NCBI RefSeq assembly: GCF_002968295.1
Contig: NZ_CP134399.1
Span: forward strand, 5,580,001 to 5,644,000
DNA length: 64,000 bases
Origin: Mycobacterium sp. ITM-2016-00317
Lineage (GTDB): Bacteria > Actinomycetota > Actinomycetes > Mycobacteriales > Mycobacteriaceae
Reading direction: 5' to 3'
Of the stretch, positions 1 through 64,000 are shown one piece after another (position 1 is the stretch's first letter; each line of letters opens with the position of its first letter). Below the pieces are notes generated by a model that did not search any database, was not told where the DNA came from, and was given only the letters and a program-made list of their open reading frames with translations. The position numbers and the translations under genes were made by a program.

Positions 1-1
1 G

Positions 2-1189
2 GTCGGCGAGGGCTGGCTGGCCTCGCGCCAGGGCGCGGGGACCTGGGTCGTCGACCACACCGCCGACGTCATCGCGCCGCCCCTCCCCCGCGGCATGAGC
101 GTCACCGCCACCCACAACCTGATGCCGGGTTCACCCGACGTCGCGGAGTTCCCCCGCAGTCAGTGGCTGGCCAGCACACGCCGGGCGCTGACCGGCGCCC
201 CCACCGAGGCGCTGCGCATGGGAGACCCACGCGGTCGGCCCGAATTGCGTTCAGCGCTGGCTGATTACCTGGCTCGGGTGCGCGGGGTGCGGACCTCCCC
301 GGAGTCCGTCGTGATCTGCGCCGGAGTCCGCCACGGCGTCGAATTGCTGGCACGGGTGCTGGGCGGACCGATCGCGGTGGAGGGCTACGGGCTGCACCTG
401 TTCCGCGACGCGCTCGAGGCCGCCGGCGTGCCGACGGTGCCCGTGAGCGTCGACGAGAAGGGCGCCGTCGTCGGCGATCTCGACGCCCTCGACGTGTCCT
501 CGGTGCTGCTGACGCCGGCCCACCACAATCCGCTCGGCATGTCGCTGCACCCCTCGCGGCGCACCGCCGTCGTCGAGTGGGCCACGCGCACAGGTGGATT
601 CGTCCTCGACGACGACTACGACGGTGAGTTCCGTTACGACCGGCAGCCGGTCGGCGCGCTGCAGGCCCTGCGGCCGGACCGCGTCGTCTATCTGGGCTCG
701 ACGAGCAAGAGCCTGTCCCAGGCTCTTCGGCTGGGCTGGATGGTGTTGCCGGACAACCTCGTCGACGCGGTGGTGGCGGCCGCCGGTGGTCAGCAGTACT
801 ACGTCGACGCGATCAGCCAACTCACCCTGGCGGACTTCATCGACAGCGGCTCCTACGACCGGCACATCCGTCGCATGCGGATGAGATACCGGCGGCGGCG
901 TGACGTGCTGGTCTCGGCACTGGCGCCGTTCGACGTCGGCATCGCCGGCCTCGCCGCCGGGGTGAACCTGCTCGTCACACTGCCCGACGGCGCCGAACCG
1001 GAAGTCCTACGCCGGGTCGGCGAGGCCGGAATCGCGCTGACCGGGCTGTCGCTGATGCGCCATCCGCTGGCCGGCCCCGACACCGGCGCGCGCGACGGGC
1101 TGGTGGTCGGCTTCGCGGCACCGGCCGAACACGCCTTTCCGGCCGCGATCGCGGCGCTGTGCGACGTACTGCGGGCGAGCGGTCTCTAG
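2..1189 (+). CDS. MocR/GabR-type PLP-dependent transcriptional regulator, 5'-truncated by window edge
   Basis: The reading frame is open from base 2, so the gene begins outside the window. The first residues (EGWLASRQGAGTWV) look like the end of a GntR winged-helix domain. An aminotransferase fold-type I domain follows: the AHHNPLG turn, the DDDYDGEFRYD segment with the pyridine-binding Asp, and STSKSLSQ, where the Lys should form the Schiff base with pyridoxal phosphate. This HTH plus aminotransferase order is that of MocR regulators (GabR, PdxR), which sense PLP or amino-acid-derived ligands rather than transaminate. An internal ATG at 95 would make a free-standing aminotransferase, but the in-frame HTH-like sequence before it argues against that. 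The target is not visible, since the regulated gene would lie upstream. Confidence 0.85.
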   Translation, partial: VGEGWLASRQGAGTWVVDHTADVIAPPLPRGMSVTATHNLMPGSPDVAEFPRSQWLASTRRALTGAPTEALRMGDPRGRPELRSALADYLARVRGVRTSPESVVICAGVRHGVELLARVLGGPIAVEGYGLHLFRDALEAAGVPTVPVSVDEKGAVVGDLDALDVSSVLLTPAHHNPLGMSLHPSRRTAVVEWATRTGGFVLDDDYDGEFRYDRQPVGALQALRPDRVVYLGSTSKSLSQALRLGWMVLPDNLVDAVVAAAGGQQYYVDAISQLTLADFIDSGSYDRHIRRMRMRYRRRRDVLVSALAPFDVGIAGLAAGVNLLVTLPDGAEPEVLRRVGEAGIALTGLSLMRHPLAGPDTGARDGLVVGFAAPAEHAFPAAIAALCDVLRASGL

Positions 1190-1273
1190 CGGTACCTGGC
1201 GCCGAGATTGCGTCCAGTGCGGGAAACCGCGCGTGCGGACCGCGTGGAATGCGATTTCGGCGGGCAGGGACCG

Positions 1274-1279
1274 TAAGCT
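1274..1279 (+). promoter_or_regulatory. Predicted -10 element (TAAGCT) of gtrA
   Basis: TAAGCT fits the mycobacterial SigA -10 pattern TANNNT and ends six bases before the GTG at 1286, so transcription would begin at or next to the start codon (leaderless). No Shine-Dalgarno sequence precedes that GTG. Inference from spacing only. Confidence 0.45.
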
Positions 1280-1285
1280 GCCCGG

Positions 1286-1696
1286 GTGGCCGAGCCCCCC
1301 ATGTCACCGCAGCTGAGCCTCAAGACACAGATCTGGCGGTTCCTGGTGACCGGCGGGCTGGCCGCGGTGGTGGACTTCGGCCTGTACGTCGCGCTGCTGG
1401 CGGCCGGGCTGCACGTCAACCTCGCCAAGACTCTCAGCTTCGTCGCCGGCACCACCACCGCGTACCTGATCAACCGGCGATGGACGTTCCAGGCCCCGCC
1501 CAGCAGGGCCAGGTTCGTCGCGGTCTGCGCGCTGTACGCGTTGACCTACGCCGTGCAGGTGGGCATCAATTACGCGTTCTACATGGAGTTCGAGGACCAG
1601 CCCTGGCGGGTGCCGGTGGCATTCGTGATCGCGCAGGGCACCGCGACGATCATCAACTTCATCGTCCAGCGAGTGGTGATCTTCCGGGTCGCGTGA
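1286..1696 (+). CDS. GtrA-family membrane protein (Rv3789 homologue)
   Basis: A protein of about 136 residues with four predicted membrane helices and the GtrA signatures [17 protein letters not shown] near the N-terminus, [11 protein letters not shown] in the middle and [12 protein letters not shown] at the end. It matches Rv3789, which precedes dprE1 in M. tuberculosis. Rv3789 was proposed to flip decaprenyl-phosphoryl-arabinose and later to act as an anchor recruiting the priming arabinosyltransferase AftA, so its exact role is disputed. The GTG start is chosen because a -10 hexamer lies six bases upstream. An ATG at 1301 would give a slightly shorter protein. It stands about 60 bp before dprE1 in the same direction. 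Confidence 0.85.
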
Positions 1697-1749
1697 ACGC
1701 GGCGACCGGAAAAGCACTCACGCCGCACCGACGACCGCGGCCGTCGCGG

Positions 1750-1755
1750 TACCCT
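1750..1755 (+). promoter_or_regulatory. Predicted -10 element (TACCCT) of dprE1
   Basis: TACCCT (TANNNT type) ends eight bases before the ATG at 1764. This favours a leaderless mRNA starting at that ATG over the GTG at 1758, which lies only two bases after the hexamer. Confidence 0.45.
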
Positions 1756-1763
1756 CTGTGGCG

Positions 1764-3146
1764 ATGCTGAGCACGGATTTCTCGACCACTCTCAAGCCGT
1801 TGACCGGCTGGGGCCGCACCGCACCGTCGGTGGCCCGGGTGTTGTCGACGCCCGACCCCGAGGTGATCGCCGAGGCGGTGCGGCAGACCGCCGAGCACCC
1901 CGGACGGGGAGTGCTCGCCCGCGGGCTGGGCCGCTCCTACGGCGACAACGCCCAGAACGGCGGCGGGCTCGTCATCGACATGCACGCCCTCAACCGCATC
2001 CACTCGATCCAGGCCGACGACGCGCTCGTCGACGTCGACGCCGGGGTCAACCTCGACCAGCTGATGCGCGCGGCGCTGCCACTCGGTCTGTGGGTCCCGG
2101 TGCTGCCCGGCACCCGGCAGGTCACCATCGGCGGCGCCATCGCCTGCGACATCCACGGCAAGAACCACCACAGCGCCGGCAGCTTCGGCAACCACGTGCG
2201 CTCGATGGACCTGCTCACCGCCGACGGCCAGGTGCGCACCATCACCCCCGACGGGCCGGATGCCGACCTGTTCTGGGCCACGGTGGGCGGCAACGGGCTG
2301 ACCGGCATCATCCTGCGTGCCACCATCGAGATGACACCGACCGAGACGGCGTACTTCATCGCCGACGGTGACGTCACCTCCAGTCTCGACGAGACCATCG
2401 CGTTCCACACCGACGGCACCGAGGCCAACTACACGTACTCCAGCGCGTGGTTCGACGCGATCAGCCCGCCCCCCAAGCTGGGCCGCGCCGCGATCTCCCG
2501 CGGTTCGCTGGCCACGCTCGACCAGCTGCCGAAGAAGCTGCGCAAGAACCCGCTGAAATTCGATGCGCCGCAACTGCTCACGCTGCCCGACGTGTTCCCG
2601 AACGGCCTGGCCAACAAGTACACGTTCATGCCGATCGGCGAGCTGTGGTACCGCAAGTCCGGGACCTACCGCGGCAAGGTGCAGAACCTGACGCAGTTCT
2701 ACCACCCGCTCGACATGTTCGGAGAGTGGAACCGGGCCTACGGGGTGGCGGGTTTCGCCCAGTACCAGTTCGTGGTGCCCACCTCCGCCGTCGAGGAGTT
2801 CAAGGCGATCCTGGTCGACATCCAGCGCTCCGGGTTCTACTCGTTCCTCAATGTGTTCAAGCTCTTCGGCCCGGGAAACCAAGCGCCGCTGAGCTTTCCG
2901 ATTCCCGGCTGGAACGTGTGCGTCGACTTCCCGATCACCACCGGCCTTAACGAGTTCCTCAACGGGCTCGACAAGCGGGTGCTCGAGTTCGGCGGACGGC
3001 TCTACACCGCCAAGGACTCCCGCACCACCGCTGAGACCTTCCATGCCATGTATCCCCGAATCGACGAGTGGATCGCCGTGCGCCGCAGGGTCGATCCCGA
3101 CGGGGTGTTCGCTTCCGACATGGCCCGACGACTGGAGTTGCTCTAG
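1764..3146 (+). CDS. dprE1: Decaprenylphosphoryl-beta-D-ribose 2'-oxidase DprE1
   Basis: FAD-dependent oxidase that converts decaprenyl-phosphoryl-ribose to the 2'-keto intermediate, the first half of the epimerisation making decaprenyl-phosphoryl-arabinose, the only arabinan donor. The protein (460 residues) carries the VAO-type FAD-binding segments [15 protein letters not shown] and [22 protein letters not shown], and the C-terminal substrate domain. The Cys in GWNVCVDFP (residue 386 from this start, encoded at 2919) is the equivalent of Cys387, the covalent target of benzothiazinones, and is intact. A GTG at 1758 would add two residues. The stop codon abuts the dprE2 ATG, so the two subunits are translated from one mRNA. 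Confidence 0.97.
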
Positions 3147-3941
3147 ATGGTGTTCGATGCGACCGGCAATCCGCAGGGGATCCTGCTTCTCGGCGGTACC
3201 TCCGAGATCGCGCTGGCGATCGCCGAGCGCTTCCTGCGCAACGCCAACGCCCGGGTCGTGCTCGCCGATCTGCCCAACCATCCGCGCAAGGACGCTGCCA
3301 TCGAGCAGATGCGCGCCGCAGGCGCCAAGTCCGTCGAGTGGATCGACTTCGACGCCCTCGACACCGACAGCCACCCGAAGGTGATAGACGCCGCGTGGCA
3401 CGAAGGCGACGCCGAGAAGGACATCGACGTGGCGGTCGTCGCGTTCGGGCTGCTCGGTGACGCCGAGGAGCTGTGGCAGAACCAGCGCAAAGCCGTGCAG
3501 ATCGCCGAGATCAACTACACCGCAGCGGTTTCGGTCGGTGTGCTGCTGGGCGAGAAGATGCGAGCACAGGGCTCGGGACGCATCATCGCGATGAGCTCGG
3601 CGGCCGGCGAACGGGTCCGCCGGTCCAACTTCGTCTACGGCTCCACCAAGGCCGGGCTCGACGGCTTCTACCTCGGCCTCGGAGAGGCGTTGCGCGAGTA
3701 CGGGGTTCACGTGCTGGTCATCCGGCCCGGCCAGGTCCGCACCACCACGACGATGGAGCACTGGAAGGCCACCGGCGCCAAGGAAGCCCCGTTCACCGTC
3801 GACAAGGAAGACGTCGCCGAGCTGGCGGTCACCGCGTCGGCCAAGGGCAAGGACCTGATCTGGGCGCCCGGGGTCTTCCGCTACGTGATGATGGTGTTGC
3901 GCCACATCCCCCGCGCAATCTTCCGCAAGCTCCCCATCTGA
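3147..3941 (+). CDS. dprE2: Decaprenylphosphoryl-2-keto-ribose reductase DprE2
   Basis: Short-chain dehydrogenase that reduces the 2'-keto intermediate to decaprenyl-phosphoryl-arabinose with NADH, working as a pair with DprE1. At 264 residues it has the Rossmann glycine motif [10 protein letters not shown] near residue 12, the catalytic Ser in [12 protein letters not shown], and the YGSTKAG catalytic Tyr-Lys motif. Its ATG follows the dprE1 stop directly. A C-terminal hydrophobic and basic tail ([18 protein letters not shown]) may touch the membrane where the lipid substrate lies. Confidence 0.96.
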
Positions 3942-3945
3942 TCCG

Positions 3946-5943
3946 GTGGGCAGGAGCGAAACGACCCGGGACACCACCGCAGCGGCCCGGTTGGCCGTGC
4001 CGCTGCGAACTCTCGGCCAGATGCTCCTCGCGACGGTCATCGCCGTCGCGGTCGGCGTCGTCAGCCTGTACGCGATCGCCCGCGTCGAGTGGCCCGCCTA
4101 CAACTCGTCGAACCAACTGCACGCGCTGACCACCGTCGGGCAGGTCGGCTGCCTGGTCGGGCTGTTCGCCGCCGGAATGCTGTGGCGCCGGGGACGGCAG
4201 ACCCTGGCCCGCCTCGCGGCGCTGGTGTTCCTGGCCGCGTTCTCGGTGGTCACGCTGGCGATGCCGCTGGGCGCCACCCGCCTCTACCTGTTCGGCATCA
4301 GCGTCGACCAACAGTTCCGCACCGAATACCTGACCCGGTTCGCCGACACCGCCGCACTGCACGACATGACCTACATCGGGCTGCCGCCGTTCTATCCCCC
4401 CGGCTGGTTCTGGATCGGGGGCCGGCTGGCGGCGCTGACCGACACCCCGGCCTGGGAGATGTTCAAACCGTGGTCGATCATCTCGATCACCATCGCGATC
4501 GTGCTGGCGCTGGTGCTGTGGGGGGCGATGCTGCGCTTCGAATACGCGCTGATCGTGTCCACCGCGACCGCCGCTGCGGCGCTGGCCTACTCGCCTGCCG
4601 AGCCCTACGCGGCCATCGTCGCGGTGCTGCTGCCACCGGTGTTCGTGCTGGCCTGGTCGGGACTGACTGCGCGGGAACGCGCCGGCGGACCGGGAACCCG
4701 GCCGAGCGGCGGCTGGGCGGCGATCGTCGGCACCGGCGTGTTCCTCGGCATCACCGGGCTGTTCTACACACTGCTGCTGGCCTACGCCGCGTTCACGTTG
4801 ACCGTGATGGCCGTGCTGCTGGCCGTGACGCGCAGGCACTGGGACCCGCTGCTGCGGCTGCTCACCATCGCGGTGATCTCCGGGCTGATCGCGCTGATCG
4901 GCTGGGGCCCGTACCTGCTGGCCGCGGCGCGCGGCACCCCCGCCGAGTCCGGCACCGCGCAGCACTACCTGCCCAAGGACGGCGCCGAGCTGTCCTTCCC
5001 GATGCTGCAGTTCACCTTGCTGGGCGCGCTGTGCCTGCTCGGCACCGTCTGGCTGGTGATCCACGCGCGCAGTTCCACCCGAGCTGGCGATGAGCGCTCG
5101 CGCGAAGAGCAGATAGCTGGCGATGAGCGCTCGCGCGAAGAGCAGATTGCAGGTGCGCTGGCGCTGGCCGTGCTGACGGTCTACGCGTGGTCGCTGCTGT
5201 CCATGCTGACCACCCTGCTGGGCACCACGCTGCTGTCCTTCCGGCTGCAGCCAACCCTGACGATCCTGCTGGCCGCGGCGGGCGCGTTCGGGTTCATCGA
5301 CGTGACGCGCGCCGCCGCGCGCCGGGTGCGGGCGGTCAACGCGCCCAAGCTGGTGGCGGTCGCCACCGCCGTCGGCGCGCTCGGCGCGGTGACCTTCAGC
5401 CAGGACATCCCCGACGTGCTGCGCCCGGACATCGTGGTCGCCTACACCGACACCGACGGGTACGGCGAGCGCGCCGACCGCAGGCCGCCCGGCGCCGAGC
5501 AGTACTACCGCGAGGTCGACACCCGGATCCTGGAAGTGACGGGCCGGCCGCGCAACGAGACCGTCGTGCTGACCGCCGACTACAGCTTCCTGTCGTACTA
5601 CCCCTACTACGGTTTCCAGGGGCTGACCTCGCACTACGCGAACCCGCTCGCGCAGTTCGACCAGCGCGCCGGGGCCATCGAGGGCTGGTCGATGCTCACC
5701 GACGCCGACCAGTTCATCGAGGAGCTCGACAGCATGCCGTGGGAGCCGCCGCAGGTGTTCCTGATGCGCCGCGGCGCCAACGACACCTACACGCTGCGCC
5801 TGGCCGAGGACGTCTATCCCAACCAGCCGAACGTGCGGCGCTACCACGTCGCCCTCGACGACGCGCTGTTCGACGACCCGCGTTTCGACGTGTCCACCGT
5901 CGGGCCGTTCGTGCTGGCCATCCGCAAGCCATCTACCATCTAG
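3946..5943 (+). CDS. aftA: Galactofuran arabinofuranosyltransferase AftA
   Basis: Membrane GT-C glycosyltransferase that adds the first arabinose residues to galactan, priming arabinan synthesis. The 665-residue protein has about eleven hydrophobic helices and a C-terminal periplasmic domain. It follows dprE2 by four bases and embC starts four bases after its stop, as in other mycobacteria. Odd feature: residues 380-401 are two copies of the 11-residue unit [11 protein letters not shown], encoded by a 33-bp tandem DNA repeat (5083-5148). The unit sits in a loop next to a transmembrane helix and keeps the frame open. A related repeat lies in pks13, so it looks like an inserted element rather than part of the enzyme. 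Confidence 0.95.
5083..5148 (+). repeat. 33-bp tandem repeat, two copies, inside aftA
   Basis: Two 33-bp units (5083-5115 and 5116-5148) differ by one base. Each contains the core GAGCGCTCGCGCGA, whose first eight bases are self-complementary, preceded by GAT. The length is a multiple of three and adds 22 hydrophilic charged residues to AftA. The same core with the same 33-bp period occurs at 21238-21315 in pks13. Confidence 0.9.
5934..5939 (+). promoter_or_regulatory. Predicted internal -10 element (TACCAT) of embC
   Basis: TACCAT spans the last codons of aftA and ends eight bases before the embC GTG. The identical hexamer and spacing occur before embA. It suggests that embC can be transcribed as a leaderless mRNA independently of aftA. 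Confidence 0.4.
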
Positions 5944-5947
5944 CCCC

Positions 5948-8900
5948 GTGGTCCAGCAGCCGGCACCGGCCGAGTCGACAGACGTGTCGTCGACGAAGCT
6001 GACAGATGTGTCGGGCCGTAATCACCGCACGGCGCGGCTCATCGCGATCGTGGCGGGACTGCTGGGCACCCTGCTGGCCATCGCCACCCCGCTGCTGCCG
6101 GTCAACCAGACCACCGCGCAGCTGAACTGGCCGCAGAACGGTGTGCTGCAGAGCGTCGACGCCGCACTGATCGGCTACGTCGCCACCGACCTGGAGATCA
6201 CCGTCCCGTGCAGCGCCGCGGCGGGGCTGGACCGGCCCGGCCGCACCGTGCTGCTGTCCACGGTGCCCAAGCAGGCGCCCAACGCCGTCGACCGCGGCCT
6301 GCTCATCGAGCGGGTCAACAACGACGTGCTCGTCATCGTCCGCAACACGCCGGTGGTCAGTGCCCCGCTGAACCAGGTGCTCAGCCCGGCCTGCGAGGAG
6401 CTGCGGTTCACCGCGCACGCCGACAAGGTGACGGGCGAGTTCGTCGGCCTGCAGACCCAGCCCGACCCCGCCGACCCGGACCGGTCCGAGGAACCGCTGC
6501 GCGGCGAACGCGGCGGCTACGACTTCCGCCCGCAGATCGTCGGCGTGTTCACCGACCTGTCCGGGCCTGCCCCGCCGGGCCTGGAGTTCTCCGCGACCGT
6601 CGACACCCGCTACTCCACCTCGCCGACGCTGTTGAAGCTGCTCGCGATGATCATCGGCGTCGCGATGACCGTGGTGTCCCTGGGTGCGCTGCACGTGCTG
6701 GACCGCGCCGACGGGCGCAGGCACAAGCGTTTCCTGCCGCCGCGCTGGTGGTCGATGACGCCGCTGGACGGGCTGGTCACCGCCGTGCTGGTGTGGTGGC
6801 ACTTCGTCGGCGCGAACACCGCCGACGACGGCTACATCCTCACCATGGCCCGCGTCTCGGAGAACGCCGGCTACATGGCCAACTACTACCGCTGGTTCGG
6901 CACGCCCGAGGCGCCGTTCGGCTGGTACTACGACCTGCTCGCCCTGTGGTCGCATGTGAGCACCGCCAGCGTGTGGATGCGACTGCCGACCCTGCTGATG
7001 GGCCTGGCCTGCTGGTGGGTGATCAGCCGGGAGGTACTGCCGCGCCTGGGCACGGCGGTCAAGCACAGCCGGGCCGCGGCCTGGACCGCCGCCGGGCTGT
7101 TCCTGGCGTTCTGGCTGCCGCTGAACAACGGCCTGCGCCCCGAGCCGATCATCGCGCTGGGCATCCTGCTGACCTGGTGCTCGGTCGAGCGCGGCGTGGC
7201 CACCAGCCGGCTGCTGCCGGTGGCCGTGGCGATCATCATCGGTGCGCTGACCCTGTTCTCCGGACCCACCGGCATCGCCGCGGTGGGCGCGCTGCTGGTT
7301 GCCATCGGCCCACTGAAAACCATTGTCGCCGCGCATGTCTCGCGGTTCGGCTACTGGGCGCTGCTGGCCCCGATCGCCGCGGCGGGCACCGTCGCGATCT
7401 TCCTGATCTTCCGGGACCAGACCCTGGCCTCCGAGCTGCAGGCCAGCAGCTTCAAATCCGCCGTCGGCCCCAGCCTGGCCTGGTTCGACGAGCACATCCG
7501 CTACTCCCGGTTGTTCACCACCAGCCCCGACGGCTCGGTCGCACGCCGGTTCGCGGTCCTGACACTGCTGCTCGCGCTGGTGGTGGCGGTCGCGATGACG
7601 TTGCGCAAGGGCCGGATCCCTGGCACCGCCGCCGGTCCCAGCCTGCGCATCATCGGCATCACCGTGATCTCGTTCCTGGCGATGATGTTCACCCCCACCA
7701 AGTGGACCCACCACTTCGGGGTGTTCGCCGGGCTGGCCGGTTCGCTCGGCGCGCTTGCCGCGGTCGCGATCTCCGCGGCCGCGATGCGCTCCCCCCGCAA
7801 CCGCGCGATCTTCACCGCCGCAGTGTTGTTCCTGACCGCGTTGTCGTTCGCGACGGTCAACGGCTGGTGGTACGTCTCCAATTTCGGGGTGCCGTGGTCG
7901 AACGCGTTCCCGGAGTACAAGTTCGGGTTCACCACGATGCTGCTCGGGCTGTCGCTGGTGGCCCTGCTGGTGGCGGCCTGGCTGCACTTCTCCGGGCGCG
8001 ACGTGCCCCCACCGGAGGGCGCCCTGCCGCGCTGGAAGCGAATCACCCAGGCGCCGTTGGCGATCGCCACCTGGGCGCTGGTCACCTTCGAGGTGGTGTC
8101 ACTGACCGTCGCGATGGTGGGCCAGTACCCGGCGTGGACGGTGGGCCGGTCCAACCTGCAGGCGCTCACCGGCAAGACCTGCGGCATGGCCGAAGACGTG
8201 ATGGTCGAACAGGACACCAACGCCGGCATGCTCACCCCGATCGGGGTCCCGGTCGGCGACGCGCTCGGCGAGGTCACCGCGGAAGGGTTCAGTCCCAACG
8301 GTGTGCCGTCGGACCTGTCGGCCGACCCGGTGATGGAGCAGCCCGGATCCGACAACTTCGCCGACACCGACAACACCAGCGACACCGGCAGCGAGCCCGG
8401 CACCGAGGGCGGCACCACCGTCGCCGCCGGCGTCAACGGCTCGCGGGCCCGGCTGCCTTTCGGCCTGGATCCGGCCACCACCCCGGTGCTGGGCAGCTGG
8501 CGCAGCGGGACCCAGCAGCCGGCGTCGCTGCGCTCGGCGTGGTACCGGCTGCCGGACGGCTGGAGCGAACGCGACCGGTCGGACTCGCTGCTGGTCGTGG
8601 CCGCCGCCGGCCGGTTCGATTCGGGCGAGGTCGCGGTGCAGTGGGCCGGCGCGGACGGCCAGCCCGGGGGAAGCATCGGGTTCGGCGACGTCGGCGCCGC
8701 ACCGGCCTGGCGCAATCTGCGCGCCCCGCTGTCGGCCATCCCCTCCGAGGCCACCCAGATCCGGCTGGTCGCCGGCGACGACGACCTGAGCCCCGAGCAC
8801 TGGATCGCCCTGACCCCGCCGCGCATCCCCGAGCTGCGCACCCTGCAGGAGGTGGTCGGCTCCAGCGACCCGGTGCTGCTCGACTGGCTGGTGGGCCTGG

Positions 8901-9217
8901 CGTTCCCGTGCCAGCGCCCGTTCGGGCACCGCAACGGCGTCATCGAGGTGCCGCAGTGGCGGATCCTGCCCGACCGGTTCGGCGCAGAGGCCAACTCGCC
9001 GGTCATGGACTACCTCGGCGGCGGCCCGCTGGGCATCACCGAGCTGCTGACGCGCCCGGTGACGGTGCCGACGTATCTGGAGAACGACTGGTTCCGCGAC
9101 TGGGGCGCGCTGCAGCGGTTGGTGCCGTTCTACCCGGACGCCGAACCGGCCCGGCTGGATCTGGGCAGCACCGAGCGCAGCGGGCTGTGGAGCCCGGCGC
9201 CGCTGCGGCTGAGCTGA
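5948..9217 (+). CDS. embC: Arabinosyltransferase EmbC
   Basis: Polytopic GT-C arabinosyltransferase of 1,089 residues. In characterised mycobacteria EmbC extends the arabinan of lipoarabinomannan, using decaprenyl-phosphoryl-arabinose on the outer face of the membrane. Visible features: an N-terminal helix (IAIVAGLLGTLLAIATPLLPV), a first periplasmic domain, the NTADDGYI segment with the acidic GT-C motif near residue 295, a FTPTKWTHHFGVFAGL loop, and a large C-terminal carbohydrate-binding domain after about residue 730 with paired Trp motifs. It is the first of three paralogues in line. Family assignment is certain. The C/A/B naming rests on gene order. Confidence 0.95.
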   Translation: MVQQPAPAESTDVSSTKLTDVSGRNHRTARLIAIVAGLLGTLLAIATPLLPVNQTTAQLNWPQNGVLQSVDAALIGYVATDLEITVPCSAAAGLDRPGRTVLLSTVPKQAPNAVDRGLLIERVNNDVLVIVRNTPVVSAPLNQVLSPACEELRFTAHADKVTGEFVGLQTQPDPADPDRSEEPLRGERGGYDFRPQIVGVFTDLSGPAPPGLEFSATVDTRYSTSPTLLKLLAMIIGVAMTVVSLGALHVLDRADGRRHKRFLPPRWWSMTPLDGLVTAVLVWWHFVGANTADDGYILTMARVSENAGYMANYYRWFGTPEAPFGWYYDLLALWSHVSTASVWMRLPTLLMGLACWWVISREVLPRLGTAVKHSRAAAWTAAGLFLAFWLPLNNGLRPEPIIALGILLTWCSVERGVATSRLLPVAVAIIIGALTLFSGPTGIAAVGALLVAIGPLKTIVAAHVSRFGYWALLAPIAAAGTVAIFLIFRDQTLASELQASSFKSAVGPSLAWFDEHIRYSRLFTTSPDGSVARRFAVLTLLLALVVAVAMTLRKGRIPGTAAGPSLRIIGITVISFLAMMFTPTKWTHHFGVFAGLAGSLGALAAVAISAAAMRSPRNRAIFTAAVLFLTALSFATVNGWWYVSNFGVPWSNAFPEYKFGFTTMLLGLSLVALLVAAWLHFSGRDVPPPEGALPRWKRITQAPLAIATWALVTFEVVSLTVAMVGQYPAWTVGRSNLQALTGKTCGMAEDVMVEQDTNAGMLTPIGVPVGDALGEVTAEGFSPNGVPSDLSADPVMEQPGSDNFADTDNTSDTGSEPGTEGGTTVAAGVNGSRARLPFGLDPATTPVLGSWRSGTQQPASLRSAWYRLPDGWSERDRSDSLLVVAAAGRFDSGEVAVQWAGADGQPGGSIGFGDVGAAPAWRNLRAPLSAIPSEATQIRLVAGDDDLSPEHWIALTPPRIPELRTLQEVVGSSDPVLLDWLVGLAFPCQRPFGHRNGVIEVPQWRILPDRFGAEANSPVMDYLGGGPLGITELLTRPVTVPTYLENDWFRDWGALQRLVPFYPDAEPARLDLGSTERSGLWSPAPLRLS

Positions 9218-9268
9218 CCCGTCGGCGTCCCGGCGGCACGCCGAAGTCTCTGCCATAGGAACGTCGCC

Positions 9269-9274
9269 TACCAT
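9269..9274 (+). promoter_or_regulatory. Predicted -10 element (TACCAT) of embA
   Basis: TACCAT ends eight bases before the embA GTG at 9283, within the 65-bp embC-embA gap. This matches the arrangement before embC and suggests a separate leaderless embAB transcript. Confidence 0.5.
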
Positions 9275-9282
9275 CGACCCTC

Positions 9283-12200
9283 GTGCCTGCCCCGTCCGCC
9301 CGCCTCGTCGCCGTCCTCGCGGGGCTGCTCGGAATGGTCCTGTGCGGGCTGACTCCGCTCCTGCCCGTTCAGCAGTCCACCGCGACGATCCTGTGGCCGC
9401 AGACCGTCGACGACCGGGGCTTCGTCAGTGACGTCACCGCCCCGCTCGTCTCGGGCGCCCCGCGCGAGCTGGACGTCACCATCCCGTGCGCGGCCGTGGC
9501 CTCCCTGCCCGAGGACGACGGTGTGGTGTTCTCCACCATCCCGGCCGGCGGTATCGACGCCGGCCGCAACGGGCTGTTCGTGCGGGCCAACGCCGACGTC
9601 GTCTACGTCGCGTTCCGCGACACCGTCGCCGCGGTGGCCCCGCGCGGCGACGTGGCCTCCGGAGCGTGCAGCGAGCTGCGCATCTGGGCCGACGTCGGCG
9701 CGGTCGGCGCCGACTTCGTCGGCATCCCCGGTGCTGCGGGCACGCTCGAGCCGGACAAGCGGCCGCAGGTCGCCGGAATCTTCACCGACCTCGAGGTCGG
9801 CCCCGACGCCGGGCTGACCGCCCGCGTCGACGTCGACACCCGGTTCATCACCACCCCGACGCTTCTCAAGCTCGCCGTCATGGTGCTCGGCGGGCTGTGC
9901 GTGATCGCGGCGTTCGTCGCGCTCGTCATGCTGGACCGCACCGCGGGCCGACGCGTGCCGCGCGCACGCGGCCGCCGCAGGCCGCCGGCCGGGCTGTGGA
10001 CCTGGCTCACCGACGCCGCGGTGATCGGCGGTCTGCTGATCTGGCACGTGGTCGGGGCGTTGACCTCCGACGACGGCTACAACACCACGATCGCCCGGGT
10101 CGCGGGCGAAGCCGGCTACATCACCAACTACTACCGCTACTTCGGCGCCTCCGAGGCACCGTTCGACTGGTACCAGAGCGTGCTGGCCCAGATGGCGACG
10201 ATCAGCACCGCCAGCGTGTGGCTGCGGCTGCCCGCCACCGCCGCCGCGATCGGCACCTGGCTGATCGTCAGCCGCTGTGTGCTGCCGCGGCTGGGCCGCC
10301 GGGTGGCGGCCAACCGGGTCGCGGTGCTGACCGCCGGTGCGGTTTTCCTGGCCGCGTGGCTGCCGTTCAACAACGGCCTGCGGCCCGAGCCGCTGATCGC
10401 GTTCGGCGTGGTCGCGGTGTGGATGCTCACCGAGACCACGCTGGCCACCCGCCGCCTGTCCCCCTACGCGCTGGCGATCGTGGTCGCGGTCTTCTCGGTC
10501 ACGCTCGCCCCGCAGGGCCTGGTCGCGCTCGCGCCGCTGCTGGTCGGTGCCCGCGGCGTCACCCGCATCGTCTCCGCCCGCCGTCCCGTCGACGGCCTGG
10601 CCGCCCAGCTGTCGCCGCTGGCGGCGGCCGCGTCGCTGGCGTTCGTCGTCGTGTTCCGGGACCAGACCCTGGCCACCGTCGCCGAGTCGGTGCGCATCAA
10701 GTACGTCGTCGGCCCCACGATCTCCTGGTACCAGGAGTTCCTGCGCTACTACTTCCTGACCGTCGAGGAGAGCGTCGACGGCTCGCTGACCCGACGCTTC
10801 GCGGTGCTGATCCTGCTGCTGTGCGTGGTCGGCCTGATCGTCGTGCTGCTGCGCCGCGGAAGCCTGCCCGGCGCCGTCAACGGACCCGTGTGGCGGCTGG
10901 TCGGCTCGACCGCGATCGGTCTGCTGCTGCTGACGCTGACCCCCACCAAGTGGGTGGTGCAGTTCGGGGCGTTCGCCGGTCTGGCCGGCGCGCTCGGCGC
11001 GCTGAGCGCGTTCGCGTTCGCCCGCGTCGGCCTGCACAGCCGCCGCAACCTTGCGCTGTATGTGACCGCGCTGCTGTTCGTGCTGGCCTGGGCCACCTCC
11101 GGGATCAACGGCTGGTTCTACGTCGGCAATTACGGCGTCCCGTGGTTCGACAAGCAGCCGGTGATCGTCGGCTTCCCGGTCACCACGATCTTCCTGGTCC
11201 TGGCGATCGCGTGTGGTCTGCTCGCGGGCTGGCTGCACTTCCGGATGGACTACGCCGGGCACACCCAGGTCGCCGACACCGGGCGCAACCGGGCGCTGGC
11301 GTCCTCGCCGCTGCTGGTGGTCGCGATCATCATGGTGGTGCTGGAACTCGGCTCGATGGTCAAGGCCACGGTCGGCCGCTACCCCGTCTACACCACCGGA
11401 GCCGCCAACCTCGCGGCGCTGCGGTCCGGGCTCGGCGACGCGTCCTGCGCGATGGCCGACGACGTCCTGGTCGAGGCCGACACCAACGCGGGCATGCTCG
11501 AACCGGTGCCGGGCCAAAGCTGGGGCGAGTACGGCCCGCTGGGCGGCGAGGACCCCGTCGGGTTCACCCCCAACGGCGTCAGCGACACCCTGGAGCCCGC
11601 CAAACCGGTGGCCGCCAACCCCGGCACCCCGAACTCCGACGGCCCGGTCGACAAGCCGAACATCGGCGTCGGCTACGCGGCGGGCACCGGCGGCGGCTAC
11701 GGCCCCGAGGGCGTCAACGGATCCCGGGTGTTCCTGCCGTTCGGCCTGGACCCCGACACCACCCCGGTGATGGGCAGCTTCGACGAGAACACCGTCGCGG
11801 CCAAGGCCACCTCGGCCTGGTACCAGCTGCCGCCCCGCACCCCGGACCGGCCGCTGGTCACCGTCGCCGCGGCGGGTGCGATCTGGTACTACAACGAGGA
11901 CGGCTCGTTCAACTACGGGCAGTCGCTCAAGCTGCAGTGGGGCGTGCACCGGCCCGACGGCTCCTACCAGGCGCTCGGCGAGGTGCAGCCGATCGACATC
12001 TTCCAGCAGAAGGCCTGGCGCAATCTGCGGTTCCCGCTGGAGTGGGCGCCGCCGGAGGCCAACGTGGCCCGCATCGTCGCCGACGACCCGAACCTGTCCG
12101 AGGACCAGTGGTTCGCGTTCACCCCGCCCCGGGTCCCGGTGCTGCAGACCGCGCAGGGCTTCCTGGGCCGGGAGACGCCGGTGCTGATGGACATCGCCAC

Positions 12201-12537
12201 CGCGTCCCACTTCCCATGCCAGCGGCCGTTCGCCGAGCGTCTCGGGATCGCCGAGCTGCCCCAGTACCGGATCATGCCGAACTTCAAGCAGATCGTGGTG
12301 TCGTCCAATCAGTGGCAGGCCGCCCAGGACGGCGGACCCTTCCTGTTCATCCAGGCGCTGCTGCGCACCGAGTCCATCCCGACCTACCTGCGTGGCGACT
12401 GGTACCGCGACTGGGGGTCCCTGGAGCGCTACCTGCGGGTGGTGCCATCCGACGAGGCGCCTGACGCCGAGATCGAGGAGGGGTCGACGCGAGTGTTCGG
12501 CTGGAGCAGGGGCGGACCGATCAGGGCACTGCCGTGA
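9283..12537 (+). CDS. embA: Arabinosyltransferase EmbA
   Basis: Second paralogue of the Emb family (1,084 residues). EmbA with EmbB forms the 3,5-branched ends of arabinogalactan arabinan. It shows the same architecture as EmbC: an N-terminal helix ending in [15 protein letters not shown], the TSDDGYN acidic motif, [15 protein letters not shown], and a C-terminal carbohydrate-binding domain with [14 protein letters not shown]. Its stop overlaps the embB start (GTGA at 12534-12537), which suggests coupled translation of the heterodimer partners. Confidence 0.95.
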
Positions 12538-15500
12538 GAGACGATGTGAAGATCGCCCGCTGGGTGGCGATGATCGCGGGTCTGCTCGGCTTCGTGCTGG
12601 CCGTGTCGGTGCCGCTGCTGCCGGTCACCCAGACCACCGCGACGCTCAACTGGCCGCAGAACGGTCAGCTCGCCAACGTCACCGCCCCGTTGATCTCGCA
12701 GGCGCCGGTGAGCATGACCGCGACCGTGCCGTGCGAGATGATCCGGGACATGCCCGCCGACGGCGGTCTGTTGTTCGGCACCGCGCCCGCCGAAGGTCGT
12801 GACGCCGCGCTGAACGCGATGCTGGTCAACGTCACCGAGGACCGGGTCGACGTGATCGTGCGAAACGTCGTGGTCGCCAGCGTGGACCGGGACCGGGCCG
12901 CCGGCACCGGCGGGGCGCCCGGCTGTTCCCGCATCGAGATCACCTCCAACCTGGACGGCACGTACGCCGACTTCGTCGGCCTGACCCAGGTGTCCGGCGA
13001 GGACGCCGGTCAGCCGCAGCGCACCGGCTACCCGGACCCCAACCTGCGGCCCGCGATCGTCGGCGTGTTCACCGACCTGACCGGACCGGCCCCGCCGGGC
13101 CTGTCGGTCTCGGCAGTCATCGACACCCGGTTCACCACGCATCCGACCGCGCTGAAGCTGACCGCGATCCTGCTCGCCGTCGCCTGCACGGTGATCGCGC
13201 TGCTGGCGCTGTGGCGGCTGGACCGGCTCGACGGCCGGCGCATGCACCGGTTGATCCCGACCCGCTGGCGCACGGTCACCGCGGTCGACGCCGTCATCGT
13301 CGGCTTGTTCGCGATCTGGTACGTGATCGGTGCGAACTCCTCCGATGACGGCTACATCCTGCAGATGGCGCGGGTGGCCGACCATGCCGGCTACATGTCG
13401 AACTACTTCCGCTGGTTCGGCAGCCCGGAGGATCCGTTCGGCTGGTACTACAACCTGTTGGCGCTGATGACTCAGGTCAGCACCGCCAGCATCTGGATGC
13501 GGCTGCCGGACCTGATCTGCTCGCTGATCTGCTGGCTGCTGCTCTCCCGGGAGGTGCTGCCCCGCCTCGGGCCCGCCGTGTCCGCGCCGGCCCGCGCTGT
13601 GGGCCGCCGGTCTGGTGCTGCTGGCCGCATGGATGCCGTTCAACAACGGTCTGCGCCCCGAGGGCCAGATCGCCACCGGCGCGCTGATCACCTACGTGCT
13701 GATCGAACGGGCCATCACGTCGGGCCGGCTCACCCCGGCCGCGCTGGCCATCACCACCGCCGCGTTCACCCTCGGCATCCAGCCCACCGGCCTGATCGCG
13801 GTCGCCGCGCTGGTCGCCGGCGGTCGCCCGATCCTGCGGATCCTGATGCGCAGGCGCCAGACGGTCGGCTTGTGGCCGCTGCTGGCACCGCTGCTGGCCG
13901 CGGGCACCGTGGTGCTGGCAGTGGTGTTCGCCGATCAGACCCTGGCCACGGTGATGGAGGCCACCAAGGTCCGCACCGCGATCGGCCCCAGCCAGGAGTG
14001 GTACACCGAGAACCTGCGGTACTACTACCTGGTCCTGCCGACCGTCGACGCGGCGATCGCGCGCCGGGTGGCGTTCCTGTTCACCGCGCTGTGCCTGTTC
14101 TCGTCGCTGTTCATCATGTTGCGGCGCAAGCGGGTTCCCGGGGTGGCGCGCGGTCCGGCCTGGCGGCTGATGGGCGTCATCTTCGCCACGATCTTCTTCC
14201 TGATGTTCACCCCCACCAAGTGGATCCACCACTTCGGCCTGTTCGCCGCGGTGGGTGGCGCGATGGCGGCGCTGGCCACGGTGCTGGTGTCGCCTGTGGT
14301 GCTGCGCTCGGCCCGCAACCGGATGGCGTTCCTGGCCGGTGTGCTGTTCATCCTGGCGCTGTGCTTCGCGTCCACCAACGGGTGGTGGTACGTCTCGAAT
14401 TTCGGTGTGCCGTACAACACCTCGGTACCGCAGCTGGGCGGCGTGAGCCTCAGCACGGTGTTCTTCGTGCTGTTCGGCATCGCCGCGCTGTGGGCCTTCC
14501 GGCTGCACCTGAACGACAAACGGGATTCGAAGGTGGTCAACGTGCTGACCGCCGCGCCGATCCCGGTCGCCGCCGGCCTGATGGTCGTGTTCATGGTGGC
14601 CTCCCTGACGGTCGGCGTGGTGCGCCAGTACCCGACGTACTCCAACGGCTGGGCCAACATCCGCGCCCTCGCCGGGGGCTGCGGGCTGGCCGACGACGTG
14701 CTCGTCGAACCGGATTCGAACGACGGTTTCCTGCAACCACTTCCGACTGCGCCCGGCCAGCCGTCGTACGGCGCGCTGGGCCCGCTGGGCGGCACCGATC
14801 CGACCGGCTTCTCCCCCGACGGTGTGCCGGACCGGATCATCGCCGAGGCGATCAGGCTGAACAATCCGCAGCCCGGCACCGACTACGACTGGAACCGGCC
14901 GATCCAGCTGTCCCGGCCGGGTGTCAACGGCTCCCGGGTGCCGCTGCCCTACGGCCTGGACCCGGCCCGGGTGCCGGTCGCCGGCTCGTATTCGACCGGG
15001 CCGCAACAGGAGAGCCGCCTCAATTCGGCGTGGTACGCACTGCCTGCCCCCGACGACGCGCACCCGCTGGTGGTGGTCACCGCCGCAGGCACGATCGAGG
15101 GCACCAGCGTCGCGAACGCGTTCACCCCCGGTCAGACCGTCGAACTGGAGTACGCCACCCGCGGACCCGACGGCGCGCCGGTGCCCGCCGGACGCGTCAG
15201 CCCCTACGACATCGGGCCGACCCCGTCGTGGCGCAACCTGCGCTACCCGCGCGCCCAGATCCCCGATGACGCCGTCGCCGTGCGGGTGGTCGCCGAGGAT
15301 CTGTCCCTGGGGCAGGGCGATTGGGTCGCGGTGACCCCGCCGCGGGTTCCCGAGGTGCGTTCGGTCCAGGAGTACATCGGCTCCCAGCAGCCCGTGCTGA
15401 TGGACTGGGCGGTCGGGCTGGCGTTCCCGTGCCAGCAGCCCATGCTGCACGCCAACGGCGTCACCGAGATCCCCAAGTTCCGCATCTCACCGGACTACTT

Positions 15501-15741
15501 CGCGAAGCTGCAGAGCACCGACACCTGGCAGGACGGCCTCAACGGCGGCCTGCTCGGCATCACCGACCTGCTGCTGCGGGCCTCGGTGATGTCGACCTAC
15601 CTGTCCAAGGACTGGGGCCAGGACTGGGGCTCACTGCGCCGCTTCGACACCATCGTCGACGCCGAGCCCGCCACCCTCGATCTGGGCGAGACGACCCACT
15701 CCGGGCTGTGGTCACCGGGATCGATGCGCTTCCAGCCCTGA
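12534..15741 (+). CDS. embB: Arabinosyltransferase EmbB, with an apparent frameshift near 13590
   Basis: Third Emb paralogue and partner of EmbA; the main ethambutol target. The first part (12534 to about 13590) encodes the N-terminal helix, first periplasmic domain and [17 protein letters not shown], where Asp271-Asp272 are the GT-C acid pair and Met278 corresponds to M. tuberculosis Met306. After [14 protein letters not shown] the protein continues in the +1 frame as [24 protein letters not shown] and runs to 15741. Joined, it gives the usual length of about 1,070 residues. The break lies in a CGCG run; two missing bases (CGCGCG read as CGCG) would restore ARALWAA. I read it as one gene with a small indel, more likely a sequence error than a true null. 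Confidence 0.9.
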
Positions 15742-15762
15742 CCCGGATCACGGGATGACGGG

Positions 15763-17154
15763 CTAGCTCTGGCCGTCGTTGGCGGCGGGGTCGGCGTTCT
15801 CCTGGAGGATGTCGTTGTGGCAGTCGACCTGGCTCTGCCCGGTCTGCTGCATGCACACCAGCACCGGGGTGCCGGCGTCCTGCGTGGGCGCTCCGGGCGC
15901 GGAAGTGGCGCTGGGATGCGGGATCTCACCCGGGTACAGCGACCACAGCGCGGCGCCCGAGGACGCCAGACGCGCGCAGTAGGCCGGATCGCCGGTCTCG
16001 GTGACGCCCGCGGCGCCCAGCGTCGCGCAGTCCGCGCCGACCACGATCACCGGCAGCGCGACGGCACCGGCGCCGGTCTGCGGCACCGCGGCCGACGTCG
16101 TCGCACCCGCCTGGCGGCGTCCTTCGTCGCGTTCGTGCTGGGCCAGCACCACCGCCGCGGCGGCGGCGAGACCGACCAGCACCACGCCCACCCCCGCCAT
16201 CGCCAGGCGCCGCCGTGACGTCGGTGCGGCAACGGATCTGGCGTGCCGCGGCCCGGCCTGCGCGGCGGCATACATCGTCGCGTCCGGGTCGAGCGCCACG
16301 CCGGGCTGGACCGCCGCGTGGCGCGCGGCCAGCGCACGGGCGAAGTCGACGCACCGGTCGAACCGGTCGGCCGGCGACTTGGCCAGCGCCTTCTCGAAAG
16401 CGCCTCCGAGCGAGGACAGTTCGGGACGTTGCACCGAGATCGACGGCGGCTGCGCAGTCAGATGCCTGCTGATCACGATTGCGGGATTGGTGTGCCGGAA
16501 CGGCGGTTGGCCGGTCAGCAGCTGAAAGGCCGTGGCCGCCAGCGCGTACTGATCGGCCCGGCCGTCGATGCGTTCGTCGGCGGTCAACTGTTCGGGCGCC
16601 GAGTAGGCCACCGTCCCGACGGTCATGTTGGTCCCGGTCAGCGTGCTGACCTCACCGACCCTGCGCGCGATCCCGAAGTCGGCGAGCAGGATGCGCTCGT
16701 TGTCGGTCTCCGGATCGGCGATCAGGATGTTGGCGGGCTTCACGTCGCGGTGCAGCAGGCCGCGCTGGTGGGCGTAGTCGAGGGCCTCGCCGACCGCGGT
16801 GACGATCCGGATCACCAGATCCGGCGGCATGCCGTGGGGATACCGTTCGGCCTGCAGCGCGGCGGCGTCGGTGCCCTCGACGTGGTCCATCGAGATCCAC
16901 AGCCGGCCTTCGAACTCGCCGCGGTCGTGCACCTGCACGATGTGCGGATGCCACAGCGTCGCGGCGATGTCGGCCTCGCGGTGGAAGCGCTCCCGGTACT
17001 CGCTGTCGGCACATACCGACGCCGACAACACCTTCAGCGCGTCGTAGCGCGGCAGCCGGGGGTGCGCAGCCAGATACACCTCGCCCATACCGCCGGCACC
17101 CAACAGCCGCGCGACCGTGTACCCCGAGATCACCTCGCCGGCGCTTAGCGGCAT
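15763..17154 (-). CDS. Membrane serine/threonine protein kinase (PknB-like)
   Basis: A 463-residue kinase. The N-terminal Hanks domain has the glycine loop LGAGGMGEVYLA (residues 19-29), catalytic Lys41, HRDVKPAN (Asp137) and DFG (159-161). A basic juxtamembrane stretch and one helix (about residues 312-338, VGVVLVGLAAAAAVVLA) follow, then an extracellular tail of about 125 residues with four or more Cys that may form disulfides, and an acidic C-terminus. It converges on embB with only 21 bp between them. Substrates are not evident. Kinases at this site of the emb locus suggest a cell-wall link, but that is inference from position. Confidence 0.9.
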   Translation of the reverse strand: MPLSAGEVISGYTVARLLGAGGMGEVYLAAHPRLPRYDALKVLSASVCADSEYRERFHREADIAATLWHPHIVQVHDRGEFEGRLWISMDHVEGTDAAALQAERYPHGMPPDLVIRIVTAVGEALDYAHQRGLLHRDVKPANILIADPETDNERILLADFGIARRVGEVSTLTGTNMTVGTVAYSAPEQLTADERIDGRADQYALAATAFQLLTGQPPFRHTNPAIVISRHLTAQPPSISVQRPELSSLGGAFEKALAKSPADRFDRCVDFARALAARHAAVQPGVALDPDATMYAAAQAGPRHARSVAAPTSRRRLAMAGVGVVLVGLAAAAAVVLAQHERDEGRRQAGATTSAAVPQTGAGAVALPVIVVGADCATLGAAGVTETGDPAYCARLASSGAALWSLYPGEIPHPSATSAPGAPTQDAGTPVLVCMQQTGQSQVDCHNDILQENADPAANDGQS

Positions 17155-17161
17155 GCGCGGA

Positions 17162-17167
17162 ATCCTA
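17162..17167 (-). promoter_or_regulatory. Predicted -10 element (TAGGAT) of the kinase gene
   Basis: On the minus strand TAGGAT is followed by seven bases and then the kinase ATG (17154), giving a likely leaderless transcript. Confidence 0.45.
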
Positions 17168-17187
17168 TGCTGAATCGACCTGCGGCG

Positions 17188-17580
17188 TCAGGAACGATCA
17201 CGGAAACGCTGCCGGCGGCCGCGCATCCGGTCCACGAGCCCGGCCACTGCTTCCGGGTCCACCGTCGGGATGGCGGTCGATTCCCGGATGATCGCGCGCA
17301 AGTCCACGCCGTCGATCACCTTGTTGGTCAGCGCGATCAGATCGATCCGGCCGATGATCGCATCGACCGCCTCGGCCGTGACCCGCTCCCGGACCAGTTC
17401 GTCGAGGTCGAGTTCCTCGACCACCGCGGCGACCACCACCGACAGCACCGCCTGCGCCTCCCGCTTGCCCCGGGTGAACAACCCGCCCACCAGAGGCAAC
17501 GTCTCGCACGTGCGGTAGGCGGAGATCAGCAGGGACGACGGGGCGCCGACGCCCTCGTCCTTCGGGTCAGCGGGGGGCAC
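17188..17580 (-). CDS. Hypothetical protein with tandem amphipathic VDL-type repeats
   Basis: A 130-residue protein of unknown function. Its central half contains three near-tandem units of about 13 residues with a D-L-x-x-(L/I) pattern: ELDLDELVRERVT, RIDLIALTNKVID and GVDLRAIIRESTA. These would make short amphipathic helices. Similar VDL repeats occur in actinobacterial proteins tied to RDD-family membrane proteins. The C-terminus is strongly basic (RMRGRRQRFRDRS). Its start overlaps the end of the DUF4331 gene by 14 bp, so the two are probably cotranscribed and translationally coupled. Confidence 0.6.
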   Translation of the reverse strand: MPPADPKDEGVGAPSSLLISAYRTCETLPLVGGLFTRGKREAQAVLSVVVAAVVEELDLDELVRERVTAEAVDAIIGRIDLIALTNKVIDGVDLRAIIRESTAIPTVDPEAVAGLVDRMRGRRQRFRDRS

Positions 17581-18487
17581 CGAGGTATGGGAAGTCGGGA
17601 AGCAGGTCGGTCGGGGCGGTCATTCCGGTGAAGCCCTTCTGCCCCTTGGTGAGGAACTTCGACCGGTAGTCGGCGACGTCGTCGGTCAGCCTGCGCCCGT
17701 TCGGATATCGGGCCGGGCCGGTCGGCTTGTAGGTCAGCACGTCGGGCAGCGTCCCCTCGGCCTCGATCGCGTCGACGGCCTCCTCCCGGCTGTATCCGCC
17801 GGTGTCGGCCATCAATTCGATCAGTTGGCCCATCCAGCGGGCTCGGTCGCCGTTGGGCTCGCCTGCGCTGTACTCGGCGAGATCCTCGTCCGTGGAGAAG
17901 AATCCGCTCACCCACGGGTGCCCGACGCGGTCGGCGTGCACCCAGCCGTCCTCACCGAGCACGCTGCAGCGCGCCCAGACCCGCACGTCGGGGTCCGCGC
18001 CCAGATAGGCGGTGGGCAGCTCCACGGCCATCGCGATCACGTTCGAGTCGGCGAAGAACGCGTCACCTCGGGCGCCGGCGAAGAACACGAACCCGCCGCC
18101 ACGCGAACGCCAGATGTGCGGCTCGTCGAACGACACATCGACGTTGCCGAAGATCTCCGACCCGCATGCGGCCTCCACCCGCGCATCGGCCTGCAGCGCC
18201 AGTCGGACGTCGACGAGCTGTCGCGGGCGGTCGCCGTCGAAGCGCGGTTCGGAGAAGACGAAGTTGAACGCGATGTCGGTGCGCAGATCTCCGTCGTTGT
18301 CGATCCCGATGCGGTACACCGCATCGGGATGCAGTGGGCCCGCTTCCGGGTTCGCGGTCAGGATCAGCACGGTGCGCTCGGGATCCCTCGGCGACGGGAA
18401 CACATACAGGTCGCACAGGTCCAGCCGGGGATCGCCCAGTGGCGCGCCCCTCCTCAGCCCGGTGAAGTCAGTCGACACAGCCTCCAT
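17567..18487 (-). CDS. DUF4331 domain protein
   Basis: A 306-residue protein matching the DUF4331 family: the N-terminal LCDLYVFPSPRDPERTVLILTANPEAG, YRIGIDNDGDLRTDIAFNFVFSEP, and the later VWARCSVLGEDGWVHADRVGHPWV segment. There is no signal peptide. The acidic N-D-G-D loop could bind a metal, though this is not shown for the family. It lies immediately downstream of accD4 in the same direction (18 bp) and overlaps the next hypothetical gene. The function is unknown; nothing ties it to mycolic acids except position. Confidence 0.75.
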   Translation of the reverse strand: MEAVSTDFTGLRRGAPLGDPRLDLCDLYVFPSPRDPERTVLILTANPEAGPLHPDAVYRIGIDNDGDLRTDIAFNFVFSEPRFDGDRPRQLVDVRLALQADARVEAACGSEIFGNVDVSFDEPHIWRSRGGGFVFFAGARGDAFFADSNVIAMAVELPTAYLGADPDVRVWARCSVLGEDGWVHADRVGHPWVSGFFSTDEDLAEYSAGEPNGDRARWMGQLIELMADTGGYSREEAVDAIEAEGTLPDVLTYKPTGPARYPNGRRLTDDVADYRSKFLTKGQKGFTGMTAPTDLLPDFPYLGAPR

Positions 18488-18505
18488 CCAACCGCACCCG
18501 CCGGT

Positions 18506-20104
18506 CTAGATCGGAGTCAGGCCATGTTTGCGCTGCACGCGGTTGATCTGCTTGTCGCGCAGCAGATGCATGCACTTGCGCAGCAACAGCCTGGTTTCGT
18601 GGGGTTCGATCACCCCGTCGATGAAGCCGCGCTCGGCCGCGATCCACGGTGTGGCCAGGCTGGTGTTGTAGCCCTCGATGAAGTCGGCACGGATCTTCTG
18701 CACCTCGGGTGCGGTCGGATCGGGGAACCGCTTGACCAGCAGCTGAGCAGCACCTTCGGCGCCGATCACCGCGATGCGGGCGGTCGGCCAGGCGAAGTTG
18801 AAGTCCGACGTCAGCTGCTTGGATCCCATCACCGCGTACGCGCCGCCGTAGGACTTGCGAATGGTGATGGTGACCTTCGGGATATCGGCCTCGACGACCG
18901 CGTTGAGGAAGCGGCCACCACGCTTGATGATGCCGCCCTTCTCCTGCTCCACACCGGGCATGAACCCGGGCGTGTCGACCACGAACACCAGCGGCGTGTT
19001 GAACGAGTCGCAGAAGCGGACGAACCTTGCCGCCTTGTCGGAGGCCTCGTTGTCGATCGCGCCGGACATGTACATGGGCTGGTTGGCGATCACGCCCACC
19101 GGGCGGCCGTCGATCCGCGCGAACGCGGTGATGATCGCCGGACCGGACTGCTCACCCACCTGGAACACGTCGCCGTCGTCGAAGATCCGCAGCAGGATCT
19201 CCATCATGTCGTAGGCCTGGTTGTCGAGATCCGGCACGAGGGTGTCCAGCTCGAGGTCGTGCGGCGTCACCTCCGGCTCCAGCCCCGGGTTGACGATGGG
19301 TGCGTCGTCGAAGGTGTTGGCGGGCAGGAAACTCAGGTAGTCGCGGACGTACTGGAACGCCGCGGCCTCGGACTCCACGACCTGGTGGATGTTGCCGTAC
19401 CGGGCCTGGGCGTCGGCGCCGCCGAGCTCGTCGAGGCTGACGTCCTCGCCGGTGACGTCCTTGATGACGTCGGGACCGGTGACGAACATGTAGCCCTGGT
19501 CGCGCACCGCGACGATGAGGTCGGTCTGGATCGGCGAGTACACCGCGCCGCCTGCGCACTTGCCGAAGATCAGCGAGATCTCGGGCACCAGCCCGCGCAG
19601 AAGTTCGTGGCGGCGGCCGAGTTCGGCGTACCAGGCCAGCGACGTCGCGGTGTCCTGGATGCGGGCGCCGGCCGAGTCGTTGATGCCGATGATCGGGCAG
19701 CCGACCATCGCCACCCACTCCATCAGCCGGGCGACCTTGCGGCCGAACATCTCTCCGACCGAACCCTGGAACACCGTCTGGTCATGGCTGAACACGCCGA
19801 CCGGGCGGCCGTTGATGGTGCCGTGGCCGGTGACGACGCCGTCGCCGTACAGCGCGTCGGGGTCGCCGGGCGTCTTGGCCAGCGCACCGATCTCCAGGAA
19901 GCTGCCCGGATCGAGCAACGAGTGGATGCGGGCCCGCGCGCTCGGGATGCCCTTCCTCTCCCGTTTCGCGACGGCCTTCTCACCACCGGGTTCCTTGGCC
20001 AGCTCCAGCTTCTCGCGGAGTTCGGCCAGCAGTTCCGCGGTCGTTCGTGCCGGGTGGTGGGTAGGAGATGCCGCCGGGTGGGGGGTGGGAGAAACCTCAG
20101 TCAC
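18506..20104 (-). CDS. accD4: Propionyl/long-chain acyl-CoA carboxylase beta subunit AccD4
   Basis: Carboxyltransferase subunit (532 residues) that with AccA3 and AccD5 carboxylates the C24-26 acyl-CoA extender used by Pks13. It shows both halves of the crotonase-like fold: [52 protein letters not shown] in the N-domain and [21 protein letters not shown] with [17 protein letters not shown] in the C-domain. The GTG start overlaps the pks13 stop (GTGA at 20101-20104). The open frame runs on upstream inside pks13, but the sequence similarity begins at this GTG. Confidence 0.96.
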
Positions 20105-23100
20105 TTGCTCTCGCTCTCGGCCTGAATAGCGTTGATCGCCTGGCTCATATGGGCGCCTACCTTTGCAATGTAGGGCTCGTCGATCGCCTGGATGTGCTCG
20201 CCCCCGATCGGCACGACCTCGAGGTCGTCGACGAACTCGCCCCAGCCGCCGTCGGGTTGGCGGGTCGCATAGCGCGGCTCGAACATGATCGCGTCGTCGT
20301 GGTACCGGTCGGCCATGTAGAGCGTGACGTGTCCGTCGTACTTCTCGATCACCGCGGTGTCGAGTGCGCGGTTGTCCAGGTAGGACGTGCGCTGGTGCTC
20401 GATGATGCCGCCGGGGATGTCGACGCCGCTGTCCTTGACCGCGTCGAGGATGAACTTCACCTGACCTTCGTCGTCGAGTTCCTCGAGCTGCTCGTACGGG
20501 ATCTCCGGGATCTCGACGTTGAAGGTGCGCTGAGCGAACAGTGCGTAGCGGTCCCAGCGGGCGCGGATCTCCTCCTTGGTCTGCGGCACCTCCTCGCCGG
20601 CGCGCACGGTGTCGATCAGGCCGACGAACCGCACGTCCGCACCCTGGCTCTTGAGCCCGACCGCGCACGCGTAGGCCAGCGCACCGCCCAGTGACCAGCC
20701 GGCCAGGATGTAGGGGCCCTTGCCCTGGATCTCCATCAGCTTCGGCACGTACTCGCGGGCACGCTCCTCGATCGAGCCCTCCACCCGTTCGATGCCGTAC
20801 ACCGGGGTGTCGGCAGGCAGCCGCTTCATCAGTGGCTCGTAGACGACCGTGCTGCCGCCGGCCGGGTGGAACACGAACACCGGGACGCGGGTGGACCCTT
20901 CGGGCCTGGCACGCAGGGTGCGGACGAACCCGTCGAGCTCACCGGAGTCCATCTCCTCGCGCACGGCCGAGGACAGGTCCTGGATCGTGCGGGCGGCCTT
21001 GACCTGCTCGGCGGTGATGGTGCCTTCGGCGCGTTCGGACAGCCGCTGGGCGATCTTCTCGGCCACGTCGTCGGCGATGGACGGCAGCTCGTTGAAGATG
21101 CCGCCCGGCGACTTGCCGGTGACGATCGCCCACGTGGCGAACGTGACCCGCTCGGCCGCGTCGCGGGGTGGCACGTCGGCGCCCAGCGCCTCGGTGACGG
21201 CCTCTTGGGTGAGGACCTTGGCGGCCGCGCCGGCCGCTGACGAGCGCTCGCGCGAGGAACCATCAGACACTGACGAGCGCTCGCGCGAGGAACCATCAGA
21301 CACTGACGAGCGCTCTGCGGCGGCCCCGCCGGATTACTCGGCGGTGCCGGGATCGCCGGCCCTGACGGGTCGGTCGGCGGTGCCGGGATGTCCGTGCCGG
21401 GAGCCTGCTGGGCCTCGACGGCGTCGGTGGCGATCGCGCCGGCGTCGGCCGCGATCGGGTGGCCCGCCTCAGCCAGCTTGGCCTCCAGCTCGGCGACCGT
21501 GCTGGCCCCGCCCATCAGTTCGGCCTGAGCCGCGGCGATCTCCTCGGCCGTCTTGCCCTTCTGGTCCTCGGCGATCTGGCCGACCTCGTCGCGGTGTTCG
21601 ACCGCGTAGGCGATCAGCTTCTCGACCGCGTACAGGTTCGCGTCCCGAACCGCGGTCAGCTGGATCGGCGGCAGATCGAAGTCGTACTCGACGCGGTTCT
21701 TGATGCGCACCGCCATCAACGAGTCCAGGCCGAGTTCGATCAGCGGCACCTCCCACGGCAGGTCCTCAGGCTCGTAGCCCATGGCCGCACCGACGATGGC
21801 GCCGAGGCGCTCGCCGATGGTCTCCCCGGAGTCCGGCGACCACTTCGCGAAGCCGGCCGCCAGGCCCGCGCCCGCGGTGAGGTTGTCCTGCAGGATGGCC
21901 GCGTCTTCTTCGGGCTCGGGTTCTGATGCGGCCACGGACGTCTCGGCGACAGTGCCCGCACCGACCGCGGTCGGCAGCGCCGACTGCGCACCGGCGCGGG
22001 TCACGATCGCGTCGTAGACGAGCGTGAACGACTCGTCTATACGCGCGTGCACCTGCACACCGGCCCCGCCCGGGTGCCGGGTCAGGGTGGTCACCAGTCG
22101 TGCACCCTCGGCCGGCACCGCGCGCTGCTCCGACGCCGTCAGCTTGGCATCCGGAATCACCACTGCCGCAGCGGCTTTCACCAGCGCGGACAGCATGGAG
22201 GCGTCCACCGCGCCGCGTGCGCGGTACTCCCAGACGTGCCTGCCGTCCGGGGTGGCGACGTGGTTGCCCGGCATGACCGTCGAGCTGTCGCCGGTGAAGT
22301 TGACCTCCAGCCAGTGCGGCTTGCGCTTGAACCGGGTCGGTGGGATCTCGGCGAAATCGGTGGCCGGATCCACCGGCCGGTCCGACGGCAGCGGGAACAG
22401 CGTCCGGAAGTCCAGGTCGTGACCGTGCACGTACAGGTGCGCCATGGCCGTGGTCATCGAGTCGACCTCGTCCTGCTTACGCGCCAGTGTCGGGATCAGT
22501 TGTGCGTCATGCAGACCCGCCGTGGCAGTGGTCAGACCGACCTGCATCAGCGCCACCGGGTTGGGCGCCAGTTCCAGGAACGTGGTGTGCCCGTTGTCGA
22601 CGGCGTTGCGGATGCCGTGCGTGAAGTACACGCTGTGGCGCAGGCCCTTCTTCCAGTAGTCCACATCGTGGATCGGGTCGGACCCTGCGCGGATCAGCTT
22701 GCCCTCGTGCACCGTCGAGTAATACGGCACCTGGATCGGATTCGCTTCGATGCCTTGCAGTTCGGCGGCGAGCTCACCGAGCAACGGATCCATCTGCGAG
22801 GTGTGACTGGCGCCCTTGGTCTGGAACTTGCGGGCGAACCTACCCTCGGATTCGGCGCGCTCGATGATCGCGTCGACCTGGTCGGGCGGACCGCCGATGA
22901 CTGTCTGGGTCGGCGCGGCGTACACGCACACCTCGAGGTCCTTGAAGTCCGAGAACACCGTCTCGATCTCCTCGGCCGAGTACTCAACCAGCGCCATCAG
23001 CCGGATGTACTCGCCGAACAGCATCGCCTCGCCCTCACCCATCAGGTGCGAGCGCGAGCAGATGGCGCGGGTGGCGTCCTCCAGCGACAGACCGCCCGAG

Positions 23101-25595
23101 AAGTAGGCGGCCGCCGCCTCGCCGAGCGACTGGCCGATCAGCGCACCGGGTTTCGCGCCGTGCGCCTTGAGCAGTTCACCGAGGGCGACCTGGATCGCGA
23201 AGATGACGAGCTGCACCTTCTCGATCGGAAGCTCGGTGGTCTCGTCGGTGTAGTCGATCGCGTCGTCGAGGATGAGCTCCAGGATCGAATGCCCGCGCTC
23301 GTCCTGGATGAGTGCGTCGACCTTGTCGATCCACTCGGCGAACGTGGCATCGCGCAGGTACAGGCTCTTGCCCATCTTGCGGTGCTGGGCGCCGAAACCG
23401 GCCAGCACCCAGACCGGGCCGTTCGTGACCGGACCGTCGGCGCTGATCACGATCGGGTTCGGTTTGCCCTCGGCGATCGAGCGCAGCCCCTTGACCGCCT
23501 CGTCGTGGTTGTGGGCCAGCACCACCGCGCGCGAGCGGCCGTGGTTGCGGCGCGACAGCGAACGACCGATCGACTCCAGCGAAGCGGCACGGCCCTCGGG
23601 GCTGTCGATCCAGTCCGCCAGCTCGGCGGCCGTCGCCCGCTTGCGGGAGGTCAGGAAGCCCGAAACTGCAACCGGCACAACGGGTTTGTTCGACTCCGCC
23701 GCTGGATCATTTTCGGAGGCGGCCAGCTCCTCGCGGGCGATCTCCAGCAGGCGCAGCGCCTCGTCGGTGAGACCGGGGAGCTCGGGCTCGTCGTCGTAGG
23801 CCGCGGCGGGGCGGTCCAGCCCGTCGTCGTCCGCGTCGTCGTCCACGTCGTCGGCCATGAACTCGCCGTACTCGTCCATCCGCACACCGCCGACGTACAC
23901 GGCCTGGGCGTCGTCGGTGGCCGGGGTGACCACCGCGACCTCGGGTTCCGGTGCGGGCTCGACGAGATCGGTGGGCAGCACCTCGCGCACCACCAGATGC
24001 GCGTTCGCACCGCCGAATCCGAAGCCCGACACCCCGGCCACGGCGTGCCCGCTGTAGCGCGGCCACTCGGTGGCGGTGTCGGTGACCTTGAGGTGTTCCT
24101 TGTCGAAGTCGATGTAGGGGTTGGGACCTGCGTAGTTGATCGACGGCGGGATCGTGCCGTGGTACAGCGACAACGCGACCTTGGCCAGGCTGGCCGCACC
24201 CGCGGCCGACTCCAGGTGGCCGATGTTGGATTTCACCGCGCCCAGCAGCGCGGGCTTGTCGGCGGCGCGGCCGCGGCCGATGACCCGGCCCAGCGCGTCG
24301 GCCTCGATCGGGTCGCCGAGGATGGTGCCGGTGCCGTGCGCCTCGACGTAGTCGACGCTGCGCGGGTCGATGCCGGCGTCCTTGTAGGCCTTGCGCAGCA
24401 CCGCTTCCTGCGCGTCCGGGTTCGGCGCGAGCATGCCGTTGGACCGGCCGTCGTGGTTGACCGCGCCGCCGGCGATGACCGCCAGGATCTGGTCGCCGTC
24501 GCGGCGGGCGTCCTCGAGTCGCTTGAGCACCACCATGCCGCCACCCTCGGAACGGGCGTAGCCGTCGGCGTCCTTGGAGAAGGACTTGATCCGGCCGTCC
24601 GGGGCCAGTACCCCGCCGACCTCGTCGAAACCGATGGTCACCAGCGGCGTGATCAGCGCGTTGACGCCACCGGCCAGCACCACGTCGGCGTCACCGGCGC
24701 GCAGCGCCTTGACGCCCTCGTGCACGGCCACCAGCGACGACGAGCACGCCGTGTCGATGGCCATGGACGGGCCGCGGAAGTCGTAGAAGTAGGACACCCG
24801 GTTGGCGATGACCGCGCTGGAGTTGCCGGTGATCGCGTAGGGGTGCGCCACCGCGGGATCGGCGACCGACATGAACATGTAGTCGTTGGTGGAGCTGCCG
24901 ATGAACACACCGACGTTCTCCCCGCGCAGGCTCGATGCGGGAATTCGCGCGTGCTCCAACGCTTCCCACGTCAGCTCCAGGGCCATCCGCTGCTGCGGAT
25001 CGATGTTGTCGGCCTCCATCTTCGACAGCGCGAAGAACTCGGAGTCGAAGCCTTTGATGTCGCTCAGGTAGCCGCCGCGGGTGCGCGCCTTGGCAACCCG
25101 CTCGGCGACGCGGGGCTCGCTGAGGAACTCCGACCACCGGCCGTCCGGGAGGTCGGTGATCGCGTCGCGGCCCTCCATCAGGGCCTGCCACATCTCGCCG
25201 GGGGTGTTCATGTCGCCCGGGAACCGGGTCCCTACCCCGACGATGGCGATGTTGGCCCGGCCTTCGTCGACGTCGCGGGACCAGCTCTCGGCGTCCAGCG
25301 CCGCGGTGTCCTGTTCGGGCTCGCCCTCGATGATCACCGTCGCCAGTGACTCGATCGTCGGGTGCCGGAACGCCACGGTGGCGGTCAGCGTGACACCGGT
25401 CAGGTCCTCGATGTCGCTGGCCATCGCGACCGCGTCGCGGGACGACAGCCCGAGCTCGACCAGCGGCGCCGACTCGTTGATCGAGTCGGGCGACTGACCG
25501 GTGGCGTTGCCGACCCAGTTGCGCAGCCATTCGCGCATCTCGGTCACTGTCATGTCCGGACCGGACTTACCCGGATCCTGTTGCTCTTGCGCCAT
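20101..25595 (-). CDS. pks13: Mycolic acid condensase Pks13, with an apparent frameshift at about 21303-21337
   Basis: Polyketide synthase that condenses the FadD32-activated meromycolate with the AccD4-made extender. Domains in order: N-terminal ACP (Ser52 in ELGLSSRD), KS (Cys284 in DTACSSS; EAHGTGT; KSNIGH), AT (Ser823 in GQSLGEA), C-terminal ACP (Ser1292 in LGLDSL), a linker, and a thioesterase with GWSLGG (Ser about 1635). The linker carries a 33-bp tandem repeat. Just upstream of it in reading direction the frame shifts by one base: the first frame runs out of homology after PPSNPAG and the thioesterase continues in another frame. One extra G in the GGGG run (24-27 of 213xx) would join them as AGAAAERSS. 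Joined length is about 1,831 residues, normal for the family. Since Pks13 is essential, an error is likelier than a broken gene. Confidence 0.92.
21238..21315 (+). repeat. 33-bp tandem repeat, two copies plus a partial third, in the pks13 linker
   Basis: Identical 33-bp units at 21238-21270 and 21271-21303, then the first 12 bases of a third. Each contains the core GAGCGCTCGCGCGA inside GACGAGCGCTCGCGCGAGGA, matching the aftA repeat core. In the thioesterase frame the unit encodes [11 protein letters not shown] on the minus strand. The pks13 frame break lies next to it. Confidence 0.9.
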
Positions 25596-25656
25596 GTCTA
25601 CTCAACCTCACGATCGCGGTGCGACCGGCACGGCCGCCGAAAAATGTATGTGGGCG

Positions 25657-27545
25657 TCAGTCCGACTCGTCCGGGAACGCGTTGGCCACCCGGCCGCTGC
25701 GCAGACTGCCGTCAAGATAGGCCGACCGGCAGGCGCGGCGGCCGATCTTGCCGCTCGAGGTCCGCGGGATCGCACCGGCTGCGGTCAGCAGCACGTCGCG
25801 CACCGTCACCCCGTGGCGGACCGCGATGGCCGCGCGGATGTCGTCGATGATCGGGCCCACGTCGAGCTTGTGCGCCCCGGGCGCCCGCTCCCCGACGATC
25901 ACCAGCTGCTCGGAGGTGTCGTCGGGATCGCGCTTCAGGCCGGCGTGGGTGTTGTCGAACACCTCGTCGGGCAGCTGATTGGCCGGACCGAGAACGCCGC
26001 GACGAAGCCGGTCCGCAGCGCCTTGGTGGCCTCCTGCGCGGAATACTCCAGGTCCTGCGGGTAATGATTGCGGCCGTCGATGATCACCAGATCCTTGACT
26101 CGTCCGGTGATGTACAGCTCGCCGTCGTGGTAGGCGCCGTAGTCGCCGGTGCGCACCCAGGTCGCGTCGTCGGTCGCGCCCTGGGCGTGCGACGGCGTGG
26201 TGCGCGACTTCAGCGTGTTGTGGAAGGTGGCGACGGTTTCTTCGGGCTTGTTCCAGTACCCGGTGCCCATGTTCTGGCCGCTGATCCAGATCTCGCCGAT
26301 CTGACCGTCGGGCAGTTCCGATGCGGTCTCGGCGTCGACGATGACCGCCCACTCCGCGACACCGACCTTGCCTGCGCCCGCCTGGGCGACCGCCTTCGGC
26401 GAATCGTCGGGCACCTCGACGAAGCGGTGCGCGTTGAGCTCGTCGCGGTCGACGGAGATGATCTTCGGCGATTCGTTGGACGGTGTCGTCGACACGAACA
26501 GCGTCGCCTCGGCCAGGCCGTAGGACGGCTTGATGGCCTGCGGATGGAAGCCGTACGGGCCGAACGCCTCGTTGAACCGGCGCACGGTCGCCGCCGAGAT
26601 CGGCTCGCTGCCGTTGAGGATCGCCTTGACGTTGGACAGGTCCAGCGGCTCCTCGCCGTCCTTGGGCAGGCCACGGGCCGCGGCGTGATCGAACGCGAAG
26701 TTCGGCGCGACCGAGATGGTGCCGCCGGTGTCGCCTTCCTTGCGGGCCATCGCCCGGATCCAGCGGCTCGGCCGGCGGACGAACGCCGCAGGCGTCATGA
26801 ACTCCACGTAGTGCCCGATCACCGTGGGCAGGAGCACGGTGATCAGCCCCATGTCGTGGAAGAACGGCAGCCAGGACACGCCCCGGTCGCCCTCCTCGCC
26901 CTGCAGCGCCTCGATCACCTGCACCACGTTGGTGGCCAGGTTCAGGTGGGTGATCTGCACGCCGGTCGGGATGCGGGTCGACCCGGAGGTGTACTGCAGG
27001 TACGCGATCGTCTCGTAGCTGACGTCGACCGGTTCCCACGTGGCGCCGACCTCGGTGGGCACCGCGTCCACGGCGATGACCCGCGGACGCTGGTTGGCGG
27101 GCCGGGTGCGGAAGAACTTGCGCACCCCTTCGGCCGCCTCGGTGGTGGTCAGGATCGCCGACGGGGTGCAGTTGTCCAGCACCGCGTGCAGGCGGCCGAC
27201 GTGGCCGGGCTCGTTCGGGTCGAACAGCGGCACCGCGATGCGGCCCGAGTACAAAGTGCCGAAGAACGCGACGAGGTACTCCAGGTTCTGCGGGCACAGG
27301 ATCGCGACCCGGTCCCCGGGCTGGGTCACCTGCTGCAGCCGCGCGCCGACGGCCCGGTTGCGGGCGCCGAAGTCGGCCCAGGTCAGGTCGCGGGCCACCC
27401 CGTCACGCTCGGTGGAGAAGTCGAGGAACCGGTAGGCCACCTTGTCCCCACGCACCCGGGCCCATCGTTCGACGTGTTTGACCAAGCTCCCGTTGTCGGG
27501 GAATTTGATCAATCCGTCCTTGATGAACGGGTTGTGGAAGGCCAT
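25657..27545 (-). CDS. fadD32: Long-chain fatty-acyl-AMP ligase FadD32, with an apparent frameshift near 25988
   Basis: Activates the C50-60 meromycolic acid as acyl-adenylate and loads it on the N-terminal ACP of Pks13. The start [20 protein letters not shown] is typical for the family and has a GGAG Shine-Dalgarno six bases upstream. The P-loop [19 protein letters not shown] and [15 protein letters not shown] segments are clear. At TGFVAAFSV the frame breaks and continues as [17 protein letters not shown] through the C-terminal domain with the [15 protein letters not shown] motif. A single C missing from GTCCCGGCC (read as GTCCGGCC) explains it. Corrected length is 629 residues, as expected. 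The gene is essential in mycobacteria, so a sequence error is likely. Confidence 0.92.
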
Positions 27546-27591
27546 TCGTTACTCCAATCAAGCGGGATCATTGTCCCGAAAAACCCCGGGC

Positions 27592-27597
27592 ATTCTA
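27592..27597 (-). promoter_or_regulatory. Predicted -10 element (TAGAAT) of fadD32
   Basis: On the minus strand TAGAAT fits TANNNT and would place transcription start near 27585, leaving a 5' leader of about 40 bases with the GGAG ribosome site. The hexamer is also the loop of a small CCCGG/CCGGG hairpin followed by GTTTTT, so a terminator for culp6 is an alternative reading. Confidence 0.35.
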
Positions 27598-27721
27598 CCG
27601 GGAAAGAGGCTGCCCACCCATCAGCCACCAGCATTCGCTCTTAGATTTTCCTTAAACTCCCATAATGCTAGGCGACCTAGCCGGTCCGGCCAAATTCGGC
27701 CCGGGTCGTTCGGGTCACAGG

Positions 27722-28753
27722 TCAGCCATGTTTCGGCTGCGGAGCGTTACTCACCAGATCCCGGGCCCAGCTCAGCGTCCAGCCGGTCGCCGGAAGGCCG
27801 TCGAGACTCCAGAACTGCGGCGTGGCATACATCGCGTGCACCGGTTGCCCCGCCCCGCCGGCGAGCACCTCCAGCGTCTTGGGCAACTGGGTGATGTTGA
27901 ACGCCGACTCCGGCGCCGCGCAGATCAGATCACCGCGGGCGCAGATCTCGTTGGTCCGGTCGTTGAGCGCGCCGAATCCGCCGGGCCGCGGCCCCGTCAT
28001 CGACAGGCCCAGCGCCGACAGCGTCGGCACCTCGTGCAGCGTGATCTCCGCGCCCTGCCCCGGCGCATTCGGGCCGACGTCCAGACCCACCCCGGCCTGC
28101 CTGCGGCCGTCGGCGATCAGCGTCACCCCGAGCACCAGATCCTGGTCCACCGGCCCGCGGCCGTTGCCGATGTCGGACGCGATGTCCCCGGCGATCACCG
28201 CGCCCTGCGAGAACCCGACCAGCACGTAGCTGGTCAGCGGGCACCGCTCGTTCATGGCGGTCATCGCCTGCACGGTGGCACGCATGCCCTCGGCGCGGCT
28301 GTCGTTGTACGACATCTGGCGATCGGCCGACAACGGATTGTGGAACTGCGCGGTGTAGGGAACCGTGAACACCTCCAACCGGTCCGCGCCGAACTCGGCC
28401 CGGATCGGGTTGGTGACGTTGAGCAGCAGCGCGGCCGGGAACTGCACCGGGTTGAACGGGTCCATCTGCACCGAGGACTCCCAGGTGCCCGGGATCGAGA
28501 CCAGCTGCACGTCGGGGCAGCTCGCATCCTGGAATTCGGGGCGCGGCTTCGAGGTCGGGGGCACCGCCCCGGGCGGCACGGCGGACGGGGGTACCGCCGA
28601 CGGCGGGGCGTCCGGCCTGCGCAGCACCACGACCACGATCGCCACGATCAGCACCACGACGAGGCCCACCGCCCCTGCGGCGAACAGCGCCAGAAGGCGG
28701 TGGCGTTTCCGCCGGTCGGTCGGCCGATTGGTCCGCCGATTGGTTTTGGCCAT
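27722..28753 (-). CDS. culp6: Cutinase-like serine esterase Culp6 (Rv3802c homologue)
   Basis: A 343-residue envelope lipase of the cutinase family. Its orthologue Rv3802c has phospholipase and thioesterase activity and is needed for envelope integrity. Features: a basic N-terminus, one membrane anchor (about residues 20-45), a Pro-rich spacer ([17 protein letters not shown]), then the alpha/beta hydrolase with the nucleophile elbow [12 protein letters not shown]. It sits upstream of fadD32 in the same direction, inside the mycolate cluster. Confidence 0.93.
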
Positions 28754-28800
28754 GCTTCAGGTACTCCTGTGCTCCATGCGTGCGCGGGTGGTGCTCGTGC

Positions 28801-29286
28801 TCAGCAGAGTCGCTCGGTCGCGATCCGAATGTAGTCGGCGGTAGCGGTGTCGACGTCATCTGCCGACGGCTTCTGCGGCGCGGAGGTGTCGTTGCCGTCG
28901 GAATCATCGACGTCGTCGCGCACCAGCGGGACGATGAAGTCCCAGACCGCGTGGTCGTCCTGCCCCGCCGCCCTGGCCTGGCACACGTAGGAGCCGATGC
29001 TCAGCGCCGACAGGTCGCTCGACGGGGTGACCCCCGCGCCGTGCAGCGCCTCCAGATACTCCCGCTGGCGCGGCGTGACGACGAGCGCGTTGGAACCGGT
29101 GGCCGCGTGGGGTCCGGGCTCGGCGGCGGTGGACCGGCCGTGCGGCGGCGCGGTCTCGACCTCCGAACCCATCCCGGCGATCATGTCGGTATTCAGCGAG
29201 CAGCCGGTCAGCCAGGCCGCCGGGAGAGCCAGCAGCGCAGAAAGCCCTGCCATTCCCGTCCTCGCCGAGCGTGAGCCGTGTTGCAC
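28801..29286 (-). CDS. DUF732 lipoprotein
   Basis: A 161-residue protein with a lipoprotein signal peptide: after the basic start comes LSALLALPAAWLTGC, where LTGC is the lipobox. The C-terminal half carries the DUF732 pattern (EYLEALHGAGVTPSSDLSALSIGSYVCQA), with a conserved Cys pair closed by the final Cys. DUF732 proteins are mycobacterial exported proteins of unknown role. The GTG at 29286 is chosen because a TACCTT hexamer lies seven bases upstream. A TTG at 29295 would overlap that hexamer. Confidence 0.8.
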   Translation of the reverse strand: MQHGSRSARTGMAGLSALLALPAAWLTGCSLNTDMIAGMGSEVETAPPHGRSTAAEPGPHAATGSNALVVTPRQREYLEALHGAGVTPSSDLSALSIGSYVCQARAAGQDDHAVWDFIVPLVRDDVDDSDGNDTSAPQKPSADDVDTATADYIRIATERLC

Positions 29287-29293
29287 GTTCTCC

Positions 29294-29299
29294 AAGGTA
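29294..29299 (-). promoter_or_regulatory. Predicted -10 element (TACCTT) of the DUF732 lipoprotein gene
   Basis: On the minus strand TACCTT, then seven bases, then GTG (29286). Suggests a leaderless mRNA and sets the start codon. Confidence 0.4.
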
Positions 29300-29322
29300 C
29301 CGGGCTCGCGGCCCGCTCCCCG

Positions 29323-30222
29323 TTAGCGAACCGTCGCGACGAGTTCGCCGGTCATCGCGGCGAGCTGGCCGCTCCACGAACCCCAGTCATGGTTTCCCGA
29401 GGTCGGGAAGTCGAAGTGACCGTTGCCGCCGCCGGTGGCGCGGTAGTGCTGATAGAACACGCGGTTGCTGCCTTGAGCCTGGTCGCAGTAGCCGATCATC
29501 GCGGGCACATCGGTGCACGTCGTCGTTGCCGGGCTGTAGACCCACAGCCGGGTGTTGTTGTTCGTCAGCAGCTGCACGTGGACGTCGGGGTCGTGCCACT
29601 TCCAGCGTCCGAGCTGTGGCAAGCCCCACATGTTCCGGGTGTCCACGCCGCCGAACCGGGCCAGGCCGGCGGTGATGGCGCCGTTCATCGCGGTCGAGGA
29701 CGGGGTCAGGAACCCGGACAGGGAGCCGGCGAAGCGGTAGCGGTCGGGATGGAACGCGGCCAGCGTCAGCGCCGCGGTGCCACCCTGGGCGGCGCCGACG
29801 ACGGCGTGCCCGTTCGGTGCGATCCCCTTGTTCGCGGCCAGCCAGTTGGGCAGCTCGTCGGCCAGGAAGGTCTCCCACTGCTTGCTGCCGTCCTGCTCCC
29901 AGTTGGTGTACATGCTCCACGCCCCGCCCGCCGGCGCGGCCACCGACAAGCCGAGCCCGGACAGCGTGTTCATCGCGTTACCCGCGGTGACCCAGTTGCT
30001 GACGTCGGGCGCGGCGTTGAATGCATCGAGCAGCACCACCGCGTGCGGTCCGCCGCCCTGGAATGCGACCGGGATCGCGCGGCCCATCGCCGCCGAAGGC
30101 ACCATGAGCATCTCGACGCCCTGGGCATTGGCCGCCGGTGCGGTCACCCCGCCGAAGATCGCCACCGCAGCCAGCACCGCCGCTGCGAGCGCCCGAAACA
30201 TCCCCTGCATCTGCCACCTCAT
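29323..30222 (-). CDS. mpt51: MPT51 (FbpD), non-catalytic antigen 85 paralogue
   Basis: Secreted alpha/beta-hydrolase-fold protein of 299 residues with a signal peptide ending near APAANAQG. It aligns with Ag85 along its length, but the nucleophile elbow reads VVGAAQGGTAAL where Ag85 has [11 protein letters not shown], so the catalytic Ser is missing and mycolyl transfer is not expected. MPT51 has been reported to bind fibronectin and carbohydrate. It lies just downstream of fbpA, separated by a strong terminator hairpin, so it probably has its own promoter. Several in-frame ATGs (30222, 30210, 30201) leave the exact start open. Confidence 0.92.
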   Translation of the reverse strand: MRWQMQGMFRALAAAVLAAVAIFGGVTAPAANAQGVEMLMVPSAAMGRAIPVAFQGGGPHAVVLLDAFNAAPDVSNWVTAGNAMNTLSGLGLSVAAPAGGAWSMYTNWEQDGSKQWETFLADELPNWLAANKGIAPNGHAVVGAAQGGTAALTLAAFHPDRYRFAGSLSGFLTPSSTAMNGAITAGLARFGGVDTRNMWGLPQLGRWKWHDPDVHVQLLTNNNTRLWVYSPATTTCTDVPAMIGYCDQAQGSNRVFYQHYRATGGGNGHFDFPTSGNHDWGSWSGQLAAMTGELVATVR

Positions 30223-30263
30223 CTTTTCGCGCGCCTCGCGGGTCCGGTCCCGCTTCCGCAGTA

Positions 30264-30277
30264 GTGAATCACATCAC
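30264..30277 (-). promoter_or_regulatory. CRP-like site upstream of mpt51
   Basis: GTGA-ATCACA-TCAC matches the half-sites of the mycobacterial CRP (Rv3676) consensus GTGA-N6-TCAC. It lies about 40 bp upstream of the mpt51 start, between it and the fbpA terminator. Functional role is inferred. Confidence 0.35.
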
Positions 30278-30294
30278 CCACCGCGGTCGACGGC

Positions 30295-30340
30295 CAAAAC
30301 GAGCGACGGCGGTGACCCTCGTCAGAGGATCACCGCCGTC
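30295..30340 (-). terminator. Rho-independent terminator downstream of fbpA
   Basis: Perfect 11-bp arms GACGGCGGTGA (30305-30315) and TCACCGCCGTC (30330-30340) with a 14-base loop. On the minus strand the hairpin is followed by GCTCGTTTTGG. It sits 14 bases after the fbpA stop and separates fbpA from mpt51. Confidence 0.75.
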
Positions 30341-30353
30341 GTCCGATGAGTTG

Positions 30354-31571
<1,218 letters not shown>

Positions 31572-31648
31572 TCACATGCCTTATCTGACCGACATGGCTG
31601 CAGTGTTACGTAAGCAGAAAACCCGCTCCACCAACAAATCGGCTGCAG

Positions 31649-33625
31649 TCACGGCCCGGTGGGAGGCAATCCGGCGTACGGCGGGTTCACCGGCTCGGGC
31701 AGCGGCAGTCCGCACCGCCGCAACTCGTACAACGGCACCCGGTCGATGCGGTAGCGGGTGAACTCCGCGGCGTGCACCAGGTTGGACAGAAAACGTCTGG
31801 GCCCCATCGGGGCCCGGATCGCGTCCAGCAGTGACACGGTCTCGGGGCACTGCAGCGCGGCCTCGGCCTGGCGGATCCAGTCCTCGTCGAGATATGCGGG
31901 GATGTAGGGCTCTTCCTTGAAGAACGGCCCCTCGGCCACCGCCCAGTCCGGGAACAGGTTCTTGTCGTGCCCGATCCGGCCGTCCTCGAGCCGGGCGGTA
32001 TGTGCCGCAAGGGGATTGGCCAGACCGATCTGGTCGATCACCCGGACGTCGAGACCGACGTTCATGCTGACCATCCCGAGGTTGGTGAAGAACACCGTCT
32101 GCGGACCGCGGTAGTCGGGCGGTGCGTCCGGCGGCGGCGGGTAGGCCGGCACGACGTCCCAGGCGTCGTAGTTTCCCGACGGCAGCCACAGGGCACCGTC
32201 GGGGGTGTTCTGGATCGCGACCAGCACCGCGCGCATCCGCGGATAGTCGAGATAGTCCGCAGCGGTGAGCGGATGGGCGTGGCCGGTCGCCTGCGCGTAG
32301 AAGCGGCGTTCGTCGACGATGCCGGTGTAAGTGACGCGGGTGGCGTCGGCGCCCATGCCGTTGCTGTTGGCCGCCCACAGCGACCAGCCCACCACCCCGA
32401 GCCACAGCAGGCTGGTGGCACCGGCATACAGATAGCTTGCGCCCCGCGCCATCCGGCGACGGTCGGGAAGCATCAGCGGAATCACCGCCACCGGGGCCAG
32501 CAGACAGAACAGCGGCGTCAGCAGCACCCGGCCGTGCATGAAGTCGCCGCCCTGCCGGATCCAGTACACCGCCTGCAGGAACCCGCTCACCAGCATGAAA
32601 ATCACGACCGCAGAAGGGCTTTGCACCATCCGGGCCAGCCATCCGGCGTCGGCGGTGCGCGGCCGCTCGATCCGAACGGGCCTGCCGCACAACAACCGCA
32701 CCATGACCGCCAGGCCGATCAGCAGCACCGCGGGCGCCCACAGCAGATACGGCTGGTTGAAGTTGGCGAGGTACACGAAGCCCTGCTCCCACTTCGCGCC
32801 CGAGGCCTCCTTGGCCAGCGCCGTGCTCGGGAACAGCAGGCCGTAATAGCCCATCCGGAAGATCTGGTAGGCGACCGGCAGCAGGCCGCCCGCGGCGACG
32901 ATCAGCGCGCGCGCGGGCCAGCCCTTGGCGACGATCAGCATCATCACCAGCGCCAGGCCGCCGATCAGCGCGAGTTCGGGGCGCACCAGCACCGACAGGC
33001 CGGCGACGAAGGCCAGCGTCAGGTCGAAGGCACGCGAGGTGGGCGTGCCCCGGCGGGACTGGGCCCAGACCACCATCATCCACCACAGCAGGCCGAGATA
33101 GGCCAGCACCAAACCGTTTTCGAGGCCCGAGGTGGCGAAGTCGCGGGCCGGCGGCACCGCGATGTAGACCAGCACGCCGGCGGGCAGCAGCACGGCCTGG
33201 CGGCCCTTGAGCGTCGGCGCGTACAGCCGGGCGGTGCCCAGCATCACCAGCACGACGCCGAGCACGCTGAGCACCAGGGCCAGCGTCAGCGCCACGTATT
33301 CCAGGCGCGCCGCACCGGAGACGAGGCCGCCGAGGTACATCAGGTACGACCACGCCGTCGAGGTGTTGGCCTCCACCCGCTCCCCGGCGTTGAACACGGG
33401 ACCGTTGCCTGCCAACAGGTTGCGCACCGTGCGCAGCACGATCAGGCCGTCGTCGGCGATCCAGCGACGCTGCCACGCGCCCCACCCGAACAGCGCCGCC
33501 ACCAGCGTGACCGACAGCCACAGGCTCACCCGCATCCACACGTCGGATGCGATCGGGGCCCGGCGCGCAGGCGCCGGGGCGGTCAGCGTGTCAGCTGAGG
33601 ATGACTGCGGCACCGACGGTCCCAA
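31649..33625 (-). CDS. aftB: Terminal beta-(1,2)-arabinofuranosyltransferase AftB
   Basis: Membrane GT-C enzyme that caps arabinan with beta-1,2-linked arabinose, the sites later esterified with mycolates. The protein has about ten membrane helices and a soluble C-terminal domain of about 230 residues. The WIADDGLIVLRTVRNLLAGNGPVFN segment after the first helix carries the Asp-Asp GT-C motif. A TTG start at 33625 overlaps ubiA by 35 bp. An ATG at 33535 (before RVSLWLSV) matches the shorter M. tuberculosis start and is a real alternative. Last gene of the glf operon. Confidence 0.93.
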   Translation of the reverse strand: MGPSVPQSSSADTLTAPAPARRAPIASDVWMRVSLWLSVTLVAALFGWGAWQRRWIADDGLIVLRTVRNLLAGNGPVFNAGERVEANTSTAWSYLMYLGGLVSGAARLEYVALTLALVLSVLGVVLVMLGTARLYAPTLKGRQAVLLPAGVLVYIAVPPARDFATSGLENGLVLAYLGLLWWMMVVWAQSRRGTPTSRAFDLTLAFVAGLSVLVRPELALIGGLALVMMLIVAKGWPARALIVAAGGLLPVAYQIFRMGYYGLLFPSTALAKEASGAKWEQGFVYLANFNQPYLLWAPAVLLIGLAVMVRLLCGRPVRIERPRTADAGWLARMVQSPSAVVIFMLVSGFLQAVYWIRQGGDFMHGRVLLTPLFCLLAPVAVIPLMLPDRRRMARGASYLYAGATSLLWLGVVGWSLWAANSNGMGADATRVTYTGIVDERRFYAQATGHAHPLTAADYLDYPRMRAVLVAIQNTPDGALWLPSGNYDAWDVVPAYPPPPDAPPDYRGPQTVFFTNLGMVSMNVGLDVRVIDQIGLANPLAAHTARLEDGRIGHDKNLFPDWAVAEGPFFKEEPYIPAYLDEDWIRQAEAALQCPETVSLLDAIRAPMGPRRFLSNLVHAAEFTRYRIDRVPLYELRRCGLPLPEPVNPPYAGLPPTGP

Positions 33626-34541
33626 TCCACGCCAGCGCCATGAGCTGGAGCACCCGGTCCTTCAACGCGATCTCCTCGGGCTCACCTGCCAGGCCGCCGT
33701 CGACATCGACGGCGTACCGCAGGATGGCGATCGTGAACGGGATCATCGAGACCACGAACCACGAGGTGCCGCCGGTGGCGTCGCGCTCGAAGGCCCACAG
33801 CCCGTAACACAGCACCAGCGCGGTGGCCGACAGCGTCCACACGAACCGCAGATACGAGCTGGTGTAGCTCTCCAGCGACTTGCGGATCTTGGCGCCGGTG
33901 CGTTCTGCCAATTGGAGCTCGGCATAACGCTTTCCGGCCGCCATGAACAGCGACCCGAAGGCCATGGTGAGCAGGAACCACTGGGACAGCGGCACCCCGG
34001 CGGCGACGCCGCCGGCGATGGCCCGGATCAGGAAACCCGACGAGACGATGCAGATGTCGATGACGGCCTGGTGTTTGAGGCCGAAGCAGTACGCCAGCTG
34101 GACGGCGATGTAGACCGCCATGACCAGGGCCAGGTTCGGGGTGACGACCACCCAGGAGATCGCCAGGGACAGCACGCCGAGCACGACGGCCAGCACGTAG
34201 GCCAGCGGCTGGGACACCACGCCCGCGGCGATCGGGCGGAACCGCTTGGTCGGATGGGCGCGGTCGGCCTCGACGTCGCGCGCGTCGTTGACCAGGTACA
34301 CGCTGGAGGCGGCCAGGCTGAAGACCACGAACGCGACGGCGACGTTCAGCAGCAGCGCCGGCCAGTCGTCGCGCATCCGGTCGACGAAGCTGGCGTCGGC
34401 CAGCGCGGCGATCGGCGCCGCGAACACCAGCACGTTCTTGACCCACTGCCGCGGACGGAGGGCCTTGACGATGCCGGCGGCCAGGTTCTTCGGCGGCCCC
34501 GCCGTCGGACCCGTCTGCTGATCCACCTCGGACGTGCTCAT
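33591..34541 (-). CDS. ubiA: Decaprenyl-phosphate 5-phosphoribosyltransferase (UbiA family)
   Basis: UbiA-superfamily prenyltransferase (316 residues, about nine helices) that joins phosphoribosyl pyrophosphate to decaprenyl phosphate, the first committed step toward the arabinose donor. The acidic motif VNDARDVEADRAHPTKRFRPI binds the Mg-diphosphate, and KRYAELQLAER is the second motif region. It is the Rv3806c homologue. The start ATG overlaps the stop of the PAP2 gene (ATGA at 34538-34541), so synthesis of the two consecutive enzymes is probably coupled. Confidence 0.96.
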   Translation of the reverse strand: MSTSEVDQQTGPTAGPPKNLAAGIVKALRPRQWVKNVLVFAAPIAALADASFVDRMRDDWPALLLNVAVAFVVFSLAASSVYLVNDARDVEADRAHPTKRFRPIAAGVVSQPLAYVLAVVLGVLSLAISWVVVTPNLALVMAVYIAVQLAYCFGLKHQAVIDICIVSSGFLIRAIAGGVAAGVPLSQWFLLTMAFGSLFMAAGKRYAELQLAERTGAKIRKSLESYTSSYLRFVWTLSATALVLCYGLWAFERDATGGTSWFVVSMIPFTIAILRYAVDVDGGLAGEPEEIALKDRVLQLMALAWIGTVGAAVILS

Positions 34542-35072
34542 CGCGGTGTCCTCCTACGATCCCGGGCGGCAACCTTGTCGCCCAGCCTGCCGACTGCTTT
34601 TCCGACGACCGCTCCGACCGCCACTCCGGTGAGCACGTCGCTGGGGTAGTGCACGCCGACGACCAGACGGGACAGCGCCATCGGCGGCACCAGGAGCGCG
34701 GCCAGCGGCAGCCCGGTCGGGCGCGACAGCAGCACGGCGGCCGCGGTCGTCGAGGTCGCGTGCGCGGACGGGAAACTCAGCCGGCTCGGGGTGGCGACGT
34801 TGACCGCGATGGCCGGGTGGTGCGGCCGCTGCCTGCGGACCACCCGTTTGATGACGACGGCCGCGGCGTGGGCGAGGAAGGCCCCGGCCCCGGCGGCGAG
34901 GTACTCGCGGCGGCGCCGCGGCGCCAGCAGCGCCCCGAGTCCGGCGAGGGCGAGCCAGCCGAGGCTGTGCTCGCCGAAGTGCGACATGCCGCGGGCGGCC
35001 GGCAGCACGCCGGGTCGTTCGGCCAGCGCGCGCTGCACGGCCACCAGCACGGCGTCTTCGCCGTGCGGAGCG

Positions 35073-35083
<11 letters not shown>
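34538..35083 (-). CDS. PAP2-family decaprenyl-phosphoryl-5-phosphoribose phosphatase (Rv3807c homologue)
   Basis: A 181-residue membrane phosphatase with all three PAP2 motifs: KRVVRRQRP, FPSAHATS and SRLVVGVHYPSDV. Rv3807c is proposed to remove the 5-phosphate from decaprenyl-phosphoryl-5-phosphoribose, made by UbiA, to give the DprE1 substrate. A GTG at 35083 and an ATG at 35080 are adjacent start candidates. It overlaps glfT2 upstream by 11 bp and ubiA downstream by 4 bp. Confidence 0.9.
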
Positions 35084-38347
<3,264 letters not shown>

Positions 38348-38395
38348 TTAGCTCACGATTCAATCTCGTCACTCTAGACACACCAGTCACGTCAG

Positions 38396-38401
38396 TAACA
38401 T
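38396..38401 (+). promoter_or_regulatory. Predicted -10 element (TAACAT) of erp
   Basis: TAACAT within CAGTAACATC would start transcription near 38408, giving a 5' leader of about 50 bases that contains the GAGGAGA ribosome site (38443-38449). The same AGTAACATC lies before the amidase gene at 39496. Confidence 0.45.
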
Positions 38402-38456
38402 CGAGCGCGTACGCCAGTACGTATTCGAGCTTTATCCGTATTTGAGGAGACTTTCC

Positions 38457-39386
38457 GTGCCGAACCGACGTCGCCGCCGGCTCTCGACAGCCTTGAGCAC
38501 AGTCGCCGCTCTGGCCGTCGCGAGTCCAGTTGCAGTAGTAGCCGTTTCCGAATTGTCCACCCCAGCCGGGCGCGACGGTGCGCCCGAACACCGCGAGTTC
38601 GTCCAGGCCGCGTCCATCGCCGACCTTCCGGGTGAATTGATCTCCGCCCTGTCCCAGGGCCTGTCCCAGTTCGGCATCAATCTCCCGCCGATGCCGACGA
38701 GCCTGCTCACCGGAACCGGGGCCGCGCCGGCGGCCACGCTGTCCCCCGGCCTGGGCGTGCCCGGCCTGGCCTCCCCGGGTCTGACGGGGCCGTCGCTGAC
38801 CGACCCGAGCCTGGCCAATCCGGCCCTGACCGATCCGGCGCTGACCAGCCCCGCAGGGCTGACCACGCCCGGTCTGACCACGCCTGGCCTGACCACGCCC
38901 GGTCTGACCGATCCCGCGCTGGCCTCCCCCGGTTTGACCACGCCGTCCTTGACCGACCCCGGCCTGGGACTGACCACTCCGGGCCTGTCGACGCCGCCGG
39001 CGCTGACCGACCCGGCGCTGGGCGCGCTGCCCATCTCCACCTCGGGACTGCCCGCCACCGGTGAGGTGCCGATCTCGGCGCCGATCGGCCTGGATCCGGC
39101 CCTCGGCACCTATCCGATCCTGGGTGACCCGTCGCTGGCCGTGACCCAACCGGTCGCCTCGACCAGCGGCGGCCTGCTCGGCGATCTGACCAGCGCGGCC
39201 AACTCACTGGGCGCCGGCGAGGCGATCGACCTGCTCAAGGGCGTGTTGATGCCGGCCATCATGTCGGCGGTCAAACCGCCGGTCGCCCCGCCCGCCGCAC
39301 CGGTCGCCCAGGCCGGCGCGGAGGCCGCCGAAGCCGCCGAGGCACCTCTCGGGGCCGCGGAGGCCGCGATCGAACCGGGCGCGTAG
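38457..39386 (+). CDS. erp: Exported repetitive protein Erp (PirG)
   Basis: Exported cell-surface protein of 309 residues, a virulence-linked envelope protein in pathogenic mycobacteria. It begins MPNRRRRRLSTALSTVAALAVASP, matching the Erp signal peptide. The middle (about residues 97-190) is a degenerate pentapeptide array of the PGLTT/PALTD type, and the C-terminal region contains IDLLKGVLMPAIMSAV, a conserved Erp hydrophobic stretch, and an Ala-rich end. GTG at 38457 is chosen over earlier codons because GAGGAGA lies seven bases upstream. Confidence 0.94.
   Translation: MPNRRRRRLSTALSTVAALAVASPVAVVAVSELSTPAGRDGAPEHREFVQAASIADLPGELISALSQGLSQFGINLPPMPTSLLTGTGAAPAATLSPGLGVPGLASPGLTGPSLTDPSLANPALTDPALTSPAGLTTPGLTTPGLTTPGLTDPALASPGLTTPSLTDPGLGLTTPGLSTPPALTDPALGALPISTSGLPATGEVPISAPIGLDPALGTYPILGDPSLAVTQPVASTSGGLLGDLTSAANSLGAGEAIDLLKGVLMPAIMSAVKPPVAPPAAPVAQAGAEAAEAAEAPLGAAEAAIEPGA
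38745..39030 (+). repeat. Degenerate 15-bp repeats coding for PGLTx pentapeptides in erp
   Basis: About nineteen imperfect pentapeptide units, with a perfect run of LTTPG three times around 38869-38910. Boundaries are approximate. Repeat number and sequence are the part of Erp that varies between mycobacterial species. Confidence 0.8.
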
Positions 39387-39414
39387 CACCGCCCGCCGCA
39401 CAGTCCTGCCACGG

Positions 39415-39454
39415 AACGGCACCGCAGAAGCGCGACACGCTCTGCGGTGCCGTT
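39415..39454 (+). terminator. Hairpin downstream of erp
   Basis: Perfect 14-bp arms AACGGCACCGCAGA (39415-39428) and TCTGCGGTGCCGTT (39441-39454) with a 12-base loop, 29 bases after the erp stop. There is no T-tract, as is common for mycobacterial hairpin terminators. Confidence 0.6.
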
Positions 39455-39495
39455 GCGTGCGCGTGTCGTAACACGTGCAACATGCGGCACATAAG

Positions 39496-39501
39496 TAACA
39501 T
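39496..39501 (+). promoter_or_regulatory. Predicted -10 element (TAACAT) of the amidase gene
   Basis: TAACAT ends six bases before the GTG at 39508, so the mRNA should be leaderless. Confidence 0.5.
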
Positions 39502-39507
39502 CAGTCC

Positions 39508-41130
39508 GTGCTGTATCGGCGCCCCGCACCCTCGATACTGATCTCCGCGCTCGCGGCGACAGTGGTGCTGTTGCCGTGGGCGATTTCCGGGATCCCCGAT
39601 GGTGACGACACCTCGGCGATGGCCGCGCCGCAGATGGCCCAGCAGCCGCTGACCGATCTCGGGGGTGGCGAGACGATCCGCGAGCTGCGCCAGGACACCC
39701 CGTTCTCGATGGTCGCGCTGACCTCGCAGGACCTCACCGGGACGTCGGCCCGGGTTCGCGCCAAGAAGGACGACGGCTCGTGGGGCCCGTGGTACGAGGC
39801 CGAACCTCTCGAAGGTGTCGGCGCCGACGAGCCCGGCCCCGTGCACGGAACCGACCCGGTCTTCGTCGGACGCACCACCGCCGTACAGATCGCGGTGCGC
39901 CGTCCCGCGGACGCGCCGACGACCGGCACAGCCGTGCCCGCGCCGAAGCCCGACGGCCCCGAGCTCGGCTACATCCCCGCCAACGTCGAGCAACCGCTGC
40001 CGCAGAACATCACCGCGGTGCTGATCAGCCCGCCCGAGGCGCCGTCGGACCTGTTGCCGATGCCGAATGCAGCCACGCCCGCCGGTCAGCCGCCACGCAT
40101 CATCAACCGCGCCGAGTGGGGCGCCGACGAGGGCATGCGGTGCGGTGAACCCCGCTACGACACCAGGATCCGCGCCGGCGTCGTGCACCACACGGCCGGC
40201 AGCAACGAGTACACCCCGCACGACTCGCCCGGCATCGTCAGATCGATCTACGAGTACCACACCCGGACCCTGGGCTGGTGCGACATCGCCTACAACGCGA
40301 TGGTCGACAAGTACGGCCAGGTCTTCGAGGGCCGTGCGGGCGGAATGACCCGGCCCGTCGAAGGCGCGCACACCGGTGGCTTCAACCACAACACCTGGGG
40401 TGTGGCCATGCTCGGCAACTTCGACGCGGTCCCCCCGACACCGATCCAGTTGCGCCACACCGCAAGACTTCTGGGCTGGGTACTGGGGCAGTCCGGCGTC
40501 GACCCGCTCGGCACCGTGGTGCTTCCCTCCGAGGGCGGCTCGTTCACCAAGTTCCCGTTCGGCGCGTCACCGACACTGCCGACGATCTTCACCCACCGCG
40601 ACGTGGGCAACACCGAGTGCCCCGGAAACGCGGCCTACGCCCTGATGGGCCAGATCCGCGACATCGCCGCCCGGTTCAACGACCCGCCCGGACCCGAACA
40701 GCTCGCCGAGACCCTGCGCGGTGGAGCGATCTTCGCGAAATGGGAGTCGATGGGCGGTGTGGACAGCTTCCTCGGCCGGCCGACCTCCCCCGAAGCCTCC
40801 GGCGAGGGCGCGACCCGCTATGTGACGTTCGAGCGGGGCGCGATGTACTGGTCCCCGGAAAGCGGCGCCGAGCCCGTCACCGGTGAGCTCTACAAAGCCT
40901 GGGGCGCACTCGGATTCGAGCGGGGCGCACTCGGCCTGCCGACGAGCGCCGAGATCCCCGAACCGCTGTGGATCGTGCAGAACTTCCAGCACGGCACGCT
41001 GAACTTCGACCGGGAGAAGGGCACCGTCACCCGGGTGATCGACGGTGTCCCCGTCGAATTGCCGCCCGACACCGCCGATTCGGAGCCCGTCCAGCTGGAA
41101 CGGTTCACCCCGCCGAGCAACCCGGTTTAA
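39508..41130 (+). CDS. Exported N-acetylmuramoyl-L-alanine amidase (PGRP domain) with LGFP repeats, Rv3811 homologue
   Basis: A 540-residue secreted protein. The N-terminal hydrophobic stretch SILISALAATVVLLPWAIS is a signal peptide. The central amidase_2/PGRP domain (about 200-390) contains RAEWGADEG, GVVHHTAGSNEYT with zinc-ligand His, ITYN-like DIAYNAMVDKYGQVFEGRAGG, and the closing HRDVGNTECPGN with His and Cys-region ligands. LGFP repeats follow (SFLGRPTSP, GALGLPTSAE), which in other proteins bind the arabinogalactan-peptidoglycan layer. It should cleave the stem-peptide amide bond of peptidoglycan. It follows erp, as in M. tuberculosis. Confidence 0.9.
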   Translation: MLYRRPAPSILISALAATVVLLPWAISGIPDGDDTSAMAAPQMAQQPLTDLGGGETIRELRQDTPFSMVALTSQDLTGTSARVRAKKDDGSWGPWYEAEPLEGVGADEPGPVHGTDPVFVGRTTAVQIAVRRPADAPTTGTAVPAPKPDGPELGYIPANVEQPLPQNITAVLISPPEAPSDLLPMPNAATPAGQPPRIINRAEWGADEGMRCGEPRYDTRIRAGVVHHTAGSNEYTPHDSPGIVRSIYEYHTRTLGWCDIAYNAMVDKYGQVFEGRAGGMTRPVEGAHTGGFNHNTWGVAMLGNFDAVPPTPIQLRHTARLLGWVLGQSGVDPLGTVVLPSEGGSFTKFPFGASPTLPTIFTHRDVGNTECPGNAAYALMGQIRDIAARFNDPPGPEQLAETLRGGAIFAKWESMGGVDSFLGRPTSPEASGEGATRYVTFERGAMYWSPESGAEPVTGELYKAWGALGFERGALGLPTSAEIPEPLWIVQNFQHGTLNFDREKGTVTRVIDGVPVELPPDTADSEPVQLERFTPPSNPV

Positions 41131-41148
41131 CCCTCGAGCGGACCCGGT

Positions 41149-43917
41149 TCAGCCCTCGGGCGGCGCGCCGAGCCGCGCGCCCAGCTGGGACCTGGAGCGG
41201 ATACCCAGTTTCCGGTACACCCGGGTCAGGTTGGTCTCCACGGTCTTGACGCTGACGTACAGAGTCTCGGCGACCTCTTTGTTGGTCATCCCGGACGCGA
41301 CGAGCTCGGCGATCCGCTGCTCGGAATCGGTCAGCGCGGCACCGCCGGACCGGTCGGCGACGTTGATGCGCGCCAACTCCTTCCGCGCCCGATCGGCCCA
41401 CACGGGCACCCCGAGCTCCTCGAACTGTGCCAGTGCCGCGCGCACCGACCGCGCGGCGGCGTCGCGGCGGCGCAGCCTGCGCTGCACGTCGCCCATCACC
41501 AGCCGGCTGCGCGCCTGCTCGAACGGCATGGCCAGCCGGCCGTGCTGGGCCATCGCCCGCTCGACGGCCGCAAGCGCCCCTTCGAGGTCGCCTCCCGCGG
41601 CTGAATGCAGTGCCCGGCAACGGTTTCCGACGGCCAGCTGCCACGGCCGGTCCAGCCGCGCCCCGTTGCGCTCGAATGCCTCGATCATCGGTTCGGCCTC
41701 GCCGTGGCGACCCAGCGCGATCAGCGCCTCCACCGCGTCGGGAAGGAACCAGCACCACATCAGCTCCGTCCCGGCGAACGGCCGGTGCACCGGCAACAGC
41801 GGCGCGAGAACGTCGGCCGCTCGGGCGTGCTCCCCGCAGGCCACGTCCAGGAACGCCAGCGCCGAGCGTGCCCACGCGGTGGGCGGCACCTGGCCGGCGC
41901 CGAGTTCGAGTGCGCGGTGGGCCAGTTCCCGCGCGTGCGTGTCCCGGCCCCGGTACGCGGCCACCGCGGCGGACACGCCTGTCGCGACGACCAACGAACC
42001 GCCCACCTGCCCGGCCCGCTCCAGCAGGTCGGCGGCGTGGCGGTCGGCCTCCTCGTAACGGCCGCGCCAGATCGCCACCTGGGCGCGCAACCCCGCCATC
42101 GCCATCACGTCGTGCTCGGCGCCCCGTTGCAGACAGCGCTCGGCGATCTCGGTCAACTGCCCGTCGGCCTCCGGCAGGCGGCCCGCCACGGCGAGCGTGA
42201 CCCCGTTGATCGTGCCCCCGCGGAACGGGATCGGCACGTCTTCGTGGACCGCCTCCAACTCGATCGCCCGGCCGAGGGCGTCCCCGTCGACGCCGCGGCC
42301 CGCCCGACAGTTCACGTACACCGACATCGCCAGCGCCTGGCTGATCAACGACGGCACGCCGGTGCCCTCGGCGACCTCGACCGCCCGGGCCACCACGGTG
42401 AGCTGATCGGCGAAGGCGCCCATCATCCCCTGGGCGAACGCCAGCATCAACAGCGACGAGACGTGTACGGCGCCGTGGCCGACGACGTCCGCGCAGGCCT
42501 GCTCCAGCAGGGTGACCGCGCCGGCGTAGTCGTCGTCGAAGATCAGCACCCCTGCGCGCAGGTCGAGGGCGAGGGCCCGCAGCACGCCGGGCGGCAGGTC
42601 GTCGAGCACGCTGTCGAGCAGCACGGCGGCCCGCGTCGTTTCGCCTGCGGCGTGGTGATGTTCGGCCGCGCGGATCCGCCGCGACACCTTGTCGCCGCCG
42701 AGCCGGATGGCCAGCTCCATGAATTCGGCGGCTGCCGCGGGCGCCCCGCGGCTGCGGGCCGAATCTGCGGCCGCGTCCAGCGCCGCCAGCGTGGCGTCAT
42801 CGGCGACGGTGGCCGACATGGCCAGGTGCCGGGCGCGCAGTTCGGGTTGCGTGTTGCGTTCGGCCAGCCGGCGGTGGAACTCGCGCCTGCGGGCCGGCGG
42901 CGCGCTGTCGTAGATCCCGCCGGCCAACAGCGGATGGGTGAACCGGACCCGGTTGCCCTCGATGACCACGACACCCTCGACTTCGGCGGCCTCGAGGTGG
43001 CGGGTCACCTGCTCGGCGCTCAGCCCGACGGTGGCCGCGACCACATCGACCGTCGGCAGGGTCTCCGACGCGGCGGCCAGCAGCACGTCGCGCACGTCGT
43101 CGTCGAGTCCGCCGACCCGCAGCCGGACCAGCTCCGCCAGCGTGGACGGGAGCCGCAGTCCCGGCCGGGACGGGTCGCCGTCGGTCACCCGCGCCAGTTC
43201 CAGCGCGTAAAGCGGATTGCCGCCGGACAACTCGGCGATGCGCACGATCGCCGGCCTGGAGAATCTCCGGCCGGTCCGCGCCGCGAGCATGCTGTGCAAC
43301 GCGCCGAGGCTCATCGGGTCCACCTGTACCCGAGTCAGCCCGCCGGTGCCGACCTGCAGCCAGGACGCGGCCCGCTCACCGGTCGACGGACCGGTCCGTT
43401 CGGTGACGACGACGCCGACCGGCCCCTTGAGCCGACGCGCCACGAAGCCGAGAACCATGCGGCTGGACGGGTCGAGCCACTGCACGTCGTCGACGGCGAT
43501 CAGCACCGGCGTCTGCGCACAGACAGCCTGGACAGCGGCCAATACCGCTGCGGCGGTGACTCTTTCATCGGTGGGTCGGCCGGCGCCGGGTGCCCGCTGC
43601 AGGACGCGGTCGGCGGCCAGCCGCTGCATGTCGGGCAACGCCGAGACGATGTCCGGGTCGACCGCACCGAGCAGGTCCGCGGTCGCCGAGTGCGCCAGTC
43701 CGGCCTCGCCCGCGGTGGTGTGTGCGGTCAGCACCGCGAAGCCGGCCCCGGCGGCGCGCTCGACCAGCCCGGCCAGCAGCGTCGTCTTACCGATGCCGGC
43801 CTCGCCCTCGATCAGCAGCCCGACCGGCTGCCGGCGGGCCGCTGCGAGAAACTCGTCGACCGCGCCCGTTCTCGCCGCCGCCACGGGCGCATCCCCACCC
43901 CCCACACGCGACATCAT
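41149..43917 (-). CDS. Large LuxR-family ATP-binding transcriptional regulator (MalT-like)
   Basis: A 922-residue regulator: an N-terminal AAA/STAND NTPase with Walker A EGEAGIGKTTLL (about 38-49) and Walker B LIAVDDVQWLD, a long TPR-like helical middle, and a C-terminal LuxR helix-turn-helix (LTDSEQRIAELVASGMTNKEVAETLYVSVKTVETNLTRVYRKLGI, about 860-905). Such proteins activate transcription after binding ATP and an inducer. It takes the place where H37Rv has PE_PGRS62, between the amidase and the HAD gene. The target is unknown; the HAD-acyltransferase operon upstream is a candidate by proximity only. Two adjacent ATGs (43917, 43914) could start it. Confidence 0.88.
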   Translation of the reverse strand: MMSRVGGGDAPVAAARTGAVDEFLAAARRQPVGLLIEGEAGIGKTTLLAGLVERAAGAGFAVLTAHTTAGEAGLAHSATADLLGAVDPDIVSALPDMQRLAADRVLQRAPGAGRPTDERVTAAAVLAAVQAVCAQTPVLIAVDDVQWLDPSSRMVLGFVARRLKGPVGVVVTERTGPSTGERAASWLQVGTGGLTRVQVDPMSLGALHSMLAARTGRRFSRPAIVRIAELSGGNPLYALELARVTDGDPSRPGLRLPSTLAELVRLRVGGLDDDVRDVLLAAASETLPTVDVVAATVGLSAEQVTRHLEAAEVEGVVVIEGNRVRFTHPLLAGGIYDSAPPARRREFHRRLAERNTQPELRARHLAMSATVADDATLAALDAAADSARSRGAPAAAAEFMELAIRLGGDKVSRRIRAAEHHHAAGETTRAAVLLDSVLDDLPPGVLRALALDLRAGVLIFDDDYAGAVTLLEQACADVVGHGAVHVSSLLMLAFAQGMMGAFADQLTVVARAVEVAEGTGVPSLISQALAMSVYVNCRAGRGVDGDALGRAIELEAVHEDVPIPFRGGTINGVTLAVAGRLPEADGQLTEIAERCLQRGAEHDVMAMAGLRAQVAIWRGRYEEADRHAADLLERAGQVGGSLVVATGVSAAVAAYRGRDTHARELAHRALELGAGQVPPTAWARSALAFLDVACGEHARAADVLAPLLPVHRPFAGTELMWCWFLPDAVEALIALGRHGEAEPMIEAFERNGARLDRPWQLAVGNRCRALHSAAGGDLEGALAAVERAMAQHGRLAMPFEQARSRLVMGDVQRRLRRRDAAARSVRAALAQFEELGVPVWADRARKELARINVADRSGGAALTDSEQRIAELVASGMTNKEVAETLYVSVKTVETNLTRVYRKLGIRSRSQLGARLGAPPEG

Positions 43918-43984
43918 GCCAGGAGCAAACGACGCAGCAGGCCGCCGAGTCAGTCTTTACTGCGCAAAATCGATGGCTGCGCTG

Positions 43985-44797
43985 CTACAGCCACCAGCGC
44001 TCGAGGACCCGCGCGACTCCGTCCTCGGTGTTGGTGGTGGTCACCTCGTCGGCGGCAGCGACCGCGTCGGGGTGCGCATTGCCCATCGCGACGCCGAGCC
44101 CGGCCCAGCCGAGCATCGGCACATCGTTGGGCATGTCGCCGAAGGTGACGACGTCGGCGGCCTCGACGCCGAGCGGACGCGCCAACTCCTCGATGCCGGT
44201 GGCCTTGCTGATGCCCAGCGGCACGATCTCGATGAGGCCGTTGTTGGTGGAGTAGGTGATGTCCCCCTGGGCTCCGATGTGGGGAGCCAGCGCCGCCGCC
44301 ATGTCGGCGCTGCGCGCCCCGGCCTTGCGGATCAACAGCTTGACCGCCGGGGCGCTCAGCAGATCCTCCACCGACACCTCGGTGTTGTCCGGGTTCAGCC
44401 AGGCGTGTTCGTACCCGGGCGAGCTGACGAACTGTGGGGTGGCGGCGTCGTGGGCGCTGTGGCCGACCCGTTCCACCGCCAGCCCGGAACCCGGGATGAC
44501 CCGGGTCGCGATCTCGGCGAGCTGCCGCAGCGCGTCGGTGGACAGCGTGCGCGCCGAGACGATGCGGTCGGTGGACGGGTCGTAGATCACCGCACCGTTG
44601 GCGCACACCGCCATCGGCGCGAAGCCCAGCTGGTCCACGATCGGTTGCACCCACCGCGGCGGCCGCCCCGTGGCGAGCACGAACTGCGCACCGGCATCCA
44701 CCGCGGCGCGCACCACGGAGCGGGTCCGCGGGCTGAGGTTCTCGTCGTCGTCGATCAGCGTGCCGTCCACGTCGGTGGCGATCAGCAAGGGCTTCAC
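43985..44797 (-). CDS. Cof-type HAD-IIB phosphatase (Rv3813c homologue)
   Basis: A 270-residue haloacid dehalogenase-superfamily hydrolase with DVDGTLI (nucleophile Asp9, Asp11), the Thr-containing LATGRPP motif II, Lys in the region KATGIEELARPLG, and the C-terminal GDMPNDVPML metal motif. The inserted cap is of the IIB (Cof) type, whose members dephosphorylate sugar phosphates or flavin precursors. Substrate unknown. The GTG start overlaps the acyltransferase stop (GTGA at 44794-44797). Confidence 0.9.
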   Translation of the reverse strand: MKPLLIATDVDGTLIDDDENLSPRTRSVVRAAVDAGAQFVLATGRPPRWVQPIVDQLGFAPMAVCANGAVIYDPSTDRIVSARTLSTDALRQLAEIATRVIPGSGLAVERVGHSAHDAATPQFVSSPGYEHAWLNPDNTEVSVEDLLSAPAVKLLIRKAGARSADMAAALAPHIGAQGDITYSTNNGLIEIVPLGISKATGIEELARPLGVEAADVVTFGDMPNDVPMLGWAGLGVAMGNAHPDAVAAADEVTTTNTEDGVARVLERWWL

Positions 44798-45540
44798 CGG
44801 TTCTCGCTCCGTCTACGCGCACGCTCGGCCAATTCGGTCTCCTCCACACGTCGGGCTTCTTCTGGCGTCGGCGCCCCGCCACCCAGGCGGTGGGGCACCC
44901 AGAACGCACCGCGCGGGCGCGGATAGCCGTCCTGCGCGTCGTGCAGCAGCGCCGTCATCCGCGTCCGCAGCTCTTGATTGAGTCCGGCGGCCTCACCGTC
45001 GGGTCCGATCGCCGAACCGACAGCGACGGTGACCGGGATCTTGTTGCGGCCCAACGCTCTCGGGTGATCCTTGGTCCACAGTCGGTGGGCGCCCCAGACG
45101 ATCAGCGGCACGATCGGCACCTTCGCCTCCTGCGCCATGCGCACCGCGCCGGACTTGAACTCCTTGAGCTCGAAACTGCGGCTGATGGTGGCCTCCGGGT
45201 ATACCCCGACGATCTCGCCGCTGCGCAGCGCGTCCACGGCGGCGGCGTAGGCGCCCGCACCCGCGCGGCGGTCCACCGGGATGGCCTTCGTGTGGCGGAT
45301 CAGGTACGCGATGAACCTGACGTCCTGCATCTCGGCCTTGATCATGAACCGCATCCGCCGCCTGCGCCTTTTGGCCGCCAGCGCGGCCGGAAGCCAGTCC
45401 AGGTACCCGGTGTGGTTGATGGCCACCACGGAGCCGCCGGTGGCCGGCAGATGCTCCACCCCGCGGAAGGTGATCTGCGTCCCGGTAGCAGTGACCGCCA
45501 CCTGAGCCGTCAGCTCCAGCGCGCGGAAGACCGGTTCCAT
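44794..45540 (-). CDS. PlsC-family 1-acylglycerol-3-phosphate acyltransferase-like protein
   Basis: A 248-residue acyltransferase with the NHX4D motif INHTGYLDWLP (His43, Asp48), motif II around FMIKAEMQDVRFIAYLIRHTKAIPVDR, and GVYPEATISRSFELKEF (motif III). It resembles Rv3814c-Rv3816c, predicted lysophosphatidate-type acyltransferases whose real acceptors are not settled. It follows a paralogue by six bases and is coupled to the HAD gene. Confidence 0.9.
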   Translation of the reverse strand: MEPVFRALELTAQVAVTATGTQITFRGVEHLPATGGSVVAINHTGYLDWLPAALAAKRRRRRMRFMIKAEMQDVRFIAYLIRHTKAIPVDRRAGAGAYAAAVDALRSGEIVGVYPEATISRSFELKEFKSGAVRMAQEAKVPIVPLIVWGAHRLWTKDHPRALGRNKIPVTVAVGSAIGPDGEAAGLNQELRTRMTALLHDAQDGYPRPRGAFWVPHRLGGGAPTPEEARRVEETELAERARRRSENR

Positions 45541-45546
45541 GTGGGC

Positions 45547-46332
45547 TTACCCCGGCGCCTCGGCGGGGCCGGCGTCCAGTCCCGGCGTGCCGCGCCCGGC
45601 GGCCTTGGCGGCCGCCTCCTCGGCGTCCATCCGGTTGGCCTCGGCCAGGGTCGGGGCTCCGCCGCCCAGGCGGTGCGGCACCCAGAACTCGCCGGCCGGG
45701 TGCGGGCCGTAGTCGTCCTGCACCTGCTCGAGCAGGTGCTGCATCCGCGAATGCAGCACCGTGGTCAGCTCCGCGGCCGGCAGGGTGGGCTCGATGGGCT
45801 TGCCGACCGCGATGGAGATCGGCACCTTGGGGCGCTTCAGGTTCTTGGGATGGCCCTTCGTCCAGATGCGCTGGGCGCCCCAGACGATGTGGGGCACGAT
45901 CGGCACGTTCGCCGCGATCGCCATCCGCGCGGCACCGGACTTGAAGTCCTTGATCTCGAAGCTGCGGCTGATGGTCGCCTCGGGGTAGACGCCGACGAAC
46001 TCGCCGGCGGCGAGCCTGCGGCAGGCCTCTTCGAAGGAGGCCGCGCCGCTGCTGCGGTCCACCGGGATGTGGCGCATCCCGCGCATCAGCGGTCCGCCGA
46101 TCTTGTTGTCGAAGACTTCCTTCTTCGCCATGAACCGGACCTTGCGGCCGAGGTGCTGCTTGTAGGCGGGAAGGCCGGCGAACGTGAAATCGATGTAGCT
46201 CGTGTGGTTGATCGCGATGACCGCGCCGCCGGTCCGGGGCAGATTCTCGACCCCGGTGATGGTGAACTTCAGCCCCTGCGCCCGCCAGGCGAGGCGCGCG
46301 AGCTGGATGACAGTGCCATATACCGGTTCCAC
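45547..46332 (-). CDS. PlsC-family acyltransferase, second copy
   Basis: Paralogue of the neighbouring acyltransferase (261 residues): INHTSYIDFTF (His43, Asp48), FMAKKEVFDNKIGGPLMRGMRHIPVDRSSG, and GVYPEATISRSFEIKDFKSG. H37Rv has three such genes in a row (Rv3814c-Rv3816c), while here there are two. The start at 46332 (VEPVYGTV, aligning with MEPVF of the paralogue) is preferred over the longer GTG at 46368 because a TACGCT hexamer lies seven bases before it. First gene of the acyltransferase-HAD operon, divergent from the Rieske gene. Confidence 0.9.
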   Translation of the reverse strand: MEPVYGTVIQLARLAWRAQGLKFTITGVENLPRTGGAVIAINHTSYIDFTFAGLPAYKQHLGRKVRFMAKKEVFDNKIGGPLMRGMRHIPVDRSSGAASFEEACRRLAAGEFVGVYPEATISRSFEIKDFKSGAARMAIAANVPIVPHIVWGAQRIWTKGHPKNLKRPKVPISIAVGKPIEPTLPAAELTTVLHSRMQHLLEQVQDDYGPHPAGEFWVPHRLGGGAPTLAEANRMDAEEAAAKAAGRGTPGLDAGPAEAPG

Positions 46333-46339
46333 AGCCGAC

Positions 46340-46345
46340 AGCGTA
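46340..46345 (-). promoter_or_regulatory. Predicted -10 element (TACGCT) of the acyltransferase operon
   Basis: On the minus strand TACGCT, seven bases, then GTG at 46332. It lies inside the longer open frame and therefore supports the shorter protein. Confidence 0.4.
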
Positions 46346-46395
46346 GTGCGCTGTGGGGCCCGCGACACAGACAGCTGGTCCCGGGTATCCCCCGC

Positions 46396-46401
46396 TAAGC
46401 T
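46396..46401 (+). promoter_or_regulatory. Predicted -10 element (TAAGCT) of the MBL-Rieske gene
   Basis: TAAGCT would start transcription near 46408, with a leader of about 40 bases ending in AGAAGGGG before the GTG. Confidence 0.35.
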
Positions 46402-46447
46402 TCATGGTGGACGACACGCGCCCGAACCGGGCGCAGAAGGGGTATCT

Positions 46448-47995
46448 GTGCAGGTCACGAGCGTCGGGCACGCCGGCTTCCGTATCGACACCAAGGCCGG
46501 GAGCATCTTGTGCGATCCGTGGGTGAACCCCGCGTACTTCGCATCGTGGTTCCCGTTCCCCGACAACAGCGAGCTGGACTGGGCCGCACTCGGCGACGTC
46601 GACTACCTCTACGTGTCGCACCTGCACAAAGACCACTTCGACCCGAAGAACCTGCGCGAGCACGTGAACAAGGACGCCGTCGTGCTGCTGCCGGACTTCC
46701 CCGTGCCGGATCTGCGCCGCGAGCTGGAAAACCTGGGCTTCCACCGGTTCTTCGAGACCACCGACTCGGTCAAGCACCGGGTCAGCGGCCCCAAGGGCGA
46801 CCTCGACGTGATGATCATCGCGCTGCGCGCCCCCGCCGACGGCCCGATCGGTGATTCCGGTCTCGTCGTCGACGACGGCGACACCGTCGCGTTCAACATG
46901 AACGACGCCCGCCCCGTCGATCTCGAAGTCCTCGACGCCGACTTCGGCCAGATCGACGTCCACATGCTGCAGTATTCGGGGGCCATCTGGTACCCGATGG
47001 TCTACGACATGCCCGCCCGCGCCAAGGAGGCGTTCGGCACCCAGAAACGTCAGCGCCAGATGGACCGGTGCCGCCAGTACATCGCCCAGGTCGGCGCGAC
47101 GTGGGTGATCCCGTCGGCCGGCCCGCGTTTCCTGGATCCCGACCTGCGCGACCTCAACGACGACCACGGGGATCCGGCCAACATCTTCCCCGACCAGGTG
47201 GTCTTCCTGGATCAGATGCGCAGCCACGGACACGACGGCGGCCTGCTGATGATCCCCGGGTCGACCGCCGATTTCACTGGATCGCAACTGAATTCGCTGA
47301 CCCACCCGGTTCCCGAGGACGACGTGTTGTCGATCTTCACCACCGGCAAGGCCGAATACATCGCCGACTACGCCGAGCGGATGGCGCCGGTGCTTGCCGC
47401 CGAGAAGGCCGCCTGGGCGCCGGCGGAGGGTGAACCGCTGCTCGAGCCGCTGCGCGCGCTGTTCGAACCCATCATGCTGCAGTCCGACCAGATCTGCGAC
47501 GGCATCGGCTACCCGGTCGAACTGCGCCTGGGCCCAGAAGTCGTCGTCATCGACTTCCCGAAACGTGCTGTGCGGGAAGCCATCCCCGACGAGAAGTTCC
47601 GCTACGGCTTCGGCATCGCCCCCGAGTTGGTGCGCACGGTGCTGCGCGACAACGAGCCCGACTGGGTCAACACCATCTTCTTGTCCACCCGCTTCTCGGC
47701 ATGGCGCGTCGGCGGCTACAACGAGTACCTCTACACGTTCTTCAAGTGCCTGACCGACGAGCGGATCGCCTACGCCGACGGCTGGTTCGCCGAGGCGCAC
47801 GACGACAGCTCCTCGATCACGATGGAGGGCTGGGAGATACAGCGACGCTGCCCGCACCTGAAGGCGGATCTGTCGAAGTTCGGCGTCGTCGAGGGCGAGA
47901 CCCTGACGTGCAACCTGCACGGGTGGCAATGGAATCTGGCCAACGGCCGGTGCCTGACCACCAAGGGCCACGAGCTGCGGTCGGCGAAGTTGTGA
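46448..47995 (+). CDS. Metallo-beta-lactamase-fold / Rieske [2Fe-2S] fusion protein (Rv3818 homologue)
   Basis: A 515-residue two-domain protein. The N-terminal MBL fold has the metal motif SHLHKDHFDP (His58, His60, Asp62, His63). The C-terminal domain carries a Rieske cluster: CPH (Cys468, His470) and CNLHGW (Cys488, His491). This order resembles CMP-Neu5Ac-hydroxylase-like and UlaG-type MBL proteins joined to a Rieske centre. The reaction is unknown. The GTG at 46448 has AGAAGGGG upstream; the frame stays open further up but without similarity. It overlaps the following small gene by four bases. Confidence 0.88.
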   Translation: MQVTSVGHAGFRIDTKAGSILCDPWVNPAYFASWFPFPDNSELDWAALGDVDYLYVSHLHKDHFDPKNLREHVNKDAVVLLPDFPVPDLRRELENLGFHRFFETTDSVKHRVSGPKGDLDVMIIALRAPADGPIGDSGLVVDDGDTVAFNMNDARPVDLEVLDADFGQIDVHMLQYSGAIWYPMVYDMPARAKEAFGTQKRQRQMDRCRQYIAQVGATWVIPSAGPRFLDPDLRDLNDDHGDPANIFPDQVVFLDQMRSHGHDGGLLMIPGSTADFTGSQLNSLTHPVPEDDVLSIFTTGKAEYIADYAERMAPVLAAEKAAWAPAEGEPLLEPLRALFEPIMLQSDQICDGIGYPVELRLGPEVVVIDFPKRAVREAIPDEKFRYGFGIAPELVRTVLRDNEPDWVNTIFLSTRFSAWRVGGYNEYLYTFFKCLTDERIAYADGWFAEAHDDSSSITMEGWEIQRRCPHLKADLSKFGVVEGETLTCNLHGWQWNLANGRCLTTKGHELRSAKL

Positions 47996-48330
47996 CCGCC
48001 ACCGACCGCTTCTACGACGACGGCCGGATCCAGCTGGATCGGGAGGCGATCACGTTGCGCCGGTACCACTTTCCGTCGGGCACGTCGAAGATCATCCCGC
48101 TGCGCGACATCCGCGGGTACCGCGCCGAGCCGCTCGGGGGGTTCATCCACCGTTTCCGGCTGTGGGGCACCTCGGATTTCCGGCGCTGGCTGCCGCTGGA
48201 CCTGGACCGGTTGCGGCGCTCCACGCTGGTGACCTTCGACGTCGACAACACGCGGCTGGATCCGGCGTGCACTCCGGCACGCCCCGACGAGTTCATCGAG
48301 GTGCTCGACGAACTCCTGGAGAGCCGTTAG
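47992..48330 (+). CDS. Conserved hypothetical protein (Rv3819 homologue)
   Basis: A 112-residue soluble protein of unknown function, PH-like in character ([42 protein letters not shown]). It is coupled to the MBL-Rieske gene by a GTGA overlap, and the pair is preserved in M. tuberculosis (Rv3818-Rv3819), which suggests a shared job. Its stop codon overlaps the convergent serS by four bases. Confidence 0.8.
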
Positions 48331-49586
48331 CTTTTCGGCCTCAGCACGTCGGTGCCGAGGTAGGGCACCAGTGCTTCGGGAATGCGCACGCTGCCGTCGG
48401 GCTGCTGGTGGTTCTCCAGGATGGCGACGAGCCAGCGGGTGGTGGCCAGCGTGCCGTTGAGCGTCGCGGCGGTCTGCGGCCTGCCGTTCTCGTCGCGGTA
48501 GCGCACCGACAGCCGGCGCGCCTGGAACGTCGTGCAGTTCGACGTCGAGGTGAGTTCGCGGTAGGTCTGCTGGGTGGGCACCCAGGCCTCGCAGTCGTAC
48601 TTGCGCGCCGCCGAGGACCCCAGATCGCCCGCGGCGATGTCGATCACCCGGTAGGGCACCTCGATCAGGCCCAGCATGTGCCGCTGCCAGCCGAGCAGCC
48701 GCTGGTGTTCGGCCTCGGCGTCCTCGGGGCGGCAGTAGACGAAGCCTTCGACCTTGTCGAACTGGTGCACTCGGATGATGCCCCGGGTGTCCTTGCCGTA
48801 ACTGCCCGCCTCCCGGCGGAAACACGACGACCAGCCGGCGTAGCGCAGCGGCCCGCCCGACAGGTCGAGGATCTCGCCGGAGTGGTAGCCGGCCAGCGGC
48901 ACCTCGGATGTCCCGACCAGGTACAGGTCGTCGCCCTCCACCCGGTAGACCTCGTCGGCGTGGGCGCCGAGGAAGCCGGTCCCGGCCATGATCTCGGGTC
49001 GCACCAGCACCGGCGGCACCATCAGGGTGAAACCGTTCTCGGTGGCGGTGCGCACCGCGAGCTGGAACAGCCCCAGCTGCAGCAGCGCCCCGAACCCGGT
49101 GAGGAAGTAGAACCGCGAGCCCGACACCTTGGCCCCGCGCTCCATGTCGATCAGCCCGAGCGATTCGCCGAGCTCGAGGTGGTCCTTCGGATCCGCAAGG
49201 GCCGGCGGTTCGCCGACGGTGTCCAGCACGACGAAGTCGTCCTCGCCGCCGGACGGCACGCCGTCGATGATGACGTTCGAGATCGCCATGTGGGCGGCGG
49301 TGTAGGCCTGCTCGGCCTCGGACTGCGCCACCTCGGCGGCCTTGACCTTCTCGGCGAGTTCCTTGGCCGCGGCCAGCAGTGCGGGACGTTCCTCCGGGGA
49401 GGCCTTCCCGACGAGTTTGCTGGCCGCCTTCTGCTCGGCCCGCAGATTGTCGGCCGCCGAGATCGCGGACCGCCTCGCGACGTCGGCCTCGGCGAGCGCG
49501 TCGACGAGACCGGGGTCCTCGCCCCTGGCCAGCTGTGAAGCGCGTACGGCGTCCGGGTTCTCTCGCAGCACCTTCAGGTCGATCAC
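48327..49586 (-). CDS. serS: Seryl-tRNA synthetase
   Basis: Class II aminoacyl-tRNA synthetase of 419 residues. An N-terminal coiled-coil arm (about 1-110, rich in Ala, Glu and Lys) binds the long variable arm of tRNA-Ser. The catalytic core shows motif 2 [32 protein letters not shown] and motif 3 around [26 protein letters not shown]. The GTG start has TAGGGT seven bases upstream, so a leaderless mRNA is likely. In H37Rv serS (Rv3834c) is separated from Rv3819 by the sulfolipid locus; here they touch. Confidence 0.97.
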
Positions 49587-49593
49587 AGGCGCA

Positions 49594-49599
49594 ACCCTA
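49594..49599 (-). promoter_or_regulatory. Predicted -10 element (TAGGGT) of serS
   Basis: On the minus strand TAGGGT, seven bases, then GTG (49586). Confidence 0.45.
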
Positions 49600-49679
49600 C
49601 GGGGTCCGCCGACCTACCGGCACAACCACATAACGTTACAACTGCATCACTTGTCACAGCACCTGACACGCCTGTCACA

Positions 49680-51059
49680 ATGGAGCGGATGTCAGACACA
49701 CCCGGACCCTGGTGGAGGAGCCTGCAGGCCGCGTCGACCCGGCGTGCGCTGCTGCTGACCGCCCTCGGCGGCCTCCTGATCGCCGGTGTGATCACCGCCC
49801 TGCCCCAGACCGATCCGTCCGGCGGGCTGACCGCGAACTCGATCTCGCTGGGCCCCCGCGGAAACGACACCTTCGACCACGCCAAGAGCGGCGACTGCCT
49901 GAACTGGCCCGACCGCACCCCGGACGCCGCGGAGATCGTCGACTGCGCCGCCGAGCACCGCTTCGAGGTGGCCGAGTCAGTCGACATGCGGACGTTCCCG
50001 GGCAGCGAGTACGGCCCCGACGCCGCACCCCCGTCGGCCGCGCGCATCCAGCAGATCAGCCAGGAGCAGTGCTCGGCGGCCGTGAAGCGCTATCTCGGCC
50101 CGCGCTTCGACCCGAACTCCCGGTTCACGGTCAGCATGCTGTGGTCGGGCGACAAGGCGTGGCGGCAGTCCGGCGAACGCCGGATGCTGTGCGGCCTGCA
50201 ACTGCCCGGCCCGAACAACCAGCAGCTGCCGTTCCAGGGCCGGGTCGCCGAGATCGACCAGTCCAAGGTCTGGCCTGCGGGCACCTGCCTGGGCATCGAC
50301 CCGGCGACCAACCAGCCCACCGACATCCCGGTCGACTGCGCGGCGCCGCACGCGATGGAGGTCACCGGCGCGGTCAACCTCGCCGCGAAGTTCCCGCAGG
50401 CGCTTCCGCCGGAACCCGAGCAGGACACGTTCATCAAGGACGAGTGCACCAAGCTGACCGATGCCTACCTGGCGCCGATCAAGCTGCGCGACACCACGCT
50501 GACCCTGGTCTACAGCACGGTGTCGCTGCCCAGCTGGGCCGCGGGCAGCCGTCAGGTGTCCTGCAGCATCGGCGCCACCCTCGGCAACGGGGGCTGGTCG
50601 ACGCTGTTGAACAGCGCCAAAGGCCCGTTGATGATCAACGGCCAGCCGCCGGTCCCGCCGCCGGACATCCCCGAGGAGCGCCTGAGCCTGCCGCCGATCC
50701 CGCTGCCCGAGTCGTCCTCCAGCGGGTCGTCGAGCTCGTCCGGATCGTCGGGTTCGTCGTCCGGATCGTCTTCCTCCGGGTCGTCGGGTTCGTCGGACTC
50801 GTCGTCGTCGGAGTCGTCGGAGTCGGAGTCGTCGTCGGACGACAGCCAGCACGGACCGCCGGCCCCGGCGCCTCCGGAGCAGGGCAACACGTTCCTCAAC
50901 ACCCCGCCGCCCGCGCCGCCGGCCGACCAGCTCCCGCCGCCGGCGCCCCCGGCCGACCAGCTGCCGCCGCCCGCTCCGCCGGTCGACCCGCTGCTGCCGC
51001 CCGCGGCGGTCCCGCCGGTCCCGGGCCCGCCGGCCGTGCCGCCTCCGCCGGGGGTGTAG
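49680..51059 (+). CDS. Membrane protein with septum-formation-type domain and Ser/Pro-rich tail (Rv3835 homologue)
   Basis: A 459-residue single-pass protein: a short cytosolic start, one helix (ALLLTALGGLLIAGVITAL, about 24-42), then two copies of a Cys-paired domain (SGDCLNWP...VDCAAEHRFEV and AGTCLGIDP...VDCAAPHAMEV) of the septum_formation family. After residue 344 comes a 45-residue Ser tract with Gly, Glu and Asp, then a Pro-rich tail with PPADQLPPPAP repeats. The tail probably spans or anchors in the cell wall. ATG at 49680 or 49689 could start it. The next gene follows by four bases. Confidence 0.82.
   Translation: MERMSDTPGPWWRSLQAASTRRALLLTALGGLLIAGVITALPQTDPSGGLTANSISLGPRGNDTFDHAKSGDCLNWPDRTPDAAEIVDCAAEHRFEVAESVDMRTFPGSEYGPDAAPPSAARIQQISQEQCSAAVKRYLGPRFDPNSRFTVSMLWSGDKAWRQSGERRMLCGLQLPGPNNQQLPFQGRVAEIDQSKVWPAGTCLGIDPATNQPTDIPVDCAAPHAMEVTGAVNLAAKFPQALPPEPEQDTFIKDECTKLTDAYLAPIKLRDTTLTLVYSTVSLPSWAAGSRQVSCSIGATLGNGGWSTLLNSAKGPLMINGQPPVPPPDIPEERLSLPPIPLPESSSSGSSSSSGSSGSSSGSSSSGSSGSSDSSSSESSESESSSDDSQHGPPAPAPPEQGNTFLNTPPPAPPADQLPPPAPPADQLPPPAPPVDPLLPPAAVPPVPGPPAVPPPPGV
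50712..50846 (+). repeat. TCG/TCC-rich low-complexity tract encoding a Ser-rich linker
   Basis: Residues 345-389 are mostly Ser, broken by Gly and later Glu and Asp, coded by runs of TCG and TCC. Such tracts change length by replication slippage. The pattern shifts from SG-rich to SE/SD-rich along its length. Confidence 0.85.
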
Positions 51060-51063
51060 CCCG

Positions 51064-51417
51064 GTGGCCGTGCGGATGAGCCCGCAACGGTTCGAGGAGC
51101 TCGTCGGCGACGCACTGGACCTGATCCCGCCGCGGTTGGCCGCGGCGATCGACAACGTGGTCGTCCTCGTGGCCGACCGCAACGAGGACGAACCCGACCT
51201 GCTCGGCCTCTACGAGGGCGTCGCGCTGACCGAACGCGACTCCTGGTACGCCGCGGGATCGCTGCCCGACGCCATCACGATCTACCGTGAGGCGCTGCTC
51301 GACATCTGCGACACCGAGGCACAGGTCGTCGACGAGGTGGCCATCACGGTGATCCACGAGATCGCGCACCACTTCGGCATCGACGACGAGCGCCTGCACG
51401 AACTCGGCTGGGCCTGA
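51064..51417 (+). CDS. Metallopeptidase-family protein (Rv3836 homologue)
   Basis: A 117-residue protein with the zincin motif HEIAHHFGI near residue 99, preceded by FEELVGDALDLIPPRL at the N-terminus, as in the small metallopeptidase family of actinobacteria. No signal peptide. The GTG start is four bases after the stop of the Rv3835-like gene, an arrangement kept in M. tuberculosis, so the two are one operon. Substrate unknown. Confidence 0.85.
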   Translation: MAVRMSPQRFEELVGDALDLIPPRLAAAIDNVVVLVADRNEDEPDLLGLYEGVALTERDSWYAAGSLPDAITIYREALLDICDTEAQVVDEVAITVIHEIAHHFGIDDERLHELGWA

Positions 51418-51479
51418 CGCGTCGGCGAAAGGCCGCGCGGCAACCGGGATACGTCACCGCCGGGTGCTATGAACGGGAC

Positions 51480-51674
51480 ATGACCATTCAGTGCCGCGCC
51501 TGCCGTCTGGGGCTGGAGCACTGCCACGGGGCGCTCATCCATCACGCCTTCCGCCGTGCCGAATGCACCGAGGACGACTGCTTCGTCGCCGACAGCCTCC
51601 ACGACATCCATCTGGACTGCACCACCGTCGGGTGCGTGTGCGACGTGCCGGTCTCAGCCCATCGGGTCGGTTGA
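51480..51674 (+). CDS. Small Cys-rich protein (64 residues)
   Basis: The reading frame encodes eight Cys and four His in 64 residues: CRAC (5-8), CH (15), C29 and C34, C47, and CVC (52-54). The spacing suggests a metal-binding or zinc-finger-like fold. There is no signal peptide. It starts 62 bp after the metallopeptidase gene in the same direction and overlaps the 3' end of the convergent gpm-like gene by 21 bp. Function unknown. The Cys density makes a chance open frame unlikely, though GC-rich shadow frames are common here. Confidence 0.6.
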   Translation: MTIQCRACRLGLEHCHGALIHHAFRRAECTEDDCFVADSLHDIHLDCTTVGCVCDVPVSAHRVG

Positions 51675-52346
51675 GCCGGTCGGGTCGACGCCGCTCGTGA
51701 CCGTGGCGCCGGGACCGAACGGCGGGGTCAACTTGCCCCACTGCACGCAGGTCCAGCGGCCGTCGGTGACCGGGGCCAGCACCACCGATTCGGTGTTGGC
51801 CAGGTGGTGGTCGACCGCGAAGCTGCTGTCCACGCCGGCCAGTACCGCCGAGACCAGCCGGATCGCCGCGCCGTGGCTGACGACGACGATGTCGCCGTGC
51901 CAGGCTGCGTCGTCGAGGTAGCGCATGCGCAGCTGCTCGAGCACCGGCACGTAGCGGTCGAGCACCTGTCGCGCGGTCTCCCCGCCGGGCAGCGCGAGAT
52001 CGAACTCGCCCTGGTGCCAGCGCCGGTAGACGGCGTTGAACTCGTCGTGGGCGGCCTCGTCGGTGCGGTCCTCCAACTCGCCCACCTGGACCTCGTGCAG
52101 ACCCTCGAACTCGTGCCTGTTCCGGGCCGTGGCGGCCTCGGCGGCGATGTGGTCGGCCGTCTGGACCGCCCGGACGGCGATCGAGTGCGCGACCATCGCC
52201 GGCGGGCGGGTCAGCCCCCGGGCGAACGACCGCGCCTGCTCGCGGCCCAGGTCGGTCAGTTCGGCTCCCGGTGGCCTGGTGTCCAGTCGGCGCGCTACGT
52301 TGCTGTGCGACTGGCCGTGCCGCACCAGCACCAGACGCCCGCTCAC
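51654..52346 (-). CDS. Histidine phosphatase / phosphoglycerate-mutase-like protein (Rv3837c homologue)
   Basis: A 230-residue member of the histidine phosphatase family: RHGQSHSN (His10 nucleophile), the Arg in AHSIAVRAVQTADH, Glu region HEVQVGELEDRTDE, and the second His in VVVSHGAAIRLV. Such proteins may be broad phosphatases rather than glycolytic mutases. The GTG start overlaps the pheA stop (GTGA at 52343-52346), so it is coupled to pheA. The open frame upstream lies inside pheA and is not part of this gene. Confidence 0.9.
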   Translation of the reverse strand: MSGRLVLVRHGQSHSNVARRLDTRPPGAELTDLGREQARSFARGLTRPPAMVAHSIAVRAVQTADHIAAEAATARNRHEFEGLHEVQVGELEDRTDEAAHDEFNAVYRRWHQGEFDLALPGGETARQVLDRYVPVLEQLRMRYLDDAAWHGDIVVVSHGAAIRLVSAVLAGVDSSFAVDHHLANTESVVLAPVTDGRWTCVQWGKLTPPFGPGATVTSGVDPTGSTDPMG

Positions 52347-53278
52347 GGGCGGCCCTCCCGGAGTCGGTTCAACCACGCCGTCGCCTCGTCCATCGGCGGC
52401 GGCGGCGCACCGACCGCGTCCCCGGTGGGCCACGACCCGAGATATCGCACGTCGTCGCAGCGGCGGTGCAACGCCCGCAGCGCCTCGGCGACCGGGACGT
52501 CGTCGATGTGCCCGACGAAGTCCAGGTAGAACTTGTAGGTGCCGAGCTCGGTGCGGGTCGGCCTGGACTCGATGTTGGTCAGATCGATGTCGCGCATCGC
52601 GAGTTCCGTCATCGCCGAGACCAGCGCGCCGGGGACGTTGGCCAACTGCAGCACCACCGAGGTCCGGTCGGCGCCGGTGCGTTTCGGGGGCGGGCCCGGT
52701 CGCCCGGCCAGCACGAACCGGGTGCGGGCGTTCGGCTCGTCGACGACGTCGGCGGCCAGCGGCGCCAGCCCGTACCGCTCGGTGGCCAGCGCGGTACTCA
52801 CCGCGGCGTCCGCCCGCCCGGCGGCCACGTCCTGCGCCGCCGCGGCGTTCGAATTGGCAGGCACCAGTTCGGCTTTCGGCAGATGCTCGGCGAGCCAGTG
52901 CTTGACCTGCGCAGCGGCCACCGGGTAGGCCGCGACGGTGCGCACGTCGGCGGCGACCGAGCCCGGACGTACCGCGATGGTGAACGACACGTCCAGGGTC
53001 AGTTCCGCGTAGATCTGCAGCGGGGACCCGACGGCCAGACTGTCCAGGCTGGGGATCACCGACCCGTCGATCGAGTTCTCGATCGGCACGCACGCATAGT
53101 CCGCGTCGCCGGACCGCACCGCGGCCAGCGCGGCCGAGGTGCTCTCGGCGGGGATCCGGGTGACGGGCTCGGGCCCGGCGTCCGGCAGTGTCGAAGGAAT
53201 CAGCCCGTTGGCCTCGATGGCGCGCAACGCCGCGTCGGTGAACGTCCCCTCCGGGCCGAGATAAGCGATGCCGGGCAC
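52343..53278 (-). CDS. pheA: Prephenate dehydratase PheA
   Basis: Converts prephenate to phenylpyruvate in phenylalanine synthesis. The 311-residue protein has an N-terminal PDT domain (AYLGPEGTFTDAALRA, CVPIENSIDGSV, and the RTRFVLAGR catalytic-region motif) and a C-terminal ACT domain (VVLQLANVPGALVSAMTELAMRDIDLTNIESRPTR, with GAL and ESRP motifs) for feedback by phenylalanine. The GTG start is preceded by TAGGGT six bases upstream, so a leaderless mRNA is likely. Confidence 0.96.
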   Translation of the reverse strand: MPGIAYLGPEGTFTDAALRAIEANGLIPSTLPDAGPEPVTRIPAESTSAALAAVRSGDADYACVPIENSIDGSVIPSLDSLAVGSPLQIYAELTLDVSFTIAVRPGSVAADVRTVAAYPVAAAQVKHWLAEHLPKAELVPANSNAAAAQDVAAGRADAAVSTALATERYGLAPLAADVVDEPNARTRFVLAGRPGPPPKRTGADRTSVVLQLANVPGALVSAMTELAMRDIDLTNIESRPTRTELGTYKFYLDFVGHIDDVPVAEALRALHRRCDDVRYLGSWPTGDAVGAPPPPMDEATAWLNRLREGRP

Positions 53279-53284
53279 TTCACC

Positions 53285-53290
53285 ACCCTA
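53285..53290 (-). promoter_or_regulatory. Predicted -10 element (TAGGGT) of pheA
   Basis: On the minus strand TAGGGT, six bases, then GTG (53278). The same hexamer as before serS. Confidence 0.5.
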
Positions 53291-53352
53291 TCCGCTGGTC
53301 CGGTAATCCCGTTCCGCTGCGCGAAGGCCTTGCGCCCCGGACTCGGCCGTAG

Positions 53353-53371
53353 TTAAGTTAGGCTCACCTTA
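53353..53371 (+). promoter_or_regulatory. IdeR (iron box) site upstream of the DUF2470 gene
   Basis: TTAAGTTAGGCTCACCTTA matches 16 of 19 positions of the IdeR consensus TTAGGTTAGGCTAACCTAA. It ends 21 bases before the ATG and covers the promoter region, the position expected for iron-dependent repression. The M. tuberculosis orthologue Rv3839 is a known IdeR-regulated gene. Confidence 0.8.
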
Positions 53372-53392
53372 CCAACTTCTGAGGAGGCGGCG

Positions 53393-54205
53393 ATGACAGC
53401 ACCGGCAGCGACTTCGGCCCCCACCACCGCGGAGCGCATCCGCAGCGCCTGCGCGCGGGGCGGCGGGGCGATGCTCGCGGTCGAAGGCATCGACCCGGCC
53501 GCCACTCCCGTGCACCACCTGCTCGACGACGGCTCGTTCGCGATCACCCTGCCCGCCGACGGACTGCTGGCCGCCGCGGTGGTCTCGGCGGGCAACGCGG
53601 GCATCCAGGCCGTGCTGGAGATGACCGACTACGCGCCACTGCCGTTGCGCGAACCGGTGCGCTCCCTGGTCTGGATCCAGGGCAGGCTGCGCGACGTCCC
53701 GCTCGGCGAGGTGTCCGCACTGCTGGACCTGATCGCCGAAGCTGACCCCAACCCCGCTCTGCTGCAGGTCAATTCGGGACAGCATGAGCACGCAGGCAGC
53801 GCTCCGGAGGCCACCCGCTACGCGCTGATGCGCTTGGAGATCGAATCGGTCGTGGTCGCCGACTCGACCGGCGCCGAGTCCGTCGCGGTCGGCGCCCTGC
53901 TCGGCGCCCGGCCGGACCCGTTCTGCGCGATGGAGTCCAGCTGGTTGCAGCACATGGAGTCCGCGCACCGCGACGTGGTCACCCGGCTCGCGTCGCGGCT
54001 GCCCGCCTCCCTGCGCCGGGGCCGGGTGCGGCCGCTGGGCCTGGACCGCTACGGCGTGCAACTGCGGGTGGAGAACTCCGAGGGCGACCACGACGTGCGG
54101 CTGCCGTTCGCCCGGCCCGTCGACGACGTGACCGGCCTCAGCCAGGCCATCCGGGTGCTGATGGGCTGCCCGTTCCTCAACGGCCTGCGCGCCCGCGGCG
54201 CCTGA
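53393..54205 (+). CDS. DUF2470 protein, IdeR-regulated (Rv3839 homologue)
   Basis: A 270-residue soluble protein with a C-terminal DUF2470 domain (SSWLQHMESAHRDVVTRLASRLPASLRRGRVRPLGLDRYGVQL...DDVTGLSQAIRVLMG), which elsewhere is linked to heme-handling HugZ-like proteins. Start chosen from the GAGGAGG site six bases before the ATG. The upstream IdeR box means it should be made when iron is scarce. Biochemical function unknown; heme or iron use is an inference from domain and control. Confidence 0.85.
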   Translation: MTAPAATSAPTTAERIRSACARGGGAMLAVEGIDPAATPVHHLLDDGSFAITLPADGLLAAAVVSAGNAGIQAVLEMTDYAPLPLREPVRSLVWIQGRLRDVPLGEVSALLDLIAEADPNPALLQVNSGQHEHAGSAPEATRYALMRLEIESVVVADSTGAESVAVGALLGARPDPFCAMESSWLQHMESAHRDVVTRLASRLPASLRRGRVRPLGLDRYGVQLRVENSEGDHDVRLPFARPVDDVTGLSQAIRVLMGCPFLNGLRARGA

Positions 54206-54227
54206 CCCCCTCGGCGGCCGGGGCCGC

Positions 54228-54233
54228 TACCGT
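54228..54233 (+). promoter_or_regulatory. Predicted -10 element (TACCGT) of the CPBP gene
   Basis: TACCGT ends seven bases before the GTG at 54241. It overlaps the other candidate start (GTG at 54232), which it therefore argues against. Confidence 0.4.
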
Positions 54234-54240
54234 GTCTGCG

Positions 54241-55008
54241 GTGACCGCGACCGCCGATGAACCCACCGATGCGCAGCGCCGCGCGCTGCGCATCGAGATC
54301 GGCGTCGTGCTGGCGGTCACCTTCGCGCTGAGCGGCTACACCGCGCTGCTCAGCCTCATCGAGAGCGTCCTGCTCGGGTTGGCCGGCCAGACCGTCGAGC
54401 TCAATCCGATCCGCTCGCCGTTCGACCTGATCGACCTCGGCCTGAACCTGGCCAGGCTCTTCCAGCTGTTGGCCTGGGGCGCGCTGGCGGTGTACCTGCT
54501 CTGGCGCGGCGGGGACGGGCCGGCCCGCATCGGTCTGGCCCGGATCCGCTGGCGCAAAGACGTTCTCGGCGGGGTCGGGCTGGCCGCGCTGATCGGGATA
54601 CCCGGGCTGGCGCTCTACCAGATCGCCCGGCTGCTCGGCCTCAATGCCGCCGTCGAACCCGCCGAGCTCAACGACACCTGGTGGCGCATCCCGCTGCTGC
54701 TGCTGGTGTCCTTCGGCAACGGCTGGGCCGAGGAGGTCATCGTCGTCGGGTATTTACTGACCCGGCTGCGTCAGCTGAGGGTCAATCCGTGGTGGGCCCT
54801 GGCGATCTCCAGCCTGCTGCGCGGCATCTACCACCTCTACCAGGGGTTCGGCGCCGGGCTGGGCAACCTCGCGATGGGTCTGGTGTTCGGCTACTTCTAC
54901 CAGCGCACCGGCCGGCTGTGGCCGCTCATCGTCGCCCACACATTGATCGACGCCGTCGCCTTCGTCGGCTACTCGCTGCTGTACGAACGTCTCGAGTGGC
55001 TGCTCTGA
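54241..55008 (+). CDS. CPBP-family intramembrane metalloprotease-like protein
   Basis: A 255-residue integral membrane protein with about seven helices and the ABI/CPBP core: the EE pair in GNGWAEEVIVVGYLL, RGIYHLYQGFGAGLGNLAMGLVFGYFYQRTGRLWP, and HTLIDAVAF. In typical members the first motif is EExxxR; here Val replaces the Arg, so activity is uncertain. No neighbour indicates a substrate. Confidence 0.82.
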   Translation: MTATADEPTDAQRRALRIEIGVVLAVTFALSGYTALLSLIESVLLGLAGQTVELNPIRSPFDLIDLGLNLARLFQLLAWGALAVYLLWRGGDGPARIGLARIRWRKDVLGGVGLAALIGIPGLALYQIARLLGLNAAVEPAELNDTWWRIPLLLLVSFGNGWAEEVIVVGYLLTRLRQLRVNPWWALAISSLLRGIYHLYQGFGAGLGNLAMGLVFGYFYQRTGRLWPLIVAHTLIDAVAFVGYSLLYERLEWLL

Positions 55009-55044
55009 CGGTGCGGGCTCACCGGCCACGCCGCCGCCTCCGCG

Positions 55045-55050
55045 TACATT
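55045..55050 (+). promoter_or_regulatory. Predicted -10 element (TACATT) of the LCP gene
   Basis: TACATT ends seven bases before GTG 55058. A TTG at 55052 lies too close to the hexamer to be the start of a leaderless mRNA. Confidence 0.4.
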
Positions 55051-55057
55051 CTTGACC

Positions 55058-56368
55058 GTGACCGACAAGCGGCCGCCGCTTCCGGGGCCGGTGCCACCGC
55101 CGCCTCCGCGCGGAACCCCCGGCCGTCGGGAACCGTCGCAGGTGATGCGGCGCGACCCGAATCACCGGCCCGTGTGGCCGCCCAATCCGCCGACGCCGCC
55201 GCGGCACAACCCACCCCCGGCTCCCCCGCGCCACAACTCGCCGCCGCGGGTCCAACCACCGGCGCGTCCAGCGCCGCCCGCGCGTCCCCACCCGCCGGCG
55301 CGTCACGCGCCGCCGCCGCGGCCACCGGTTCCTCCTCCGCCACCACCGCGACAGAGCCGGACCGCCCCGCCCCCGCCGCCACCGCCGGTAAAGAAGAAGA
55401 AGCCCCGCCGGCTGCGCCGCGTCCTCCGCATCGCGATGGCGCTGCTCGTGCTGCTCGCGGTGGGCACGGTCGCGGCGGGTGTGTGGGTCGACTCGTCGCT
55501 GACCCGGGTCGCGGCACTGGTCGATTACCCCGAGCGGCCGCCGCAGGGCGAAGGCACGACGTGGCTGCTCGTCGGCTCGGACGGGCGCGAGGGGCTGACC
55601 CCCGAGCAGCAGGCCGAGCTCGCCACCGGCGGAGTGCTCGGCGGCAGCCGCACCGACACGATCCTGGTGGTGCATCTGCCCGGACTGGGCGCCCCGACCC
55701 GGGCGACGATGGTGTCGATTCCGCGCGACTCGTACGTCTCGATCCCCGGCTACGGCAGCGACAAGATCAACGCCGCGTTCTCCGTCGGCGGTCCGCAGCT
55801 GCTGGCCCAGACGGTCGAGCTGGCCACCGGCCTGCGTATCGACCACTACGCCGAGATCGGCTTCGGCGGCTTCGCGAGCCTGGTCGACGCCGTCGGCGGG
55901 GTGACGCTGTGTCCGCCCGAACCCATCGACGACCCCCTGGCGGGCATCAACCTGCCCGCCGGCTGCCAACGGCTGGACGGCCGCTCGGCGCTGGGCTTCG
56001 TGCGTTCGCGGGCGACCCCGCGGGCCGATCTGGACCGGATGGCCAATCAGCGCCAGTTCATGAGCGCGCTGGTCGAGCGCGCGGCCAGCCCGGCCGTGCT
56101 GCTCAACCCGTTGCGGTGGTATCCGCTGCTGCACGCCGCCGCGGGCACCGTGTCGGTCGGCACCGGCGACCACGTGTGGGACCTCGCCCGGCTCGCGTGG
56201 GGCCTGCGGGGCGACATCACCACGGTGACGGTGCCGATCGGCGAGTTCACCGCGAACGGGTCCGGGTCGATCGTGGTGTGGGACACCGAGGCCGCCCAGC
56301 GGCTGTTCTCCGCGCTCGCGTCCGACACACCGGTGCCCCAGGACCTCCTCGACGGCGCCGGTCCATAA
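55058..56368 (+). CDS. LytR-CpsA-Psr (LCP) family envelope ligase
   Basis: A 436-residue type II membrane protein. The first ~110 residues are a cytosolic, strongly Pro-rich region, then a Lys/Arg cluster (KKKKPRRLRR), one helix (IAMALLVLLAVGTVAAGVWV), and an extracellular LCP domain with LLVGSDGRE, GGSRTDTILVVHLP, VSIPRDSYVSIPGYGSDKINAAFSVGG and FVRSRATPRADLDRMANQRQF. LCP proteins transfer lipid-linked polymers to the wall; in mycobacteria they attach arabinogalactan to peptidoglycan. Whether this paralogue is the main ligase cannot be judged here. Confidence 0.9.
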   Translation: MTDKRPPLPGPVPPPPPRGTPGRREPSQVMRRDPNHRPVWPPNPPTPPRHNPPPAPPRHNSPPRVQPPARPAPPARPHPPARHAPPPRPPVPPPPPPRQSRTAPPPPPPPVKKKKPRRLRRVLRIAMALLVLLAVGTVAAGVWVDSSLTRVAALVDYPERPPQGEGTTWLLVGSDGREGLTPEQQAELATGGVLGGSRTDTILVVHLPGLGAPTRATMVSIPRDSYVSIPGYGSDKINAAFSVGGPQLLAQTVELATGLRIDHYAEIGFGGFASLVDAVGGVTLCPPEPIDDPLAGINLPAGCQRLDGRSALGFVRSRATPRADLDRMANQRQFMSALVERAASPAVLLNPLRWYPLLHAAAGTVSVGTGDHVWDLARLAWGLRGDITTVTVPIGEFTANGSGSIVVWDTEAAQRLFSALASDTPVPQDLLDGAGP

Positions 56369-56408
56369 CCGCTGAGCAAACTGTGTAGTGCGGGTCACAA
56401 TGGTCACC

Positions 56409-56427
56409 CTAACTAAAGCAAACCTAA
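56409..56427 (+). promoter_or_regulatory. IdeR-like box 1 upstream of bfrB
   Basis: CTAACTAAAGCAAACCTAA matches 13 of 19 consensus positions, with a strong right half (AACCTAA). First of two adjacent sites, as at bfrB in M. tuberculosis, where IdeR with iron activates the gene by displacing Lsr2. Confidence 0.55.
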
Positions 56428-56428
56428 C

Positions 56429-56447
56429 CTCGGTAAGGTTCACCTTC
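56429..56447 (+). promoter_or_regulatory. IdeR-like box 2 upstream of bfrB
   Basis: CTCGGTAAGGTTCACCTTC matches about 12 of 19 positions and abuts box 1. Weaker alone; its support is the tandem arrangement and the downstream gene. Confidence 0.45.
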
Positions 56448-56484
56448 GATGAAAAGGCCCCGTGACCTGCTCTATTGTGGTGCC

Positions 56485-57039
56485 ATGACTTCCGTTGCCG
56501 CCTCCGATGCACTCGACACCAAATTCCACGGCCTGCTCAACGACCAGGTGCGTAGCGAACTCGGAGCATCTCAGCAGTACCTCGCGATCGCGGTGCACTT
56601 CGACAGCGACGACCTCCCGCAGCTGGCCGAGTTCTTCTATCGCCAGTCGGTCGAGGAACGCAATCACGCGATGATGCTGGTGCGCTACCTGGTCGATCGC
56701 GGTGTCCGCGCCGAGATCCCGGCCGTGGACCCGGTGCGCAACTCCTTCGAGACCCCGCGTGAGGCCATCGCGTTCGCGCTCGATCTGGAGCGTGAGGTCA
56801 CCGACCAGATCAGCCGGCTGGCCGCCACCGCCCGCGACGAGGGCGACTACCTCGGCGAGCAGTTCATGCAGTGGTTCCTCAAGGAACAGGTCGAAGAGGT
56901 CGCGCAGATGACCACCCTCGTGCGGATCGCCGACCGGGCGGGCGCGAACCTGTTCCACCTCGAGGACTTCGTGGCACGCGAACTCGCCGCTCCGTCGGCG
57001 GACCCGTCCGCCCCCAAGGCCGCGGGCGGCGCGCTCTAA
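56485..57039 (+). CDS. bfrB: Ferritin BfrB
   Basis: Iron-storage ferritin of 184 residues forming 24-mer shells that oxidise and hold ferric iron. Ferroxidase residues appear in the first two helices (RSELGASQQYLAIAVHF, FFYRQSVEERNHAMMLV), then VTDQISRLAATARDEGDYLGEQFMQWFLKEQVEEV and a C-terminal FHLEDFVARE. The ATG at 56485 aligns with the usual ferritin start. An earlier in-frame ATG at 56449 lies directly behind the IdeR boxes and would add 12 non-conserved residues. Convergent with glpQ1 ten bases away. Confidence 0.95.
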   Translation: MTSVAASDALDTKFHGLLNDQVRSELGASQQYLAIAVHFDSDDLPQLAEFFYRQSVEERNHAMMLVRYLVDRGVRAEIPAVDPVRNSFETPREAIAFALDLEREVTDQISRLAATARDEGDYLGEQFMQWFLKEQVEEVAQMTTLVRIADRAGANLFHLEDFVARELAAPSADPSAPKAAGGAL

Positions 57040-57049
57040 GCGCGTCCGC

Positions 57050-57871
57050 TCAGTCGCGCTCGGCGCCGGTCAGACCGGTCTGCAGCCAGGACTTGGTGCG
57101 GCCGGGGTGGTTCGTCGCGACCCAGGCCACCCCGAGGTCGCGGCAGTACTGCACATCCTCGTAGTGGTCGACGGTCCAGCAGTACAGCGCGCGGCCCTGC
57201 GCGGCGGCCCGGTCGACCAGCTCGGGATGTTCCCGCAGGGTGGCGATGGACGGACCCACCGCGGTCGCGCCCACGGTGGTGGCCGCACTGCCCCCGAGAT
57301 ACCGCGACGTCTCGCCCAGCAGCACGGTCGGCAGCAGCGGCGCCGCGCGACGGATCCGCCACACCGCGGCCGCCGAGAAGGACATCACCACCGCGCGGGA
57401 CAGATCGGCCGAGGCGGGCGACGCGATGCCGTAGCGGTGCAGCAGCGCGAGCACCTTGCTCTCCACCAGCGCGCCGTACCGCACCGGATGCTTGGTCTCG
57501 ATGAACATCTTCACCGGCCGGTTCCAGTCCATGACCAGCGAGACCAGGCTGTCGAGGGTCAGCAGACCGGTGTCGCCGATGCTGCCGTCGTCCTTCCAGC
57601 TGGGATGCCAGGAACCGAAGTCCAGGTCGCGCAGTTGCGCCAGGGTCATGTCGCTGACCAGTCCGGAACCGGTGGACGTGCGGTCGAGCCTGCGGTCGTG
57701 CACGCAGACCAGATGCCCGTCGCGGGTCAGCCGCACATCGCACTCGACGGCGTCCGCGCCCTCTTCGAGGGCGAGTTCGTAGGCCGCCAGGGTGTGTTCG
57801 GGACGCCCGGCCGAGGCACCTCGGTGCGCGACCACGAATGGATGACCGCAGAACGTCCCGCCCGAGTTCAT
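57050..57871 (-). CDS. glpQ1: Glycerophosphodiester phosphodiesterase GlpQ1
   Basis: Hydrolyses glycerophosphodiesters to glycerol-3-phosphate and an alcohol. The 273-residue protein has the GDPD signature VAHRGASAGRPEHTLAAYELALEEGADAVECDVRLTRDGHLVCVHD (catalytic His16 and metal-binding Glu/Asp) and TVDHYEDVQYCRDLGVAWVATNHPG at the end. No signal peptide, so a cytosolic enzyme is likely. It is the Rv3842c homologue, four bases downstream of the DUF4328 gene in the same operon. The ATG at 57871 fits the family; the frame is open a little further up. Confidence 0.93.
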   Translation of the reverse strand: MNSGGTFCGHPFVVAHRGASAGRPEHTLAAYELALEEGADAVECDVRLTRDGHLVCVHDRRLDRTSTGSGLVSDMTLAQLRDLDFGSWHPSWKDDGSIGDTGLLTLDSLVSLVMDWNRPVKMFIETKHPVRYGALVESKVLALLHRYGIASPASADLSRAVVMSFSAAAVWRIRRAAPLLPTVLLGETSRYLGGSAATTVGATAVGPSIATLREHPELVDRAAAQGRALYCWTVDHYEDVQYCRDLGVAWVATNHPGRTKSWLQTGLTGAERD

Positions 57872-57875
57872 ATCG

Positions 57876-58904
57876 CTATGCTGCCGAATTCTCCCCGGCG
57901 CTCTCAACCGCACGCGCGGGTTCGGGGCGCTCGGGTGCCTCGGATTCCTCGGCGCCGGCCGCCACCATGACCCACCGCTGGGCGGGTCTCTCCACCGGTT
58001 GCTGCTCGAAACCGAGGAACACCTTGAGCGCGGCGAGCAGCGCCGCGGCCGCGAACAGGTACGCCACGATCGTGATCACGGTGTTGTCGGCGATGCCCTG
58101 CGGGTCCGCCCTGAAGCTGGTCGCGAACGCGAACACCGACACCACGGTGCTGGCCACCCACAGCAGCCACCACACCAGGACCGGTCGCTGCAACCAGCGC
58201 TGTCTGCCCTCGATCCCGGCGAGCTCGATCACGAACACCGGCGCCCACAGCAGGTTGGCGAACGGGATCAGGCAACCCAGCCGCAGCGCCCACCCGGGTC
58301 TCGGCTCGGTCTGACCGGCGTGCGCGAACGCCGCCGCCCGGCGCGCGATCAGCCAGTTCATCAGCACGACGACGCTGGCCACCGTCATGAACGCTGCCGC
58401 GACGCTCACCGCGACACCGCCCCAGGTGGCCGCCCCCGCGACCCACGGGTTCAGCAGCACCGAACGGTTGATGATCAGCAGCACGTAACGCACCAGGTGG
58501 ACGAACGCCGCGGCCCCCAGCGTGGCGACGGTCACCACCAGCGTCATCTGCACCGCGGTCGGGGACGGTCCCTTGCGCTGGGGAGCGTGTTCGACGGGGC
58601 TTTCGAAGTGTTCGACCAGACCCCATCGCGGGATGCTCTGATACCGCGGGGTCGGACCGAGCTCACGGCGTGCGCGGCGGGGATGGGGAGGCGCGCCCGG
58701 CCGTACCGCCACCCAGCGGTAGCCGGACGGCAGCGGCTGGCCCTGACGCTTCGGGTCCGGGTGCGGGCCGTGGCCAGGACCCCAACCCTGCCCGGAAGCA
58801 TGGCCCGACGGTGCGAGCAGCGTGCCGCGACAGCGCGGGCACCACACCCGCTGCCGGTCGCGCACGTTCCACCGCGTTCCGCACTGGGAACACACTTGGA
58901 TCAT
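57876..58904 (-). CDS. DUF4328 membrane protein with N-terminal zinc ribbon (Rv3843c homologue)
   Basis: A 342-residue protein. The first 25 residues form a zinc ribbon (CSQCGTRW...VWCPRCRG, two CxxC pairs), then a Gly/Pro/His-rich linker, and a DUF4328 domain of about five helices with FAHAGQTEPRPGWALRLGCLIPFANLLWAPVFVIELAGIEG. Function unknown. TACTCT lies six bases before its ATG, so it probably heads a leaderless mRNA that also carries glpQ1. Confidence 0.85.
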   Translation of the reverse strand: MIQVCSQCGTRWNVRDRQRVWCPRCRGTLLAPSGHASGQGWGPGHGPHPDPKRQGQPLPSGYRWVAVRPGAPPHPRRARRELGPTPRYQSIPRWGLVEHFESPVEHAPQRKGPSPTAVQMTLVVTVATLGAAAFVHLVRYVLLIINRSVLLNPWVAGAATWGGVAVSVAAAFMTVASVVVLMNWLIARRAAAFAHAGQTEPRPGWALRLGCLIPFANLLWAPVFVIELAGIEGRQRWLQRPVLVWWLLWVASTVVSVFAFATSFRADPQGIADNTVITIVAYLFAAAALLAALKVFLGFEQQPVERPAQRWVMVAAGAEESEAPERPEPARAVESAGENSAA

Positions 58905-58910
58905 CGGACC

Positions 58911-58916
58911 AGAGTA
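58911..58916 (-). promoter_or_regulatory. Predicted -10 element (TACTCT) of the DUF4328-glpQ1 operon
   Basis: On the minus strand TACTCT, six bases, then ATG (58904). Confidence 0.45.
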
Positions 58917-58918
58917 AG

Positions 58919-59260
58919 TCAGACCGTGCCTGCGTCTCCGCTGTCGGTGACGACTCGGCGTCCGGCTCCCGCCCAGGCCAGCATCCCGCCGGCGACGTTG
59001 ATCGGGTCGTAGCCGTTGCGCGCCAGGTACTGGGCGACGCGCTGCGAGCGGCCGCCGGCATGGCAGACCACGAACAACTTCGCCTGGGTGTCGATCTCCG
59101 CCAGTCGCGCGGGGACGTCACCCATCGGGATGTGTTGAGCGCCCGGCGCGTGACCGCGCTGCCACTCGTCGTCCTCGCGCACGTCCAGCAGGACCACGGC
59201 CTCGTCGAATTCGACCGGAACGTCGCCGATCGCCGCCTGCGGCACCTCGGTGTCACCCAT
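58919..59260 (-). CDS. Rhodanese-like domain protein
   Basis: A 113-residue single rhodanese domain: LLDVREDDEWQRGHAPGAQHIPMGDVPARL, the active-site loop FVVCHAGGRSQRVAQYL with catalytic Cys, and NVAGGMLAWAGAGRRVV. It should carry persulfide sulfur for an unknown acceptor. The start MGDTEVP fits family length, though the frame is open further up without similarity. It is 14 bp upstream of the DUF4328 gene, with that gene's -10 element between them. Confidence 0.85.
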   Translation of the reverse strand: MGDTEVPQAAIGDVPVEFDEAVVLLDVREDDEWQRGHAPGAQHIPMGDVPARLAEIDTQAKLFVVCHAGGRSQRVAQYLARNGYDPINVAGGMLAWAGAGRRVVTDSGDAGTV

Positions 59261-59634
59261 GACCTCATGCTGGCATGTGCCTGCCCCGGCTGGCCAGAAC
59301 GGGTCGTCAGCAATACCTCCGCGGGCCACCGCCATCCACAGTTTCCACACCTTCATCCACAGGCCGGCGCAGCCCCGACCGGGCAATGAGCCGCCGGTGG
59401 GGGCCGCGCCTGGGGATAACTTTTCCGCGGGCGCTCAGATAGTCAACAGCTTCCGTTTCGGCTGAGCGAATATTTTGTCGCGCTAAGCGATCCGGCGGGT
59501 GCGGCCCGGCTACGCTCTCGATTTCTCAGGGGAGACACCACGCGTTATGATCGCCGTCACACGCGCGGATGTGTGATCGATCTCACTGAAGCGGTGGCCG
59601 GGGAGGTACAGAGCGTGCGGGTGAGGAGCTTCTG
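59261..59634. other. Intergenic region between the rhodanese and small membrane protein genes (374 bp)
   Basis: Relatively AT-rich for this window around 59400-59480 (CGAATATTTTGTCGCGC). I see no conserved protein or structural RNA. It holds one CRP-like palindrome near its right end and presumably the promoters of both flanking genes. Confidence 0.6.
59572..59587 (+). promoter_or_regulatory. CRP-like site TGTGA-TCGATC-TCACT
   Basis: A near-perfect match to the mycobacterial CRP (Rv3676) consensus (C/T)GTGA-N6-TCAC(G/A), 47 bp upstream of the small membrane protein ATG. cAMP-linked control of that gene is inferred. Confidence 0.55.
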
Positions 59635-59793
59635 ATGGCGTCGTCTTCGATGGGCTCGGGGTCGGCATTCCAGCCTTCTGAATGGCAGACCTCCGCGCGC
59701 GCCTACACCCGCAGCCAGCTCATGGCGTGCCTGCGCGCCGGGCTCATCGCGCTGGTGCTGCTCGGCATCCTCGCGTTGATCGTGCTGTACTGA
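59635..59793 (+). CDS. Small single-pass membrane protein (52 residues)
   Basis: Encodes MASSSMGSGSAFQPSEWQT, a short basic part, then one strongly hydrophobic helix (AGLIALVLLGILALIVLY) reaching the C-terminus. A GAGGAG site lies seven bases before the ATG, and a CRP-like palindrome lies upstream. No known domain. It converges on sodX with only 13 bp between stops. The combination of ribosome site and clean helix makes it a likely real gene of unknown function. Confidence 0.6.
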   Translation: MASSSMGSGSAFQPSEWQTSARAYTRSQLMACLRAGLIALVLLGILALIVLY

Positions 59794-59806
59794 CCGGCCC
59801 CTGCGC

Positions 59807-60148
59807 TCAGCCCGCGCAACGTGCCGGCAGCCGCCAGAACACGCGATAGCTCCCGGCTGCGGACACCGGGCCGAAGTCGTGCGAATCGCTGGCCCCGGCC
59901 GCCCGCGGATTGTCCGATCGGGCCTCGAACACCGTGCCGTAGACCTCGCCCACGCGTTTGACGAGCCAGCGCGTCGACTTGTTCGGGTGGGGGAACACCC
60001 GGATCTGGCCGGCACGGGGCCTACCGTCGCGCCAGGCCAACAGCATGTCGCCGGGTTCCAGCGTCGGCAGCATCGAGTCCTCGACCACCACGAAACGGCG
60101 TACCGGCCAGCCGAACCCGGACGCTCGTGGCCCATGGCTTCCCCGCAT
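59807..60148 (-). CDS. sodX: Nickel-superoxide-dismutase maturation protease SodX
   Basis: A 113-residue S26 signal-peptidase-like protein that removes the SodN leader so that the new N-terminal His can bind nickel. Catalytic Ser25 lies in VVEDSMLPTLEPGDMLL and Lys64 in WLVKRVGEVY. The C-terminal SDNPRAAGASDSHDFGPVS corresponds to the usual signal-peptidase end box. There is no membrane helix of the LepB kind, which agrees with a cytosolic role. It diverges from sodN across 22 bp, and each gene's -35 region must lie inside the other gene. Confidence 0.88.
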   Translation of the reverse strand: MRGSHGPRASGFGWPVRRFVVVEDSMLPTLEPGDMLLAWRDGRPRAGQIRVFPHPNKSTRWLVKRVGEVYGTVFEARSDNPRAAGASDSHDFGPVSAAGSYRVFWRLPARCAG

Positions 60149-60154
60149 CGGCTA

Positions 60155-60160
60155 AGGGTA
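60155..60160 (-). promoter_or_regulatory. Predicted -10 element (TACCCT) of sodX
   Basis: On the minus strand TACCCT, six bases, then the sodX ATG (60148). It shares bases 60159-60160 with the opposing sodN hexamer. Confidence 0.5.
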
Positions 60161-60164
60161 AGTT
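60159..60164 (+). promoter_or_regulatory. Predicted -10 element (TAAGTT) of sodN
   Basis: TAAGTT ends six bases before the sodN ATG at 60171, implying a leaderless mRNA. It overlaps the sodX hexamer by two bases, so polymerase should not open both at once. Confidence 0.5.
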
Positions 60165-60170
60165 AGGGCC

Positions 60171-60593
60171 ATGCTGCATCGACTGTTTGCCAACGCCACC
60201 CCCGCCCACGCCCACTGCGACCTTTTCTGCGGCGTCTACGACCCCGCGCAGGCCAAGATCGAGGCGCTGTCCTGCCTCAAGACGATCCAGAAGTACCACG
60301 ACTCCGATGACGAGCACTTCAAGACGCGCGCCATCATCATCAAGGAGCGCCAGGCCGAAGAGGTCAAGCATCACCTGATGGTGCTGTGGGCCGATTTCTT
60401 CACCAAGGACCACTTCGAGCAGTTCCCGAACCTGCATCAGCTGTTCTGGGAAGGCGTCAAGGGCGCCGGTGACGTCAAGAAGTCGCTCGACGCCGCCGTG
60501 GCCGAGAAGCTGCTCAAGACCATCGACGAGATCTCCGACATCTTCTGGCAGACCGACAAGGGCAAGCAGATGGGCGTCTACCCTCCCGCCTGA
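60171..60593 (+). CDS. sodN: Nickel-containing superoxide dismutase SodN, variant nickel hook
   Basis: Dismutates superoxide with a Ni centre held by the first residues of the mature protein. The 140-residue precursor has a 14-residue leader (MLHRLFANATPAHA) followed by HCDLFCGVYDPAQA. His15, Cys16 and Cys20 are the metal ligands (mature His1, Cys2, Cys6). Mature position 5 is Phe, while the usual hook is HCxxPCGxY. The four-helix part follows (IEALSCLKTIQKYHDSDDEHFKTRAIIIKERQAEEVKHHLMVLWADFF) with FWQTDKGKQ at the end. It occupies the place where H37Rv has sodA (Rv3846). A strong terminator follows. Confidence 0.93.
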   Translation: MLHRLFANATPAHAHCDLFCGVYDPAQAKIEALSCLKTIQKYHDSDDEHFKTRAIIIKERQAEEVKHHLMVLWADFFTKDHFEQFPNLHQLFWEGVKGAGDVKKSLDAAVAEKLLKTIDEISDIFWQTDKGKQMGVYPPA

Positions 60594-60608
60594 TCCCGTT
60601 CCCTTACC

Positions 60609-60646
60609 AAAGCCGGCTCGGTCTTCGACCGAGCCGGCTTTGTTTT
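60609..60646 (+). terminator. Strong Rho-independent terminator of sodN
   Basis: Perfect 15-bp arms AAAGCCGGCTCGGTC (60609-60623) and GACCGAGCCGGCTTT (60627-60641) with a three-base loop, then TGTTTT. It begins 16 bases after the stop. One of the clearest canonical terminators in the window. Confidence 0.92.
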
Positions 60647-60752
60647 GCCCGCTGGCAGTCGGGTCCACTTGTCTGCCAGTGCGTTTCTCCAGCATTCTGT
60701 CCGGATCGACCCAGAGGCGTGTCGGGCATTGGTACGGATGCCAGGAGGCGGA

Positions 60753-61286
60753 ATGGAATTCGGGGCCGGACGGGCGATCGAGATCGCCCCTTTTCACTCT
60801 CGTGGGTCTCTCAAGGGATTCGTCGTGTCCGGGCGCTGGCCGGACTCCACCAAGGAGTGGGCACAACTACTCATGGTGGCCGTGCGCGTCGCGTCGATGC
60901 CGGGGCTGCTGTCCACCACGACGATCTTCGGCGTCCGCGAGGAGCTGCCGGAAGAGCCGGAGCCGGGCACGGTAGGTCTGGTGCTGGCCGAGGGCACCGT
61001 GGTCGGGGACGCGGCGGTGCCGCCGGGCCATTTCGCCGACCGCCAGCCGCCGGCGCTGATGATGCTGCATCCGCCGTCGGAGACCACGCCGTCGCTACCG
61101 GAGTGCGCCGGGGCCGCGTCCGGGTGTGTGCTCTTGCCCGGGCTGCCGCATCTCGGGCTGGAACACCGGGCGGCGTGGGTCGAGGCGGAATCCGACGGCA
61201 CGGTGACCTCGATGGTCAGCCGGGTCGGGGTGGATCCGATCAGCCACCCCGACACCGCCATTCTCGCGATGCTGCTGGCGGCGTAG
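60753..61286 (+). CDS. Conserved mycobacterial protein (Rv3847 homologue)
   Basis: A 177-residue soluble protein without a recognised domain. The start MEFGAGRAIEIAPF is set by AGGAGG at 60743-60748, four bases before the ATG; the frame is open for 36 codons more upstream but that stretch overlaps the AGGAGG. The length equals that of Rv3847, which follows the superoxide dismutase gene in M. tuberculosis, and position supports the assignment. Segments such as VSGRWPDSTKEWAQLLMVAVRVASMPGLLSTTTIFGV suggest an alpha/beta fold. Function unknown. Confidence 0.75.
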   Translation: MEFGAGRAIEIAPFHSRGSLKGFVVSGRWPDSTKEWAQLLMVAVRVASMPGLLSTTTIFGVREELPEEPEPGTVGLVLAEGTVVGDAAVPPGHFADRQPPALMMLHPPSETTPSLPECAGAASGCVLLPGLPHLGLEHRAAWVEAESDGTVTSMVSRVGVDPISHPDTAILAMLLAA

Positions 61287-61309
61287 CGCCACGCCGCGCC
61301 TATTTTTTG
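61278..61309 (+). terminator. Probable terminator at the end of the Rv3847-like gene
   Basis: Arms GCGGCGT (61278-61284) and ACGCCGC (61291-61297) with a six-base loop, followed by GCCTATTTTTT. The left arm overlaps the stop codon. Confidence 0.6.
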
Positions 61310-61789
61310 CCAGGACATTGACAGGTTCTGGGCGGGACGCCGGGCCCCTGACTGCCATTGGCTACTGACACATTCTCGGGTGCCTGCCGTGGCCGTTATC
61401 ACCGGCGTTTGCCGCGTCACATGCCGCGAAGCCGGTTCCCATGCCTGGTGGCGAGCAGGGCGCACATACCCTCCAGCAAACCTGCGCGATTGAGGCTTCG
61501 CGGGGGGAGATAGTTGCCGGTGACACATAGGGCAACTTATGTGACGGCAGGGGCCCAGAAGACGCGCGTATGCTTGCTACGTAGCCGTTATTATTTGCTT
61601 AACCGCACCGTACTATGGCAGTGCGAGGTGCGAATACTGACGCCGTTCACGACAGCAGCGGCGCTCCGGGCTGCGGACCGAGTTGACTATGACGAGGTTT
61701 GCACTTGGTTGTGGCCAGATGTATGTCTACGATAATCAGCAAATACGCCGCCCGATGAACCCGCTCGCCTGTATGTGGAGGTCCTTCCG
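61287..61789. other. Long AT-richer region upstream of espR (503 bp)
   Basis: No convincing gene. The stretch around 61570-61740 (for example TTATTATTTGCTTAACC and TACTATGG at 61609) is poorer in G+C than anything nearby. A 73-codon open frame here has no ribosome site or codon bias. The length and composition suggest a regulatory region with a distal espR promoter or binding sites for nucleoid proteins such as EspR or Lsr2; this is inference. Confidence 0.5.
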
Positions 61790-62185
61790 ATGAGCAATAC
61801 GTTTGCCGCTCGCCTCAACCGCTTGTTCGACACGGTCTACCCGCCCGGACGAGGCCCGCACACCTCGGCGGAGGTGATCGCAGCACTCAAGGCCGAGGGC
61901 GTCACCATGTCCGCGCCGTACCTCTCGCAGCTGCGTTCTGGCAACCGCACCAACCCGTCGGTCGCCACGATGGCCGCGCTTGCCAACTTCTTCCGTATCA
62001 AGCCCGCGTACTTCACCGACGACGAGTACTACGAGAAGCTCGACAAGGAGCTCACCCTGCTCGCCGGAATGCGTGACGAAGGGGTTCGCCGCATCGCGGC
62101 CAGGACCGTCGGCCTGTCGGCAGAAGCCAAGCAGGACATCGTGCAGAAAGTCGACGAACTGCGTCGGCGCGAGAATCTCGACTGA
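61790..62185 (+). CDS. espR: Nucleoid-associated regulator EspR
   Basis: A 131-residue XRE-type DNA-binding protein, nearly full-length match to EspR (Rv3849). In M. tuberculosis EspR controls espACD and many cell-wall genes and bridges distant DNA sites. The N-terminal helix-turn-helix (TSAEVIAALKAEGVTMSAPYLSQLRSGNRTNPSVATMAALANFFRIKPAYF) is followed by a C-terminal dimerisation helix pair (LTLLAGMRDEGVRRIAARTVGLSAEAKQDIVQKVDELRRRE). The ATG at 61790 has GGAGG eight bases upstream. Confidence 0.95.
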   Translation: MSNTFAARLNRLFDTVYPPGRGPHTSAEVIAALKAEGVTMSAPYLSQLRSGNRTNPSVATMAALANFFRIKPAYFTDDEYYEKLDKELTLLAGMRDEGVRRIAARTVGLSAEAKQDIVQKVDELRRRENLD

Positions 62186-62210
62186 TTAGCCTCGCGGCGG
62201 TTGTCCGCGC

Positions 62211-63398
62211 TCAGTCGGCAACCGCGCCGCCGCCGGCGTGTTCCGGGACGGCATCGAAGGCACCAGCGGTCAGGCAGCGGTACTGACGCGCGATCTCCAG
62301 AATCCACTCGCGATCCGAGTACGTAGCGGGCTGACGCAACCACGCCAGCCCAGGGAATTTCTCGCGTCCGTCGCCCGCGGCGCCGTGCTGTCCCTCGTGG
62401 ATCCACGCCGCAACGGCAGTCGCCTGCTCGGCCGGGGACACGTCAGGGGCCTCCAGCTCAGCCCGTTCGACGAGTTCGTCCAGATCGGTGACCTCGGCGC
62501 CGCTGCTGTCGACCGGACGTAGGGCGCCGTCGGCGGCGGTGGCCTCCAGGAACAGCGCATCCGAGATCAACGACATCCGCTCGGCCACCCGGAAGACCAG
62601 CGGGCCGCGCGGCCGGACACCGATCCCCACGTCGGGGTGGCGCCGGCCCAGTTCGTCGAGCAGCGGCTCGATCAGGCGCAGCTCCCGGCGGGCGCCGACC
62701 CAGTCCTCCAGACTGGGCAGCAGGGATCCCGCCGCGACGATCAGCATCGCGCAGCCCAGCAGCGTAGCCGCGGCGCCGATGCCCACCAGCTCGGTCGTGC
62801 CCACCGCGCGGAGCACGAAGAACGCCAGGGCCAGCACGATCAGCACGATCCCGACGGTGAAGACGAACAGCGCCCGGCCCCTCCTGGTCCGGTTGGAAAG
62901 CCGCAGTCCTGCCCATGCCACCAGGCTCAGGGCCAGCAGCACGTACAGCAACGGAAGCAGCCACGGCAGCGCGTTTCCGCCGGATCCGAGGTTGCGGCGC
63001 AGGTATTCCTCGGGTGCCATCTCCGGCTGTTTGTCCGCCGACAGGAACATCGCGAAGCTGACGGCGGCGATCACGGCGGCAACTCCGTACTGCGCGATGG
63101 CGATTCGCTTTGCGGTGGCGGGCGCGCGGCTGGAGGAGACGGTGGTGATCATCACGCAGCTACCGGCCGCGCAGGCCACCAACGCGACCTGGCTGAGCCC
63201 CATCGAGATGTTGGGCCAGCGCAGCACGGTGTCGACGAGCAGCGTCAGCGGCGGCCAGTTGAGCGCTGCGACCACGCCGAGGCTGCCGAGCGCCAGGATC
63301 ATCGCAGTGCTCACCAACGACTGCTTGTTGACCAGCGCCCAGCCGATACGGAGGCCTGTGGCCAGCCCGAGGAGGCCGGCGATCACCCAGACGATCAA
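62211..63398 (-). CDS. MAB_1171c-like multi-pass membrane protein, partner of the ImmA/IrrE protein
   Basis: A 395-residue protein with about seven N-terminal membrane helices (MIVWVIAGLLGLATGLRIGWALV onward to about residue 235) and a cytosolic C-terminal domain (ELRLIEPLLDELGRRHPDVGI, FRVAERMSLISDALFL). This layout resembles the MAB_1171c family of putative transporters, which in actinobacteria accompany ImmA/IrrE (ParH-like) proteins and XRE regulators. Its TTG start overlaps the stop of the peptidase gene (TTGA at 63395-63398). It converges on espR with 25 bp between. Function unknown. Confidence 0.65.
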   Translation of the reverse strand: MIVWVIAGLLGLATGLRIGWALVNKQSLVSTAMILALGSLGVVAALNWPPLTLLVDTVLRWPNISMGLSQVALVACAAGSCVMITTVSSSRAPATAKRIAIAQYGVAAVIAAVSFAMFLSADKQPEMAPEEYLRRNLGSGGNALPWLLPLLYVLLALSLVAWAGLRLSNRTRRGRALFVFTVGIVLIVLALAFFVLRAVGTTELVGIGAAATLLGCAMLIVAAGSLLPSLEDWVGARRELRLIEPLLDELGRRHPDVGIGVRPRGPLVFRVAERMSLISDALFLEATAADGALRPVDSSGAEVTDLDELVERAELEAPDVSPAEQATAVAAWIHEGQHGAAGDGREKFPGLAWLRQPATYSDREWILEIARQYRCLTAGAFDAVPEHAGGGAVAD

Positions 63399-63886
63399 CC
63401 AAACGCCTCTCCGAGCCGGACCTGGACGATCGAGGCGCGGTCCGAAGGCAGGCGCCCCAGCCGATAGATCAGCAGCGCCGCGAAGTCCTCGGCCTCCTGT
63501 TCGGCCTCCTCGCCGCTGGGCCCCATGCAGCCGGTGCGCTGGTTGAGCATGTATCCGATCAGGTCGGAGCTGGCGAGCTCGGTGTTGTCGAGCGCGGCCT
63601 GGACGACCGGGATGCCTTCGTGCCCCAGCACCAGATGACCCAGTTCATGGGCGAGCGTGCGATCCCAGGCCGGAAGGCCCTGCTGGATCAGGAAGACGTC
63701 ACGGTCGGCGTACTGTCGCCACTGCCCGCACACCCCGGGCGGCAGTTCGGCCGTCGCGAGTTCGATGGGCCGGCCGCGGCTCTCGCTGACCGCCTCGACC
63801 AACCGAGGCAGTGAGACCTCCCCCTGCCGCGGGGCCAGGTCGAGCACTTCACCGACCGCGCGCGTGACGCTGCGGCTCGCGGGCAT
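63395..63886 (-). CDS. ImmA/IrrE-type zinc metallopeptidase domain protein
   Basis: A 163-residue protein with the zincin motif TLAHELGHLVLGH (His80, Glu81, His84) and a second Glu-rich helix EEAEQEAEDFAALL that supplies the third ligand, as in ImmA/IrrE proteins that cleave repressors. The ATG at 63886 is preferred to the TTG at 63913 because AGGGAGGGGG precedes it. It is translationally coupled to the membrane protein downstream. No cognate repressor gene lies next to it in the window; one could sit beyond 64000. Such pairs are common in mobile or accessory regions. Confidence 0.8.
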   Translation of the reverse strand: MPASRSVTRAVGEVLDLAPRQGEVSLPRLVEAVSESRGRPIELATAELPPGVCGQWRQYADRDVFLIQQGLPAWDRTLAHELGHLVLGHEGIPVVQAALDNTELASSDLIGYMLNQRTGCMGPSGEEAEQEAEDFAALLIYRLGRLPSDRASIVQVRLGEAFG

Positions 63887-64000
63887 GAATCCCCCTCCCT
63901 CTCGCTGGATCAACTATGCGCTGCCCGTCCCGGCGGGATGGGCAGAACCGTCAGTTCACGAAGCGCGCGGTCCGTCCTGGCCGCACCCCCTGGCCGGCTT

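Follow-up and report, generated by a model that had tools for sequence, protein, structure and literature searches.

A conserved sequence between the divergent sodX-like and sodN genes of mycobacteria as a probable bidirectional promoter core overlapped by a SigF-type promoter

In the 64-kb stretch of Mycobacterium DNA analyzed here (the window), genes for a nickel superoxide dismutase (sodN) and a SodX-like maturation protease diverge from a short gap, and the sequence AGGGTARGTT (60155-60164) within that gap is probably the core of a two-way promoter in the 23-bp class, with a SigF-type sodN promoter superimposed on it. The initial annotation of this DNA had taken two hexamers of the gap, one on each strand, as -10 elements of leaderless genes; comparative sequence analysis supports the view that both hexamers are under selection in such a role. 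The features of the locus are:

59807..60148, - strand: sodX-like Ni-SOD maturation protease gene, an ORF of 113 aa (PF10502, 26.5 bits, cut-off 22.9)
60171..60593, + strand: sodN, Ni superoxide dismutase, 140 aa (PF09055, TIGR02753)
60149..60170: sodX-sodN gap, 22 bp, CGGCTAAGGGTAAGTTAGGGCC
60146-60148, - strand: sodX start codon (CAT on the + strand)
60171-60173, + strand: sodN ATG
60148, - strand: predicted sodX transcription start, placed by -10 spacing, 23 bp from the sodN start
60171, + strand: predicted sodN transcription start, placed by -10 spacing
60155-60160, - strand: TACCCT, putative -10 of sodX, six bases before the ATG; its T-7 is the complement of A60155
60159-60164, + strand: TAAGTT, TANNNT-type (SigA-like) putative -10 of sodN, six bases before the ATG
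60156..60160, + strand: GGGTA, putative SigF-type -10 of sodN, 10 nt before the ATG
60137..60140, + strand: GCTT, weak putative SigF-type -35 in sodX codons 3-4, giving GCTT-N15-GGGTA

The protein encoded by sodN matches Sod_Ni (PF09055) at 132 bits and the curated sodN model TIGR02753 at 132.2 bits, above the cut-off of 90 for a Ni superoxide dismutase, and has the same amino acid sequence as its counterpart in Mycolicibacterium vaccae NBRC 14118 (L133). Behind a propeptide it carries HCDLFC at codons 15-20, an N-terminal HCxxxC motif that we take to be the Ni-SOD hook; the mature enzyme would begin at HCDLFCG, codon 15. The sodX protein scored 42.9 bits (E 5e-11) with TIGR02754, short of the curated cut-off of 63.25, and is therefore regarded as a divergent SodX-like protein; it is named for its position and this sub-threshold match and is not classed as a member of the family. 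The sodX of another locus, L045, is 88% identical to that of the window.

The initial annotation was right as to the coordinates, the 22-bp gap and the placing of TAAGTT (+) and TACCCT (-) six bases from their respective ATGs, and also in noting that the hexamers have two bases in common. These are T60159-A60160, so that the same two base pairs would serve as T-12/A-11 of both promoters. The hexamers were called face-to-face; they in fact lie back-to-back, reading outward from overlapping upstream (-12/-11) ends. Overlooked at that stage was the putative GGGTA/GGTT SigF-type promoter of sodN; its -10 and the sodX hexamer have five bases in common, not two. Both genes have the layout expected of leaderless genes, with TANNNT 6-8 nt before an ATG or GTG and, by eye, no Shine-Dalgarno sequence. 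A leaderless-type neighbor gene likewise has TANNNT 6 nt before its start in 29 of the 34 loci in which it was located by motif, and its -35 is not conserved. A consensus promoter scan of the region for TTGACA/TATAAT-like pairs gave no match at this site.

This arrangement of hexamers is not a product of chance. The motif CAY-N6-ANNNTANNNT-N6-RTG occurs once in the 64-kb window versus never in 100 dinucleotide shuffles, and at seven places in the whole single-contig 6.06-Mb genome versus two for the reversed control; as the motif is its own reverse complement, each genomic place matches on both strands. Three of the seven places, sodX-sodN included, lie between long divergent ORFs. The other two (L370, genome 657361; L371, genome 702375) are apparent divergent pairs with the same back-to-back, shared-TA, six-base-spaced geometry, namely a TetR-like with a permease-like gene and a gene for a 125-aa protein with an amidohydrolase-like gene (named by eye, without annotation), and long stop-free frames also cross both sites. 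The geometry is therefore probably not special to Ni-SOD; what sets this locus apart is how deeply the geometry is conserved, that it overlaps a SigF-type site and that the two genes are functionally paired.

Stronger evidence comes from conservation across the genus. A Sod_Ni match is present in 136 of 396 same-genus genomes, including that of the window, and 131 were taken, leaving out G008, G041, G268 and G279 (gene fragments only) and G367. After seven loci with a different, Shine-Dalgarno-led sodN reading HCDLPC (L002-L008) were set aside, 124 loci remained, including the window. The sodN hexamer was located by a short list of TANNTT forms within 30 nt before the ATG, and the alignment was anchored there; the datum is therefore the fixed distance of 6-7 nt to the sodN ATG in 124/124 loci (6 nt in 90, 7 nt in 34), not the invariance of bases. 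The forms found were TAAGTT (91), TAGGTT (29), TAAATT (2), TAGATT (1) and TAGTTT (1). Read on the + strand, the sodX hexamer is AGGGTA in 116 loci, GGGGTA in four and something else in four, and a sodX ATG or GTG (CAT or CAC on the + strand) lies 6 nt from it in 111 loci and 7 nt in six, with none there in seven.

Of the 117 loci with a sodX start at that distance (the compact loci), 78 have a 22-bp gap and 39 a 23-bp gap; the spacers flanking the core are variable. T-12, A-11, T-8 and T-7 are each present in 117/117, partly owing to the anchoring pattern. Outside that pattern, A-16 and G-15 are found in all 117 loci, G-13 in 116, G-14 and G-9 in 114 each, and position -10 is A in 90 and G in 27. 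The TA is common to both hexamers and T-7 closes that of sodN, while A-16 corresponds to T-7 of the sodX hexamer and is the sodX-specific base. Thus ANNNTANNNT, the shared -10 form, is present in the window and in 117/117 compact loci, the + hexamer being the alignment anchor and A-16 independent of it. A poorly conserved gap in relatives, which the initial annotation had said would speak against its proposal, was not what the 124 Mycobacterium loci revealed: the gap is conserved.

A smaller number of loci have the two halves drawn apart. In L010, L061, L098, L120 and L121, sodX starts further upstream, and in all of these except L098 a TANNNT stands 6-8 nt before the sodX GTG, 49-51 bp from sodN. 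Position -16 is G in four of the five and A in one, so that the sodX-specific base is lost in four, and GGGTA and TANNTT on the sodN side are kept in all five. L010, L061, L120 and L121 have two cores about 27 bp apart, a symmetrical ANNNTANNNT at sodX and GGGTA/TANNTT at sodN, and this double-core form is a possible intermediate between leadered and compact arrangements. In L030, from a 73% complete assembly, the two genes are separated by roughly 1 kb of intervening DNA, with TACCCT-6-ATG kept at sodX and TAAGTT at sodN. In L107 and L139, both taken to be the M. austroafricanum DSM 44191 record, an insertion with a DDE transposase (PF13701, 115 bits) occupies the gap inside the shared promoter sequence and cuts sodX off from TACCCT. 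Support in the sodN tree is low (12 of 122 inner branches starred), and the tree requires no more than a single origin of a moved sodX; the separations of sodX from the core may therefore not be independent, and an independent-pairs test of A-16 loss versus sodX displacement, with one supported pair only, had no power.

The core also recurs in distant actinobacteria. Among 22 non-mycobacterial relatives (Ilumatobacter, Acidimicrobiia and other Actinomycetota metagenome assemblies), eight (L190, L191, L192, L194, L196, L197, L198 and L199), several of them close to one another, carry a divergent sodX whose start is preceded at 7-8 nt by TANNNT, together with an opposite-strand TANNNT sharing the TA, i.e. 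the ANNNTANNNT core. In these eight, sodX is of the leaderless type and sodN, judged by eye, follows a leader with a purine-rich Shine-Dalgarno sequence; four read AGTGTA instead of AGGGTA. Three more of the 22 have the sodX motif without the shared-TA core, and in 11 no sodX was found by the strict motif, a looser one flagging two of these. The same strict search found no divergent sodX either in 30 Mycobacteriales loci (L213-L242) or in the four set-aside mycobacterial loci, out of seven, to which it was applied, a result that is little informative given that it misses L061 and L120, where sodX is present, and L204 and L208, which the looser motif flags. The shared core next to a Shine-Dalgarno-led sodN in distant relatives suggests an ancient core and a loss of the sodN leader in mycobacteria.

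On the sodN side, the conserved GGGTA with a GGTT-like -35 in sodX codons 3-5 matches a SigF promoter, which points to use by SigF. The M. smegmatis SigF consensus is GTTT-N14-19-GGGTA with variants that include GGTT, GTTG, GTTC, GTGT and GCTT, and many SigF sites are 8-11 nt from a start codon (PMC4694148). Exact GGGTA is present in 114/117 compact loci, and GGTT-N16-GGGTA, in sodX codons 4-5, in 95/117. Any of the six published -35 tetramers is found at N14-18 in 107/117 loci; when the upstream bases were shuffled 500 times, the mean count was 11 and the highest 21, a control that ignores coding constraint and kinship. The candidate -35 overlaps the sodX coding sequence, and the window's GCTT-N15 is a weaker form than GGTT-N16. 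G[G/A/C]TT is missing from its usual position in 13 of the 114 GGGTA loci, among them the six with a 7-nt sodX spacer. In the shifted loci the GTTTT found at the -35 runs into the hexamer opposite the sodX core and is therefore not a clean SigF footprint.

Across this genome, GTTT-N15/16-GGGTA occurs 48 times versus nine for the reversed control, and 10 of the 30 sites examined have an ORF start codon 9-12 nt downstream, like sodN. Only two of these 30 have TT at the place of the TT of the sodN hexamer, and TANNTT is therefore taken as a separate constraint. Three SigBFG-family sigma genes scored above cut-off in the genome. The upstream regions of chaB and treS, taken as SigF positive controls, yielded no consistent site and were uninformative.

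The pattern might instead reflect a back-to-back pair of ordinary SigA-type TANNNT promoters in which SigF plays no part. GGG would then be conserved both as the middle of the sodX hexamer and as an extended -10 for sodN, and GGTT would be kept since sodX needs Asn4-His5. We consider this rather unlikely, with several observations in its favor. GGG fits a SigF -10 and the sodX hexamer interior alike, and L115 retains both TANNNT hexamers with neither GGGTA nor GGTT. Interior -10 bases are conserved at the leaderless-type neighbor gene too, where position -8 is C in 29/29. Half of the eight distant relatives with the TA core lack AGGGTA, as noted above, and in the six loci with a 7-nt spacer GGTT moves along with the sodX frame (GGTT-N17). 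Against these stand the retention of GGG in all five shifted loci, where it no longer serves sodX, and the agreement of spacing and -35 form with the published SigF consensus (PMC4694148). The SodX protein also argues for a constraint on DNA: Asn4 (104/111) and His/Gln5 (108/111) form a conservation island (3.9 and 3.4 bits, with residues 2, 3 and 6 at about 2.1), whereas non-compact sodX N-termini have Asn4 in 0/12 and His/Gln5 in 1/12, as expected if the DNA and not the protein were constrained there.

It is very unlikely that the site drives sodN alone, with sodX served from elsewhere by a longer leader from inside sodN and its hexamer fortuitous. The sodX frame does remain in L107, where the insertion element parts it from the hexamer, but sodX starts at a fixed 6-7 nt in 117 loci with A-16 in every one, eight distant relatives have TANNNT 7-8 nt before sodX, and by eye no Shine-Dalgarno-like sequence precedes sodX in the window. 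That AGGGTARGTT is a regulator's operator and not a pair of promoter hexamers is highly improbable and was rejected: a near-invariant 10-mer is equally typical of operators, but this one occurs only twice in the 6.06-Mb genome (reversed control, three), its other copy lies inside a 1588-aa polyketide-synthase-like frame, its symmetry is that of ANNNTANNNT, and four of the five loci with a displaced sodX start lack A-16.

The chromosomal site is also occupied by different superoxide dismutase types. In all 20 sodN-less genomes tested, a Fe/Mn SOD adjoins a gene that we take to be Rv3847-like (loci compared: L281-L307, L009-L132), and the same gene adjoins sodN in 93 of the 123 sodN loci scored, the window itself excluded (window region 57876-62185). 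With sodX-sodN at the usual Fe/Mn SOD site, it looks as if one SOD type had taken the place of the other in situ. The sole Fe/Mn SOD match of the window's genome is elsewhere (L032); among ten further sodN-bearing genomes tested, four have a Fe/Mn SOD elsewhere, three have none, and three have it at the usual site with sodN elsewhere. As G054, G082 and G085 (L093, L095 and L046), sodN-bearing and about 100% complete, have no Fe/Mn SOD (PF02777) match, Ni-SOD may be the main cytoplasmic SOD there. Among the seven mycobacterial genomes with the second, HCDLPC type of sodN, the two tested (G087 and G314) keep a Fe/Mn SOD at the usual locus. In L019 (G009), the reading frame of the predicted sodN ATG is not that of the mature Ni-hook region, through a sequencing error, decay or another start.

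Under our preferred reading of a bidirectional core with a superimposed SigF-type site, the gap would be a composite promoter with three parts: a sodX TANNNT, a sodN TANNTT and a SigF promoter of sodN. TACCCT on the - strand would be the -10 of a leaderless sodX mRNA and TARGTT on the + strand the TANNNT -10 of a leaderless sodN mRNA, both using the same T:A base pairs as -12/-11, and the SigF promoter would combine a GGGTA -10 with a GGTT-like -35 within sodX codons 3-5. In a basal state both genes would be expressed at a low level with little interference between the orientations. Active SigF, in stationary phase, hypoxia or stress, would load polymerase toward sodN and so raise superoxide dismutase; were this loading strong enough, sodX, whose product would be a protease needed in catalytic amounts only, may be occluded. 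SigF is described as active in hypoxia and under stress (PMC6448022). The initial annotation had expected protease and substrate, if both promoters are used, to be made in strict alternation or by supercoil coupling; the available account of E. coli does not bear out strict alternation: the five bidirectional promoters tested had basal activity too low for polymerase competition, and substantial activation of one direction can repress the other (PMC12825309). In its fullest form, which we offer tentatively and regard as possible though doubtful, the 10-bp sequence would comprise three overlapping promoters for two sigma factors in two directions, SigF would switch polymerase from the protease to the superoxide-dismutase direction, and the SigF -35 would have fixed Asn4 and His/Gln5 of mycobacterial SodX.

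Such a promoter would place mycobacterial Ni-SOD in a probable SigF stress regulon; the regulon table of M. smegmatis includes KatA, a Mn-catalase and a starvation-induced DNA-protecting protein (PMC4694148). The sodX-sodN site is under strong evolutionary constraint, exists in natural pulled-apart variants, serves paired genes and has a likely second sigma factor acting one way only; it could be used to ask directly whether a shared promoter can be biased by an alternative sigma factor. The initial annotation knew of no such description for a Ni-SOD pair. That stands to the extent that no study of a mycobacterial Ni-SOD promoter or its expression was found among open-licence papers, searched by titles and the beginnings of abstracts; the 23-bp class itself, however, has already been described in E. 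coli (PMC12825309).

As in mycobacteria, the Ni-SOD gene of Streptomyces adjoins its cognate peptidase gene and the intergenic region is conserved, but nickel regulation there is via Nur and a small RNA from sodF, and the accessible part of that report mentions neither a shared promoter nor leaderless mRNAs (PMC3919588). Leaderless transcripts, which are reported to make up 24% of those in M. smegmatis, likewise combine a -10 of the TANNNT type with a 5' end at the start codon, as predicted for these genes, whereas here two of them would form a divergent pair with shared -10 bases (PMC6448022). The site resembles mycobacterial SigF promoters in its GGGTA -10, which in many of them is 8-11 nt from the start codon, and, as to the candidate -35, in the GTTT/GGTT form with a 14-19 nt spacer; it differs in that the candidate sodN -35 lies within the divergent coding sequence and the -10 would double as that of sodX, the window reading GCTT-N15-GGGTA (PMC4694148). 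The closest likeness in geometry is to the bidirectional promoters of E. coli described by Warman, Grainger and colleagues, which give rise to 19% of RNAs, have pseudo-symmetrical -10s on both strands and commonly start 18, 10 or 23 bp apart, the last being the distance predicted here; according to the available text, promoters with a shared -10 have come to notice only recently, and little work has gone into how they are controlled (PMC12825309). Unlike the E. coli promoters so described, sodX-sodN combines predicted leaderless mRNAs and functionally paired genes with a putative second-sigma promoter in one of the two directions (PMC12825309).
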